From Alicyclobacillus sp. SP_1 (GTDB lineage Bacteria > Bacillota > Bacilli > Alicyclobacillales > Alicyclobacillaceae), in assembly GCF_024706985.1 (NCBI RefSeq), contig NZ_JAMCCX010000023.1, forward strand, positions 1 through 44,254: 44,254 nucleotides of DNA, written 5' to 3'. A model generated the notes under the pieces. It made no database searches, was not told where the DNA came from, and worked only from the letters and a program-made list of their open reading frames with translations. Shown in pieces: positions 1-44,254 of the stretch; position 1 is the first letter of the stretch, and each line of letters begins with the position of its first letter. A program made the position numbers and the translations under genes.

Positions 1-3
1 GCT

Positions 4-300
4 CTACTCCACATCAAGCCCACTTTTTTTTTTGAGCCATTCGAGTTGGGTCGAGAGTTTCCCAATCTTCGAATAGAGTTCTTCGGTTTCCTTTTCATGC
101 TGCTTTTTCAAGACGGTCGTGCTCTTCTTCTCCTCATCCTCAAATACCGAGGCAAGATTTTCAAGAGCAGTCTTTTTCCATTTATGGAGCATGGTAAAAT
201 GAATGCCGTACTCTGATGAAATCTGGCTGACCGTTTTTTCCTCTTTCAAAAGTTCCACAACGACCTGTGCTTTGAATGCTGCCGTGTAATGTTTTCTCAT
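4..300 (-). CDS. IS3-family transposase OrfA
   Basis: A 98-residue protein with an N-terminal helix-turn-helix (start MRKHYTAAFKAQVV, then a TVSQISSEYGI helix) and a C-terminal leucine/lysine-rich coiled coil. This is the layout of IS3/IS150-type OrfA, which binds the element's terminal repeats. A run of ten A on the coding strand (plus positions 24-33) lies just before the stop. In this family such runs are slippery sites for the -1 frameshift that makes the OrfAB transposase. OrfB would lie beyond the left edge. A TATAAT box sits at 307-312, very close to the ATG. The family call is firm; the subgroup is not. Confidence 0.85.
   Translation of the reverse strand: MRKHYTAAFKAQVVVELLKEEKTVSQISSEYGIHFTMLHKWKKTALENLASVFEDEEKKSTTVLKKQHEKETEELYSKIGKLSTQLEWLKKKSGLDVE
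24..33 (-). other. A10 slippery run for programmed frameshift
   Basis: Ten consecutive A on the minus strand near the end of OrfA, six codons before its stop. IS3-family elements commonly use A-rich runs here for -1 frameshifting into OrfB. The position fits; the OrfB frame cannot be seen because the window ends. Confidence 0.6.
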
Positions 301-459
301 ATGCCGATTATAGCTTACATGACCCCTTTCAACTTGTCTGAATTCCTGGATCCACTATACTGCCGATGGGTACGACATGCCAATCCCCCAAGGTCAAGCC
401 TTCGAATCGCCCACGTTCTCTGTCGCAGGGCGAGAGCGGCGGAGCCTCCGCCTCTCGCT

Positions 460-852
460 TTACTCCGTTTTCTCCAACGCATCTCCGACGTGCACCGTCG
501 CAGGAAGAATCGACGCGCCAAAGAGAACGGCCTGTTGGGTCCACCAAGCTTCCGGAAACGAGCGATCCGTTCGGCCGTACTCGTCGAGCGCATTCAGGAG
601 CGCCTCGCGTTCGGTGCTTCGGATGCCGGAGAGGACGAGGAAGCGGGCGAGGGCGTCTGCTATCGTCCGGGGAGGGAGAGGGGGATCGACCAACGCTAGC
701 AGGCGACAAGCTTCCGCGACGGCCACAGCATCCACCCACAGTTTTCGAGCATCGACTTCCGAGGCTTGAAGCTCTCGGGCCAGGTCGTCGGCGTGCGGTC
801 CATCCAGCAGAAAGTCGACGATGAGGTCTGCGGTGAGAACTTTGTCGCTCAT
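460..852 (-). CDS. PIN-domain toxin (VapC-like)
   Basis: A 130-residue protein with the spacing of a PIN-fold ribonuclease: an early acidic stretch (LIVDFLLDGPHADDLA), a middle Glu (VAVAEACRLL) and a late Asp (YGRTDRSFPEAWW). VapC-type toxins cleave RNA with an Mg-dependent acidic triad. Its start overlaps the stop of the upstream AbrB-type gene by ATGA (849-852), the usual antitoxin-toxin coupling. The length fits the family. The acidic residues were placed by eye, so the identity of the active-site set is inferred. Confidence 0.7.
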   Translation of the reverse strand: MSDKVLTADLIVDFLLDGPHADDLARELQASEVDARKLWVDAVAVAEACRLLALVDPPLPPRTIADALARFLVLSGIRSTEREALLNALDEYGRTDRSFPEAWWTQQAVLFGASILPATVHVGDALEKTE

Positions 853-1121
853 TCGAAGTCGCCCCCATCCGTGAACCCATCGACAGACGCATCGCGATAT
901 GTCCGATAGGCGACTTCGGTTTCTGCTGCATCGTCGTCTGCCGGACGAAGCATCCCACGCACCGAGGACACTTCAATCGCTTTCATATTCTCAATATAGA
1001 TGCGACCGGACGCGTCGGAGCGAAACGCGATCCGGTCGTTCGGTTCGCATCCGAGCGCCTGACGCACGTCTTGCGGTAGGGTCAGCTGATATCGAGGAGA
1101 AACACGCGCGATCGACAACAT
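849..1121 (-). CDS. AbrB/SpoVT-type antitoxin
   Basis: About 90 residues. The N-terminal 45 carry the AbrB/MazE swapped-hairpin pattern (SPRYQLTLPQDVRQALGCEPNDRI); the acidic tail (PADDDAAETEV and onward) probably wraps the toxin. A GGAGG eight bases upstream supports the ATG at 1121 over the upstream TTG at 1136. It overlaps the PIN toxin gene by four bases, so the two are translated together. Such antitoxins usually repress their own promoter; a TATACT box at 1161-1166 is the likely -10, without a clear -35. Confidence 0.78.
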   Translation of the reverse strand: MLSIARVSPRYQLTLPQDVRQALGCEPNDRIAFRSDASGRIYIENMKAIEVSSVRGMLRPADDDAAETEVAYRTYRDASVDGFTDGGDFE

Positions 1122-1700
1122 AGACTTCGCCTCCAAACGTTAAAATGCATGTCACGAGGAAGTATAACATACACAAGATGAAACGAGAGACGGTCCAAAG
1201 CATGATGTCAGAAAAGTTTGAACAGTCAACATTACTAGCGATACGCATACATTATCGCTACTTAATGAGAACCTTTTTATGGGCGGAATGGAGGGTTCTT
1301 TTGGTCAAGTTTTGAGTATATTCAAGAGCACTTACCTTCTTTCGGAGGCGTACTCATCGGCGGTTGACCGCATGTCTCAAAGATGCTTACGAACGACCTT
1401 GGGTTGCACCTTCGAAACGATGCTGCCTTCTGCCATGATGCAGCTAAACGTCCCTGTGTCAGCAAATGCGATGAGATACGCAGAAGTACTACGTGTCTGC
1501 GGATCGCAGAATGAGAAGAAGCGTTGAGCGTGGATGTCTTCTGGTGGCGTGGACGTGTTCATTCAAAGAGTACGCAAGGTTCCTTTACTTCTTTCACCCT
1601 GACCCAGTACACTACCCTTCATGGGGGTGGCAAGGCTCTGGGATGGAGGAAGGTTCAAGACCGGAATACGTCCGTCTTCAGGACAAGAGGAGGATGCTGC
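1122..1700. other. Gene-poor stretch between the toxin-antitoxin pair and the AbrB regulator
   Basis: Apart from the -10 box of the antitoxin (1161-1166), I see no convincing gene. Two overlapping open frames exist (1279-1527 plus, 1377-1562 minus), but neither has a ribosome binding site or a recognisable domain. The stretch is more AT-rich at 1140-1290 than its surroundings. It may be decayed DNA near the element's edge. Confidence 0.4.
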
Positions 1701-1988
1701 ATGGTGTTGTCTACGGGAATGTCTCGAAAGTTGGATAGTTTAGGAAGACTCGTACTACCCATCGAGTTGCGACGGACGTTGCAGATCGAAAACGGGGATT
1801 CGATTGAATTTTTCACCGACCAGGACCATCTTGTGCTGCGCAGATACACCGTGGGTTGTCTGTTTTGCGAAACGTACCACCTGGACACCGAAGGGGCTCG
1901 GTGGTACAAAGGCGCGTACCTTTGCCCCCATTGCCGGGAAGCGTTGAAAGCACTGGCCGAGGCGCATCCATCGTCTGCGAAGGCATGA
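1701..1988 (+). CDS. AbrB-family regulator with C-terminal zinc ribbon
   Basis: A protein of about 95 residues. Residues 1-50 are a clear AbrB DNA-binding hairpin (RKLDSLGRLVLPIELRRTL), as in AbrB and Abh. After it come CLFC and CPHC pairs about 22 residues apart, which look like a zinc ribbon. AbrB proteins are transition-state repressors; the zinc ribbon is an extra. AAGAGGAGG seven bases before the ATG at 1701 sets the start. It is one of the few plus-strand genes in the window, so it is probably separately transcribed and could regulate the element. Its targets are unknown. Confidence 0.85.
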   Translation: MVLSTGMSRKLDSLGRLVLPIELRRTLQIENGDSIEFFTDQDHLVLRRYTVGCLFCETYHLDTEGARWYKGAYLCPHCREALKALAEAHPSSAKA

Positions 1989-1998
1989 CCCATGCCAC

Positions 1999-2033
1999 AA
2001 AAAAACCGCCGAAAGCCTTGCGGCCGTCGGCGG
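1999..2033 (-). terminator. Rho-independent terminator after the Rpn gene
   Basis: On the minus strand a stem CCGCCGA/TCGGCGG, with an inner GCC-GCAA-GGC hairpin, is followed by a run of T. It lies 12 bases past the stop of the Rpn nuclease gene and probably ends the leftmost minus-strand transcript. Confidence 0.8.
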
Positions 2034-2044
2034 ATGGGCTCGGC

Positions 2045-2914
2045 TCAGTGCACGAGCTTGTTTTGAATCGCTTTGGCCTCTTTTTCACTAAGGCCCGTCA
2101 TGTCAACCACTTCGGCGAGGCTGGCTCCTTTGCGAAACATCCGCTCGGCAACCGTGGCCAACCCCTCCAGACGTCCTTCTTGACGCCCCTCTTGACGTCC
2201 TTCTTGACGTCCTTCTTGACGTCCTTCTTGACGCCCTTCTTGACGCCCTTCTTGACGCCCCTCTTGATACAGTTCTTCCGCAATTCTCGACACGCGTCTC
2301 AACTCCTTTTGCAACCGGATTCTTTGTTCAGCACTCAAAGAGTGTTCACCTAGCGCCAGCATGGTTCCGACGACGAGCTCGCGCTCCGTCTCGTCGGGCA
2401 CCTGCGGGGTGAGCCGCAGTACGCGCTCCAATGCCTGAGGCTGGTTCCCGACGTGCATAGACAGCGCCAGAGCCAATCGCATTCGGTCACCCGGCTCCCA
2501 TTGCCCCATGGTGAGGTGTTGTTCCACCTCGTCAAGGGCCACGTCGCCTTGTAGGGTCGACAGATACACATTTTCTACGCGGTACAAAGCGGTGCCGATG
2601 TCCAATTCTGACGGTGCATCCGTCACGTTCGAGTGATACAGCACCACCGTTCGGATAGTGGTCTCATACTGCCGCGCTAACCGAACATCGTATTCTAAGA
2701 ACCGATACAGCGTCGATTCTCGGTTGCTTTGAAACTCTAAGTGAAAGATGGACCCATCCGTTCTTCGCCACGAGCGGTCCATGCGAAGCGTATTCGCTGG
2801 CAACTCGGTTGGCAGGAACTCTGCTAGCTCCACGTCATAGACGCCAAGCACTTCCAAAGCGCCGCCTGACAACGCGTGCGTTAAAGCTTTCATGAGCGTA
2901 TCTTGTCCAGCCAT
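2045..2914 (-). CDS. Rpn-family (PD-(D/E)XK) putative nuclease with EGRQ repeats
   Basis: A 289-residue protein. Near residues 45-65 it shows D-x(n)-ExQ (RTDGSIFHLEFQSNRE), the PD-(D/E)XK core of Rpn/YhgA-type recombination-promoting nucleases and the related transposase_31 proteins. The C-terminal third has seven EGRQ units in tandem, encoded by a 12-bp DNA repeat, before the final helix. Repeats of this kind are common in the family and vary in copy number. AAAGGAG eight bases upstream fixes the ATG. Members nick or cut DNA and stimulate recombination; the role here is inferred. Confidence 0.8.
   Translation of the reverse strand: MAGQDTLMKALTHALSGGALEVLGVYDVELAEFLPTELPANTLRMDRSWRRTDGSIFHLEFQSNRESTLYRFLEYDVRLARQYETTIRTVVLYHSNVTDAPSELDIGTALYRVENVYLSTLQGDVALDEVEQHLTMGQWEPGDRMRLALALSMHVGNQPQALERVLRLTPQVPDETERELVVGTMLALGEHSLSAEQRIRLQKELRRVSRIAEELYQEGRQEGRQEGRQEGRQEGRQEGRQEGRQEGRLEGLATVAERMFRKGASLAEVVDMTGLSEKEAKAIQNKLVH
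2168..2272 (-). repeat. 12-bp tandem repeat inside the Rpn gene
   Basis: About eight copies of a 12-bp unit (plus strand CTTCTTGACGTC and close variants) encode Glu-Gly-Arg-Gln tetrads. The unit is a multiple of three, so changes in copy number keep the frame. Confidence 0.85.
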
Positions 2915-2969
2915 TCGTACACTCCTTTGAGAGTAGTATAAGCCATTGCGTCAACTTCGACCATCCCCA

Positions 2970-3788
2970 TCACACCGACACCTCGAGCAACGCATCGACG
3001 GCCGCGTCGCTACGCATCCAACCGCGCCTCGCTTCAAAGAACGTGCGGTGATGCAAAATCGTCCCATCCGCCAGCAGCGTGTGCAGCAGCATCATGACGG
3101 TGGTGGCTGCCATGAGGTTGGTCATCAGGCGCTGTGGGTTGGATACCGAGACCTCGCCGCAACGGACGTCGGTCGGCAGCTGGTCTTCCTCGATGAGGTC
3201 GGGGAAGACTTCGCCGGGGAACGGCAACACGGTCTGACCGTGACGACGCACACCGACGACGACTTGACCTTCCCAACCGCTGTTTTTCAGGTGCGCCAGT
3301 TGGTATCGGTCCAGGTGCTCCGGATGCTCCGGCATCGCGACCGCACTGTTCCCGCTGTCGATGTAGACGACGTCGGATTGTCGGTTCAACTGCTCGTGCA
3401 AGATGCGCCGTGTGCTGCCGTTGTCGACGCACGCGACGACGACGCTCTCCGGTTCGAACAAGCCTACCTCTGAGACGGGGGTTTCGTTGGTCACATAGTG
3501 CGGATACGCCGCAATCGACAAGCCGTAGGCTCGGGCGTAGCGTTCCGCGAGGACCGTCGCTTTCTTTTTCCCCACGTCGTGCGGCAAGAAGTACTGGCGC
3601 AAGAGATTCTTCTCTTCCACCGTATCGCCGTCCACGAGCAGGACGTCCGGAACGGACGCCCCTTGCTCTTTCAGGCTATAGAGAAGACGTGCCATCTGCT
3701 GCAACACGTAGCCTCCGGTGCCTCCGACGCCGATCAAGACGACGTTCTGCAACTGTCTTCGGTCGAGGACGTGCACGGGTTTGCTCAT
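2970..3788 (-). CDS. PRTRC-type ThiF/E1-like protein
   Basis: A 272-residue Rossmann-fold protein of the E1/ThiF/MoeB superfamily. It has a GVGGTGG nucleotide-binding loop at residues 20-26, LVDGDTVEEKNLLRQ at 51-65 (the acidic residue plus the N and R of the adenylation site), CVDN at 120-123, and a candidate catalytic Cys210 in DVRCGEVS. E1-like enzymes adenylate the C-terminal glycine of a ubiquitin-like protein. It overlaps the Ub-like/JAB gene by ATGA (3785-3788) and follows the E2-like gene, matching the PRTRC cassettes known mainly from proteobacterial plasmids. It is the last gene of this operon. Confidence 0.88.
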   Translation of the reverse strand: MSKPVHVLDRRQLQNVVLIGVGGTGGYVLQQMARLLYSLKEQGASVPDVLLVDGDTVEEKNLLRQYFLPHDVGKKKATVLAERYARAYGLSIAAYPHYVTNETPVSEVGLFEPESVVVACVDNGSTRRILHEQLNRQSDVVYIDSGNSAVAMPEHPEHLDRYQLAHLKNSGWEGQVVVGVRRHGQTVLPFPGEVFPDLIEEDQLPTDVRCGEVSVSNPQRLMTNLMAATTVMMLLHTLLADGTILHHRTFFEARRGWMRSDAAVDALLEVSV

Positions 3789-4735
3789 CGGGCCTCCTCC
3801 GTCTTCTTGAGGAAGTCTGTGTCAACCAGCGTCGATAAGTCGCCGTCGAAGAGGACCTCGGGAGCGAGCGGCCGGAAGTGACCACCGCAGGACATCCGAA
3901 ACAGCAGATCCGGACGGTCCTTGTCACAGCGGCCGAGCACACCGTAGAGCCCCGTTCGCACCTCGTCCGCATCGTCCGTGCTGCTGAAGAACGCAGGCAA
4001 TCGGCCGTGACTGTGGATGTGCGCGACGACAAAGAAGTCTTCGTGTTCCAACACCCCGCGACCGACGACGGAGACTGCGTTGGCATGCTGCTCGGGCCAG
4101 AGAACGGCAAATCCGCTTCGCCGATCATAGACCACGTACGCAAGATGCTCGACGTCCGGTTCTGCGTGACAGCGCGCGACGATGTCTCTTAAGCACGCGT
4201 AAGGCATCTTCGGGAGGTTCGCTTGAAACGCTGAGTCGGGTTCAAGCGTTCCCTGACCGCGCAGCGGGACTTGAAAGCGTCCCGTCTGCGTCTGCCGAAT
4301 TTCCCACGTCGTACCGTGTGCGTCGAGATAGTGGTACACCGGTGGCACAGGATCGCTCGGTGGGGTCCGAAAGACCGTGAGCGGACGATCCGTTCCTTTT
4401 TTGTGCGCTTTGAGAACCGGCACGATGTGGCCGTTCTCTGCGTCATACACCAGTTCGCACCGTTCTTTCGTCAGCTCGGGAAACTGCTCTGCCAACCAGG
4501 CACGCACCGCTTCAAGCTTCATGGTACGACTCGGTACGTCCAGGCGATGCCCCGCATAGTAGACGACACGGTCGATCTCGTAGACGTCCGGTTCGGGTTC
4601 TTCTTTCGATGCAGCGGGTGCCGTGGTTTTCGTTTTTTTCTTCGATGCCGTTGGTTCGTCGCTCTTGAAAGCTTTCGCTTCTTCCTCAGGCAAAAGGTCA
4701 AAGATGGACATCTGGTCTTGGTGTTCGAGTGTCAT
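3785..4735 (-). CDS. Fusion of PRTRC protein C (Ub-like) and protein A (JAB protease)
   Basis: A 316-residue protein from the ATG at 4735 (AAGGAGCG upstream). After a low-complexity Lys/Thr/Ala linker, residues about 50-114 match PRTRC protein C, a ubiquitin-like fold (RVVYYAGHRLDVPSRT, then FPELT, ending HKKG at 111-114). The C-terminal half is a JAB/MPN metalloprotease with HSHGRLPAFFSSTD at 241-254, an exact H-x-H-x7-S-x2-D zinc signature. In typical PRTRC cassettes proteins C and A are separate genes, so the fusion is unusual. JAB domains remove or mature Ub-like proteins. Gly114 would be the C-terminus of the Ub-like part if it is cut. Confidence 0.82.
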   Translation of the reverse strand: MTLEHQDQMSIFDLLPEEEAKAFKSDEPTASKKKTKTTAPAASKEEPEPDVYEIDRVVYYAGHRLDVPSRTMKLEAVRAWLAEQFPELTKERCELVYDAENGHIVPVLKAHKKGTDRPLTVFRTPPSDPVPPVYHYLDAHGTTWEIRQTQTGRFQVPLRGQGTLEPDSAFQANLPKMPYACLRDIVARCHAEPDVEHLAYVVYDRRSGFAVLWPEQHANAVSVVGRGVLEHEDFFVVAHIHSHGRLPAFFSSTDDADEVRTGLYGVLGRCDKDRPDLLFRMSCGGHFRPLAPEVLFDGDLSTLVDTDFLKKTEEAR

Positions 4736-4778
4736 CGTTTCATCGCTCCTTGGCGTGTTTTCTGTGCAGCGTGTGACC

Positions 4779-5513
4779 TTAAACACGGTATTGCCCGTGC
4801 CATTCCACCACCGTCGAGGAGAGTGGGATGAGCCACTCTGATCGGACCCCGTGCTCTGCTTCGACGGCTTCTAGAAACGCTGGGTAGTCTCGGTAAGGCG
4901 AGTTTTGAGAATGCCCTACGCCAAACAAGTCCCGGTTGTTCGGGGTTTGCAAAAACCCAAACAACATCTTTTCTTGAACGTCGTCGAGAGCGCACGTCGT
5001 CTCGTGCAACCCACTCCAACACACCGCCCCCGACGGATACACATTGGAGAACGGATAGCGATAGAGCGCGGTCGTTCCTCGCACGGTATCGTCAAGGGCA
5101 ACGGCGAGTCGACCCTGGAGCACCCGTTGCGTCGTTTCTTCCCACACCACTTGGTAGACGAGCGTGGGATAGCGAAGGCAGTAGACGCGCTCTTGATACA
5201 GCGTGGGATAGTCGAAGGACGGCACATACGCTGTCACCGCATGTCGGAGGCTCGACGACGACTCCAGCGTGTCGAGCGCCAGGACGCGTTCCGGTAGACT
5301 GGTCAGACGCGTACGGCGCAGATCCACCTGCTTGAGTTGTTCGAGGATGAGCGATCGGTCCAGCAGTTTGAGCAGTTCCTGGATTCCCACCGTCTTATAG
5401 TGATGGACGCCGTTCTCCACAATCTCCAGTTGAGGCATCGCTTTCGGCGTCATCCGCAACGTCAGAGAATCCCCGCAAGCGTCGCCATGCACGTGCATCT
5501 GCAACGTGTTCAT
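4779..5513 (-). CDS. PRTRC protein B (prokaryotic E2-like, family D)
   Basis: A protein of about 244 residues if started at the ATG at 5513; an upstream start would add 15 residues. The central YPFSNVYPSGAVCWSG (153-168) is the hallmark of PRTRC protein B, placed among the prokaryotic E2-like (Prok-E2_D) proteins. Cys165 is the obvious candidate for the thioester-forming residue. The protein sits directly before the Ub-like/JAB fusion and the E1-like gene, so Ub-like, E1-like, E2-like and JAB functions lie together. A GGAGG is 12 bases before the ATG, which is slightly long. Confidence 0.8.
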   Translation of the reverse strand: MNTLQMHVHGDACGDSLTLRMTPKAMPQLEIVENGVHHYKTVGIQELLKLLDRSLILEQLKQVDLRRTRLTSLPERVLALDTLESSSSLRHAVTAYVPSFDYPTLYQERVYCLRYPTLVYQVVWEETTQRVLQGRLAVALDDTVRGTTALYRYPFSNVYPSGAVCWSGLHETTCALDDVQEKMLFGFLQTPNNRDLFGVGHSQNSPYRDYPAFLEAVEAEHGVRSEWLIPLSSTVVEWHGQYRV

Positions 5514-6012
5514 AGTAGTTTTCAACCTCCCAAATCGCGATAAGCGACATCCAGGCATCCATCAGAACGTCGTCGGTGGGTTCCGCAATGGCCCACCCAA
5601 AGCCTGAGGCATCGTCCTGTGTGTACCATGCGTCGTCCGTGGACTGACGGATCCAAAACAGAAAGTGTTGCCACGTGTCGAGCGTCTTTGGATCGGAACT
5701 CGAGAACCAGACAAAACACCACGTTTCTGCCTTGGTCCAGTCTCCGCGAAGGCGTCTGAGATCCTCCCACATCTCCACGTTTTCGGTGTGATCAAAATGC
5801 AGCTCTGCCTGCAAATCGACGCCGATGAGTTCCAGCAGCGTCTCCAGTTGCCCGGCATAAATCGACGCTCCATCGCCCCCGTTCCAATCCACGCCGTACG
5901 GCCAACCGCAGGTGTCGAGGGCATGTTTCGCTCCGGTGCGCCACAACACATCGCGCAAGCACAGCAGGTGCAGTAAGGAGGCTTCCAGGTGATATCGTTC
6001 CTCGTCGTCCAT
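5395..6012 (-). CDS. Hypothetical protein upstream of PRTRC B (possible diverged PRTRC F)
   Basis: A 205-residue acidic, Trp-rich protein that I do not recognise. It overlaps the start of protein B by about 119 bases in another frame, which is long for this element, so its C-terminal 40 residues may be marginal. It starts on an ATG whose preceding base belongs to the stop region of the 109-residue gene before it. In PRTRC operons the gene before B is often protein F, so a diverged F is possible, but I see no motif to prove it. Confidence 0.55.
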   Translation of the reverse strand: MDDEERYHLEASLLHLLCLRDVLWRTGAKHALDTCGWPYGVDWNGGDGASIYAGQLETLLELIGVDLQAELHFDHTENVEMWEDLRRLRGDWTKAETWCFVWFSSSDPKTLDTWQHFLFWIRQSTDDAWYTQDDASGFGWAIAEPTDDVLMDAWMSLIAIWEVENYYEHVADARAWRRLRGFSDVADDAESDASTGDCGERRPSL

Positions 6013-6341
6013 TACAGAAACTCCTCTCCGAGGCTGGGATCACAGCGAGCAGGCAGTCGAGACACGGCCGCTAAAAACTCAGACCATGCCTCCTCGTCCG
6101 CCTGAAACTGGGTTTGTACGGTGGCCGCATCCTCTTCCTCATCGGACAGCAGACGCCAGGCCGCACGAAAGGCATCGGTGGATAGGTTCCATAAGTCGTC
6201 GTTGGTGAACTCTTGAGAACGTACGTGCTCTAGGAGGGTTTTCCCTGCTTGGAGGAATTCGAGGTAGGTAGGGTCCGGGTCCGGCATCGCGCGTAACGCC
6301 TGCACGAGTCGATCCCAGTGAAGGTGAAGAAGACGTTCCAT
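6012..6341 (-). CDS. Hypothetical protein, first gene of the PRTRC operon
   Basis: A 109-residue acidic helical protein from the ATG at 6341, chosen for AAGGAG eight bases upstream; longer forms from an ATG at 6389 or a TTG at 6419 lack a good site. I see no known domain. It overlaps the next gene's start and probably belongs to the same transcript as the ubiquitin-like cassette. Confidence 0.6.
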   Translation of the reverse strand: MERLLHLHWDRLVQALRAMPDPDPTYLEFLQAGKTLLEHVRSQEFTNDDLWNLSTDAFRAAWRLLSDEEEDAATVQTQFQADEEAWSEFLAAVSRLPARCDPSLGEEFL

Positions 6342-6405
6342 CGCTGTCGCTCCTTGTTCCTTCCCTGCAGCACGGAGGAAGGAAAACATTCCCGCCGTGC
6401 TCGGG

Positions 6406-7194
6406 TTAAACCGATTCAAAGGATTCCCTGCGGTCTATGCAAGCGACGATGTTTCGCCGGGTGAGCACATCATGCACGAACAAGCGTCCTTTTTGCGTCC
6501 ACTCCGTTTGCAGTTGTATGCCGCGTTCTCCGCTGGAACGAGTGTACTGGACGGTGTGGGAGTGCGTGTAGCCCAGATGTTGATAGCGGGCATAGAGTAC
6601 CCACTGACCGTTGATTTTGTACTGGACGCCCGCATCGTGCAGAATGAGATTGAGCCGTTTGCCGGAGAGTCCATAGTCCTTCGCGATCTGCGTGATGCAG
6701 ACGGTGTCTTGGGACGCCAGAATCTGATCCACATAAGTCAACTTAGGCGCTGCTTCGGCCAGACACTGCTCCAAAGCGAGCTTGTCCGCTTCGAGTTGCT
6801 CGTTTCTCTCGACTTGCATAACCAAAGCTTTCAGCGCTTCCAGATACGTTTTCGGCAAGAGTGCGGAACCGTTCCCGTTCGTAGGTAGAAGTTCTTGTCG
6901 CATTCGGTCGAATTCCGCAATATAAGCCTCTTTGAATCTCATCGCATCTTGACCGGTGTAGCCCATGACCAATAAGGTGAATCCTTGCTCCGTCATGAGA
7001 AACTTAGGCATAACCCGGTGTTGTAGGTTGGTGTAGGAGGACTCCACGAAATGGTGGAGTCGAAATTCGACACTGCATCCAAGATCTCGAAGGTCTTGTA
7101 AGACTCTGTCGTGACGTTTCCCAAACACGTCGGCGACCGTCAGACTGTCTGTGACCGGTCGGTCGTTGGCTACGAACACGAGTTTCTTGTCCAT
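6406..7194 (-). CDS. Rha-family / KilAC antirepressor-like protein
   Basis: A 262-residue protein. Its N-terminal half matches phage Rha-type proteins (VTDSLTVADVFGKRHDRVLQ, then a FLMTEQGFTLLVMGYTG core). The C-terminal half carries the KilAC DNA-binding pattern (TVCITQIAKDYGLSGKRLNLIL, then YTHSHTV). These proteins relieve repression or alter host regulation in phages and other mobile elements. The ATG at 7194 follows GGGAGGG; the upstream ATG at 7236 has no site. Its 100-base leader holds two overlapping hairpins. Confidence 0.85.
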   Translation of the reverse strand: MDKKLVFVANDRPVTDSLTVADVFGKRHDRVLQDLRDLGCSVEFRLHHFVESSYTNLQHRVMPKFLMTEQGFTLLVMGYTGQDAMRFKEAYIAEFDRMRQELLPTNGNGSALLPKTYLEALKALVMQVERNEQLEADKLALEQCLAEAAPKLTYVDQILASQDTVCITQIAKDYGLSGKRLNLILHDAGVQYKINGQWVLYARYQHLGYTHSHTVQYTRSSGERGIQLQTEWTQKGRLFVHDVLTRRNIVACIDRRESFESV

Positions 7195-7224
7195 GAGGCA
7201 CCCTCCCGTGGTTTGGTGTGACGT

Positions 7225-7270
7225 ACACTCCCCCACGGACCACGCCGGGGAGTGTTTCGGACCCGGCGTG
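7225..7270 (-). promoter_or_regulatory. Two overlapping, mutually exclusive leader hairpins before the Rha gene
   Basis: Hairpin 1 pairs ACACTCCCC (7225-7233) with GGGGAGTGT (7247-7255). Hairpin 2 pairs CACGCCGGG (7241-7249) with CCCGGCGTG (7262-7270). They share bases 7247-7249, so only one can be complete. This could be a translational or transcriptional switch; no regulator or U-tract is evident. Confidence 0.5.
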
Positions 7271-7302
7271 ACGGGTATCGATAGGACCTGTTGTTTTTTG
7301 GG

Positions 7303-7665
7303 TTAGTCTTCGTGCGGCAGCAAAAGCGTGATGACCGGTTCGAGGTCATCGCCCGGTCCGATCACGGCTTTGAGTAGCACGTCCACCGCTCGATGACCGC
7401 GCTGTACGCGCAGCGGATACTGGAACGTGTGGCCGTTGATGCGCCTTGCATACCACGCAAAGAGCGTCAACGCGTCCCACAACCGTCCGGTCACGGACTG
7501 ACCGAGCCGTTCGTCGGCTTCGCTTGGGACGAAGACCTCCTCGTAGAGGGCTTTCGTGAGCGCCACCGGATAGCGTATCCTCGCTTCTTTGGAAAGCTCC
7601 GTGACGTCCACCAAGACGCCATCGTCCAAGGCTTGGGCTCGGGTATACACCGAGAGATACTCCAT
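7303..7665 (-). CDS. DUF6573-family protein
   Basis: A 120-residue protein with the DUF6573 signature: start VYTRAQALDDGVLVDVTELS, middle TGRLWDALTLFAWYARR, end IGPGDDLEPVITLLLPHED. The family is frequent next to plasmid and phage replication genes; its activity is unknown. AAGGAG eight bases before the ATG at 7665 decides the start, so the 20 extra upstream residues are not used. It lies 14 bases downstream of dnaN in the same transcript. Confidence 0.8.
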   Translation of the reverse strand: MEYLSVYTRAQALDDGVLVDVTELSKEARIRYPVALTKALYEEVFVPSEADERLGQSVTGRLWDALTLFAWYARRINGHTFQYPLRVQRGHRAVDVLLKAVIGPGDDLEPVITLLLPHED

Positions 7666-7678
7666 GTTGTTCACTCCT

Positions 7679-8836
7679 TCACGCCGATTGCTGTTCGGCT
7701 TGACGCATGGGCGATAACAGCCCAAGCACGGTTCCCTCTTCCTGAGTCCCAGGTTGCAGGACGATCGGTTGATTCGGTCCGTTCAGTTTCCACGAGACCG
7801 TCTCGCCGGGGCATTGTTTCAGGAACTGCGTTAAGAGCTTTGCATTGAGCAACAGCCGGTATGTTGGAGGTTCGGTGCACTCCGCATACGATACCTTGTC
7901 GACGCCGCTGCCAAACTGTTGGGAGCGAGAAGAGATGCGCACGCCGTCCGCTTCAAAGTCGAATTCGACTTTGGTGTACGTCTCGTCGGAAAAGACGGCG
8001 ACGCCCTCGACGGCTTGCAACAACTCGACCCGATTCAGGCGCAGTTCGTGCGAAGCTCCTTGTGGCAGAATCCGCGACGTGTCGGGATACGTACCATCAA
8101 GCGCACGCATCACAGACCGATGCGCGTCGTCGTCCCAGGATACGGTGAGGGCGGACGGGCCGAATTCCAGTGAGACCCTTTCTTCCGCATCGTCCGGTAG
8201 GTGTTTGGCCAACGTGTCGAGCAGTTTGGCAGGCAGGACCCGGTCCACTCTGTCGGCATCGGTGTCTACGGGCAACGATACGGTCGATAACCGCATGCCA
8301 TCGGTTGCCGTCGCAAAGAGCACAGAGCCATCGAGTTGAAACCGAACGCCCGTCAGAATGGGACGCGTCTCCTGGTCGGATGCCGCATAGGCGACCATGC
8401 TGATGAGCCGCTTTAAACGTCGAGCATCCATAGAGACCGTCGTCTGCATCGCTGCTTGATTGCCGAACGCGACAAAGAGCGTTGGATCGCAGCCGGAGAG
8501 ACGAAGTTCGCGTTTCCCCGTGGTGACCAAGAGGTCCCAGTGTTCCGATGCCAGCGTCAGCGACGCCAAGCTCCGCCCGACGACGTCGTGCAGCATGCGG
8601 TAGGGGACACACACCTCACCGTCCTCCACGATGTGGACGTCGGATTCCATCACGCGTTCCCATAAGGTGACGCGGGTCGTGGCATCCGGATTCGTGGCCA
8701 AGAGATCGACGCGTGCTTGCGCTTGGTCGACCACAAGGCGGACGTTTTGGTGGCCTCTCGTGGAGTTTGGCACGACGTTCGGTCCAATCTCACGCAGCGC
8801 TTTCATCAAGGCATCCCGTTGCACGGTGAGTTTCAT
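7679..8836 (-). CDS. dnaN: DNA polymerase III beta subunit (sliding clamp)
   Basis: A 385-residue protein of full DnaN length with three clamp domains. Landmarks are the start MKLTVQRDALMKAL, the middle SDQETRPILTGV and FATATDGMRLS, and the C-terminal VVLQPG/LGLLSPMR-type end. The clamp tethers polymerase III to DNA. This copy sits among element genes, so it is probably an element-encoded paralogue rather than the chromosomal gene, which normally lies by dnaA. The ATG at 8836 has AAAGGAG ten bases upstream. The transcript also carries a CHC2 primase-like gene, suggesting a replication module. Confidence 0.93.
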   Translation of the reverse strand: MKLTVQRDALMKALREIGPNVVPNSTRGHQNVRLVVDQAQARVDLLATNPDATTRVTLWERVMESDVHIVEDGEVCVPYRMLHDVVGRSLASLTLASEHWDLLVTTGKRELRLSGCDPTLFVAFGNQAAMQTTVSMDARRLKRLISMVAYAASDQETRPILTGVRFQLDGSVLFATATDGMRLSTVSLPVDTDADRVDRVLPAKLLDTLAKHLPDDAEERVSLEFGPSALTVSWDDDAHRSVMRALDGTYPDTSRILPQGASHELRLNRVELLQAVEGVAVFSDETYTKVEFDFEADGVRISSRSQQFGSGVDKVSYAECTEPPTYRLLLNAKLLTQFLKQCPGETVSWKLNGPNQPIVLQPGTQEEGTVLGLLSPMRQAEQQSA

Positions 8837-8864
8837 TTGGCATTCGCTCCTTTTTGGACCCACA

Positions 8865-8902
8865 CCGCCGTGCAGGTCTGTTGAGTACAGAACCTGCGGC
8901 GG
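8865..8902 (-). promoter_or_regulatory. Stem-loop between the CHC2 gene and dnaN
   Basis: CCGCCG(T)GCAGGT with CTGT pairs with ACAG and ACCTGCGGCGG around a five-base loop, with one bulged base. There is no U-tract, so it is not a simple terminator. It may protect or process the message before dnaN. Confidence 0.55.
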
Positions 8903-8916
8903 CAGGGAGAGCGATC

Positions 8917-9426
8917 TCATTCCACGTGTTTTAAGGAGGCACGTTCATCACACGCCCGGAAGTGACGTTCCATACGTTCCGTGAACGCTCGCTCCCACGT
9001 CTCATGGTCTTTCCAAGCTGACCAAATCCAATCGAGACAATGTTGGCGGTAGGTTTGCCATTCCCTTTCGGAGAGATGCGGCGGTCGCACCCAAGGCTTC
9101 GACAAAAACCCGAGTCGCTTCAAGTCTTCTGGAGAAAGCGATTCGGCAGGATGTCTTTTTCTTGTTTTGCCCGCTGGATACAAGCGTTCTTTCGCTTGTG
9201 CAAACGAAAGTTCGTGCAACGTCGCGTAGAATTGAATCACTCCGCCATGCGCACCACAGCGGTGACAATAGTACGCATCTTTGCTGGCACTCAAATAAAG
9301 GTGCCAATGCCTAGCATCGTCATGGCAAAAAGGACAGTGACTGCGATATTCCGAGGCACGTGACGTGCGACGGAGCGGCAGCTGTGCGGCTTGTGCAACG
9401 TCCAAAATATGAGCCAACGTCCTCAT
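8917..9426 (-). CDS. CHC2 zinc-finger primase-like protein
   Basis: A 169-residue protein. Residues about 25-65 are the DnaG-type zinc-binding domain: HCPFCHDD, then a 20-residue loop, then YYCHRCGAHGGVIQFY. No TOPRIM domain follows, so it is only the DNA-recognition half of a bacterial primase; family members like this occur in plasmids and phages. It precedes dnaN in one transcript. The start ATG at 9426 has a GGAG twelve bases upstream. Confidence 0.85.
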   Translation of the reverse strand: MRTLAHILDVAQAAQLPLRRTSRASEYRSHCPFCHDDARHWHLYLSASKDAYYCHRCGAHGGVIQFYATLHELSFAQAKERLYPAGKTRKRHPAESLSPEDLKRLGFLSKPWVRPPHLSEREWQTYRQHCLDWIWSAWKDHETWERAFTERMERHFRACDERASLKHVE

Positions 9427-9461
9427 CCCACGTCACATCTCCTTTCCCATCGACGCCGTTT

Positions 9462-9611
9462 TCAGGCCGTCGAAGGATGGTTTTCCGAGAGTTCCGGAAG
9501 CACGTCACCAACACGAACATCTTGAAATTCTGTCCGCCACCGACCGTCGCCATCGCAGAGTGCGAAAAGCATCCAAGTCATGGCTTCATCGAATTCTTGC
9601 AGGTTGGTCAT
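9462..9611 (-). CDS. Small protein directly behind the leader RNA (copy 1)
   Basis: A 49-residue acidic peptide, MTNLQEFDEAM and onward, with a very strong AAGGAGGAGG seven bases before the ATG. I do not recognise it. It is the first gene after the terminator of leader RNA copy 1 and leads into the CHC2/dnaN operon, so it is the gene most directly exposed to whatever the RNA senses. Confidence 0.6.
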   Translation of the reverse strand: MTNLQEFDEAMTWMLFALCDGDGRWRTEFQDVRVGDVLPELSENHPSTA

Positions 9612-9647
9612 GTCGTTTCCTCCTCCTTGGTAAGAGGCCAGAAAACA

Positions 9648-10102
9648 CAAAAAAGCGAACACCAAAATGCCCCTCGACTTCCCCATGGGAAATCCTCGAG
9701 ACGCTTTTGCGTTCGCTTTTCATGAGCAGGCCAAAAAGAACCTGCGGTATGGTGTTTTCCAGCCTACTCGGCTTGGGTCTTTCGGCAGTTCGAAAAGCCT
9801 GCCAGCATGAGCACAGCGGGTCACTGCGCGAAGTGTATCACATCTGCGCCTGGACACTTTAATTTACCAGACTGCTGCGCAGAAGGCCATAGTGTAAGCA
9901 GTTTTACGTCTGCTCCGTGCCTGGGTACTGCTTTAACCCGAAGCTGGCACGTCAGGGTACAGGTGGTGCTTGGGAACCCAGGGACAACGACGGTGAGAGG
10001 CGACCTACGACGTCTATCAAGGTGTCGCTACGGAGTAGCCCTTGATGCATCCACAACTCGTCACGGAGTGACTCAGGCGCTGGGATGGAAAAAGTGTTGT
10101 AC
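9648..10102 (-). ncRNA. Large structured leader RNA, copy 1
   Basis: A promoter (TTGTTT at 10132-10137, 17-base spacer, TATGAT at 10109-10114) points leftward into about 455 bases dense in hairpins, for example GTCAC-TCC-GTGAC and an ATCAAGG...CCTTGAT stem enclosing GCTAC-TCC-GTAGC. It ends in a terminator whose U-run is about 25 bases before the strong ribosome binding site of the 49-residue gene. The placement suggests transcription attenuation of the primase/clamp operon. I cannot assign a known RNA class; large mobile-element RNAs such as ROOL or GOLLD should be compared. Confidence 0.65.
9649..9720 (-). terminator. Terminator at the end of leader RNA copy 1
   Basis: On the minus strand AAAAGCGAAC pairs with GTTCGCTTTT across an inner bulged stem with a TTCCC/GGGAA top, followed by a T-tract. 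In copy 2 three of the substitutions fall in this hairpin without destroying the outer stem. Confidence 0.8.
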
Positions 10103-10108
10103 AACGTC

Positions 10109-10137
10109 ATCATACTCCCTTCAAACCTAGAAAACAA
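10109..10137 (-). promoter_or_regulatory. Promoter of leader RNA copy 1
   Basis: TTGTTT (10132-10137), 17 bases, TATGAT (10109-10114) on the minus strand. Both hexamers and the spacing are kept in copy 2 (21790-21795 and 21767-21772). Confidence 0.7.
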
Positions 10138-10172
10138 GCCTACTCTCTCCCATCCATGGAACAAAGCGGTGG

Positions 10173-10188
10173 GCGTTCTTGAGAACGC
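10173..10188. promoter_or_regulatory. Palindrome upstream of the leader RNA promoter
   Basis: GCGTTCT-TG-AGAACGC, a 7-bp inverted repeat about 36 bases upstream of the -35 box, conserved in copy 2 at 21831-21846. It could be an operator; no matching regulator is identified. Confidence 0.4.
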
Positions 10189-10319
10189 TCGACCCGGCGG
10201 AGAAAGGGGCTCCAAAGCGGATTGTGCGAAACCCCAAAAGTCCTGAAGGCGCATCCAGAGCGCACAGAACGCAGGTACTTCCCACGAAACGCCCCCCGTT
10301 CCCATCCGCGTTCGAAACG

Positions 10320-10350
10320 AAAAAAGACCACCCCCTAGAGGAGTGGTCTT
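10320..10350 (-). terminator. Terminator after the SNF2 helicase gene
   Basis: On the minus strand AAGACCAC...GTGGTCTT followed by TTTTTT, 40 bases past the helicase stop. It separates the helicase transcript from leader RNA copy 1. Confidence 0.85.
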
Positions 10351-10389
10351 CAGTATGGCTCGGTGAGACACGATGATGGGCACCGAGGT

Positions 10390-13300
10390 TCAAAGCGCAA
10401 ACAGCAGCAGTTGATCGTCGCTGACGCCTTGTTTTTTGAGCACTTTCTTGGCTTGACTTGGCAAGCGTTTCTTCCACTCGCCGAGCGTCACCGCTTCGGT
10501 CACCCTCGTGTCTTGAGGTAGGACCGCTTCAACCAGCACCGCTGGCGCTTGCGGCACGGGCTCTGCCAGCATCACGGCATCGACCACGCCCGCCAGTCGC
10601 TTCGTCTCCTGACCCAAGCGCTGCATGGCTCGTCCGATCTCGACTTGAAACTCTGCTTCCGCGAGCATCGTGACGCCCTGCGGAATGTCTTTGTCGGCCA
10701 TGGCCATCCACTGACTCGATAAGTCTGCGACGTCGCAAAGACAATGGGCAATGGCGTAAGTTGAAGCCGATTGGCCATCCGTCGCCGTGAAGGCGGCCAC
10801 TTCCGAGCGATCCAGGCGACCTTCGAGCAGCATCGCATGGGAGCGCTTGGCGAGCATCCGAGACAACTGAGCCATCTCGTAGGTGCCTTGGTACACGTAG
10901 TAGAACACCTTGCACTGGCGATGTTGGCCAATGCGCCAGGCGCGTCGTGCCGCTTGACGCATCGTCGCAATCTCGTCCGTGAACTGGTAGAAGAACAGCG
11001 ACGGATGCGAGAGCAGATCGAGGCCGACTTCGACCAGTTTGGCGTTGCAGACGACCACGTCCACACCGCGTTCCAACGACCGTTCGAGCCAAGCGACGCG
11101 CTCTTCGGGCGCAACGCTCGCTGAGAGCGTTTCGGCTCGAATCCCGGCCTGTTGCAACACCTGCGTCAAACGCTTGTCCTGCTTGGCTTCGCCACTGTAG
11201 CGCACGTAGACGACGCAGCGTCGCCCCTGTGCCAGTTCGGCCTGAACGTCGGAGACGAGCTGGCGTTCTTTGGGCGTCCACTCGGTTTCGGATGACGTCG
11301 CTTGAAACGAAACGCATGCGTCGTCCGAGAGCCACACCGTCTGCGATTGATACGGCTGGTTGGCCGCATTCACGACGGCTGGGATGAAGGACGCAAACGC
11401 TCTGGAGTTCCCAAGCGCATACTGGCGTTTCATCTCGGCCTCCAAATCGATGTGGAACGCGTTATAGGCCGCTTCCTGTTCCGGATCCATCGCAACGAAG
11501 ACGGGACGCTCTTCGAGTTCGACGAGCGGCAGACCGAGATCGCCCAGTTCCAAAAAGACGCATTGGTCGGCCAGATGCTGAACAAACAACCTTGGCGAGA
11601 GACCAGGGACTTCTTTGGGTGGATTCAAAATCACCCGACGTTCCGTCATCGATCCACCCACTTTGACGTCGTCTTGGTCGAACCGACCTCTTTGTTCCAT
11701 CGTTCCGTACCGACGCACAAAGGCGTTCAGAGAACGAGGATGGAACCCATCTTCGAGCATCTTACCCGGTGCGATCCGCCAGAGCAGGTGATAGAGGCTG
11801 GAGGCTTTGCCGTCGGAGAGGGTGCCGGTGAGCCCAAGCACTTTTTTCGCGGCTCCGACGATGGCCCCCATGGCTTCTCCTTGTCCGCTGGCGTTCTTAA
11901 ACTGATGCAACTCATCGACGATGACCAAGTCGTACCAACCCTTGAGATGCTGTTGGATGAAGGTCGCCGGAGCGAGTCGTCTCGTTCGCAGTCCGGACAC
12001 GTTCTCCCGTTCGGGCACGAGGAAACGCATGAGGTTGTGCCCACATTCCGAGCAGTGATACTCCGTGACCGACTTCAAAAACTTCGGACGCTGGGTGGTC
12101 GGCTGATGGTGATTCAAAAAGACGGTACTGCCCGCCTTCGGATGCGTGACGTCAACCCATCCACTCGCCAGATCGGCAAATCCGAGCTTCGCTTCCTGCA
12201 AGGTCTCGAAATCCATTGCGCGACTGGGTAGCGTCTCGTGTTTCTCGACTTTGCGCTGAATGCCTCCGCAATCCGGACACACAAAGACGTCGGAGAGGAT
12301 GCGGCCTTTCGTCGGAGCGGACTCGTACGAGGCGGGATTCGAAACCGCCATCCGTGCTCGGTAGACCAATGCAGGCGCTTTGGGCATGCCAAGTTTCGCC
12401 GTATCCCGAGACAGAAGATGAAACTCCAGTGGAGCCTTTTGGCCGTAGCGTACCGACGTGTTGCGGTAGCGTACCAAGTCTCGCCAAGAATCCAACACGC
12501 GCGTAGGCGCCTCCGGTAAGGTCCGTCCGATCTCATCCCGCACCCACTTCGGCACCGTAATCCCCGGTACTAACAGCAGGACCGCACACCCACGTTTCGT
12601 CCGTTGGGACAGCGCGTGGGCGACGGCGAGAGAAAGGATGCTCTTACCGGTGCCCATATCGGAACTGCAGAACACGCCCTTTTGCTGCGACAAACCGGTC
12701 AAAATGGCTTGAGCGGTATGCGCTTGGGCAGGGAACGGCGTGCGCGCCATCGTAGCCATGGCTGGGTCGATGGGTCGGTCGAGATCGTGCGAGGGCTTGG
12801 CCAAGGCTTCGACCGTCGTCGCCAGGTGCGGCGCATACGTCTGCAAGTAGTCGAGGACTCGGTAGTCTCCGTGGTCGTCCGCCTGCAGCGTGTCACGAAG
12901 GCTCGGAGCCTCGGTGATGCCTTCCGGCAGCACGAGAACACCCGTTGCAAGGAGTTCCGAGACGAGCGATACGGCTTCCGTTTCGGTCATCCGCAGGTCA
13001 TACGCCTGACACCCTCGCCAAGCCTCAACCCGTGGGTCCGTCCAGACCGACAGTTCCGAGACCAAGCCTCGTTCTCGGCAGGTGTCCCAGATCGGTTTCG
13101 ACCACTCGGCCAGGTAGGGTAGATGGAAGTCGTTCGCGAATCGCCGCAAAAACAGCGCTTCGATGGCACCGCCCTGCGGGTGCAAAAGAATCCGAGGCGT
13201 GTCGTCTTCCAAGACGTCGTCGACGGCGGCTTTCGGCAGCATCAACAGATGCGTCAGTTTCTTACTCAGCGGCCGCGCCACGAAACGGTGGTGCTGCTTT

Positions 13301-13548
13301 TTCGCTTGGAGACGTACGAACGGCTCGTAGTCTCGGGTCGAGGCAAAGACGTCCGTACGCTGTCCTTTGAGGATGCGCGCCGAGAGGGCTCTGGTACTTT
13401 GGTCCAAATCCAAGAGACCCACAGCCACCAGTTCGTGGACGCTGCCTTCTGTGGCGTTGCGCCAGACCAACAGGTGGGTTCTGGCTTCCATATCATTCTT
13501 GTCGTCTCGATATCGCAGTAGGAACATGTGGGTTCGACCCGCACACAC
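10390..13548 (-). CDS. Large SNF2-type DEAD/DEAH helicase with zinc-binding insert
   Basis: Up to 1052 residues. It has a Walker A SSDMGTGKS near residue 302, a DEAH-type box IVDELHQFKN, two CxxC pairs (VCPDCGG and HCSECGH) in an insert between the RecA lobes, and a SNF2 helicase C lobe with CNAKLVEVGLDL and RRAWRIGQHRQCKV. Such ATPases translocate on duplex DNA; on mobile elements they serve in defence, antidefence or replication. It directly follows a DNA methyltransferase gene. The GTG at 13548 is a weak start; ATGs at 13527 and 13491 are alternatives. Confidence 0.85.
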   Translation of the reverse strand: MCAGRTHMFLLRYRDDKNDMEARTHLLVWRNATEGSVHELVAVGLLDLDQSTRALSARILKGQRTDVFASTRDYEPFVRLQAKKQHHRFVARPLSKKLTHLLMLPKAAVDDVLEDDTPRILLHPQGGAIEALFLRRFANDFHLPYLAEWSKPIWDTCRERGLVSELSVWTDPRVEAWRGCQAYDLRMTETEAVSLVSELLATGVLVLPEGITEAPSLRDTLQADDHGDYRVLDYLQTYAPHLATTVEALAKPSHDLDRPIDPAMATMARTPFPAQAHTAQAILTGLSQQKGVFCSSDMGTGKSILSLAVAHALSQRTKRGCAVLLLVPGITVPKWVRDEIGRTLPEAPTRVLDSWRDLVRYRNTSVRYGQKAPLEFHLLSRDTAKLGMPKAPALVYRARMAVSNPASYESAPTKGRILSDVFVCPDCGGIQRKVEKHETLPSRAMDFETLQEAKLGFADLASGWVDVTHPKAGSTVFLNHHQPTTQRPKFLKSVTEYHCSECGHNLMRFLVPERENVSGLRTRRLAPATFIQQHLKGWYDLVIVDELHQFKNASGQGEAMGAIVGAAKKVLGLTGTLSDGKASSLYHLLWRIAPGKMLEDGFHPRSLNAFVRRYGTMEQRGRFDQDDVKVGGSMTERRVILNPPKEVPGLSPRLFVQHLADQCVFLELGDLGLPLVELEERPVFVAMDPEQEAAYNAFHIDLEAEMKRQYALGNSRAFASFIPAVVNAANQPYQSQTVWLSDDACVSFQATSSETEWTPKERQLVSDVQAELAQGRRCVVYVRYSGEAKQDKRLTQVLQQAGIRAETLSASVAPEERVAWLERSLERGVDVVVCNAKLVEVGLDLLSHPSLFFYQFTDEIATMRQAARRAWRIGQHRQCKVFYYVYQGTYEMAQLSRMLAKRSHAMLLEGRLDRSEVAAFTATDGQSASTYAIAHCLCDVADLSSQWMAMADKDIPQGVTMLAEAEFQVEIGRAMQRLGQETKRLAGVVDAVMLAEPVPQAPAVLVEAVLPQDTRVTEAVTLGEWKKRLPSQAKKVLKKQGVSDDQLLLFAL

Positions 13549-13556
13549 GATCCACC

Positions 13557-13602
13557 GAGGCGTGTGCCCCGGCGGTTTTCTTGTGCCGGGGCGATTCGCC
13601 TC
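13557..13602 (-). promoter_or_regulatory. Nested stem-loop in the helicase leader
   Basis: An outer GAGGCG/CGCCTC pair encloses GCCCCGGC/GCCGGGGC. On the minus strand the outer stem contains an AAGGAGG-like ribosome binding site, which would be hidden when folded. There is no start codon close behind it, so its function is uncertain. Confidence 0.45.
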
Positions 13603-13617
13603 CTTTGGGATATGGGT

Positions 13618-14673
13618 TTATTGCAGGTCGAGAATGCGTCCGTTCGGTTCCACGGTTCGAACGACCGTGACGTACTGTTCGGTATCCAACACGACGGCGT
13701 TGCCGCGTTCGTCTTCGGTGATGTCTCGCGAAACGTGTTTGCGCGTGATGCCGACGACCCAATGCCGCGTCTCACCCACGCCTATCGCACCGTCCAAAGC
13801 CCCAGCCGCAATCAGCGTGGCGAGATGGGTCCGTCGAAACGGCAACAGCGGTCGCTTCAATTCGGCCCTATCTGCGGACGCATCCAAGAGGTTTTCCGCG
13901 ATGCGAAACACATCGCTCGTCGCGAGATCCTGAAGGAGTTCTGCCTCATCGAGCAAGGCGCCACGAAACAGAATCGGCTCGTCGAGGCTCCAAGCCGCAG
14001 GGACGCGCCACCGTGTATCTCCGGTGCCTAAGACCGGGATGGGCAGCGAGGCATCCTTGTGGACCGCGACCATAGCGTTAGCCACTTGACGTTCTGTATC
14101 CGTGAGGTCTCGGTTCGTCTGCAACAGTTTCTCGCGACGGCGTCCGAACACGACCCCTTGGGAAAACACGTCGTAGGCGTCGTCTTCGAACCGATAGAAC
14201 GAGAGATCCGTATATCGGTTGACGAGGGACTGGACCAGGTCTTTGCCAAGGATGTATCGCGGCACCAGAAAGACCAAGATACCGTTTGGCGCGACGTACT
14301 TCGACAAGTCCCGAAGAAAATACAGTTCGCTACGCGACTCTAGGCCGCCTTGCCCGTAGCGCTGGTCGTAGGGCGGATTGAGAAACAAGCACTGCATGCT
14401 GGCGGGTGTGACCCTCGCCGATTCGTAGCCACAGGCGACCACGTGATCGAGACACGCCTGTGCTTTTTCTGCGCGTGCTTTGTCCAACTCGATGCCGTAC
14501 GATACGCTGCCTGGCGCAGCCGAGTCTTGGAGTTGTCTCAAAGCCAAGCCTTCACCCGCACACGGGTCGAACAACCGCGTTGGACCCTCGAAGTCCAAAT
14601 GGTGCAAAATCCGCGCCACTTGAGATGCTGGAGTTGGATAGTACCCTGCTTTGGCCACGCCTTCAAATCGCAT
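13618..14673 (-). CDS. DNA N6-adenine methyltransferase-like protein (DUF6094 type)
   Basis: A 351-residue class I SAM-dependent methyltransferase. The SAM loop DPCAGEG is at 36-42, the acidic SAM contact is in YGIELDKARAEKA, and the catalytic NPPY is at 99-102, the signature of amino-group (m6A/m4C) DNA methylation. The layout fits DUF6094 proteins common on plasmids. No cognate restriction nuclease is adjacent, so it may protect the element from host restriction, together with ArdC. The ATG at 14673 lacks a clear ribosome binding site. Confidence 0.85.
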   Translation of the reverse strand: MRFEGVAKAGYYPTPASQVARILHHLDFEGPTRLFDPCAGEGLALRQLQDSAAPGSVSYGIELDKARAEKAQACLDHVVACGYESARVTPASMQCLFLNPPYDQRYGQGGLESRSELYFLRDLSKYVAPNGILVFLVPRYILGKDLVQSLVNRYTDLSFYRFEDDAYDVFSQGVVFGRRREKLLQTNRDLTDTERQVANAMVAVHKDASLPIPVLGTGDTRWRVPAAWSLDEPILFRGALLDEAELLQDLATSDVFRIAENLLDASADRAELKRPLLPFRRTHLATLIAAGALDGAIGVGETRHWVVGITRKHVSRDITEDERGNAVVLDTEQYVTVVRTVEPNGRILDLQ

Positions 14674-14721
14674 CTGCGTCCCAGCCGACCTTGCTCCTCC
14701 TTGGAAACGGCAAGGGCATCC

Positions 14722-14753
14722 CCCACCGTCTCCAAGTCAAGCAAGACGGTGGG
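14722..14753 (-). promoter_or_regulatory. 10-bp stem-loop in the methyltransferase leader
   Basis: CCCACCGTCT pairs perfectly with AGACGGTGGG around a 12-base loop. No U-tract follows. It belongs to the series of strong hairpins that precede genes in this region. Confidence 0.55.
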
Positions 14754-14785
14754 TTTCACCTCACCTTCGTCGGTTTTGTGTCAAT

Positions 14786-15319
14786 TTAACGAACGGCCAA
14801 TAACGTCGCCATGACGCCAATGCCCGCGGTCAATAAGCCGACCAGAACCGCAGTCCAGACACTCGTTCGCCCGGACAGTTTCATTTCAATGGACAAAAAC
14901 TTCGCATCCATCGTGGATTCAAGAGACTCAAACTTGGCATCCATCTTAGATTCAAGAGACTCTAACTTCGCATCCATCTTGGATTCAAGAGACTCAACCT
15001 TCGTATCCATCTTGGATGCAAGAGACTCAACCTTCGTATCCATCTTGGATGTAAGAGACTCTAACTTCGTATCGAGATGTCGAATCTCTTGGCGCAGTTC
15101 GTTCCCTTGTTGGTCAATTTTTTGATCGAGACGGTCGATTTTTTGGTCGAGTGCGCGAATATCCGATTTGACTTCACGGACTTCGGCCTTCACTTCTCGA
15201 ATGTCTTGATCCATGCGGGTGAGTTCATAATTGAGCGCTTGCCACGAGACAATGCGTAGATTGTTTTGTTCGTTTTTGGGTTCATCGTCCATAAGGACAC
15301 CGCCGTTCCGTGAGTTCAT
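14786..15319 (-). CDS. Coiled-coil protein with C-terminal membrane anchor
   Basis: About 177 residues. A charged N-terminus is followed by a long heptad coiled coil (residues about 30-145) built from DQKIDRL units and at least five near-identical 11-residue units of the type LESKMDAKFES. A single C-terminal membrane span (TSVWTAVLVGLLTAGIGVM) follows. The protein probably stands out from the membrane as a multimeric rod; the function is unknown and it resembles DUF1640/Bdr-like proteins only in shape. GGAG just before the ATG at 15319 favours this start over 15340 and 15292. Confidence 0.7.
   Translation of the reverse strand: MNSRNGGVLMDDEPKNEQNNLRIVSWQALNYELTRMDQDIREVKAEVREVKSDIRALDQKIDRLDQKIDQQGNELRQEIRHLDTKLESLTSKMDTKVESLASKMDTKVESLESKMDAKLESLESKMDAKFESLESTMDAKFLSIEMKLSGRTSVWTAVLVGLLTAGIGVMATLLAVR
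14898..15077 (-). repeat. 33-bp tandem repeat in the coiled-coil gene
   Basis: Five to six copies of a 33-bp unit (ATCCATCTTGGATTCAAGAG on the plus strand is its core) encode 11-residue coiled-coil blocks. The copies are nearly identical, indicating recent expansion. Confidence 0.85.
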
Positions 15320-15374
15320 TTGTCTCCGATCATAGCACATGCGGCTAAGATCGCGTCACCTCCCATGGGTCTGT

Positions 15375-16172
15375 TTAACTGGCCTGAGACGATGACATCG
15401 GTTGGAGCGATTGCAAAATACGGTGGGCCGCCTTTTGAATTCGACCCCCACTCCTTTTCAGGTGTTCGTTGGTGTCTTTCCCGGCCCAATGCGCAATGTA
15501 CCCGAACGAGTACGACGACGTATCCAACCCCAGGGCATCGGAGACCACAAACGCTACCGATTCTGCTTCCAACTCTTGTATCTCCGACGCCTCGACGCGC
15601 TCGCTATCCGGCGCGGCGTGAAGGAGTCCATGCGCCCATTCGTGGATCAGGGTCTTCGCTTTGTGTTGCTCCTCTAGGCTCTGGAGCAAGGAGATGCTCT
15701 GCTGAACCCCATGAAAACAGCCGTTGGCCCCGTGTAAGTCGGGTGTCTCTGTGATGGGATAGGGACAGGCATCCCGTAACCTCGGCCAAATCGCCGCATC
15801 GCCTTCGAGACGAGGAACGGAGACTTCCGGCAACGGCTTGCCTTCCGTTTGCGATACGTCGAAGACGTACACGGTGCGAAAACCCACGAGAGACCGTTCT
15901 GGTGTGGTTTCGGACGTTTTCGCGAGGAGGGGCGCTAGGATCATGATCCCTTGCTCTCCCTTGCGAACGTGCCGACCCATCGTTTTCCACGTTTGAAATC
16001 CTGCGATGCGCGTCGCTTCAGGGCGTTGCAACGAGATGAGCAGAGTGTTTTGAAAGCTGTACGTGTGGAACCGCGCCTGACAGCGCAGATAACGTTTCCA
16101 CGCGTCTTCCGAGAGCAACTGCTCCAATCCCTGTTCCAACCGTGACATGGCTTCTTGGACTTTGTCGTGCAT
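15375..16172 (-). CDS. ArdC-like antirestriction protein with zinc metallopeptidase domain
   Basis: A 265-residue protein. The N-terminal domain (SFQNTLLISLQRPEATRIAGFQTW, then KGEQGIMILAP) is the ssDNA-binding ArdC fold. The C-terminal domain is a zincin with HEWAH at 177-181 and ELEAESVAF about 22 residues later, supplying the third ligand. ArdC proteins protect incoming plasmid DNA from restriction during conjugation. The ATG at 16172 follows GGGAGCGAA. Its leader carries a long stem-loop. Confidence 0.88.
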   Translation of the reverse strand: MHDKVQEAMSRLEQGLEQLLSEDAWKRYLRCQARFHTYSFQNTLLISLQRPEATRIAGFQTWKTMGRHVRKGEQGIMILAPLLAKTSETTPERSLVGFRTVYVFDVSQTEGKPLPEVSVPRLEGDAAIWPRLRDACPYPITETPDLHGANGCFHGVQQSISLLQSLEEQHKAKTLIHEWAHGLLHAAPDSERVEASEIQELEAESVAFVVSDALGLDTSSYSFGYIAHWAGKDTNEHLKRSGGRIQKAAHRILQSLQPMSSSQAS

Positions 16173-16190
16173 ATGGATTCGCTCCCATCC

Positions 16191-16237
16191 CGCCCCTTGC
16201 CACGAGGGACGGTGAAGATGTCCCGCGTGGCCGGGCG
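16191..16237 (-). promoter_or_regulatory. Long stem-loop in the ardC leader
   Basis: An outer CGCCC/GGGCG stem and an inner GCCACG-x-GGGAC/GTCCC-x-CGTGGC stem face each other with only short internal loops. There is no U-tract. It lies between the small zinc-ribbon gene and ardC. Confidence 0.6.
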
Positions 16238-16248
16238 TGAAGAAGCTC

Positions 16249-16410
16249 TTATTTCCGTAATGCTTCCAACGCTTCTGGCGTGAACCACAGCCGATGGTTC
16301 AGACACGTCGCCGAGCAGTAGAGGTGCCCATTCTGGTCGTTCCATGCGTGCCTTCGTGCCAAGTGTTTGCCACACAGCGCACAGCACACCACGGTGATCG
16401 GCCGTTTCAT
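16249..16410 (-). CDS. Small zinc-ribbon protein
   Basis: A 53-residue protein (start MKRPITVVCCALCGKHLA) with CCALC and YCSATC about 20 residues apart, resembling a MYM/TRASH-type zinc ribbon. AGGAGG lies nine bases before the ATG, inside the end of the DUF4258 gene, and its ATG overlaps that gene's stop (TGATG). The two are translationally coupled. The function is unknown; DNA or protein binding is likely. Confidence 0.65.
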   Translation of the reverse strand: MKRPITVVCCALCGKHLARRHAWNDQNGHLYCSATCLNHRLWFTPEALEALRK

Positions 16411-16718
16411 CAGCAATTACCTCCTAGCGAGGCGTTCTCACATCTCAACGGATCGCGGTGGCGTCGGACATGACGCACCCATACGCCTGACTCCCATTCG
16501 TTCGCCACGTACAACGTGACGATGCTGTTGTGGCGTGGGTCGACGACGACATGAATCGGTTGCTCGCCCCATTCGCCGCGTTTCATGATCCGGTGTCGGT
16601 TGCGCTGGACGGTCACACCGTGTTTGGCGACGTTGGTCACCACGTCAATCGGCACGTGTCGTTCCAGGATGCGACGGACAGCATGTTCGGTGTAGGTTGG
16701 ATTAAGCGTGACGGTCAT
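16410..16718 (-). CDS. DUF4258-family protein
   Basis: A 102-residue protein with a DUF4258 pattern: YTEHAVRRILERHVPID near the start, then HRIMKRGEWGEQPIHVVVD and IVTLYVANEWE. DUF4258 is related to small RelE-fold-like proteins, but a toxic role is not shown here. GAGGAGG nine bases upstream fixes the ATG at 16718. It overlaps a 49-residue gene before it and the zinc-ribbon gene after it. Confidence 0.75.
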   Translation of the reverse strand: MTVTLNPTYTEHAVRRILERHVPIDVVTNVAKHGVTVQRNRHRIMKRGEWGEQPIHVVVDPRHNSIVTLYVANEWESGVWVRHVRRHRDPLRCENASLGGNC

Positions 16719-16851
16719 TCCGTTCACCCTCCTCTTCGAGTGGACCGCGACGGACCGTCAGCACCGAGGCTAACGTGCCTTCGAGGTCGTTTTGTAACAT
16801 TTCCGAGAGCACCGTCTCGTCGTCTGCGAACAACCTGTCTGAGATGCCCAT
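16702..16851 (-). CDS. Small acidic protein behind the SbcC-like gene
   Basis: A 49-residue protein, MGISDRLFADDET and onward, with AGGGAG eight bases before the ATG. The ATG is four bases past the stop of the SbcC-like ATPase gene. The C-terminus is charged. It overlaps the DUF4258 gene by 17 bases in another frame. I see no domain; a small partner of either neighbour is possible. Confidence 0.5.
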   Translation of the reverse strand: MGISDRLFADDETVLSEMLQNDLEGTLASVLTVRRGPLEEEGERNDRHA

Positions 16852-16854
16852 GCT

Positions 16855-18429
16855 TTAGGCTCCCTTCGATAGGACGCTCGACGACGGTTGGGTCACGGTC
16901 AGGTCGCAGTCGGCGACGCGTGCGGCGATGGCTTGGCCTGCGAACGTCTCCTCATACAGGCGCTCCACACTCTCCGCGTTGTCGATGAACACCGGCAACA
17001 CTTCCGGTACCGCCAGCGCCATGAGCAGTCTCGAGATTTCGAGGTCGCACCGGACGCGTTCGGACGTCGACAGCGTGCGGTACGGCTTGTCCTGCCACGT
17101 CACGCCAAACGCCTCTTTGATTTCGCCGTCTTCCGAGACGCGAAAGAGTTCCAGCTTCGCGTGCACCAGCGGCGCATTCAACTGCCGATTTTGGACTTGT
17201 ACATACCGCCACTGGAACCGTTTCAGCACCTCGATGCGCGACGTGACGTGTTCCAGTTGGGCCGTGCATCGCGCGTGGTCGGTTCTCGCGGTGTCGTAGC
17301 TTTGCTTCGCATGCTCCCACCGTATTTTTTTCGCCTGGTACTCGACCATCGCGGCTTGTTCCTGTTGTGCAAGGTCCGCGTACGAAGCGAGGCTCGCTCG
17401 ATGCGACGCGAGCTTCTCTTGCCAGGCGCGCGTGTAGTCGGGACTCGACATCTGCTCCAACTGACGTTTCAAGCGCTCTCCCTCTTGTTGGATCTCGCGC
17501 AGCAAGACTTGGATTTTGCCGTTCTTCGCCAGACGCTTGTTGTGGGCGATCGCTTGTTGTTCTTTGGGCAGCACCTGGTGACACGTCGGACAACGGTCCT
17601 CGATGTCCGGTACGATCCCTTGTTTCATCTCCACGTAGCGTGCGCGCGCCTCGTTCAGACGCTTCTCGCACTCAAGTCTCTCTTGGGGCACTTTCTCCAA
17701 GAGCATCTCCAGGCGCACCATGTCCTTTTTCGTGGCCTCCACCATAGCCAGTTTCGCGGCATCGAGAGACGGCACGTAAGGCTCCGGCTTCGAGGCGGAG
17801 AGTTCGGCTTTCCAGGCGTTCAGGCTGCCTTCCAGCCTTAGCAACTCGGCCTCTCGTTCTCTTTGCTCCTGTCGCAGCTGTTTCAGAAGCACGTCAGCCG
17901 AGTCCATACCCATACCCAAGGTCAGCGTCGAGAGATAGTCGCGGTCGGCGTCGTCCAGGTACATCAGCACTGTGGCCACGTCCACTTGACCGACGCGAGC
18001 CAGCACCGCTTTGGCTTCTTTCGGCTCCAGACCGCTGAAATATCCCGGAGCAAAGATGGAGAGGAACGTCGAGACGTCGCCAAACCATCGTTCCACGGCT
18101 CCTGGTTTCGCCTTGTTGCCGTTCATCAGGAGTTGGACCGCACCCTGCTCCGGTTTGATGCGAAGAAAGGTGAGGGTTTGTCCGCTCTCCGTCTGCCAGG
18201 ACGTCTCCACGCGCATCGTCTTGGTGCCATGGCGCAGAAGGCGCGTATCGGCGTTCTTTTTGCCGGCCCCGTCCGTGCCAAAGAGACACCAGACGATCGC
18301 TTCGAACGTCGACGACTTCCCTTGGGCGTTGTGGGCTAATAAAAGATTCTCTCCATCGTGAAATCGGAAACTTTCTTGTGCAAAGCAGCGAAAGTTCTCA
18401 ACCTGCATCGCCATGAGTTTCATGGTCAT
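16855..18429 (-). CDS. SbcC/Rad50-like AAA ATPase
   Basis: A 524-residue protein with SMC-like architecture: a Walker A HNAQGKSS (Lys38), a long coiled coil from about 180 to 400 with CPTCHQVL (Cys280, Cys283) at its tip like a zinc hook, and a C-terminal half ATPase with RTLSTSERVRCDLEISRLL (signature motif) and VFIDNAESV (Walker B). Rad50-type proteins hold and process DNA ends, usually with an SbcD-like nuclease, which is absent here. The start could be 18429 or 18423. Confidence 0.85.
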   Translation of the reverse strand: MTMKLMAMQVENFRCFAQESFRFHDGENLLLAHNAQGKSSTFEAIVWCLFGTDGAGKKNADTRLLRHGTKTMRVETSWQTESGQTLTFLRIKPEQGAVQLLMNGNKAKPGAVERWFGDVSTFLSIFAPGYFSGLEPKEAKAVLARVGQVDVATVLMYLDDADRDYLSTLTLGMGMDSADVLLKQLRQEQREREAELLRLEGSLNAWKAELSASKPEPYVPSLDAAKLAMVEATKKDMVRLEMLLEKVPQERLECEKRLNEARARYVEMKQGIVPDIEDRCPTCHQVLPKEQQAIAHNKRLAKNGKIQVLLREIQQEGERLKRQLEQMSSPDYTRAWQEKLASHRASLASYADLAQQEQAAMVEYQAKKIRWEHAKQSYDTARTDHARCTAQLEHVTSRIEVLKRFQWRYVQVQNRQLNAPLVHAKLELFRVSEDGEIKEAFGVTWQDKPYRTLSTSERVRCDLEISRLLMALAVPEVLPVFIDNAESVERLYEETFAGQAIAARVADCDLTVTQPSSSVLSKGA

Positions 18430-18461
18430 CGACCCTCTCTGAGTGGTTTTGGACAAACGCC

Positions 18462-18504
18462 AAGCCCCACGCAGCCGTGCGGGGCTTGGAAAAACCCCGC
18501 ACGG
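18462..18504 (-). promoter_or_regulatory. Two mutually exclusive hairpins in the SbcC-like leader
   Basis: Hairpin A pairs AAGCCCC (18462-18468) with GGGGCTT (18481-18487). Hairpin B pairs CCGTGCGGGG (18475-18484) with CCCCGCACGG (18495-18504), ten perfect pairs. They share bases 18481-18484, so they compete. On the minus strand hairpin B forms first and hairpin A later. Confidence 0.55.
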
Positions 18505-18609
18505 AGGGGTGTATGCAAAAGACCAGCACAAACCAAGGGGTATCCCCGGTCAGTACTGGTCTTCAAGATTCGCCGAGTCTTCAGGCGTGAACGATCCTTG
18601 GTTCTTGGT

Positions 18610-18969
18610 TTATCGAAGCGCTTCTTCTAAGGTCATCGAAGCATTCGGTTCCATCTGTTCTGCATACGCATCGAGGGCCGCCATCAAAAACAGGCTGCCC
18701 GTGAGCGTGTTGCAGTGCTCACAGTATCCAAAAGGGACGTCGCGAATCACGACGTTTCGCTCTGGAACCGGATAATCGGTTCCGCGCACGGATAAGGTGT
18801 GTCCACACTCGGAACACGTCACCGTTTCCGGCAGATCGTATATCGGTTCCTGGTAGGCCGTGATCGAACGTTCCAACAGCAAAGACTCGTCGCCATGGGC
18901 CCAAAGGGCCGCTTTTAAACGCAACATCGCGCGCACCCTCTCTTCACGAATATCGGGTTCTCGAAGCAT
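18610..18969 (-). CDS. Zinc-finger (YgiT-like) protein
   Basis: A 119-residue protein. A helical N-terminus is followed by VTCSECGHTLSV and GYCEHCNTLTG, two CxxC pairs about 30 residues apart, as in YgiT/MqsA-type zinc domains. No helix-turn-helix follows, so it is not a full MqsA antitoxin. The AGGAGG before the ATG at 18969 sets the start; residues upstream of it are not used. Confidence 0.65.
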   Translation of the reverse strand: MLREPDIREERVRAMLRLKAALWAHGDESLLLERSITAYQEPIYDLPETVTCSECGHTLSVRGTDYPVPERNVVIRDVPFGYCEHCNTLTGSLFLMAALDAYAEQMEPNASMTLEEALR

Positions 18970-19004
18970 GGTTTTCAACCTCCTGCGGACATGTCCTACT
19001 CCTA

Positions 19005-19475
19005 TTATAGAGGGTCGGTATGCCAACACATCCGTTGCGTAAAGGTTTTATCCCACAACCCATTCGAATCCGACGGATCGTAGACCGTCAGAACCGTGAT
19101 CCAAGCCTCCCCTTGCTTCTGGCAGAGCACCAGATGGAGTGGCCGATACGTTTTGTGACCTGTTTTGGCGTATCCAAGCCAAATCCATTTGTCGACCCAA
19201 CGCCCGGTCGCGTCCAAGAAACGCCGATGCCAAATGCAACTGCCGTTTTTGAGTGCCTCTGTGGTTTGCAAAGACGAAATCTTGCGAGAGACCTCTCGCT
19301 CATCGAGATGCTTGGTCCAAAGGACGTCTACGTTGTGTTCCAGTCGTTGAAGGACCCTTTCGGTTTGCTGCTCAGAGGCTACAGTCCCTTTCTGCCACGC
19401 CTGTCGGCGTCGGAGGCAGGACGTGTCCGAACAAACGGTCAAGGATTGAGATGGATGACCCATGAACATGCCCAT
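19005..19475 (-). CDS. Hypothetical protein
   Basis: About 156 residues, with a CxxxxC pair near the N-terminus and a Trp-rich middle (SCIWHRRFLDATGRWVDKWIW). I do not recognise it. The start is uncertain: GTG 19487 lies inside a strong hairpin, while ATG 19475 and ATG 19463 lack good ribosome binding sites. It stands alone between the SSB-linked 60-residue gene and the YgiT-like gene. Confidence 0.5.
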   Translation of the reverse strand: MGMFMGHPSQSLTVCSDTSCLRRRQAWQKGTVASEQQTERVLQRLEHNVDVLWTKHLDEREVSRKISSLQTTEALKNGSCIWHRRFLDATGRWVDKWIWLGYAKTGHKTYRPLHLVLCQKQGEAWITVLTVYDPSDSNGLWDKTFTQRMCWHTDPL

Positions 19476-19483
19476 CGGCTCTG

Positions 19484-19542
19484 CCACGAAGAGAGGTTCC
19501 CCCTCTCGTCGTGGTGACCGAGAGGGCTGCCCCCTTTCGTGG
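19484..19542 (-). promoter_or_regulatory. Competing stem-loops in the leader of the 19005-19475 gene
   Basis: CCACGA-x-GAGAGG (19484-19496) pairs with CCTCTC-x-TCGTGG (ending 19514). The same CCACGAA can instead pair with TTCGTGG at 19536-19542. One GTG start candidate is buried in the first stem. Confidence 0.5.
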
Positions 19543-19543
19543 T

Positions 19544-19726
19544 TTAGTGGTGTGCTACAACATCTTTGGCGAGGCGCACCGCTTCCGGAACTCCGGCAAG
19601 CAGCACGTACGTGCCGTCTGGATTGTGTTTCGTCCAGCAGAGCACGCCTTTTTTCGTGTAAAACCGCTCAACTTTCTTCGCGGCTTTCTGATCTTTCGTC
19701 ATCGCGATCACGCGTTTGGAAGCCAT
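19544..19726 (-). CDS. Small basic protein next to ssb
   Basis: A 60-residue Lys-rich protein (MASKRVIAMTKDQKAAKKVERF) with AAGGAG ten bases before the ATG. I see no known domain; the basic charge fits nucleic-acid binding. It follows ssb by about 20 bases in the same transcript. Confidence 0.6.
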   Translation of the reverse strand: MASKRVIAMTKDQKAAKKVERFYTKKGVLCWTKHNPDGTYVLLAGVPEAVRLAKDVVAHH

Positions 19727-19747
19727 CGTTTCTCGTCTCCTTGGTTC

Positions 19748-20215
19748 TTAAAATGGTAAATCGTCGTCGGAGAGGTCCATATCGTCGGCAAACGGGTCGT
19801 CCTCATACCCCGCAGGCCCCCGAGGAGCGGGCTGCACCGGGATCGAACCTGTCACCGGTCGCGGCGGTGTAGCCGAAGGGCTACTGGTACCGTTGTTCGC
19901 CTTGTCCAGGAAACGCACCGACTCGGCGACGACTTCTGCGACGCGGACTTTGTGTCCCTCGCGGTTCTCGTACGACCGAATCTGAAGCCTTCCATCGACG
20001 GCGGCCAAGCGGCCTTTTTGCAAATACTGCGCCACCGTCTCGGCTTGCTTTTGCCACACGACGACGTTCACAAAGTCGGTCTCCCGTTCTCCGGCCGCAT
20101 TCGGACGGGCACGGTCGACGGCGAGCGTGAAGCTCGCAACCGCCGTACCGCTGTTCGTATAGCGCAGTTCCGGGTCCTGGGTCAGGCGTCCAATGAGGAC
20201 AATACGATTCATCAT
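19748..20215 (-). CDS. ssb: Single-stranded DNA-binding protein
   Basis: A 155-residue OB-fold SSB: start [20 protein letters not shown], then FTLAVDR and [14 protein letters not shown], a Pro/Gly/Ser linker, and the acidic tip SDDDLPF that recruits repair and replication partners. It follows the directionality-factor gene and, like the dnaN operon, is downstream of a copy of the leader RNA. AAAGGAGCGAAAA precedes the ATG. It is probably the element's own SSB. Confidence 0.95.
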
Positions 20216-20239
20216 GCGTTTTCGCTCCTTTGAATGGGG

Positions 20240-21271
20240 TTAGCTCGCCGAAGACTGCGTTGCCGTCCACGGCTTTAGTTGGGTCATCTCGATGAATTCG
20301 GGACGAAGCGTACTGGGGACGCCTTGCACCGCCTCGACCCTACTGCCGACTTCCAGTCGTTTCAGCAGGGACAGATGCGTCGTGTCGTGCGTGCAGTACG
20401 TCGTCGTCTGACCGTCGGCGTCCAGGAGCTTGAGAAAACCCCAACGAACACGGTCGTACGTCTTGATGGCGACATCGACCACGACCAGCGGCTCTTTGGG
20501 AGCCTTGGCCGCTTGAATGTCCACATCCCGGACCAAGTTGTCTTCGATGTACAAGTCATCGGGCATCTCATCCGAGACGTCGACCACCGGGGCATCGAGG
20601 ACCATCGTCGGGATCCGGTGAATGAGTTCTCGGATCTTCACGTCCTCCAGCTTCAAGTCCAGCACGTACACCGTCTTGGTCTTCCCATCGGGACTCACCG
20701 TCTGCGGCACGACCCGCAACTTGAGCGGGATCATCGCAATGCGGCCGCGCGTGAGTTGACGGATCATCTGAACGCAAGCTGTGAGGTTTTGCGATCCGAA
20801 GTACGACGTCGTGTCGATCTCCCAAATTCCAATCCCTGGGACATCGGGTAACAAGAACAACAGTCGTGTCAACGGTTTGCACTTCTTCTCTTTGAAGATC
20901 GGGCAGTCCTTATACAAACACGGGACGTCCACATATCCGCCCTGATCGTCGGCACGTCGTGCCGTTTCGCCGTCTCCTTTGCACCACAGTTCGCTTTTCC
21001 CAAGGGCTCCCCGATACGCCGACAGATACTGCGGCATAAACACTTCCGGGTCGTCCGAAGGGAAGGCGATGGTGATGTCTTTCGGCTGGTCTCCGTACAC
21101 GGCGTGGAAGGCGTTCGCCGCTTCCGTGGTCGTGTTGACCCCATCGGCGCGCACCACAAAATGGTCGGTCGCCGTAGGGTAGGTCTTCCCACTTGGGTGT
21201 TCTTGCTTGAGACCGAGATAGATTTTGCCTACCCTCGGCAAGCGTTTGGGCTCACTGAAGCCTTTGATCAT
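20240..21271 (-). CDS. Recombination directionality factor-like protein (phiC31 gp3 type)
   Basis: A 343-residue protein. Its N-terminal region (LPRVGKIYLGLKQEHPSG, FHAVYGDQPKDITIAFP) and a Cys cluster (LWCKGDGETA, then VPCLYKDCPIF and KKCKPL) match the family of phage recombination directionality factors that turn large serine integrases from integration to excision. Databases often call such proteins hydrolase or metal-binding. It is the first gene behind leader RNA copy 2, with AAGGAGGAGG upstream. No integrase is in the window. Confidence 0.65.
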   Translation of the reverse strand: MIKGFSEPKRLPRVGKIYLGLKQEHPSGKTYPTATDHFVVRADGVNTTTEAANAFHAVYGDQPKDITIAFPSDDPEVFMPQYLSAYRGALGKSELWCKGDGETARRADDQGGYVDVPCLYKDCPIFKEKKCKPLTRLLFLLPDVPGIGIWEIDTTSYFGSQNLTACVQMIRQLTRGRIAMIPLKLRVVPQTVSPDGKTKTVYVLDLKLEDVKIRELIHRIPTMVLDAPVVDVSDEMPDDLYIEDNLVRDVDIQAAKAPKEPLVVVDVAIKTYDRVRWGFLKLLDADGQTTTYCTHDTTHLSLLKRLEVGSRVEAVQGVPSTLRPEFIEMTQLKPWTATQSSAS

Positions 21272-21305
21272 GCGTTCCTCCTCCTTGGTAAGAGGCCAGA
21301 AAACA

Positions 21306-21760
21306 CAAAAAAGCGAACACCAAAACGCCCCTCGACTCCCCCACGGGAAATCCTCGAGACGCTTTTGCGTTCGCTTTTTATGAGCAGGCCAAAAAGAACC
21401 TGCGGTATCGTGTTTTCCAGCCTACTCGGCTTGGGTCTTTCGGCAGTTCGAAAAGCCTGCCAGCATGAGCACAGCGGGTCACTGCGCGAAGTGTATCACA
21501 TCTGCGCCTGGACACTTTAATTTACCAGACTGCTGCGCAGAAGGCCATAGTGTAAGCAGTTTTACGTCTGCTCCGTGCCTGGGTACTGCTTTAACCCGAA
21601 GCTGGCACGTCAGGGTACAGGTGGTGCTTGGGAACCCAGGGACAACGACGGTGAGAGGCGACCTACGACGTCTATCAAGGTGTCGCTACGGAGTAGCCCT
21701 TGATGCATCCACAACTCGTCACGGAGTGACTCAGGCGCTGGGATGGAAAAAGTGTTGTAC
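21306..21760 (-). ncRNA. Large structured leader RNA, copy 2
   Basis: The same layout as copy 1: promoter TTGTTT (21790-21795) and TATGAT (21767-21772), a body identical to copy 1 over about 350 bases, and a terminator at 21307-21378. It is followed by the ribosome binding site and ATG (21271) of the directionality-factor gene. The two RNAs could coordinate replication and excision by the same signal. Confidence 0.65.
21307..21378 (-). terminator. Terminator at the end of leader RNA copy 2
   Basis: AAAAAGCGAAC/GTTCGCTTTTTT outer stem on the minus strand with a T-tract. The top is altered from copy 1 (CCCGTGGG in place of CCCATGGG) while pairing is kept. Confidence 0.8.
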
Positions 21761-21766
21761 AACCTC

Positions 21767-21795
21767 ATCATACCCCCTTCAAACCTAGAAAACAA
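21767..21795 (-). promoter_or_regulatory. Promoter of leader RNA copy 2
   Basis: TTGTTT, 17 bases, TATGAT on the minus strand, identical to copy 1 in both hexamers and in spacing. Confidence 0.7.
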
Positions 21796-21976
21796 GCCTA
21801 CTCTCTCCCATTCATGGAACAAAGCGGATGGCGTTCTTGAGAACGCTCGACCCGGCGGAGAAAGGGGCTCCAAGGCGGATTGTGCGAAACCTCAAAAGTC
21901 CTGAAGGTGCATCCAAAGCGCACAGAACGCAGGTACTTCCCACGAAACGCCCCCCGTTCCCATCTGCGTTCGAAAG

Positions 21977-22002
21977 AAAAAAGCCAACTGCCATGAGTTG
22001 GC
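21977..22002 (-). terminator. Terminator after the YdjM-like gene
   Basis: GCCAACT-CATGGC-AGTTGGC followed by TTTTTT on the minus strand, 34 bases past the stop of the membrane protein gene. It closes the transcript that begins in the pilus region. Confidence 0.85.
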
Positions 22003-22035
22003 GTGTTGTCCTTCGTATCAGGCGTTGTCCCAGCC

Positions 22036-22794
22036 TTAGAACACGAGCATGCAGAGGAACGAGGCGAACGCGATCAGACCAATGCCTCGATCTTGCCAAC
22101 TGCCGGTTTGCACAAGGCGAACACCCAACCGCTTTGGCCAGGGCCAAAGGAGCGGCACCCCCCCTGCCACGGCATCGGCGAGGAGGTGCAAGAGGTAGCC
22201 CAGCAGCACTCCAATGGAGAGCAGGGGCCAATGCAGCGAGGCCCAAGCTGCGGGCATGGGACTGGCCAACGCAGCTGTGGCCAGCAGGGCGACGGCCAAC
22301 AGACTATGCGTGAAGGTCCGGTGCTTGCTCCACATCGCTCCCACACACCACAGCACAAGCCCAGCCGCCGCGAGGATCGGCACGACGTGCCTGAACGCCA
22401 GATACCCTATCCCCAGTGAAAGAAGTCCTAACCCGATGCGGCGCGACCCATTGTGCGCGGTTCGAGAGGCAAGGGTCAGGGCCAACACACCGGCCCACGC
22501 AACCCACAGCGACGCGAGATGTAAGAGAAACACCAGCCCAGCCGCTCCGAGCAGGGTCGTGAACACGACAACCTGTTCGAGCTTGCGAGAAGCAAGGCTA
22601 TGGAACTCATCCAGGTCTGGCAACAGAGAACCGAACAGACAGGCGACAAGGTATCCGAAAAACCACGCTATCGAGGGGGCGGCATGGGCCACCAGCATCC
22701 ATCGAAACAGCGGTTGCTCCGGTGTCCGCAACAGGATGGGAGCGGTGAGAACGGCCCCTACTGCGCCCATCGCCATGTGACTGCGCCCCATCAT
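22036..22794 (-). CDS. YdjM-like membrane-bound metal-dependent hydrolase
   Basis: A 252-residue protein with about six membrane spans. It has the YdjM/LexA-regulated hydrolase landmarks: an early GRSHMAMGAV, SLLPDLDEFHS, a SKHRTFTHSLLAV motif rich in His/Asp ligands, and HLLADAVAGG later. The reaction of the family is unproven; a lipid or envelope substrate is likely. AGGAGG precedes the ATG at 22794. It is the last gene of its transcript, before a strong terminator. Confidence 0.82.
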   Translation of the reverse strand: MMGRSHMAMGAVGAVLTAPILLRTPEQPLFRWMLVAHAAPSIAWFFGYLVACLFGSLLPDLDEFHSLASRKLEQVVVFTTLLGAAGLVFLLHLASLWVAWAGVLALTLASRTAHNGSRRIGLGLLSLGIGYLAFRHVVPILAAAGLVLWCVGAMWSKHRTFTHSLLAVALLATAALASPMPAAWASLHWPLLSIGVLLGYLLHLLADAVAGGVPLLWPWPKRLGVRLVQTGSWQDRGIGLIAFASFLCMLVF

Positions 22795-22806
22795 CCGCTA
22801 CACCTC

Positions 22807-23664
22807 CTATCCAACCAACGAGCCTACGATGAGTTTTTGATCGTCGTCGCAACGATGGACTCGGATGAGCACTTTATCGCCCATGCGAAATACGGTACGC
22901 TCTGCCGCGACGACCGACCGACACAGCACCCCATCGTGCAAGTACGCGTACAACACATTCCCTCGCATGCCACGGACGGTCCCCGACCATATCGAGCCCG
23001 CTGTATACTGATGTTTGCGCACATCGTACGGATTGGCCTGTGCTTCTCGACGGGAGACGATGAGCCGGGTTCGCTTCCTTCGCTCGTCCTGTTGGAGTAT
23101 CTTCACATCGATCATATCGCCCCGTTGAAGCACGTGCGGCGCATTGACGTCGTATGACACGTGGGACAGCGGTAAAAACGCTTCAAATCCTCCTACATCC
23201 ACCAGGTATCCATAGTTGTTGCGTCGTCGAATGACGCCCGTCCAGGTGACGCCCGGACGCACTTTGTCCAGATTCGCTTTTTGCATCGCTTCCAGGGCAC
23301 GACCCCGCGAAAACAAGTACAGCGTGCGTCCTTCCGCCGTATGAAAACGATCCGGCATGCAGGCCAGGTATTGCCCCACGATCCGCGGCCACGAAGCCGT
23401 ATGGCGCATGCCGCTTTCCGACAACGGGATATGTCCGAGGAGCTGTCCGAATGCCACAATGAGCGCGGGTTCCTCATGCCACTGCTGACCCTCAGCCGTC
23501 TTGTGGTAGTGACGGATGGTTTCGTAACCTACCACGCGCGCCTGCACGATGGTGTTGTTGCTCCGAAATTGGAAATACGCGTTTTGGGCTTCGTCTTCGG
23601 TCTGGAGCGTCTCTTTGCCAAGTAAGGCTCCTTCTGCGGTGATGTTGATATAAATGTCTTGCAT
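22807..23664 (-). CDS. S1-domain RNA-binding protein
   Basis: A 285-residue protein. Residues about 135-205 form an S1 RNA-binding domain (VRPGVTWTGVIRRRNNYGYLVDVGG, FLPLSHVS, LQRGDMIDVKIL); a second OB-like segment follows (AGSIWSGTVRGMRGNVLYAYL). The N-terminal half is unrecognised. It may act in RNA binding or translation control for element genes. AAAGGGGAGAG precedes the ATG. Confidence 0.75.
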   Translation of the reverse strand: MQDIYINITAEGALLGKETLQTEDEAQNAYFQFRSNNTIVQARVVGYETIRHYHKTAEGQQWHEEPALIVAFGQLLGHIPLSESGMRHTASWPRIVGQYLACMPDRFHTAEGRTLYLFSRGRALEAMQKANLDKVRPGVTWTGVIRRRNNYGYLVDVGGFEAFLPLSHVSYDVNAPHVLQRGDMIDVKILQQDERRKRTRLIVSRREAQANPYDVRKHQYTAGSIWSGTVRGMRGNVLYAYLHDGVLCRSVVAAERTVFRMGDKVLIRVHRCDDDQKLIVGSLVG

Positions 23665-23682
23665 CGCTCTCTCCCCTTTCGG

Positions 23683-24000
23683 TTAAAACGGCATGCTACG
23701 CGTCGACTCCAGTTGGGCTTCCCACACCTTGCCGTTGAAGGCAATACTGAGGATGCGATCATAGCCTAGGTTCCGACACCGTTCTTCGGCGTGTCGATAG
23801 GCGATGTCCACTAAACGGGCGACGTCTTCTTCAAAATTGCTGTCAGGCGGTGGGACTTCAAACAACGGTAGCGTGAGCACAAACGGCTGTGCCCGACCTT
23901 TTTGGAAGCTCCGAATGCGAATCGATGGACCTTTGTTTTGTTTTTCTTGTTTTTTGCTGACCACCCTTCGCAAAATGCGCAGTTCCTCCGCTGGCTCCAT
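23683..24000 (-). CDS. Hypothetical protein
   Basis: A 105-residue protein with a basic N-terminal stretch (RRVVSKKQEKQNKG) and a mixed alpha/beta C-terminus. I do not recognise it. AAAGGAGG precedes the ATG. It is the first gene behind a 17-bp direct-repeat site (24059-24075) and leads into the S1 and YdjM-like genes. Confidence 0.55.
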   Translation of the reverse strand: MEPAEELRILRRVVSKKQEKQNKGPSIRIRSFQKGRAQPFVLTLPLFEVPPPDSNFEEDVARLVDIAYRHAEERCRNLGYDRILSIAFNGKVWEAQLESTRSMPF

Positions 24001-24058
24001 CCCGTTTCCTCCTTTCCGTTGAGTTGTTCTTATTGCACCAAACTTTCGCGGCTTGGTT

Positions 24059-24075
24059 CGGACATTTTTAGGACA
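24059..24075 (-). promoter_or_regulatory. Direct-repeat regulatory site 1 (TGTCC-N6-TGTCC)
   Basis: Minus strand TGTCCTAAAAATGTCCG, beginning four bases after the stop of the prepilin peptidase gene. Two TGTCC half-sites are one helical turn (11 bases) apart, like OmpR/PhoB-type response-regulator sites. A CAATAA box lies 23 bases further downstream. Confidence 0.75.
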
Positions 24076-24079
24076 ACTT

Positions 24080-24493
24080 TCACAGCAGGCTATGACTCAA
24101 CAAGACGAGTGCGTATCCGCCCCATAAAAACGGGACCAACGCCAGTTTGCCGTGCCTTCTGCGCACCACAGCGTGCGCTAAGAGGAGGCCAAGGCTGGCC
24201 GCGATCCCTTCGAGCGATAGCATAGGGCCGAGCGTGGCTCCAAGCGCCAGCAGCATCCATCCATCGCCACTGGCCATATGGGCGAACCGATGCAACACGC
24301 CCCACATCATCGCCATGAGCCAAAGACCCAGCCCAGACGATACGAGCGTCAAGAGACTACCAAATTCCCAAAATCGCAAGGTGATGCCCATCGCGAACAG
24401 TCCGATCAGCCAAAGCACCCGAAACCGCCGATGTTGATAGTCTTCCCACGCCGCAGGCATCATCCAGAGCAGCGCATTTCCAAGCAGCATCAT
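24080..24493 (-). CDS. A24 prepilin peptidase (TadV/CpaA-like)
   Basis: A 137-residue integral membrane protein. The first catalytic Asp lies in AAWEDYQHRRF (Asp18) and the second in the xxGD motif ASGDGWML (Asp77), which is the aspartyl prepilin peptidase arrangement. It is short and lacks the methylase domain, as in Tad systems. It would process the small pilin-like proteins encoded upstream in the transfer region. Its start overlaps the stop of the GT-C-like gene (TGATG). Confidence 0.78.
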   Translation of the reverse strand: MMLLGNALLWMMPAAWEDYQHRRFRVLWLIGLFAMGITLRFWEFGSLLTLVSSGLGLWLMAMMWGVLHRFAHMASGDGWMLLALGATLGPMLSLEGIAASLGLLLAHAVVRRRHGKLALVPFLWGGYALVLLSHSLL

Positions 24494-25929
24494 CACGATT
24501 CCATCCTCCGCACAAAGACGTCGTAGTAACGACCGTGATACGTCGCTTGCCAATGTCGGGAGTGGTCTAGGAGCGTAGCGAGCGGTGCCGTGCGCGCAAG
24601 GGCTGCGTAGCGAATGCGCTCGCTTCTCAGCACGTGCATCGCGGACGGCCCCGCCAGAGTGGTTTGCATGTAGGTACGCATCATGCCGTCGGACAAGTAC
24701 AGCCCTGTGCGGCCGTCGATGGATACGGGAATGCCGACCGTCTCCAACGTGCCGCCGAGATCGTACCCATTCCATAGCCGCCAGTGGGGATGTTCACGAT
24801 GGATACGTTCGACGACGGATACGACCTTCGGTTCGAGTTTTGGCACAGCATGGTCTGTCAGTGTGCCACGGATGGGCAAGACTTCGAAGAGACTAAGACC
24901 GGCCAGTCCGAGCGCGCACCCGAGGGCAGCACCTGCAGGCCATCGCAACGCCTTCCGAGGCGCACGGAGAGAGGCCAGCGGTGTCCCCCAAAGCGGCAAC
25001 AACAGACACACATACGACCCAAATCGCACGGCTTTGGCAAAGAGCACGAGGGCTACGAGCAGTAGCAACGTGTCCCACAACGACATCGGAGCCTTCACGA
25101 TCAATCGCCATATCGTCCATCCCAGTCCAGCGATCAAAAGACCTGCTGTATACAGTTCGGTGGCTACAGGCGGCTGCCATTCGAGGATGTATCGGCCGAT
25201 GTGTGCCCCCAACGACAGCCAGACCACAAACTTCCACAAGGCATATCCCCGAGGATTCAGACCGGTCAGTGCGGTCATACCCACACCCGTCCACAGGGCC
25301 TGTTTGCCCCACGCACGGTCTTGCTCGTGCTCCAGCCAATGCAGGCGAAACGTCGGGAGATACGCCACCATGCCTGCCCCGAGGACGAGTGCGATACCGA
25401 GCACAAAACTGCCATGGACGTTCACCCATACGACGTCCAGAAGCAGGAGCGAGAGCGTGGCTTGCCACCGATACCGTTTCGCTAAGTACAGCAACCACAA
25501 GGTGCAGACCACAAAGAGATACGACCAGGTCTCCGCGCGAATTTGATCCCAAGGGAGCGAGAGCACCGCCATAGCGGCCGTCACGGCTTTTGGATACGCT
25601 TGTCCGCGTGCTTGCAACAGCAGGGCGAGCAGGGTCCACGTGGCGGTGGACACCAAGGTCATGAGCAAGACCACGCCTCGGAACAAAAACGCTTTGGAGA
25701 CCCACGACAGCACCACGTCGAACCCCCACTCTTGCGCGACCCAGGGATGGCCGAACGCCGTCCAGGTCCAATGATCGTGCATGGGGACATGCCGATGCAC
25801 GATCATCCAATGCCCGAAATACGCACTCCAGATCGTATCGGACGTTTGAAACGGCGTTTTATAGAGTGTCAAAAAGAGCAGCGCGATGCAAAGTGTCCAC
25901 AGGCTCCAGGAGACCCGACGATTCACCAT
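24493..25929 (-). CDS. Multi-span membrane protein, GT-C glycosyltransferase-like
   Basis: A 478-residue protein with about ten membrane spans. An early loop has [20 protein letters not shown], and a C-terminal part holds [11 protein letters not shown] and [12 protein letters not shown]. Both match a family of uncharacterised GT-C-fold-like membrane proteins related to dolichyl-phosphate mannosyltransferases. It could glycosylate pilin or surface proteins, but no substrate is known. The ATG at 25929 overlaps the end of the actin-like gene; the upstream reading frame is only the shadow of that gene's repeat tract. Confidence 0.7.
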
Positions 25930-27221
25930 AAGGAACGCCCTTCTCGGAAGCGTTTGGGGATGGCTGGCTCTGGTCGAGGCTCTGGTCGAGGCTCCGGTCG
26001 AGGCTCCGGTCGAGGCTCCGGTCGAGGCTCCGGTCGAGACTCCGGTCGAGACTCCGGTCGAGGCTCCGGTCGAGGCTCCGGTCGAGACTCCGGTCGAGAC
26101 TCCGGTCGAGGCTCCGGTCGAGACTCCGGTCGAGACTCCGGTCGAGACTCCGGTCGAGACTCCGGTCGAGACTCCGGTCGAGACTCCGGAGTATGCGACG
26201 GTGTTGGGTGCGATGTGACACCGCGATCCTGTCCTTGCATGGCAGCTAAGCAACCTAATGCGTTGGCCCACTGGGCATTCTGGAGCACTTCTTCCGACGC
26301 GTGCAACCGAATCGATGCGCTGGGCGGATCCAACACTTCAGCGCCTCCCCCTCCCCAAAGTACCGTGCGGATGCGTGCCTTTTGCGGTCCCCACAACTCG
26401 AGGACCTGTGTCCGTAGCGTCGTCAGAAGCCGTTGTTTGGCCCGGTCGACCTCGGCGGGGAAACGCCAATCCTGCCCGGCATAAAACATAGTGCCCCGCT
26501 CGACGACACGTTCGGCGAGCTCGGTCTCCAGTCTCGTCCCTGTTTGTGCTTCAAAACTCTGACGGACCACCGCCGTCAAGTCTCTGGTTCCGTGATCCAA
26601 CGTAGCCGACAAGGCGTCATGCACGAACCAGTCCTCTCCGAGACGCTCCAAGACGACGACTTCGGTCGTCTCTCCACCGACGTCGATGAGGGCCAAATAT
26701 CCATCGTCGAAGGCGAGCAGGGGCGTCCCCATCAAGAGATACGCACTCACAAGGCCCTGAGCAAACGTCTCCACGCTCTCGATGTGGTAGGAACGTGCTG
26801 CTCTCCCCGGTACCCGAAGCTCGGGCGTCTGTCCTTTGAGTGTCTGTGCGAACAACCGTCCCTTCTCGACATCCCGGTACGGAAAATCCAGACTGAGATG
26901 GATCGGCTCGTCTTGGCCGAGCATCGCGATGGCCGCCCAAATGAGCAGTGTGGCCGAACCGCTCTCAAATCGTGTGTTGCCAAAGACGTATTCGGGGAGT
27001 AGACCAAATCGTTCGGCCATTTTCCCAAGGTAGACATGCTTCTCTCCATCCTCAGCGACGAACGACATCTGCATCGTGTCCGAAGAGGGCAGTACGGATC
27101 CCTTGAGGCTATGCACGGGACGCGGTTTGCCGGGCGCATAGACGGAGCGGAACAGGACGCGTTCTCCGGTGTCGGCGACCGCTTTGACGTATCGATTGCC
27201 TAGGTCGATGGCGATGTTCAT
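25923..27221 (-). CDS. ParM-like actin ATPase with PE(S/P)R repeat tail
   Basis: A 432-residue actin-fold protein: phosphate 1 loop [15 protein letters not shown], phosphate 2 loop [15 protein letters not shown], and adenosine loop [11 protein letters not shown]. Such proteins form filaments that push plasmid copies apart. The tail from about residue 340 holds roughly 18 tetrads PESR or PEPR, encoded by a 12-bp repeat, before a basic end ([11 protein letters not shown]). No ParR partner is evident. It is placed within the pilus/secretion unit, so it may act in assembly or positioning rather than segregation. The start follows AAAGGAGG. Confidence 0.85.
25975..26190 (-). repeat. 12-bp tandem repeat in the actin-like gene
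   Basis: About 18 units of CCGGTCGAG(G/A)CT. The G/A difference distinguishes the PEPR and PESR tetrads. In another frame the same DNA reads STGV/STGA, so the tract is open in several frames. Confidence 0.9.
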
Positions 27222-27784
27222 CAGGTGTGTGCCTCCTTTGATTGCCATGCAAGACTGTTGGAACTCGGAAGATAGGATGTTTCGCGCAGGTGGCCCTGAG
27301 CAAAAAAGACGACTTGCGGAACACCCTCGATGTAACGCCAAGGGGACTCATGGAGCAGACGATAGACCGGGAACGACTTCCCTTCTTGATGTTCCGCCAA
27401 GCGTATCTGGGCCATTTCCTCCTCCGGAGAAAGACGCGGCAAGACGACCACCAAGACCACGTTCTTGGCGTCGGAGGGAATGGCTTTGAGCAGGGCTGCA
27501 GCACGCCAACTGGAGAGAAAGACACACGTTCGTTGACGGGCGGACAACCTCGTACTCTTGCCATCCATGCCAACGACCGGTATGTCCTCATAACGCGCCG
27601 CCTGACGTTCTGGAATCGTCGTTTCGAGGCGTGCGTTCAGCCGAGGTGCGCGCGTGTTGGCGTGGATCGAAGAAGAGGGTGGACGTGTTCGACTGGGCAA
27701 GTTCTCCGCCGCCAGCGATACACCCGCCAGTACCAGCACGCCCAGACCGAGTACACTGCCTTTGCGCATCCAACGTTGCATCAA
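27221..27784 (-). CDS. Secreted thioredoxin-like protein
   Basis: A 187-residue protein with a signal peptide ([20 protein letters not shown]) and a mature part resembling a thioredoxin/TlpA fold ([50 protein letters not shown] with the cis-Pro). The usual CxxC is missing: only CVFLS-SW remains, so redox activity is doubtful. Its stop overlaps the actin-like start (TGATG). The start could be the TTG/ATG pair at 27784/27781. The ribosome binding site lies in a hairpin. Confidence 0.6.
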
Positions 27785-27833
27785 CCTAAAAACACTCCCT
27801 TCATGGCTTCATTGTCCACGAAGGGAGTGCCGG
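27785..27833 (-). promoter_or_regulatory. Terminator-like hairpin hiding the ribosome binding site of the thioredoxin-like gene
   Basis: On the minus strand CACTCCCTTC pairs with GAAGGGAGTG (10 bp) and is followed by TTTTT, just before the start codon. The GGGAG ribosome binding site is in the 3' arm. The 5' arm lies immediately behind direct-repeat site 2. Confidence 0.65.
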
Positions 27834-27837
27834 TGTT

Positions 27838-27854
27838 CGGACATTTTTAGGACA
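27838..27854 (-). promoter_or_regulatory. Direct-repeat regulatory site 2
   Basis: The same 17-bp TGTCC-N6-TGTCC core, three bases after the stop of the 213-residue membrane protein gene. A CAATGA box is 23 bases downstream, within the loop of the hairpin at 27785-27833. Confidence 0.75.
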
Positions 27855-27857
27855 TCT

Positions 27858-28499
27858 TTAGCGGTCCAGAATCCGCTGCCATAGGTGGACTTCCCATGGC
27901 CTACGCTTGGCTTGGAGGGCACTCCAGCGTTGTTGCATCCGGATACCCCGAGGCAGCGGCGCCGAGACGACCTGATGTGCCCATCCCAGCCCGCCAAGCG
28001 CGCGTTCCGATATCCTCCCAAGCAGTCGGTTATACGTGGCTCCGACCACGATCATCGAAGCGTCCTTGGGCAATCGGTCTAGCGCCTGTTGGATGGAGGC
28101 ATGGACCTGTTCTTTCCCCTGCCATGCTTGAAAGTGCACTTCGTACACGCGCGTGGACGGTTGCCACGCCCCCGTCACGTGCACCATGCGTCGCTCTAGC
28201 CAAGGATGAAGCGGAATGAACGATACACTCTGGTTTTGATTGTAAGCTTGAAGAAACCGGCCATAGAGCCCGGACACAATCATGCCCATGATGATATAGG
28301 CGAGCCACGCCGCCACCAGCCATCGGACCCCACCGTGAGCGATGCACACGATCATTGCAGCAATCACAACGATGATCGCACAAACAAAGCTTCGCCTTTT
28401 GTTTTCCGCGATCAGTTGAAAGGGCACGATCCCTGGATACAGAGGACTCCACGTACTGAACAGCAAACTTCCCCATCGCAAGCATCGTTCCATCGTCAT
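27858..28499 (-). CDS. Membrane protein with two spans
   Basis: A 213-residue protein with a hydrophobic pair at about 35-85 (VCAIIVVIAAMIVCIAHGG and LVAAWLAYIIMGMIVSG), followed by a cytoplasmic or exported basic domain. I do not recognise it. Its ATG overlaps the stop of the TadE-like gene (ATGA, 28496-28499). It is the last gene of its unit before direct-repeat site 2. Confidence 0.6.
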   Translation of the reverse strand: MTMERCLRWGSLLFSTWSPLYPGIVPFQLIAENKRRSFVCAIIVVIAAMIVCIAHGGVRWLVAAWLAYIIMGMIVSGLYGRFLQAYNQNQSVSFIPLHPWLERRMVHVTGAWQPSTRVYEVHFQAWQGKEQVHASIQQALDRLPKDASMIVVGATYNRLLGRISERALGGLGWAHQVVSAPLPRGIRMQQRWSALQAKRRPWEVHLWQRILDR

Positions 28500-29035
28500 A
28501 ACCCACTTTCCGAAGGAGCATCGAAGGAAGCCGTAGGAGCCACCGTCCAGACAAACGGCTGAGGCTGCACGGTGCCCGAGTGGAGTAGGCCGCTCAACAC
28601 GCTCAGCGCGGCATACACTCCGTGCGGCTGGTATTGCACGTGCACCGTCAATTGCTCCGTCTGAGGACTGGGGAACGTCACCGCTACCTGAGACACCTGC
28701 ATGAGGTGCTCGATGCCGGTCGACGCCATCTCCGTCTGCCACGTTCTTGCCGTCACCGCTTGGGCCACGGAGGCTTGAATGCCGGAGGCAAACGTGGTGC
28801 CATCGACACCGGATTGTGTGTCGTATTCGGCTTGCGTCACGCCGCTGACGACGGCCGACTGGGCCGTATTGTAGAGGATTTCATGCGCTTGCAGTACTTT
28901 GACCGTAGAGATGGCAAACCAAAGCACGATCAAAGAGAGCGGGAACGCGACCGCAACGAAGACCAGAGTGTCTTCCAGATCGCCACGGACGGTCCAACTA
29001 ATTTTCCAGCGCCGTAAACGAGCTCTCCGTACCAT
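28496..29035 (-). CDS. TadE-like pseudopilin
   Basis: A 179-residue protein: a short basic N-terminus, one membrane span (TLVFVAVAFPLSLIVLWFAI) and an extracellular beta-rich part with tandem Ser/Thr stretches, the layout of TadE/TadG-type minor pilins. The overlap with the preceding gene is 38 bases, and the ATG at 29035 has GGAGG twelve bases upstream. It is probably a component of the Tad-like fibre or its base. Confidence 0.65.
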   Translation of the reverse strand: MVRRARLRRWKISWTVRGDLEDTLVFVAVAFPLSLIVLWFAISTVKVLQAHEILYNTAQSAVVSGVTQAEYDTQSGVDGTTFASGIQASVAQAVTARTWQTEMASTGIEHLMQVSQVAVTFPSPQTEQLTVHVQYQPHGVYAALSVLSGLLHSGTVQPQPFVWTVAPTASFDAPSESGL

Positions 29036-30260
29036 TGGGCCACAGCACCTCCCCCACATCGTCCGATGCACTGGCAGCGGTCAACGCTAGGTCGTCGTTC
29101 GTGATGACCGTAGGATTCGATAAGCCCACTCCCTCGACCGTGGCGCTCTGGATGTCCGGGCCATAGACGTCCACTACAGCCCCACGACTTGTAGGATCGA
29201 GATACATCACGGCCGTCACGGATGGGCCAGGTGGAACCCAAGTCACAGCCACGTTTTGACTGGTCGCGAGCGCCGTTGCAACCTGCGATTTTGGCCCGTA
29301 ATACGCGTAGTAATCTTCAGTCGCCCCAACCCCTCGGCTCACGAGAGCAGCGACCCTGTCCCCTGCGCCTGACCAGGCTACGGTCTGTCCTGTTGTGGCA
29401 TTGTAGAGACCCACCCCGTCGACACCGTTGCCGGATACGGAACTGGTCGCGGTGAGCGTGACCGGATCGGTCGTTGGCACGCGCGTTCCGCTCGCTTCGA
29501 TGGAGACCGCATCCTTTGTCGAACCGGCAGGGTCGGCGACAAAGTCATAGACGGCTTGTCCGGATGCGGTGCGCAACTGTATCTGACACACATCGCCGGG
29601 GTTTAGACGTTCGGTACCTCGATTCAGATCTTCGATGCCGGTCACCTCGATCTCGTTTGGCGTCCATGCGGCATACGTGATAGCGAGACCACTGGACGGA
29701 CTCCCAGCAAACCACCCTTCGGTGAGGTCTCGAAACACAAAGTGGGCTTGCATCGTGGTGCCAGGTACCCCTTGAGGGGCCGGGCCGAATCCGTACCCCT
29801 CGACGTAGAGATGCACTTGCGATCCGATCTCATCCAACTGTACGGCATGGATGGCGACCGGGGAGGGTGAAGCCTGCGTCACCAGGGCATGCAGTCCATT
29901 GTGCGGATAGTCCAGTGCCTCTGTGGCCACTCTCGTGACAGGTATCGTATCCGGGATCCCTAGCACGTGGGTGAGCACAGGAAAGACGGACAGGTTATGC
30001 GTGACCGAGACCTGCACCATGTCGTCTTGATGGACGGTCTGTACCCGAATATCCGTGGACGGTTCAAACCAAGGCAGTCCCGCTTCGGCCGCATCGTCGA
30101 TGGCTGAGGTATCGGCGGTGATGGCCGCAACACTGGCCGCTCGTTTCGCTGCTGCTGCCAACTGATTGGCCATGTGTCCATAGAGTGCGAAGAACAGCGT
30201 GCCAAAGAGCATCAACAACGCCACGAACATCCACCAAACGCGCGTGAGCAGCGTCGTCAT
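28998..30260 (-). CDS. TadG-like membrane-anchored extracellular protein
   Basis: A 420-residue protein: an N-terminal span (RVWWMFVALLMLFGTLFFAL) followed by a heptad-like Ala-rich stretch and a long exported Ser/Thr/Gly-rich beta domain. This fits a TadG/minor-pilin-like role. The ATG at 30260 overlaps the stop of the preceding pilin-like gene (ATGA). A possible IPT/TIG-like region (residues about 290-400) is suggested by its GLYNATTGQ and DVYGPDIQSATVEGVG stretches, but only weakly. Confidence 0.6.
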   Translation of the reverse strand: MTTLLTRVWWMFVALLMLFGTLFFALYGHMANQLAAAAKRAASVAAITADTSAIDDAAEAGLPWFEPSTDIRVQTVHQDDMVQVSVTHNLSVFPVLTHVLGIPDTIPVTRVATEALDYPHNGLHALVTQASPSPVAIHAVQLDEIGSQVHLYVEGYGFGPAPQGVPGTTMQAHFVFRDLTEGWFAGSPSSGLAITYAAWTPNEIEVTGIEDLNRGTERLNPGDVCQIQLRTASGQAVYDFVADPAGSTKDAVSIEASGTRVPTTDPVTLTATSSVSGNGVDGVGLYNATTGQTVAWSGAGDRVAALVSRGVGATEDYYAYYGPKSQVATALATSQNVAVTWVPPGPSVTAVMYLDPTSRGAVVDVYGPDIQSATVEGVGLSNPTVITNDDLALTAASASDDVGEVLWPNGTESSFTALEN

Positions 30261-30682
30261 ACTTGATACACCACCCCCTGATTGGCCTCGGATGAGAGGG
30301 CAAAGACTCGGACGGATGTGATGGGGACCGTGGGTCCGACCTCGTGGATCAAGTGAGCCACGGGCCAAAACACGGGCCAATGGTAGGTGACTCGAACGGC
30401 TTCTTCCGAGGGACCCGTGGGCAACCATTGCACGTCCCTGTCGGCGTTAAACAGGGACGTGCCCCCTTCGGTGGTGGGGAGACGTTGGTCGATGACCGAC
30501 GTCATCCACGCGTCCACCAACGACGGCGCTTCGCCTGCTTCGGCCATCTTGGAGCCTTGAAACGATGCCGTACTGACCGTTGACCACACGTGAACCAAGG
30601 GCATCGCCAACGTCAGCGAGACGGTGAGCACGAGGACCCACGGTAACAAGGTCCATACTTTCGTGAGCAGTCCTTCTTCCAT
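30257..30682 (-). CDS. TadE-like pseudopilin
   Basis: A 141-residue protein with a basic-hydrophobic N-terminus (EEGLLTKVWTLLPWVLVL) and a small exported domain. Its first 35 residues strongly resemble the separate 35-residue gene just upstream, as if one arose from the other. The ATG at 30682 has only a weak ribosome binding site, so it may rely on coupling to the preceding gene. Confidence 0.65.
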   Translation of the reverse strand: MEEGLLTKVWTLLPWVLVLTVSLTLAMPLVHVWSTVSTASFQGSKMAEAGEAPSLVDAWMTSVIDQRLPTTEGGTSLFNADRDVQWLPTGPSEEAVRVTYHWPVFWPVAHLIHEVGPTVPITSVRVFALSSEANQGVVYQV

Positions 30683-30690
30683 GTTTGGGC

Positions 30691-30798
30691 CTACTTTCCG
30701 CCGACCATCGACCACACATGACCTACGGTGGGTACGAGAGCCGAGGGGAGGACGAGAAAGAGTATCCAAGGCCATACTTTTGTGATCCACTCATCCAT
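30691..30798 (-). CDS. Very small pilin-like membrane peptide
   Basis: A 35-residue peptide (MDEWITKVWPWILFLVLPS and onward) with AAAGGAGG before its ATG. It is an almost pure membrane segment with short tails. It matches the N-terminus of the following TadE-like protein (KVWxLLPW versus KVWPWILF, then VHVWS versus GHVWS). It could be a major fibre subunit or an assembly peptide. Confidence 0.6.
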   Translation of the reverse strand: MDEWITKVWPWILFLVLPSALVPTVGHVWSMVGGK

Positions 30799-30835
30799 GG
30801 TTTCACTAGCCTCCTTTGCTCTCAAACAGTCTGCT

Positions 30836-31087
30836 TTAAGCGACCGGGAAATTGAACGCATTGCTCGTGGTGTTAATACTGGTTCCTAGGGCGTTTTCGA
30901 CAAAACTGAGCACCTTGGGGCCAAAGATGAGCAGCACGGCGACAATGACCGCCACAAACATCCAGGCTCGACCCGTCATTTCTTCGAAGCTGCCCGGCAA
31001 AGCGGCCATCCGAAAGGTGGCCCAATAGGCGTGCAGACGACGTTGTCCTCTCAAAATGCCTTCTTTCACACGTTCGAACGTTTTCAC
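30836..31087 (-). CDS. Small pilin-like protein
   Basis: An 83-residue protein from the GTG at 31087, supported by AAAGGGGAG. A basic N-terminus (GILRGQRRLHAYW) leads to a possible prepilin site LPG|SFEEM, followed by one membrane span (AWMFVAVIVAVLLIFGPKVL) and a short Asn/Thr-rich tail, as in small Flp-type pilins. The Glu is at +3/+4 rather than +5, so cleavage there is uncertain. It is the first small pilin-like gene after TadC. Confidence 0.6.
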   Translation of the reverse strand: MKTFERVKEGILRGQRRLHAYWATFRMAALPGSFEEMTGRAWMFVAVIVAVLLIFGPKVLSFVENALGTSINTTSNAFNFPVA

Positions 31088-31101
31088 AAAGGCTCTCCCC
31101 T

Positions 31102-31917
31102 TTAAAATTGATGAAATACGCCTCCCAACATCCCCCACAGAAACAGCATGACGTCGAGGACGATGGGGCTCACAAAAAACAACAGAAACTTGAAGTAGAC
31201 GACTTGTCGAGCATTGGTTTTAAGAGATTCCATGCGATCGTGCTCGTTGTCGCTCAATTCTTGCAAGGCTTGCGAGATTTTGTCGACCATCGGTGCTCCG
31301 TATTGACTGGACTGGCGCAGCAGTTTGGCCACCGTGGACAGTTCCGGATGGTCGACTTGCTCCGCGAGGTACGACATAGCCTGTGCAAACGTCATCGCCC
31401 GCATCAAGGCCAGCACATCGAGCAGGAGGTCGCGAAACACCCCGTCGACTTGCACCAGTGTGTGTTCCAACGCCTGTTGAGGGCTATCCCCGCGTTCTAC
31501 GTACAGCCGCAAGAACAGCAAGAACGTCTTCATCTGGCGAGAGATGTCTCGATGACGTTTCTTCACAGCTCCCCGCAGTTGGAGCAACGGCAGACACCAT
31601 CCCAACACCGCGAGCGCTGTGGCCAGCATCCAACCGTGCGTCAGCACGTGCGTCAGAGCAAAGCTCAACAAGGCCAAGATCCATTGCTTGCGTTCCACCG
31701 AAGCGGCACTTTGTTTCGACCCTGCCTTACGAATCCAGCGTTCGTACACGGGATGCCACGGTTCGAGCGGTGACTTATGCACGCGGTACACGCGTTGCGA
31801 CCCTCCGTAGAAATCCGCACGAACGCGGGCTACCACCTCTTTTCGCGCCGCTGCGAAGGAAGCCACGAAGAGCATCCCCGCAAAGCACAGCATGCCTCCG
31901 ACGATCCATGCGACCAA
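31102..31917 (-). CDS. TadC-like pilus assembly membrane protein
   Basis: A 271-residue T2SSF/GspF-family protein. It has an N-terminal span, a middle pair of spans (ILALLSFALTHVLTHGWMLATALAVLGWCLPLL), a cytoplasmic helical bundle with ERGDSPQQALEHT and SYLAEQVDHPELS, and a C-terminal span. These proteins form the inner-membrane platform with the CpaF ATPase. The start is a TTG at 31917 behind GAGGAGG. It is the first gene after direct-repeat site 3. Confidence 0.82.
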   Translation of the reverse strand: MVAWIVGGMLCFAGMLFVASFAAARKEVVARVRADFYGGSQRVYRVHKSPLEPWHPVYERWIRKAGSKQSAASVERKQWILALLSFALTHVLTHGWMLATALAVLGWCLPLLQLRGAVKKRHRDISRQMKTFLLFLRLYVERGDSPQQALEHTLVQVDGVFRDLLLDVLALMRAMTFAQAMSYLAEQVDHPELSTVAKLLRQSSQYGAPMVDKISQALQELSDNEHDRMESLKTNARQVVYFKFLLFFVSPIVLDVMLFLWGMLGGVFHQF

Positions 31918-31970
31918 CGCCTCTTACACCTCCTCTCCCCTTCATGCTGACAGACCTTCAAGCTTTCGTT

Positions 31971-31987
31971 CGGACATTTTTAGGACA
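31971..31987 (-). promoter_or_regulatory. Direct-repeat regulatory site 3
   Basis: The same 17-bp core. Here the stop codon of the TadB gene (TAA, 31980-31982) lies inside the site. It separates TadB from TadC, genes usually kept in one operon. Confidence 0.75.
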
Positions 31988-32873
31988 ACTTTTCAGTGCG
32001 GATGGTTTTGGCCATCTGGGATACGCCGATGAAAAACACGATCAGCGTCACCCATTCACCCAACTGCAACAAGGGCGACAGATGCAGCGAGGCCGAACCG
32101 AACAGGACAAACAAGACGAGCGCGACAAACAGGCCCATCGCCACGGTTCGAAAGAGCGAATTCTGCTGTGCTATCTGTTCGTGCGTCCGGATTTGCAGCG
32201 CCATGACGTGCCGAGTCTCGCTCCAGAGCGCCGATAGGGAAGCGTTGCGCTGCTCCGCTTCTTTCGTCAGACGAGCCAACAACGTGACATCGTCGACCCC
32301 GAGTTTTTCGGCGCGAAGGACGAAGGCATCGACCAAGCGCATCCCCGGTGCCTGTCCCAGTTCGTTGATGATGCGAAATTCACGCCGGATGACGGGAGAG
32401 ACAGCACTTTTCTCGATCTCAGAGCAAGCCTCTTCGAGCGTGCCGGAATGCAGCGTCACAATCCCCGTGTCGAGCACATCTCGGAGCAAAGCACGGCGCA
32501 AGCGGACGAGATAGCGTGCCGAAAGTTCGGAGACCACCTGCCTTGGCAGCAGCGTGCAGAGCACGAGCACCGTGAGCGTCAGCAGTATGGAGAGATGCAG
32601 CACCATCGTCGCACCGAGGACAAACAGCACAGCCAAAGGTCCATAGCCTCGCTCAAGGGTTCGAATCGGGATGCGGATGCCGATCCGTTGCAGATCGGTA
32701 TCGAGTGTGCGCCCATACCGACGCCACCACGTATCCGGACGACGCATCCAGCGGGTTTCGCCGAAAAACGCGCGCAGTTGAGCAAGATACTCTCTTTGGG
32801 ACGCTTGTCGAGACTGGTGGACGAGCAAGACCGCAAGTCCTCCCAACACGGTCACAATCAGCGCGATGCTCAT
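31980..32873 (-). CDS. TadB-like pilus assembly membrane protein
   Basis: A 297-residue protein of the T2SSF family, with an N-terminal span, a central pair of spans, a helical bundle (TLEEACSEIEKSAVSP, RIINELGQAPGM, ARLTKEAEQRNASLSALW) and two C-terminal spans. It pairs with the TadC-like protein as the assembly platform. Its ATG overlaps the stop of the CpaF gene (ATGA). Confidence 0.82.
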   Translation of the reverse strand: MSIALIVTVLGGLAVLLVHQSRQASQREYLAQLRAFFGETRWMRRPDTWWRRYGRTLDTDLQRIGIRIPIRTLERGYGPLAVLFVLGATMVLHLSILLTLTVLVLCTLLPRQVVSELSARYLVRLRRALLRDVLDTGIVTLHSGTLEEACSEIEKSAVSPVIRREFRIINELGQAPGMRLVDAFVLRAEKLGVDDVTLLARLTKEAEQRNASLSALWSETRHVMALQIRTHEQIAQQNSLFRTVAMGLFVALVLFVLFGSASLHLSPLLQLGEWVTLIVFFIGVSQMAKTIRTEKLS

Positions 32874-34261
32874 GCGATCCCTCCTTCGAGCGCATCCGGC
32901 ACGGACAGATGATGCTTCTGTAGCAAGCGGTGCATGCGCTCCGATAGCCCGTGATAGCGCACCTCGTCGCCCACCCGTTCAAAGACCGTCCGATACGACA
33001 CGCTCGTCTCCGTCGTCTCCAACACCTCTGCGATGGCCGTCACTTGCGGCGGGCGTTCGGGCAACCACTCCAGGCAGACGATGTGGTGAAATACCGTAGC
33101 AAACAACTCGTAACACCGTCGTTCGCTCGGTCGCTCGGGCGCGGATTGCAGCAAGTTCACGAAGGCTTCGATGACTTTTTTCGGGGTCACCGCATGCGTT
33201 GTGGTGGAGAAAAATCCGCTGGTCATCATGGCGACATCGACGGCACGTAGGGCGGTCGGTCCATCGCGCATCTCTGCCACGACGATGTTGCGGAAGTTCG
33301 AGCGTTTCGCATCCAAGAGATTTTGTGCAATCGTGATTTCTCCCACATCTTCTCCGTTGGGATGTTGCGTCCAGTAACGGACAAAAAAACCTCCCTGCGG
33401 CCGGGCGTCCGGCGTATCTTCGAGGATCCCGGTCAATTCGTCCTGGGGCAGATAACCCAGCAGGACGTTTTGCAACGTGCTTTTGCCCGCTCCGGTCGGT
33501 CCCCCCAAAATCACACTGGACCGAGTCTTCGGGAGCAAGACCAAGTACTCTGCCATGGGCTGAGTGAGCATCCCACTGGCGACGAGCTCTTCCAACGTCC
33601 ACTCTCGGCCAAACCTGCGGATGGCCAGCAGCGGCTGATTTCGTTCGAGGCGATATTCAGTCCCGTCTGCAAAGTGACTGAATCCAGCCGCTTGACTGCG
33701 ATACATGAGCCTTGTCCCATCCAAGAAGATCGCATCGAGACTCGGAAGCGACAAATCCAAGTGAAAGTCTTTCCCGAGCTTTCGCTCGACCCACTCTCGC
33801 ACCTCTTCGAGACTTTGAAAGTGCACTTTGCCGCCATCGTCTCCAACGTACCAAGCCACTTTGCCCGCTTTCTGATACAGCACCCCGTACGTACCGACGA
33901 CCCATACGTCGGTGACAAACGGGTCGAGAAACAACGGTTGCAATCGTCCGTAGTGGTACAAATCCACACAACACGCTTCGATGGCGTCGGTCGGCCGCAC
34001 CCCGTACCACTCCACCTCTTTGCGCTGGACCAGTTTGGCGAGATAGGCCCTCGTCTCTTGTTCGGTCGGATGCGACCGCATGAAATCCAAATCCTGACGC
34101 AGTTTGGTGAGGAGCGCCTCTTTTTGTTGTTCGAGCCGAGTCGAGCTTTTGTGCAGGGACGGTTCGCGCAGGGCCAACGCACTCGCAATTTTCCGATCCA
34201 TCGACGCATTGCGATTGTTTTCAATTTCCCCGAGAAGATCGGCTAGGGTGGGTCCGCTCAT
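32870..34261 (-). CDS. CpaF/TadA-type secretion ATPase
   Basis: A 463-residue hexameric ATPase of the VirB11/CpaF family. Walker A GGPTGAGKST (Lys260), Asp-rich box ILEDTPDARP, Walker B VVAEMRDGPTALRAV and His box STTTHA are all present. The N-terminal domain carries the CpaF-type helical and FVTDVWVVGTYGVLYQ region. It powers Tad (type IVc) pilus assembly; CpaF-like proteins are also used in some conjugation systems. It sits directly before the TadB gene. Confidence 0.9.
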   Translation of the reverse strand: MSGPTLADLLGEIENNRNASMDRKIASALALREPSLHKSSTRLEQQKEALLTKLRQDLDFMRSHPTEQETRAYLAKLVQRKEVEWYGVRPTDAIEACCVDLYHYGRLQPLFLDPFVTDVWVVGTYGVLYQKAGKVAWYVGDDGGKVHFQSLEEVREWVERKLGKDFHLDLSLPSLDAIFLDGTRLMYRSQAAGFSHFADGTEYRLERNQPLLAIRRFGREWTLEELVASGMLTQPMAEYLVLLPKTRSSVILGGPTGAGKSTLQNVLLGYLPQDELTGILEDTPDARPQGGFFVRYWTQHPNGEDVGEITIAQNLLDAKRSNFRNIVVAEMRDGPTALRAVDVAMMTSGFFSTTTHAVTPKKVIEAFVNLLQSAPERPSERRCYELFATVFHHIVCLEWLPERPPQVTAIAEVLETTETSVSYRTVFERVGDEVRYHGLSERMHRLLQKHHLSVPDALEGGIA

Positions 34262-35036
34262 GATCGACCTTCCTTTCTGGCGTGGAGTGCGACGTCTTTG
34301 TCCTTTGGGCTTTCGACGCTACGTTTCCTTGGCTTCCTTGGCTTCCTTGGCTTCCTTGGCTTCCTTGGCTTCCTTGGCTTCCTTGGCTTCCTTGGCTTCC
34401 TTGGCTTGGTATCGGGGAGGATGCGTGGCCCTCCCCTTGTTCGATGAGGGCCACACTGACGTTGTGTCCGTTGAGATCGCTGAACAGTTGCACATAAGTC
34501 GTCCGTGGCATCCGCACAAGCAGCATGGGAGACGCATTTTTCGTCGGTACGCCGAGCACCGATTCGTAGCCCGTATTTTGTAGCACGAAGACTTGGCAGC
34601 TGACCACGGCCTGGCCGACGACGCCGGATAAGTCGACGGTCGTACCCGCAGGGATGTACTCTTCCAGCGCACCGACTTTGTAGCGCACCGGGGCGACCAC
34701 GTCCCCTTCCCCTGTCGTGGCGTTGACGAGCGATTGCACATTGGTGTTGTCATCGAAGATCGCGCTGCGTACTTGTTCCCCCGGCAAGAGGGCCATGGTG
34801 GTCATCCGATGCTCCACCCACAGCGCACTGTGCAAAGCATCGCTGGCTACAGCAGCGACGGGCAAATCCCGGATCACAAAATCGTTGGGCGTGACAAACG
34901 TGTAGGGGGCAATCGACTTCGCGGCTACCAAGACGGGCTCTGTTTTGCGCGCCTGATAGACCGCCCATCCGCCGAGCACCGCAGCGGCGATCCCCACCAC
35001 GATGCCGCCGTAACGATACAGCCGAGAGGCTTTCAA
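34221..35036 (-). CDS. CpaB/RcpC-like SAF-domain protein with SQG repeats
   Basis: About 271 residues: one N-terminal membrane span (YGGIVVGIAAAVLGGWAVYQ) and an SAF domain (VLVAAKSIAPYTFVTPNDFVI, then MTTMALLPGEQVRSAIF and YIPAGTTVDLSGVVG), as in Flp pilus assembly CpaB. A tail with eight SQG tripeptides and a basic end follows. The start may be a TTG at 35036 that overlaps the CpaE stop, or the upstream GTG at 35075. Confidence 0.75.
   Translation of the reverse strand: MKASRLYRYGGIVVGIAAAVLGGWAVYQARKTEPVLVAAKSIAPYTFVTPNDFVIRDLPVAAVASDALHSALWVEHRMTTMALLPGEQVRSAIFDDNTNVQSLVNATTGEGDVVAPVRYKVGALEEYIPAGTTVDLSGVVGQAVVSCQVFVLQNTGYESVLGVPTKNASPMLLVRMPRTTYVQLFSDLNGHNVSVALIEQGEGHASSPIPSQGSQGSQGSQGSQGSQGSQGSQGSQGNVASKAQRTKTSHSTPERKVDHERTHPSRSSRGN
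34323..34404 (-). repeat. 9-bp tandem repeat in the CpaB-like gene
   Basis: About nine copies of GCTTCCTTG on the plus strand encode Ser-Gln-Gly. The unit keeps the reading frame whatever the copy number. Confidence 0.88.
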
Positions 35037-36274
35037 TGGGTCGACACCGCCTTTTTCCGTAAGATTCTGCCCCACACAGAACGCCGTGGGTTCGGCGACA
35101 CCAAAGCGGGCAGCTGCAAAGACAGACTCGTAGCCACCAAAGCGTCCAAGAGCGGTTTCATTGCTTTCGCGCTCTCCGCCTTGGGTTGCTCGATGGCGAT
35201 GGCTTGATGCTTGGAACGTGCCATAAAATAAGCCGGATCCTCTGGGATTGCAATTTCAACAGGCACGGTCAACTGGCGTTCCATCTCCGAGAGCTCCAGT
35301 TGTTTTTGCTTGCCGAGATAGGCCCGATTGAGCACAATGTGCAGATGCTCTGGCGATTTGCCGACCAGCAAGGGATGCGTCATGAGATCGATCGTATCCT
35401 TGTACATCGGGTATTGGACGGGATCGTGCACGCCGCAAAGAATCAGCTCGTCGGCACAGAGCAGCGCTTCGCGCAGGGTCTCTGTAAACGAGGCGTGCGT
35501 GTCCATCAAGATCCAATCAAAATACGGCGAGACTTGATCGATCATCCAGGCCAGTCCTTGAGGAGGGACGACATCTTGGCGGCCTGGAGCGGCCACGAAG
35601 GCAAAACCGTATCGCTCGTCGCGCTCCACATGTTCGGACACCGTACGCTCCGTCAAGCGTTCTGAGGAGCGCTGTTTGTACAGATGCATCCAATGTTCCG
35701 TCGTCATGGACAGGTGTCCGTGCGTGTTGGCCAAGTTGCCAAGCGTCCCGCTCGGATCGAGATCGATGCAAAGCACACGCAGTCCCGCTTGCACCGCATA
35801 GGCCGCCAGGTTAAACGTCAATCCGGTCTTGCCGCCTCCGGTGCCCGTCGTGCGAAGCGGGGCGAGCACGAACAGTCGCGCTTTGCGATGCACCGACTCG
35901 ACCTGGGTTGGCCCAGTCTCCAGAGCGGCCACGGCCACGTCAGGGTTGGCTTGAGCCACCGATGCTTGAGCCACCGATGCCACGGGATAGGTCTTGGCTA
36001 GGTACTCGACCAACTCGGCATCGCCTAAGACCTCTGGAATCTCTTTGAGTTGACGGCGAAGCGTCCAGGTCACTTTCTCTGCGACGGCATAGACCTCCCA
36101 CCCCCAGGCTTGTAGCTCTGCCATCGTCTGAGGAGAATACCCGACGGCATCCACAACCACCCCATCGGGCTCGACGCCGACGAGTTCCGTGAGATCAGAG
36201 ACGACCTGCACCGCCCAAGGTGCCAGAGCTTGTCTTCGCAGTTCACGACGTTCCGAGCGATCCAGCAAATACAC
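35033..36274 (-). CDS. CpaE/TadZ-like ParA-family ATPase
   Basis: A 413-residue protein: an N-terminal receiver-like domain without clear phospho-Asp, then a P-loop of the deviant Walker type (RTTGTGGGKTGLTFNLAA, Lys149), a switch-like IDLDPSGTLGNLAN, and WILMDTHASFTETLREALL. CpaE/TadZ proteins localise the pilus machinery. The GTG at 36274 follows GGAGGAGG; it overlaps the end of the MinD-like gene. Confidence 0.82.
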   Translation of the reverse strand: MYLLDRSERRELRRQALAPWAVQVVSDLTELVGVEPDGVVVDAVGYSPQTMAELQAWGWEVYAVAEKVTWTLRRQLKEIPEVLGDAELVEYLAKTYPVASVAQASVAQANPDVAVAALETGPTQVESVHRKARLFVLAPLRTTGTGGGKTGLTFNLAAYAVQAGLRVLCIDLDPSGTLGNLANTHGHLSMTTEHWMHLYKQRSSERLTERTVSEHVERDERYGFAFVAAPGRQDVVPPQGLAWMIDQVSPYFDWILMDTHASFTETLREALLCADELILCGVHDPVQYPMYKDTIDLMTHPLLVGKSPEHLHIVLNRAYLGKQKQLELSEMERQLTVPVEIAIPEDPAYFMARSKHQAIAIEQPKAESAKAMKPLLDALVATSLSLQLPALVSPNPRRSVWGRILRKKAVSTH

Positions 36275-37328
36275 GACGTTTCCCCTCCTCCAGGCTTTGT
36301 AACAAAGCTCGGCATTGTCCTTTCAAGGCTTCTCCATGCGTGACCAGCGGTTCCCCTCGAACGATGGCCTCCGCCTGCCGTTCCTCCCACGCCCAAAACA
36401 CCATCGTTGCGTCCGGAAAATACCGCGTATATTCCTCGCGGTCGAGCGGAAGGTGCGAGGGACAGCGATTGATGACCACCGCATCGGCTGTCAATCCTTC
36501 CGTCATCCGAAGATGATGCATGTCCGCCGTCAAGACCAACACCCGAAACACCTGCGCGGCAGGGTGTTCCCACGTCAGATAATCCTGCAAGGCCACATCC
36601 AGGACCCACCGAGCCTCGTCCATCGTGTCGAGACAAGCACGCAACGACGGTTCCGGTCCTTCGTCAAACGGATTGCGGGTGCGAATCGTTAAAGGGCCGC
36701 GTCGAATGGGATGGGTAAAGTGGAGCAAGGCTTCTCCCGATTCCTCTCCCAGCCACGTGGAGAGCGTCGGTCGAAATCCCGCCTCGACGAGCGTACAGGG
36801 GGCCTGTTCTGCCCACGTACTCGCCAAAGACAGCGCGACAAAGCTCGTGCCTGCCCCAGGCAAGCCCGATACCAACAGACCCATCGCATCGTGGGCTTTG
36901 GAAGAAGCCGATGGCGAGGGCAGAGGGGGCGATGTCTCCCTTCTCTCTCGACCCGTTTGCGCCGTGTGTGCTTTTTGCAAACTCTCTTCCAGCCAGTGAA
37001 CCAGTTCGTCCGGTTCGAGAGACTCGACGAGCAGGACGGAACATCCTAAAGATCGCAGCTCGGTTTCAAACGCCACATCGTCTCGCACGGTGCCCAGATA
37101 CCACAGGATCGCCCCCGTTTGTGCCAATCCTTTGAGTGCTTGGAGTATCGCCGCATCGCTCATGCCGTCAAAGCGTTCGTCCGAAAGGAACAAAACGTTT
37201 CCAGAAAGCGCCTCCGAGGAGAGGTTCGCAAGCGCTGTACCCTCTTCGAGCATAAGGCCCCTTCGGTTCGCCATCGACTCTACAAAAGGATGGATGTCCG
37301 GAAAATTCGTCCCATCGTACACAATCAT
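36243..37328 (-). CDS. MinD-like protein with degenerate P-loop
   Basis: A 361-residue protein with a receiver-like N-terminal third and a MinD/CpaE-like second half. The P-loop reads GLPGAGTS (155-162), with Thr where the catalytic Lys should be. Thus it may bind but not hydrolyse ATP well. It lies just before the CpaE-like gene and may be its partner, a pseudo-ATPase. The start is the ATG at 37328, or 37334. Confidence 0.65.
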   Translation of the reverse strand: MIVYDGTNFPDIHPFVESMANRRGLMLEEGTALANLSSEALSGNVLFLSDERFDGMSDAAILQALKGLAQTGAILWYLGTVRDDVAFETELRSLGCSVLLVESLEPDELVHWLEESLQKAHTAQTGRERRETSPPLPSPSASSKAHDAMGLLVSGLPGAGTSFVALSLASTWAEQAPCTLVEAGFRPTLSTWLGEESGEALLHFTHPIRRGPLTIRTRNPFDEGPEPSLRACLDTMDEARWVLDVALQDYLTWEHPAAQVFRVLVLTADMHHLRMTEGLTADAVVINRCPSHLPLDREEYTRYFPDATMVFWAWEERQAEAIVRGEPLVTHGEALKGQCRALLQSLEEGKRRVFAGSLGTS

Positions 37329-37996
37329 CCCCATGCCCCCCTTCGAACGTCCACATCCAGTGCGGTTTGAAATCCGCACAGCAAGGCTTCAGAGGTCTCT
37401 AGCTTCGGTAAATCCAGATTCAGCGTGTGTTGCATATAGTGCGTATACCCATACCCCATCGCACTGTCCGTCCACACTTGAAGCGGGAACATCTCAGGTA
37501 ACCTGGCAAAATCGCGTGCATCTAGGATGTCATCCGCAATTTCGAGTGCCAGCACCAATTTCGAGCAAAGTCCCAACAACGGATAGAGACACCGGCGCAA
37601 CACATCGATTTCAGCATCGAGCAACTCTCGCATGCCTCCCAGACGAAGCAGCACCGTCGGTTGAACCGCGCGTGTCCGCAGGACCGCATACACCTCTTCC
37701 AAGGCGTGGATGAATCGCGAGAACGTGTCGGCACGGATGACGACGCTCTCCGAAAGTGGGACTCCGGAGAGTCGTATCGGATCCTTTAGGATTCGCTCCG
37801 GAAACCAAAGGGGATCGTGTACTCCGTCCACGCAAAGGACCGAAGCCCCTTCTTCGGTCCACCGAAGCCATGTGCGACCGAGCCATGCGTGCGTTGACAG
37901 GCACTCTTGCTGGCCGAGGACGAGCAACTTCCTATCGGATGGGATCTGAACGGTTTCGAGCGATGGGTAGTGTACAAACGATAGGCTTTCCAACAC
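37325..37996 (-). CDS. Hypothetical cytoplasmic protein of the pilus unit
   Basis: A 223-residue protein with alternating strands and helices (KLLVLGQQECLSTHAW, SVLCVDGVHDPLWFPER) reminiscent of a P-loop NTPase that has lost its Walker A. It starts at a GTG with AGAGGTG six bases upstream and is the first gene behind direct-repeat site 4. The next two genes are CpaE/MinD-like, so all three may derive from one ancestor. I do not recognise a family. Confidence 0.55.
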   Translation of the reverse strand: MLESLSFVHYPSLETVQIPSDRKLLVLGQQECLSTHAWLGRTWLRWTEEGASVLCVDGVHDPLWFPERILKDPIRLSGVPLSESVVIRADTFSRFIHALEEVYAVLRTRAVQPTVLLRLGGMRELLDAEIDVLRRCLYPLLGLCSKLVLALEIADDILDARDFARLPEMFPLQVWTDSAMGYGYTHYMQHTLNLDLPKLETSEALLCGFQTALDVDVRRGAWG

Positions 37997-38051
37997 GTAG
38001 CACCTCTTTCTTTGAGATACGTCCATCGTGACAGACATCGAGGGACTCGAC

Positions 38052-38068
38052 CGGACATTTTTAGGACA
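38052..38068 (-). promoter_or_regulatory. Direct-repeat regulatory site 4
   Basis: The same 17-bp core, four bases after the stop of the coupling-protein gene. The bases after the core (GTCGAG) differ from the AAC shared by the other four sites. Confidence 0.75.
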
Positions 38069-38072
38069 TCTT

Positions 38073-40631
38073 TCACGGTTTCTTATTGCCGCAAAACGAG
38101 CACGCCACGTAGGTCTCCCCGCTTTGGGTGGTTCTCCAGCCGTACGCATGCCCGTCTTTTGGACAGGTTCCAAGCTCCTCCTGACTCGACGCTACTTCCG
38201 CTTTTCCCCTGTCTTGGAACGCCATGCGAATTTTTTGACGCATGGGAGGTTCGGCCTCGATGGGTGTCTCCATCGAAGAAGAGACGTTCTTCGCAGGGAC
38301 TTCGTCCCCCGTAGCGATGATCCGAAGACGCGCCCGAGGTTCTGCAACTACGCTCCCTTTCGGCGTCGGTGTCTCAGGTGGGTCCGTCGCATACTGCTCT
38401 GCTTTCGAAACGTCGTCGGACGGGTCTGCCTCAAAAGACACGCCATATCGATAGACGTAGAGGGTTTTAGACCCCCATGTGAACAGGGGACGCTTGGCTC
38501 TTGCCACCGCCGCTTTCGAAGGATAGACCGAGATGGGGCGACGTTTCTCGGCCGTGTGAGACGTCTTCGAAGCTCGGGCTACTTTCCGTTGCAACGACGC
38601 TTTTATGGTCGGTTCGATCATCCGGATGCGTTGCGGCAGTTGGCCCCGTTGTTCGGACACCCCGACGTACAACGCTTCGTGTTCGGTGAGGCCGTATCGG
38701 AGGTACTCGATAGAGAACCTCGGCACCTTCTCCTCGCTGTGACTTTTCGTGACGAGCGGATGCCCATCGTCTTTCCCCAGTCCTCCAGCGCGTATTTGTC
38801 GAGCAGACCGAGTCGTCTTGACACGGGATACCGAACCGGACACTTGGGACACAAACCGTGCGTCTTCGTATCCCAGATTGGAGAGGTAGATCCAATGTCG
38901 CGTCGATCCTTCCATCGTGTGCAGATACCCGCGTCCCACTTCTTCCATCTGCGCACGAGACTGCATCGCCATGACCATCTGATGGCCATGCTTACGCCCT
39001 TGTGTGCGAATCTCTTGGATGCTTCGCGTCGCATACAGTGGGTACTCGTCCACATAGGTATAGACCGGCGGTTTGTCGTTGTCTTTCCCAGGGCGATGCA
39101 GCACGGCTTGCTGCAAAAAGACCAGGATCATGCGCCCCACCAATTTCCCGGTCTCCGTTTGCCCTGTGATCACGGAGAGGAGTTCCCCAGGGTGGGCACG
39201 TGCCGCGTCTGGCCCATTGCCGAAGGATGTCGCGTCTTTCGTCGGCATCCATTCGGGAGGGTCGATCCAGGATTCAAAGGAAAAATTCGGCCGCTCTTCC
39301 CCCTCCGACTGCTCCCCCGGATGCCCAAACAACGCTTGAACCAAGGGACTGGAGATCAGCACGCGCACTTTCCCACGCAACCCACGCAAAATGTTCTTGT
39401 ACGCCTCGGCGTTCTTTCCGTCGACGCTGCCGCCAAATTCGCTGTAAATGCTATTGGCCGCTCGCTCCAGCATCTTGTGTTCTGCCTGCGACAGTCTTGG
39501 CCAGAGCGTGGCTTGAAAGTGATCGAGGCGTGCATCCTTCGAATGCGCCCTGGTGGACGCGTCGCCATGGGCCATTGCACGCACGCGTGCGGCATCCATA
39601 AAAAGGTCGTCCATCTGCACCAGATAGCGGTCATACCAACCGATGACGTCTATCTCTACGGGGTTCCCCAGCGTGTCAAAGCCGTACAGATAACGGTACA
39701 GTTGCAACGAGTCGGTCGTGGCCTGAGCCGCCATATCGTCAAAAAAAGCGGCACCTCTTGCCTTGTCCCCCGTCTGTTCGTTCAACAGGATGTTCATGTT
39801 CGCCACAATGTCGTCCATCGTGGCGCCCGCCAAGGGATTAAACCGCACGTTGGTGCCTTTCCCTCCGACTTGACCGTCGATCACATGGATCCGGCGCACG
39901 GTGATGCCAAGAGACTCTGCGTAGGTCTCGATGGAAGGCTCCGGTTGTGGGGACATCCAAAGGACGTTCGCCAGGGTGCCCTTGGCGATGGCCTCTAGGT
40001 CTTGATGGATCATCGGCTTCATCGTCCGATACGTTTTCCCCGATCCGATGGGACCGACAATACCCATGTTCAAACATCGGTCGCTGCCCCGCAGGATGAC
40101 TTTTTTCCCCGACTTTTCCCGATCCCCCGGAAGTCCTGGTTCGGCTTCTCCGAGGCTGAGGCCGATCACGACGTCCGGTGTCTCATACAAGGGGGCTTTG
40201 CCACGTCGAATCGGACGCCGATACACACTCACCACACGGCGCACAGCGTAGCCTAGGCCGTACCCGCGCCGCATCATCCCAATCCAAGCGACCGTAACCA
40301 TCCCCAGCACGAGCAGCAGGACCCAGAGGTCTCCCAGTTGTATGAGCGGCGTTTGTAGGCCCAAAGCGCCGCGCAGAACCGGCAAACGCATCCCGGACGC
40401 CTGATGCCGCCAAGACAACGCTGTTCGCCCGACCTTATTGCCCCACTTGGCCAAGCGCATCAGTCCGTATCCCGCGATCCCGACCAACAGTACCGTGAGC
40501 AACCCCCTTGCGATGCGAAAAAAAGCCGACAGAATCCACAGTGCCAGCACGGCGAGTAAGAGGACGCCTACCCGTTCTAGGACACCGACGTGTTGGGGCA
40601 ACATGAGTTGGGGAAGCGCGAGTGTCTTCAT
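38073..40631 (-). CDS. VirD4/TraG-type coupling protein with C-terminal zinc ribbon
   Basis: An 852-residue protein with two or three N-terminal membrane spans (about 20-60 and 103-120), Walker A GIVGPIGSGKTYRTM (Lys199), Walker B PPVYTYVDEYPLYATR, and a TraM-recognition-type RKHGHQMVMAMQSRAQM. It ends in a zinc ribbon (GTCPKDGHAYGW and ACSFCGNKKP), unusual for the family. Type IV coupling proteins recruit DNA-relaxase complexes to the transfer channel. No VirB4 or relaxase is in the window. The ATG at 40631 overlaps the preceding stop and has AAAGGAG upstream. Confidence 0.88.
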   Translation of the reverse strand: MKTLALPQLMLPQHVGVLERVGVLLLAVLALWILSAFFRIARGLLTVLLVGIAGYGLMRLAKWGNKVGRTALSWRHQASGMRLPVLRGALGLQTPLIQLGDLWVLLLVLGMVTVAWIGMMRRGYGLGYAVRRVVSVYRRPIRRGKAPLYETPDVVIGLSLGEAEPGLPGDREKSGKKVILRGSDRCLNMGIVGPIGSGKTYRTMKPMIHQDLEAIAKGTLANVLWMSPQPEPSIETYAESLGITVRRIHVIDGQVGGKGTNVRFNPLAGATMDDIVANMNILLNEQTGDKARGAAFFDDMAAQATTDSLQLYRYLYGFDTLGNPVEIDVIGWYDRYLVQMDDLFMDAARVRAMAHGDASTRAHSKDARLDHFQATLWPRLSQAEHKMLERAANSIYSEFGGSVDGKNAEAYKNILRGLRGKVRVLISSPLVQALFGHPGEQSEGEERPNFSFESWIDPPEWMPTKDATSFGNGPDAARAHPGELLSVITGQTETGKLVGRMILVFLQQAVLHRPGKDNDKPPVYTYVDEYPLYATRSIQEIRTQGRKHGHQMVMAMQSRAQMEEVGRGYLHTMEGSTRHWIYLSNLGYEDARFVSQVSGSVSRVKTTRSARQIRAGGLGKDDGHPLVTKSHSEEKVPRFSIEYLRYGLTEHEALYVGVSEQRGQLPQRIRMIEPTIKASLQRKVARASKTSHTAEKRRPISVYPSKAAVARAKRPLFTWGSKTLYVYRYGVSFEADPSDDVSKAEQYATDPPETPTPKGSVVAEPRARLRIIATGDEVPAKNVSSSMETPIEAEPPMRQKIRMAFQDRGKAEVASSQEELGTCPKDGHAYGWRTTQSGETYVACSFCGNKKP

Positions 40632-41080
40632 CGGGCGCTCACTCCTTTCGGCAGCAGACACGTTGCCAGCAAGTGCACCCAGTGGGTGCGATCCTGGCGT
40701 TCCTCGCGATGCTCCGTCACCGTATAAAAGGCCGTCTCCGCCCCTTCCTCGACGAGAAAAAAGCGCATCCAGATTTGACCCGTCGCATCTTTCGCGACCA
40801 CTTGTAAATCCCCAGCTTGCAAACGCAGTTGCCGATCCCAGAGAGAAATCACATAGCTGTTGTCCGTCCGCTCCACGCGCCACACATCAGCCATGATGTC
40901 GGAGGGATACGCTGCAAACCGTTCTTGAAGGGGTAGGAGCAGCCGATCCCATTCGTCGAACATGCGCTCGACCGCCGATGGAAAGGCCGCCTGCAAGCGT
41001 TCCTGGATACGGTTTTGGTCCAGTCGCTCATCCACCTCCCGGACCAGCGCTTCGTACAGATCTTCGAGCACGAACGTCAC
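40628..41080 (-). CDS. Hypothetical protein between helicase and coupling protein
   Basis: A 150-residue acidic protein started by a GTG that overlaps the helicase stop (GTGA), with GGAGGG six bases upstream inside the helicase gene. It shows a helical first half and a beta-rich second half (SYVISLWDRQLRLQAGDLQV). I do not recognise it. Its strict coupling to both neighbours suggests a role in DNA transfer. Confidence 0.6.
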   Translation of the reverse strand: MTFVLEDLYEALVREVDERLDQNRIQERLQAAFPSAVERMFDEWDRLLLPLQERFAAYPSDIMADVWRVERTDNSYVISLWDRQLRLQAGDLQVVAKDATGQIWMRFFLVEEGAETAFYTVTEHREERQDRTHWVHLLATCLLPKGVSAR

Positions 41081-42864
41081 GACATTCCCTCCAATTCTCT
41101 TAAAAACCGCGACGGCACCGTGGATGCGTTGCCGAGGGTGTTTGGATACAGGACGTACAATCGGTCTTTGGCCCGCGTCATGGCCACGTAAAACAAGCGT
41201 GTTTCTTCGTCGAGCGCGGAGGCTTCGCCTTGCGCCTTCGCGTACGGGATGGATCCCTCGACCACGTTCAGCACAAACACCGTTTTCCATTCGAGACCTT
41301 TGCTGCGGTGAATCGTCATGCAAGGAATGGCCTCCGGTTTCGGTTCTTTGGCTTGGTCCAGAACCCAGTCGACGTGTTTCAAAAAGGCGCGTAGCGTCGC
41401 ATGTCGCTTCGAGGCTACTTGGAGTGAGGACCACCAGGCAGGAAGCTCTTGGCTGTCATGCCAACCCGGCACCCCCTGTTTCAAGGTCTCCAGAAACGCA
41501 CTCGGTTGTTCGATGGGAAGCAGCCGCTCCAAGAGCTCCAAATAAGGTTCGAACCGCTCCGGCTCTCGGTACACGACGTCGATGCCATTCGCCCGCAGGG
41601 ACTCTTTCGCAACGGACGAGAGCAATTTTTTAGGGAATTCGACGCTGCGAAACACCGCTTCGGGAGGAATCGGGGCCTTGCGCTGGATGGCTTCGACCAC
41701 GCGCAGATACGAGAGCACGGACACGACGGCAGGCATCTCGTAAAAGTGTTGATCTCCGACGATGGAAAACGGCATTTTTGCCTCGGTGAAGGCTTCTTCC
41801 ATATCCCGCGACTCCGTGTTGGTCCGATACAAGACCGCAAAATCGGACCAACCCAGCTCCGGAAACGCCGTTTTCAGTCCTTGAATCGTTTCCACCACGC
41901 GCAGCGCTTGCTGTTCCGGAGTCTCACAAGCCAAGATTCGGACAGCGTCTCCGCCCTGCCGATGGGCCACTACGCGCTTGACGCGTTGCGTTTTGCTCAG
42001 ACGAATCACGCGATTCGACGCTTGCACCACGGTTTCCGTCGACCGATAATTCCGCTCCAGCAAGACGATCTTGGCGTCCGGATAGTACTTAGAAAACTCT
42101 AGAATGAGCTCTGGTCTCGCACCACGAAACCCATAGATCGACTGATAATCGTCCCCGACCACGAAGAGATTCCGATGCGGTTCCACAAGCTTTTGCAAGA
42201 TAAGCCACTGTACCCAATTCGTGTCTTGAAACTCATCCACCAGCACGTACTGAAAGCGAGAGGACACGGTGCGGAAAAACGCTGGATCGTTGTACAAGAG
42301 CCGATGAGCCCGCACGAGCAGATCGTCGAAATCGAGCTTTTTGTGCACCGTCTTCCAGCGTTCATACGCGTCGAAAACGCGATTTTGGTCTGGGTCGGAC
42401 AGTTGACCAGGCGTCCATCCGGAATTTTTGGCGACCGACAGACATTGCTGTACCTCTTCGGGCGAGAAGCGCTCGCCAAGTCCGGTGCCATAGGGATTGA
42501 CCGAGGTTTTTGGGGCTAAAACCACTTCGATCATCCAGGTGTTATTAGGCACCAACTGCCAGCCGGGACCGAGCGTCGGAACCACCATCCGGTGGGCCAA
42601 TCCGTGGATCGTCGTGACCACCACGTTTTTCGCCCTCGGTCCCATCGCTTGCTCCAGACGCGTTCGCATGTCTTCCGTCGCTTTTTTCGTGAACGTGCAA
42701 CTCAAGATGCGTTGGGGTGGCACCCCACTTTCGACTAACCCGAGGATGCGCAGCACCAGCATGGTCGTTTTTCCACTTCCTGCACCTGCGACAACCACAC
42801 AGGGACCGTCTTTGTGCTGTGCCGCCTCGCGCTGCGCAGGATTCAATCCTTCCAGACTCGGCAA
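41077..42864 (-). CDS. UvrD/PcrA/Rep-type DNA helicase
   Basis: A 595-residue superfamily 1A helicase: LNPAQREAAQ at the start, Walker A GAGSGKTT (Lys32), motif II DEFQDTN, motif III FVVGDDYQSIYGFRGA, motif IV ILERNYRST, motif V TIHRSKGLEW and motif VI FYVAMTRAKDRLY. It is shorter than chromosomal PcrA (about 720), with a reduced C-terminus. It probably unwinds plasmid DNA during transfer or replication. A TTG at 42864 with AAGGAGG nine bases upstream is the likely start; an ATG at 42897 has no ribosome binding site. Confidence 0.88.
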   Translation of the reverse strand: MPSLEGLNPAQREAAQHKDGPCVVVAGAGSGKTTMLVLRILGLVESGVPPQRILSCTFTKKATEDMRTRLEQAMGPRAKNVVVTTIHGLAHRMVVPTLGPGWQLVPNNTWMIEVVLAPKTSVNPYGTGLGERFSPEEVQQCLSVAKNSGWTPGQLSDPDQNRVFDAYERWKTVHKKLDFDDLLVRAHRLLYNDPAFFRTVSSRFQYVLVDEFQDTNWVQWLILQKLVEPHRNLFVVGDDYQSIYGFRGARPELILEFSKYYPDAKIVLLERNYRSTETVVQASNRVIRLSKTQRVKRVVAHRQGGDAVRILACETPEQQALRVVETIQGLKTAFPELGWSDFAVLYRTNTESRDMEEAFTEAKMPFSIVGDQHFYEMPAVVSVLSYLRVVEAIQRKAPIPPEAVFRSVEFPKKLLSSVAKESLRANGIDVVYREPERFEPYLELLERLLPIEQPSAFLETLKQGVPGWHDSQELPAWWSSLQVASKRHATLRAFLKHVDWVLDQAKEPKPEAIPCMTIHRSKGLEWKTVFVLNVVEGSIPYAKAQGEASALDEETRLFYVAMTRAKDRLYVLYPNTLGNASTVPSRFLRELEGMS

Positions 42865-42872
42865 ATCAAACG

Positions 42873-42916
42873 CCCTCCTTTGCCTCTTTATTGTCATGGC
42901 ATCGAAGGAGGGCGTT
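42873..42916 (-). promoter_or_regulatory. Stem hiding the helicase ribosome binding site
   Basis: AACGCCCTCCTT, just behind direct-repeat site 5, is complementary over 12 bases to AAGGAGGGCGTT, which contains the helicase ribosome binding site. The CAATAA box at 42888-42893 lies in the loop. A transcript coming from further upstream would hide the ribosome binding site; one starting at this box would not. Confidence 0.6.
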
Positions 42917-42933
42917 CGGACATTTTTAGGACA
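42917..42933 (-). promoter_or_regulatory. Direct-repeat regulatory site 5
   Basis: The same 17-bp core, four bases after the stop of the DnaD-like gene. A CAATAA box is 23 bases downstream. Confidence 0.75.
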
Positions 42934-42937
42934 AGTT

Positions 42938-43609
42938 TTAGTCGTTGGGGAAAAGTTTGTAGAAGTTGGCGTATCGGGCATCGCGTACACTGGACGAAGC
43001 CGTGGCCAGAAGCGGCGTTGGGGGGGAGGGCATGGTTTTAATCCGCTCTTTGGCGTAGACGTCTTTGAGGATTTCCGCCACATACGCGAAACTGCGAATG
43101 CGCTTAGGCTCTTTGTGGGTACGAAAGACGTCCTGGATGCCGGATAAGATGACGTCCAGCGGCATGCCGCCCTCGAGCAGTTGCTTGAGCACCACGTAGT
43201 CGTGACGCTGCGTACGATAGGCGTAGTTGTCCATGGCCACTTGCATCGCTCGGTCCACTTCCGCATACGGGTCGCGCGTCTCGTTCGGTGCCTTCGGCGG
43301 CGATACGGGACGGACGGACCGCTCCTCCGGTTCTTCCAGACACAACGAGACTCGGATCCGTTCGGGACCGACGTAGGCCAAGTGAAGGATGCCTTTCGCT
43401 TGCAGCTTCTCCAAACGTTCGATGAGGTGTGACGTCTCCCAACCCGTCATGGCAGAGAGTCTTGCAAGCGCCACCTCCTTGTCCGGGAAGGTCAGCAGGG
43501 CCACCAAGAGGACGAACGCATCGCCATCGCCGATCCGACGACGGTATTCGCGGAGATAGTAGACCGGCACCGACACGAATCCTTGAGCAAGCACGGCAGC
43601 TTCGTACAT
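42938..43609 (-). CDS. DnaD-like replication protein
   Basis: A 223-residue protein. The N-terminal half is a winged-helix region (VALLTFPDKEVALARLSAMTGW, then LIERLEKLQAKGIL). The C-terminal half carries a DnaD/DnaB_2-type helical domain (DYVVLKQLLEGGMPLDVILSGIQD, then RIRSFAYVAEIL). In Firmicutes such proteins load the replicative helicase. This suggests an element-specific replication start near here, though no Rep or origin is visible. The ATG at 43609 has AAGGAG eight bases upstream; the ATG at 43615 is too close to that site. Confidence 0.78.
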   Translation of the reverse strand: MYEAAVLAQGFVSVPVYYLREYRRRIGDGDAFVLLVALLTFPDKEVALARLSAMTGWETSHLIERLEKLQAKGILHLAYVGPERIRVSLCLEEPEERSVRPVSPPKAPNETRDPYAEVDRAMQVAMDNYAYRTQRHDYVVLKQLLEGGMPLDVILSGIQDVFRTHKEPKRIRSFAYVAEILKDVYAKERIKTMPSPPTPLLATASSSVRDARYANFYKLFPND

Positions 43610-43665
43610 AGGCATCGCTCCTTCGGTGTGGGTTGAGAAAGCGGCCCCGTAGGACCGCGCGGTCG

Positions 43666-43923
43666 TTAGCTGGCGTAGGTTTTGCTGACGGAGAGTTTGA
43701 CGGTCTGCTTCTCCGGTACATCGATGCTCTCACCCGTTTGCGGGTTGCGAGCGGTATGCGCCGGTCGTACGGTGGGTTTAAGCTTCCCGACGCCTTGGAG
43801 GGTGACTTCTTGCCCGGCTTTCAGTTCGGCGACGATCGCTTTTTGAAACTCGGACCAGAGCGCCTCTACCTGTTTTTTGGGGAGCTCTGACGATACGTGT
43901 GCGAATAGACTTTCTTTGCTCAT
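43666..43923 (-). CDS. HU-family DNA-binding protein
   Basis: An 85-residue protein with the HU/IHF pattern, short at the C-terminus: helical start, then VTLQGVGKLKPTVRPAHTAR, the NPQTGESIDVPE arm and VKLSVSK. HU bends DNA and organises nucleoids; element copies often assist replication or recombination. AAAGGAG precedes the ATG. A TATACT box with an overlapping inverted repeat lies at 43954-43971. Confidence 0.88.
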   Translation of the reverse strand: MSKESLFAHVSSELPKKQVEALWSEFQKAIVAELKAGQEVTLQGVGKLKPTVRPAHTARNPQTGESIDVPEKQTVKLSVSKTYAS

Positions 43924-43953
43924 ACGACTTTGGCTCCTTTAGCTTCAAGATGT

Positions 43954-43971
43954 CTCCAGTATAACTGGGAG
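43954..43971 (-). promoter_or_regulatory. -10 box and overlapping inverted repeat before the HU gene
   Basis: CTCCAGT/ACTGGGAG half-sites face each other around TATA. The TATACT -10 box (43958-43963, minus strand) sits inside the repeat, so a repressor bound here would block it. GCCCGA-T-TCGGGC, a second palindrome, lies at about 43977-43989. Confidence 0.45.
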
Positions 43972-43973
43972 TT

Positions 43974-44225
43974 GCGCCCGATTCGGGCCACTTTTCGCCC
44001 AATATTGAGCGAATATCCACGGCGTCTCCCGCTCCAAACGCGACAATGGAGAGCACCTGCTCGCTCTCGGTCGAACAGACAGAGGCTTTGAGGGTCTACA
44101 CAGCCTGCTCCCAAAGCACCGGACGGCCGCTGCGGCTTATCCGGGCCAAGCGAAAGCGAGTTCCGAAGGATGGATGTTTTACCGAATGCGCCGTAAAGCC
44201 CCGCGCTTTAGCGCTGGGGATATAA
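43974..44225 (+). pseudogene. Possible 3' remnant of a transposon gene (IS200/IS605 TnpB-like end)
   Basis: On the plus strand a frame without a proper start is open for about 80 codons after a TAA near 43971 and ends at 44225. It is rich in Arg, Lys and Cys. It closes inside a strong hairpin (GCCCCGCGC-TTTA-GCGCTGGGG), which is how many tnpB genes end at the right end of IS200/IS605 elements. No catalytic or zinc motif remains, so the call rests on the end structure only. Confidence 0.3.
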
Positions 44226-44230
44226 GGCGC

Positions 44231-44250
44231 TCGCCGCTAGGCGAATCTTT
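44231..44250 (+). terminator. Terminator-like hairpin at the right edge
   Basis: TCGCC-GCTA-GGCGA followed by ATCTTTT on the plus strand, behind the hairpin at 44197-44219. It could be the subterminal hairpin of an IS200/IS605-type end or a plain terminator. Confidence 0.4.
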
Positions 44251-44254
44251 TGTC

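Follow-up and report, generated by a model that had tools for sequence, protein, structure and literature searches.

The described systems closest to the locus analysed here are antiterminators of mobile elements, attenuated plasmid leaders and large ornate RNAs, and the statements below on conAn, canT, pIP501 and the ROOL, GOLLD and OLE RNAs follow five papers (PMC8955417, PMC11658703, PMC4981023, PMC12286853, PMC5643018). In these accounts, canT, an RNA antiterminator of 452 bp, belongs to the Gram-positive mobile element Tn916, and conAn of pLS20 comprises the ConAn1 protein and the conAn2 RNA. The repR gene of pIP501 has a 329-bp leader with premature termination and an antisense RNA, RNAIII. 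The functions of ROOL, GOLLD and OLE are called poorly understood.

We analysed two leader modules in the window, by which we mean the whole 44,254-nt stretch of Alicyclobacillus sp. SP_1 DNA, a plasmid-like element. The modules share with conAn and canT, as these are described, an RNA near the start of long operons of a Gram-positive mobile element that would act against terminators. They differ in that the leader itself includes a terminator just before the Shine-Dalgarno sequence (SD), that replication and excision genes lie downstream, that the window has no excess of internal terminators and that the proposed partner is an S1-like protein, a distinction drawn from descriptions. The long leader with predicted early termination before plasmid replication genes recalls pIP501 repR as described; here, however, there is no conserved antisense promoter, the conserved structure is larger and more complex, and it is common to several operons of one element. 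Size, a complex fold, pseudoknots and residence in mobile elements or extremophile bacteria are shared with ROOL, GOLLD and OLE as portrayed in these sources, whereas the modules match no Rfam family and stand before replication and excision genes, not near tRNAs (none in the window). Finally, the Bacillus rplJL (L10(L12)4) and trp (TRAP) attenuators, as described, likewise set a ribosomal or RNA-binding protein on a leader terminator; the window leader is far larger, belongs to a mobile element and has an S1-like protein with putative binding. We propose that the modules represent a large leader RNA of a new class, of attenuator type and probably operated by the element's S1-like protein, a reading that we hold to be evenly balanced between right and wrong.

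Anatomy of the duplicated module

The segments 9617-10317 and 21275-21975 agree at 686 of 701 positions with 15 differing positions and no indel, and outside them identity is at background, which bears out the full-length, indel-free match reported in the sequence-only reading. The invariant core of the pair is 354 bp long (offsets 135-488), a gapped alignment covers 727 columns at 97.2% identity, and a search of the 3.4-Mb genome of the strain at E 0.001 returned modules 1 and 2 only. The features of the two units and of the neighbouring S1-like gene are as follows.

10323..10351, minus strand: terminator (insulator) directly upstream of module 1, 13-bp stem, from the terminator scan
10109..10137, minus strand: module 1 promoter, TTGTTT-17 nt-TATGAT (-35 at 10137-10132, -10 at 10114-10109)
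9649..10105, minus strand: module 1 predicted leader RNA, about 459 nt between the chosen start and the U tract
10009..10088, minus strand: module 1 type B 5' domain, hairpins P1 and P2, from the covariance model
9649..9721, minus strand: module 1 terminator, long hairpin and U6, with the SD 20 nt later
9617..9628, minus strand: module 1 Shine-Dalgarno region
9462..9611, minus strand: 49-aa ORF, first gene after module 1 (start codon 9611)
8917..9426, minus strand: CHC2 zinc-finger protein
7679..8920, minus strand: DnaN-like sliding clamp
21983..22002, minus strand: terminator (insulator) directly upstream of module 2, from the terminator scan
21767..21795, minus strand: module 2 promoter, TTGTTT-17 nt-TATGAT (-35 at 21795-21790, -10 at 21772-21767)
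21307..21763, minus strand: module 2 predicted leader RNA, about 459 nt
21667..21746, minus strand: module 2 type B 5' domain, P1 and P2, from the covariance model
21307..21379, minus strand: module 2 terminator, hairpin and U6
21275..21286, minus strand: module 2 Shine-Dalgarno region
20240..21271, minus strand: recombination directionality factor (RDF), Gp3-like (start codon 21271)
19748..20215, minus strand: single-strand DNA-binding protein, ssb
22807..23664, minus strand: S1-like RNA-binding protein, the proposed partner
22036-22794: YdjM-like gene between the S1-like gene and module 2

Both units run on the minus strand in the order terminator, promoter, RNA of ~450 nt, strong terminator, SD and gene. 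Module 1 leads into the 49-aa ORF, CHC2 and dnaN, and module 2 into RDF and ssb; the CHC2/dnaN and RDF/ssb operons named earlier are thus both present, the small ORF preceding CHC2. The -35/-10 pair with 17-base spacing that had been pointed out is found in both modules, with a poor -35 and 8 of 12 consensus letters by hand count; a standard promoter scan found none and did not list it. Folding of 466 nt gave z -3.60 on the minus strand (0/100 shuffles equally stable) and z -1.82 on the plus strand (3/100), which agrees with the earlier description of about 455 bases of hairpin-rich RNA, as does the predicted length. The terminator followed by a strong ribosome binding site is likewise there as a hairpin with U6 and an SD 20 nt on, and the window modules thereby have the layout of attenuator leaders, namely a promoter, a structured leader and an intrinsic terminator before the first SD.

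Recurrence and conserved structure of the leaders

The Rfam/Infernal search that had been suggested, run at gathering thresholds with Rfam 15 (ROOL, GOLLD, OLE and the other 4227 families), gave no match in the window, and the module searched at E up to 10 yielded a single chance match (E 4.2). The one match in seven related loci was a group II intron that lies outside the leader, and four related loci gave none at E up to 0.5. No Rfam riboswitch matched the window or the module, and we found nothing pointing to a small-molecule ligand for the leader. Of the earlier alternatives, attenuator or riboswitch, the attenuator layout stands and the riboswitch lacks any such pointer. The suggestion of a new class of large regulatory RNA fits both the missing Rfam family and the covarying structure shared by the relatives described below. 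Searches of an open-licence paper library turned up no description of this leader class. The RNA class appears to be new, with a function that resembles known leader attenuation.

At the DNA level the module had no relatives in plasmids and phages, and none in 398 genomes of the phylum except in its own genome. A search of 59 genomes of the order, with E up to 10 allowed, gave, apart from the two modules themselves, nothing but short matches that look like chance (best 24 nt, E 0.003). Yet an RDF protein query led to Alicyclobacillus plasmids and to 16 of these 59 genomes, and the RDF-encoding elements of Alicyclobacillales carry leaders of 407-722 nt at the same place, in two structural types that we name type A and type B. 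It is therefore, as judged by sequence comparison, the arrangement and not the letters that recurs. A. acidoterrestris carries on plasmid pDSM3922.1 a duplicated module of its own (94.9% identity over 489 bp), unrelated to the window leader by BLAST, with copies ending just before RDF and just before a small ORF and CHC2; a third, less similar copy (17 RNA-body differences) precedes a gene annotated as AcrIIA9-like, followed by a PcfJ-domain gene. Near-identical leaders stand before the CHC2 and RDF operons of A. suci, which has a third copy, and on two contigs of A. tolerans, one before RDF and one before CHC2. Of the 22 loci, which include the ALC3 plasmid, the A. mengziensis chromosome and NC_013206.1 of A. 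acidocaldarius, 17 have CHC2 immediately upstream of RDF, in what looks like a single operon, three have the two genes split (the window, L033 and L061), and two show RDF alone.

The recurrence has departures. The A. mengziensis and A. ferrooxydans leaders are without an outer U tract, the second type B copy of A. macrosporangiidus has no recognised replication gene downstream, and two type A matches (L127 and L131) show no terminator motif within 2.6 kb. In viral contigs, RDF and CHC2 queries with single proteins gave no match; an RDF alignment found 11 distant viral loci, and the type A pattern was absent from these contigs. Four Thermoanaerobacter-type loci (L092-L095) searched with the R1, R3 and S1 queries gave no leader match, and weak S1 matches in three. 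A coding function of the leaders was rejected, the longest stop-free stretches of five leaders disagreeing in strand and frame. The genome of the strain itself also contains fragments of other related elements: on contig C43 (L059) a second RDF, 91% identical, that follows CHC2 and has a type A-like terminator; on contig C71 (L127) a type A 5' domain; and on contig C65 a second S1-like gene, of type A.

The limits of the repeats indicate what has been duplicated. In pDSM3922.1 the match between copies begins at -4 of the predicted start and extends 74 nt beyond the leader end, and in A. tolerans it begins at -29 and extends 70 nt beyond. Promoters differ at 37/60 positions against 4/312 in the RNA body in pDSM3922.1, and at 28/60 against 10/403 in A. 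tolerans; because promoters diverge while RNA bodies remain nearly identical, the repeated unit is the RNA. In the window pair the match starts at -220 and the RNA body differs at 2/364 positions. Since the element needs origins, its two long direct repeats could instead be a DNA-level repeat (an origin or recombination site) or a recent chance duplication devoid of RNA function, the least probable of the readings that we weighed, given the covariation described below, the repeat limits close to transcript limits in two other elements and the leaders at the same place in single-copy elements.

In type A, the 5' domain consists of a GCACG/CGUGC helix closing GGG/CCC and GGAG/CUCC, plus a crossing GCGC/GCGC helix. 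An alignment of 17 rows has 92.3% of its cells paired, and 25 of its 37 pairs have changed on both sides; it scores 0.326 for covariation, compared with 0.123 in shuffled and at most 0.087 in slid alignments. The pseudoknot pairs in all 16 rows scored, one of the 17 being cut at its end, with examples such as GCGC/GCGC, GCAG/CUGC and GCGU/ACGC. The model found type A in 11 of the 59 genomes of the order, weaker matches and locus reading add A. montanus and ALC3, and beyond the order a 398-genome sample of the class held no further case. The R1 training set omitted L032 and L067 (misaligned by MAFFT), and both are in the later counts. Leaders of this type, for instance L065 and L067, contain repeated GGAGUAGC...GCGAAGAA hairpins by eye, whose AGUA/GAA loops seem to resemble bulged-G (loop E) motifs.

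Type B is built of hairpins P1 and P2, each a 5-bp tip with a triloop, and the window belongs to it. With filters off and both strands searched, the covariance model R3, trained free of the window, ranked the two modules first and second at a modest 20.3 bits and E 0.0083 each (next match 10.4 bits, E 1.3) and marked no non-standard pair in them; when the default filters were on, nothing in the window was reported. Over nine distinct rows including the window, the covariation score is 0.364 (shuffled 0.221, slid 0.170 at most), 76.4% of cells are paired, and the P2 tip is fully (100%) paired, with two-sided change in four of its five pairs; of five measures one, further pair types, shows no excess (22 against 22.6 in shuffles). 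The alignments of both types were fitted to the structures, which favours these scores. A model whose training set includes the window found type B in 7 of the 59 genomes, and the 398-genome phylum sample held none outside the window's own genome. This model covers the 5' domain only, as a whole-leader alignment (one row empty) gave no consensus fold.

The covariation analysis called for earlier thus finds a strong signal in type A and a present one in type B. G-U cells outnumber A-C cells, which would be G-U on the opposite strand, by 40 to 14 in type A and by 22 to 15 in type B; this favours the transcribed strand, weakly in type B, and the covariation confined to the other strand that would have spoken against the sequence-only reading was not seen. 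By eye, the P1 and P2 triloops are the same within one RNA in 7 of the 9 distinct type B rows (UCC, UAC, UAG or UAA). Six type B leaders (L033, L035, L060, L063, L066 and L070) also have, by eye, a second hairpin with CUCCC/GGGGAG arms that follows the terminator and reaches the SD, which would suit a gate on translation as well; the window has no such hairpin.

A unit with its own promoter and terminator, insulated, of this size and, in type A, with a pseudoknot could be a free-standing large ornate RNA like ROOL or GOLLD, made for its own sake, with the downstream genes expressed by leakage past the terminator. We think this distinctly unlikely: the copies stand directly before operon SDs, and several elements carry two or three of them at such positions.

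The S1-like protein as candidate partner

Ribosomal protein S1 is the nearest match of the window S1-like protein, both in sequence (bS1 chains, E 2.6e-21) and in predicted fold, where bS1 is the top Foldseek match (E 5.5e-14, TM 0.45) for a middling model of mean pLDDT 72.7. The window protein alone among four tested passes the Pfam S1 cut-off, its relatives being more diverged. The S1-like gene stands upstream of the leader, at a distance of 61 to 1044 bp in the eight loci measured; on the ALC3 plasmid and in the elements of A. mengziensis, A. ferrooxydans and G421 it is kilobases from it. The ALC3 copy (NZ_CP066785.1, 5682-6518) is annotated as 4-hydroxy-3-methylbut-2-enyl diphosphate reductase, which looks like a misannotation.

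The S1-like proteins diverged together with the leader types. A tree of S1 from 13 elements splits by leader type in one change, with support 100/100 and all 13 sorted. The RDF tree of 14 elements requires three changes of leader type, a single clade being rejected (AU p 0.0004), and the CHC2 tree of 16 elements four (p 0.016), although the latter is weakly supported, with long branches and with starred branches that force only one change. L065 (leader A) and L066 (leader B) are 87% identical in RDF and 90% in CHC2, against 27% in S1. High-scoring S1-B occurs in exactly the 7 of 59 genomes that bear a type B leader, and S1-A in 15 of 59, including 12 of the 13 with a type A leader (two of these 13 from locus reading); the profiles were built partly from the genomes surveyed. 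The one type A genome outside this match is G452, where the leader is close to the end of a contig, and three genomes with S1-A (G399, G410 and G453) are without a type A model match. Linkage of the neighbouring S1 gene and leader could also explain the co-sorting, at least in part. A protein partner, the S1-like protein of the element, is a better lead than a small ligand.

Proposed control of read-through

In the arrangement that we favour, each module would be an insulated transcription unit that makes a structured leader RNA of ~450 nt. Transcription would start at the module's own promoter, the RNA would fold, and by default the polymerase would stop at the terminator 20 nt before the SD. 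Because the SD directly follows the terminator, the operon could be expressed only by read-through or from a promoter hidden in the leader. A strong terminator thus separates the only evident promoter from the SD, which makes read-through the natural control point. We infer that the RNA is produced and that the terminator functions. The structured 5' domain, most likely bound by the S1-like protein, would set how often the polymerase reads through; this binding and the direction in which the protein acts are inferred too. One factor would then jointly set CHC2/DnaN for replication and RDF/SSB for excision. A more specific version, a two-part mobile-element switch in which the giant leader RNA and a dedicated element-borne S1 copy form a complex on the transcribing polymerase and gate the replication and excision operons together, is offered tentatively as a minority possibility.

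Three scans bear on this mechanism. The best antisense promoter exceeds the 95th shuffle percentile in only 3 of 16 leaders, scattered and never at a shared place. The order of leader, terminator and replication genes, which is that described for repR of pIP501, would suit a copy-number attenuator controlled by an antisense RNA that is read from the leader's opposite strand; in view of this result we hold it very unlikely. Antiterminator pairing was as good in 1/60 shuffles for the window's two leaders, with a candidate 14-nt run, and in 3/60 for L060 and L066, the pairing places differing between leaders; in 12 of 16 leaders at least 11/60 shuffles did as well, so a general antiterminator pairing was not found. 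The shuffles in both scans were simple ones. A crude scan of the window showed no excess of internal terminators, with 51 terminator-like sites over the two strands where about 44 would be expected; on the minus strand the strongest of them adjoin the upstream ends of the two modules.

The last scan speaks against processive antitermination, in which the leader RNA, with or without the S1-like protein, would modify the polymerase to ignore the adjacent and later terminators, which themselves stop stray transcription. Size and place similar to canT, the pairing of protein with RNA in conAn (both as described) and a copy of the 5' domain in A. montanus, without a terminator and 33 nt before an exonuclease gene, argue for it. 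This A. montanus copy also speaks for a 5' domain acting on its own. We judge processive antitermination rather unlikely, and it is the main rival; the protein-assisted attenuator is favoured because no conserved antisense promoter, no general antiterminator and no excess of internal terminators in the window were found, and the free-standing ornate RNA comes third.

If the protein-assisted attenuator is right, the modules would bring in a large class of RNA whose regulatory place is evident, unlike that of ROOL, GOLLD and OLE, together with a candidate protein partner, and would account for the coupling of replication to excision on large plasmids and integrated elements of Alicyclobacillales. 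Relatives on the named plasmids NC_013206.1 (A. acidocaldarius) and pDSM3922.1 (A. acidoterrestris) make the class testable.

Elsewhere in the window, an ORF at 24493-26271, whose protein has no Pfam match, contains a short tandem-repeat array at about 25966-26189 with copies shifted by about 12 bp. A bacterial ubiquitin-like conjugation cassette at 2970-5558 (minus strand) encodes an E2-like protein (Prok-E2_D match below the cut-off), a Prok_Ub and JAB protease, and a ThiF E1 with weak PADLOC E1-E2 matches; plasmid p1 of Alicyclobacillus sp. TC has adjacent Mov34/MPN and ThiF genes.
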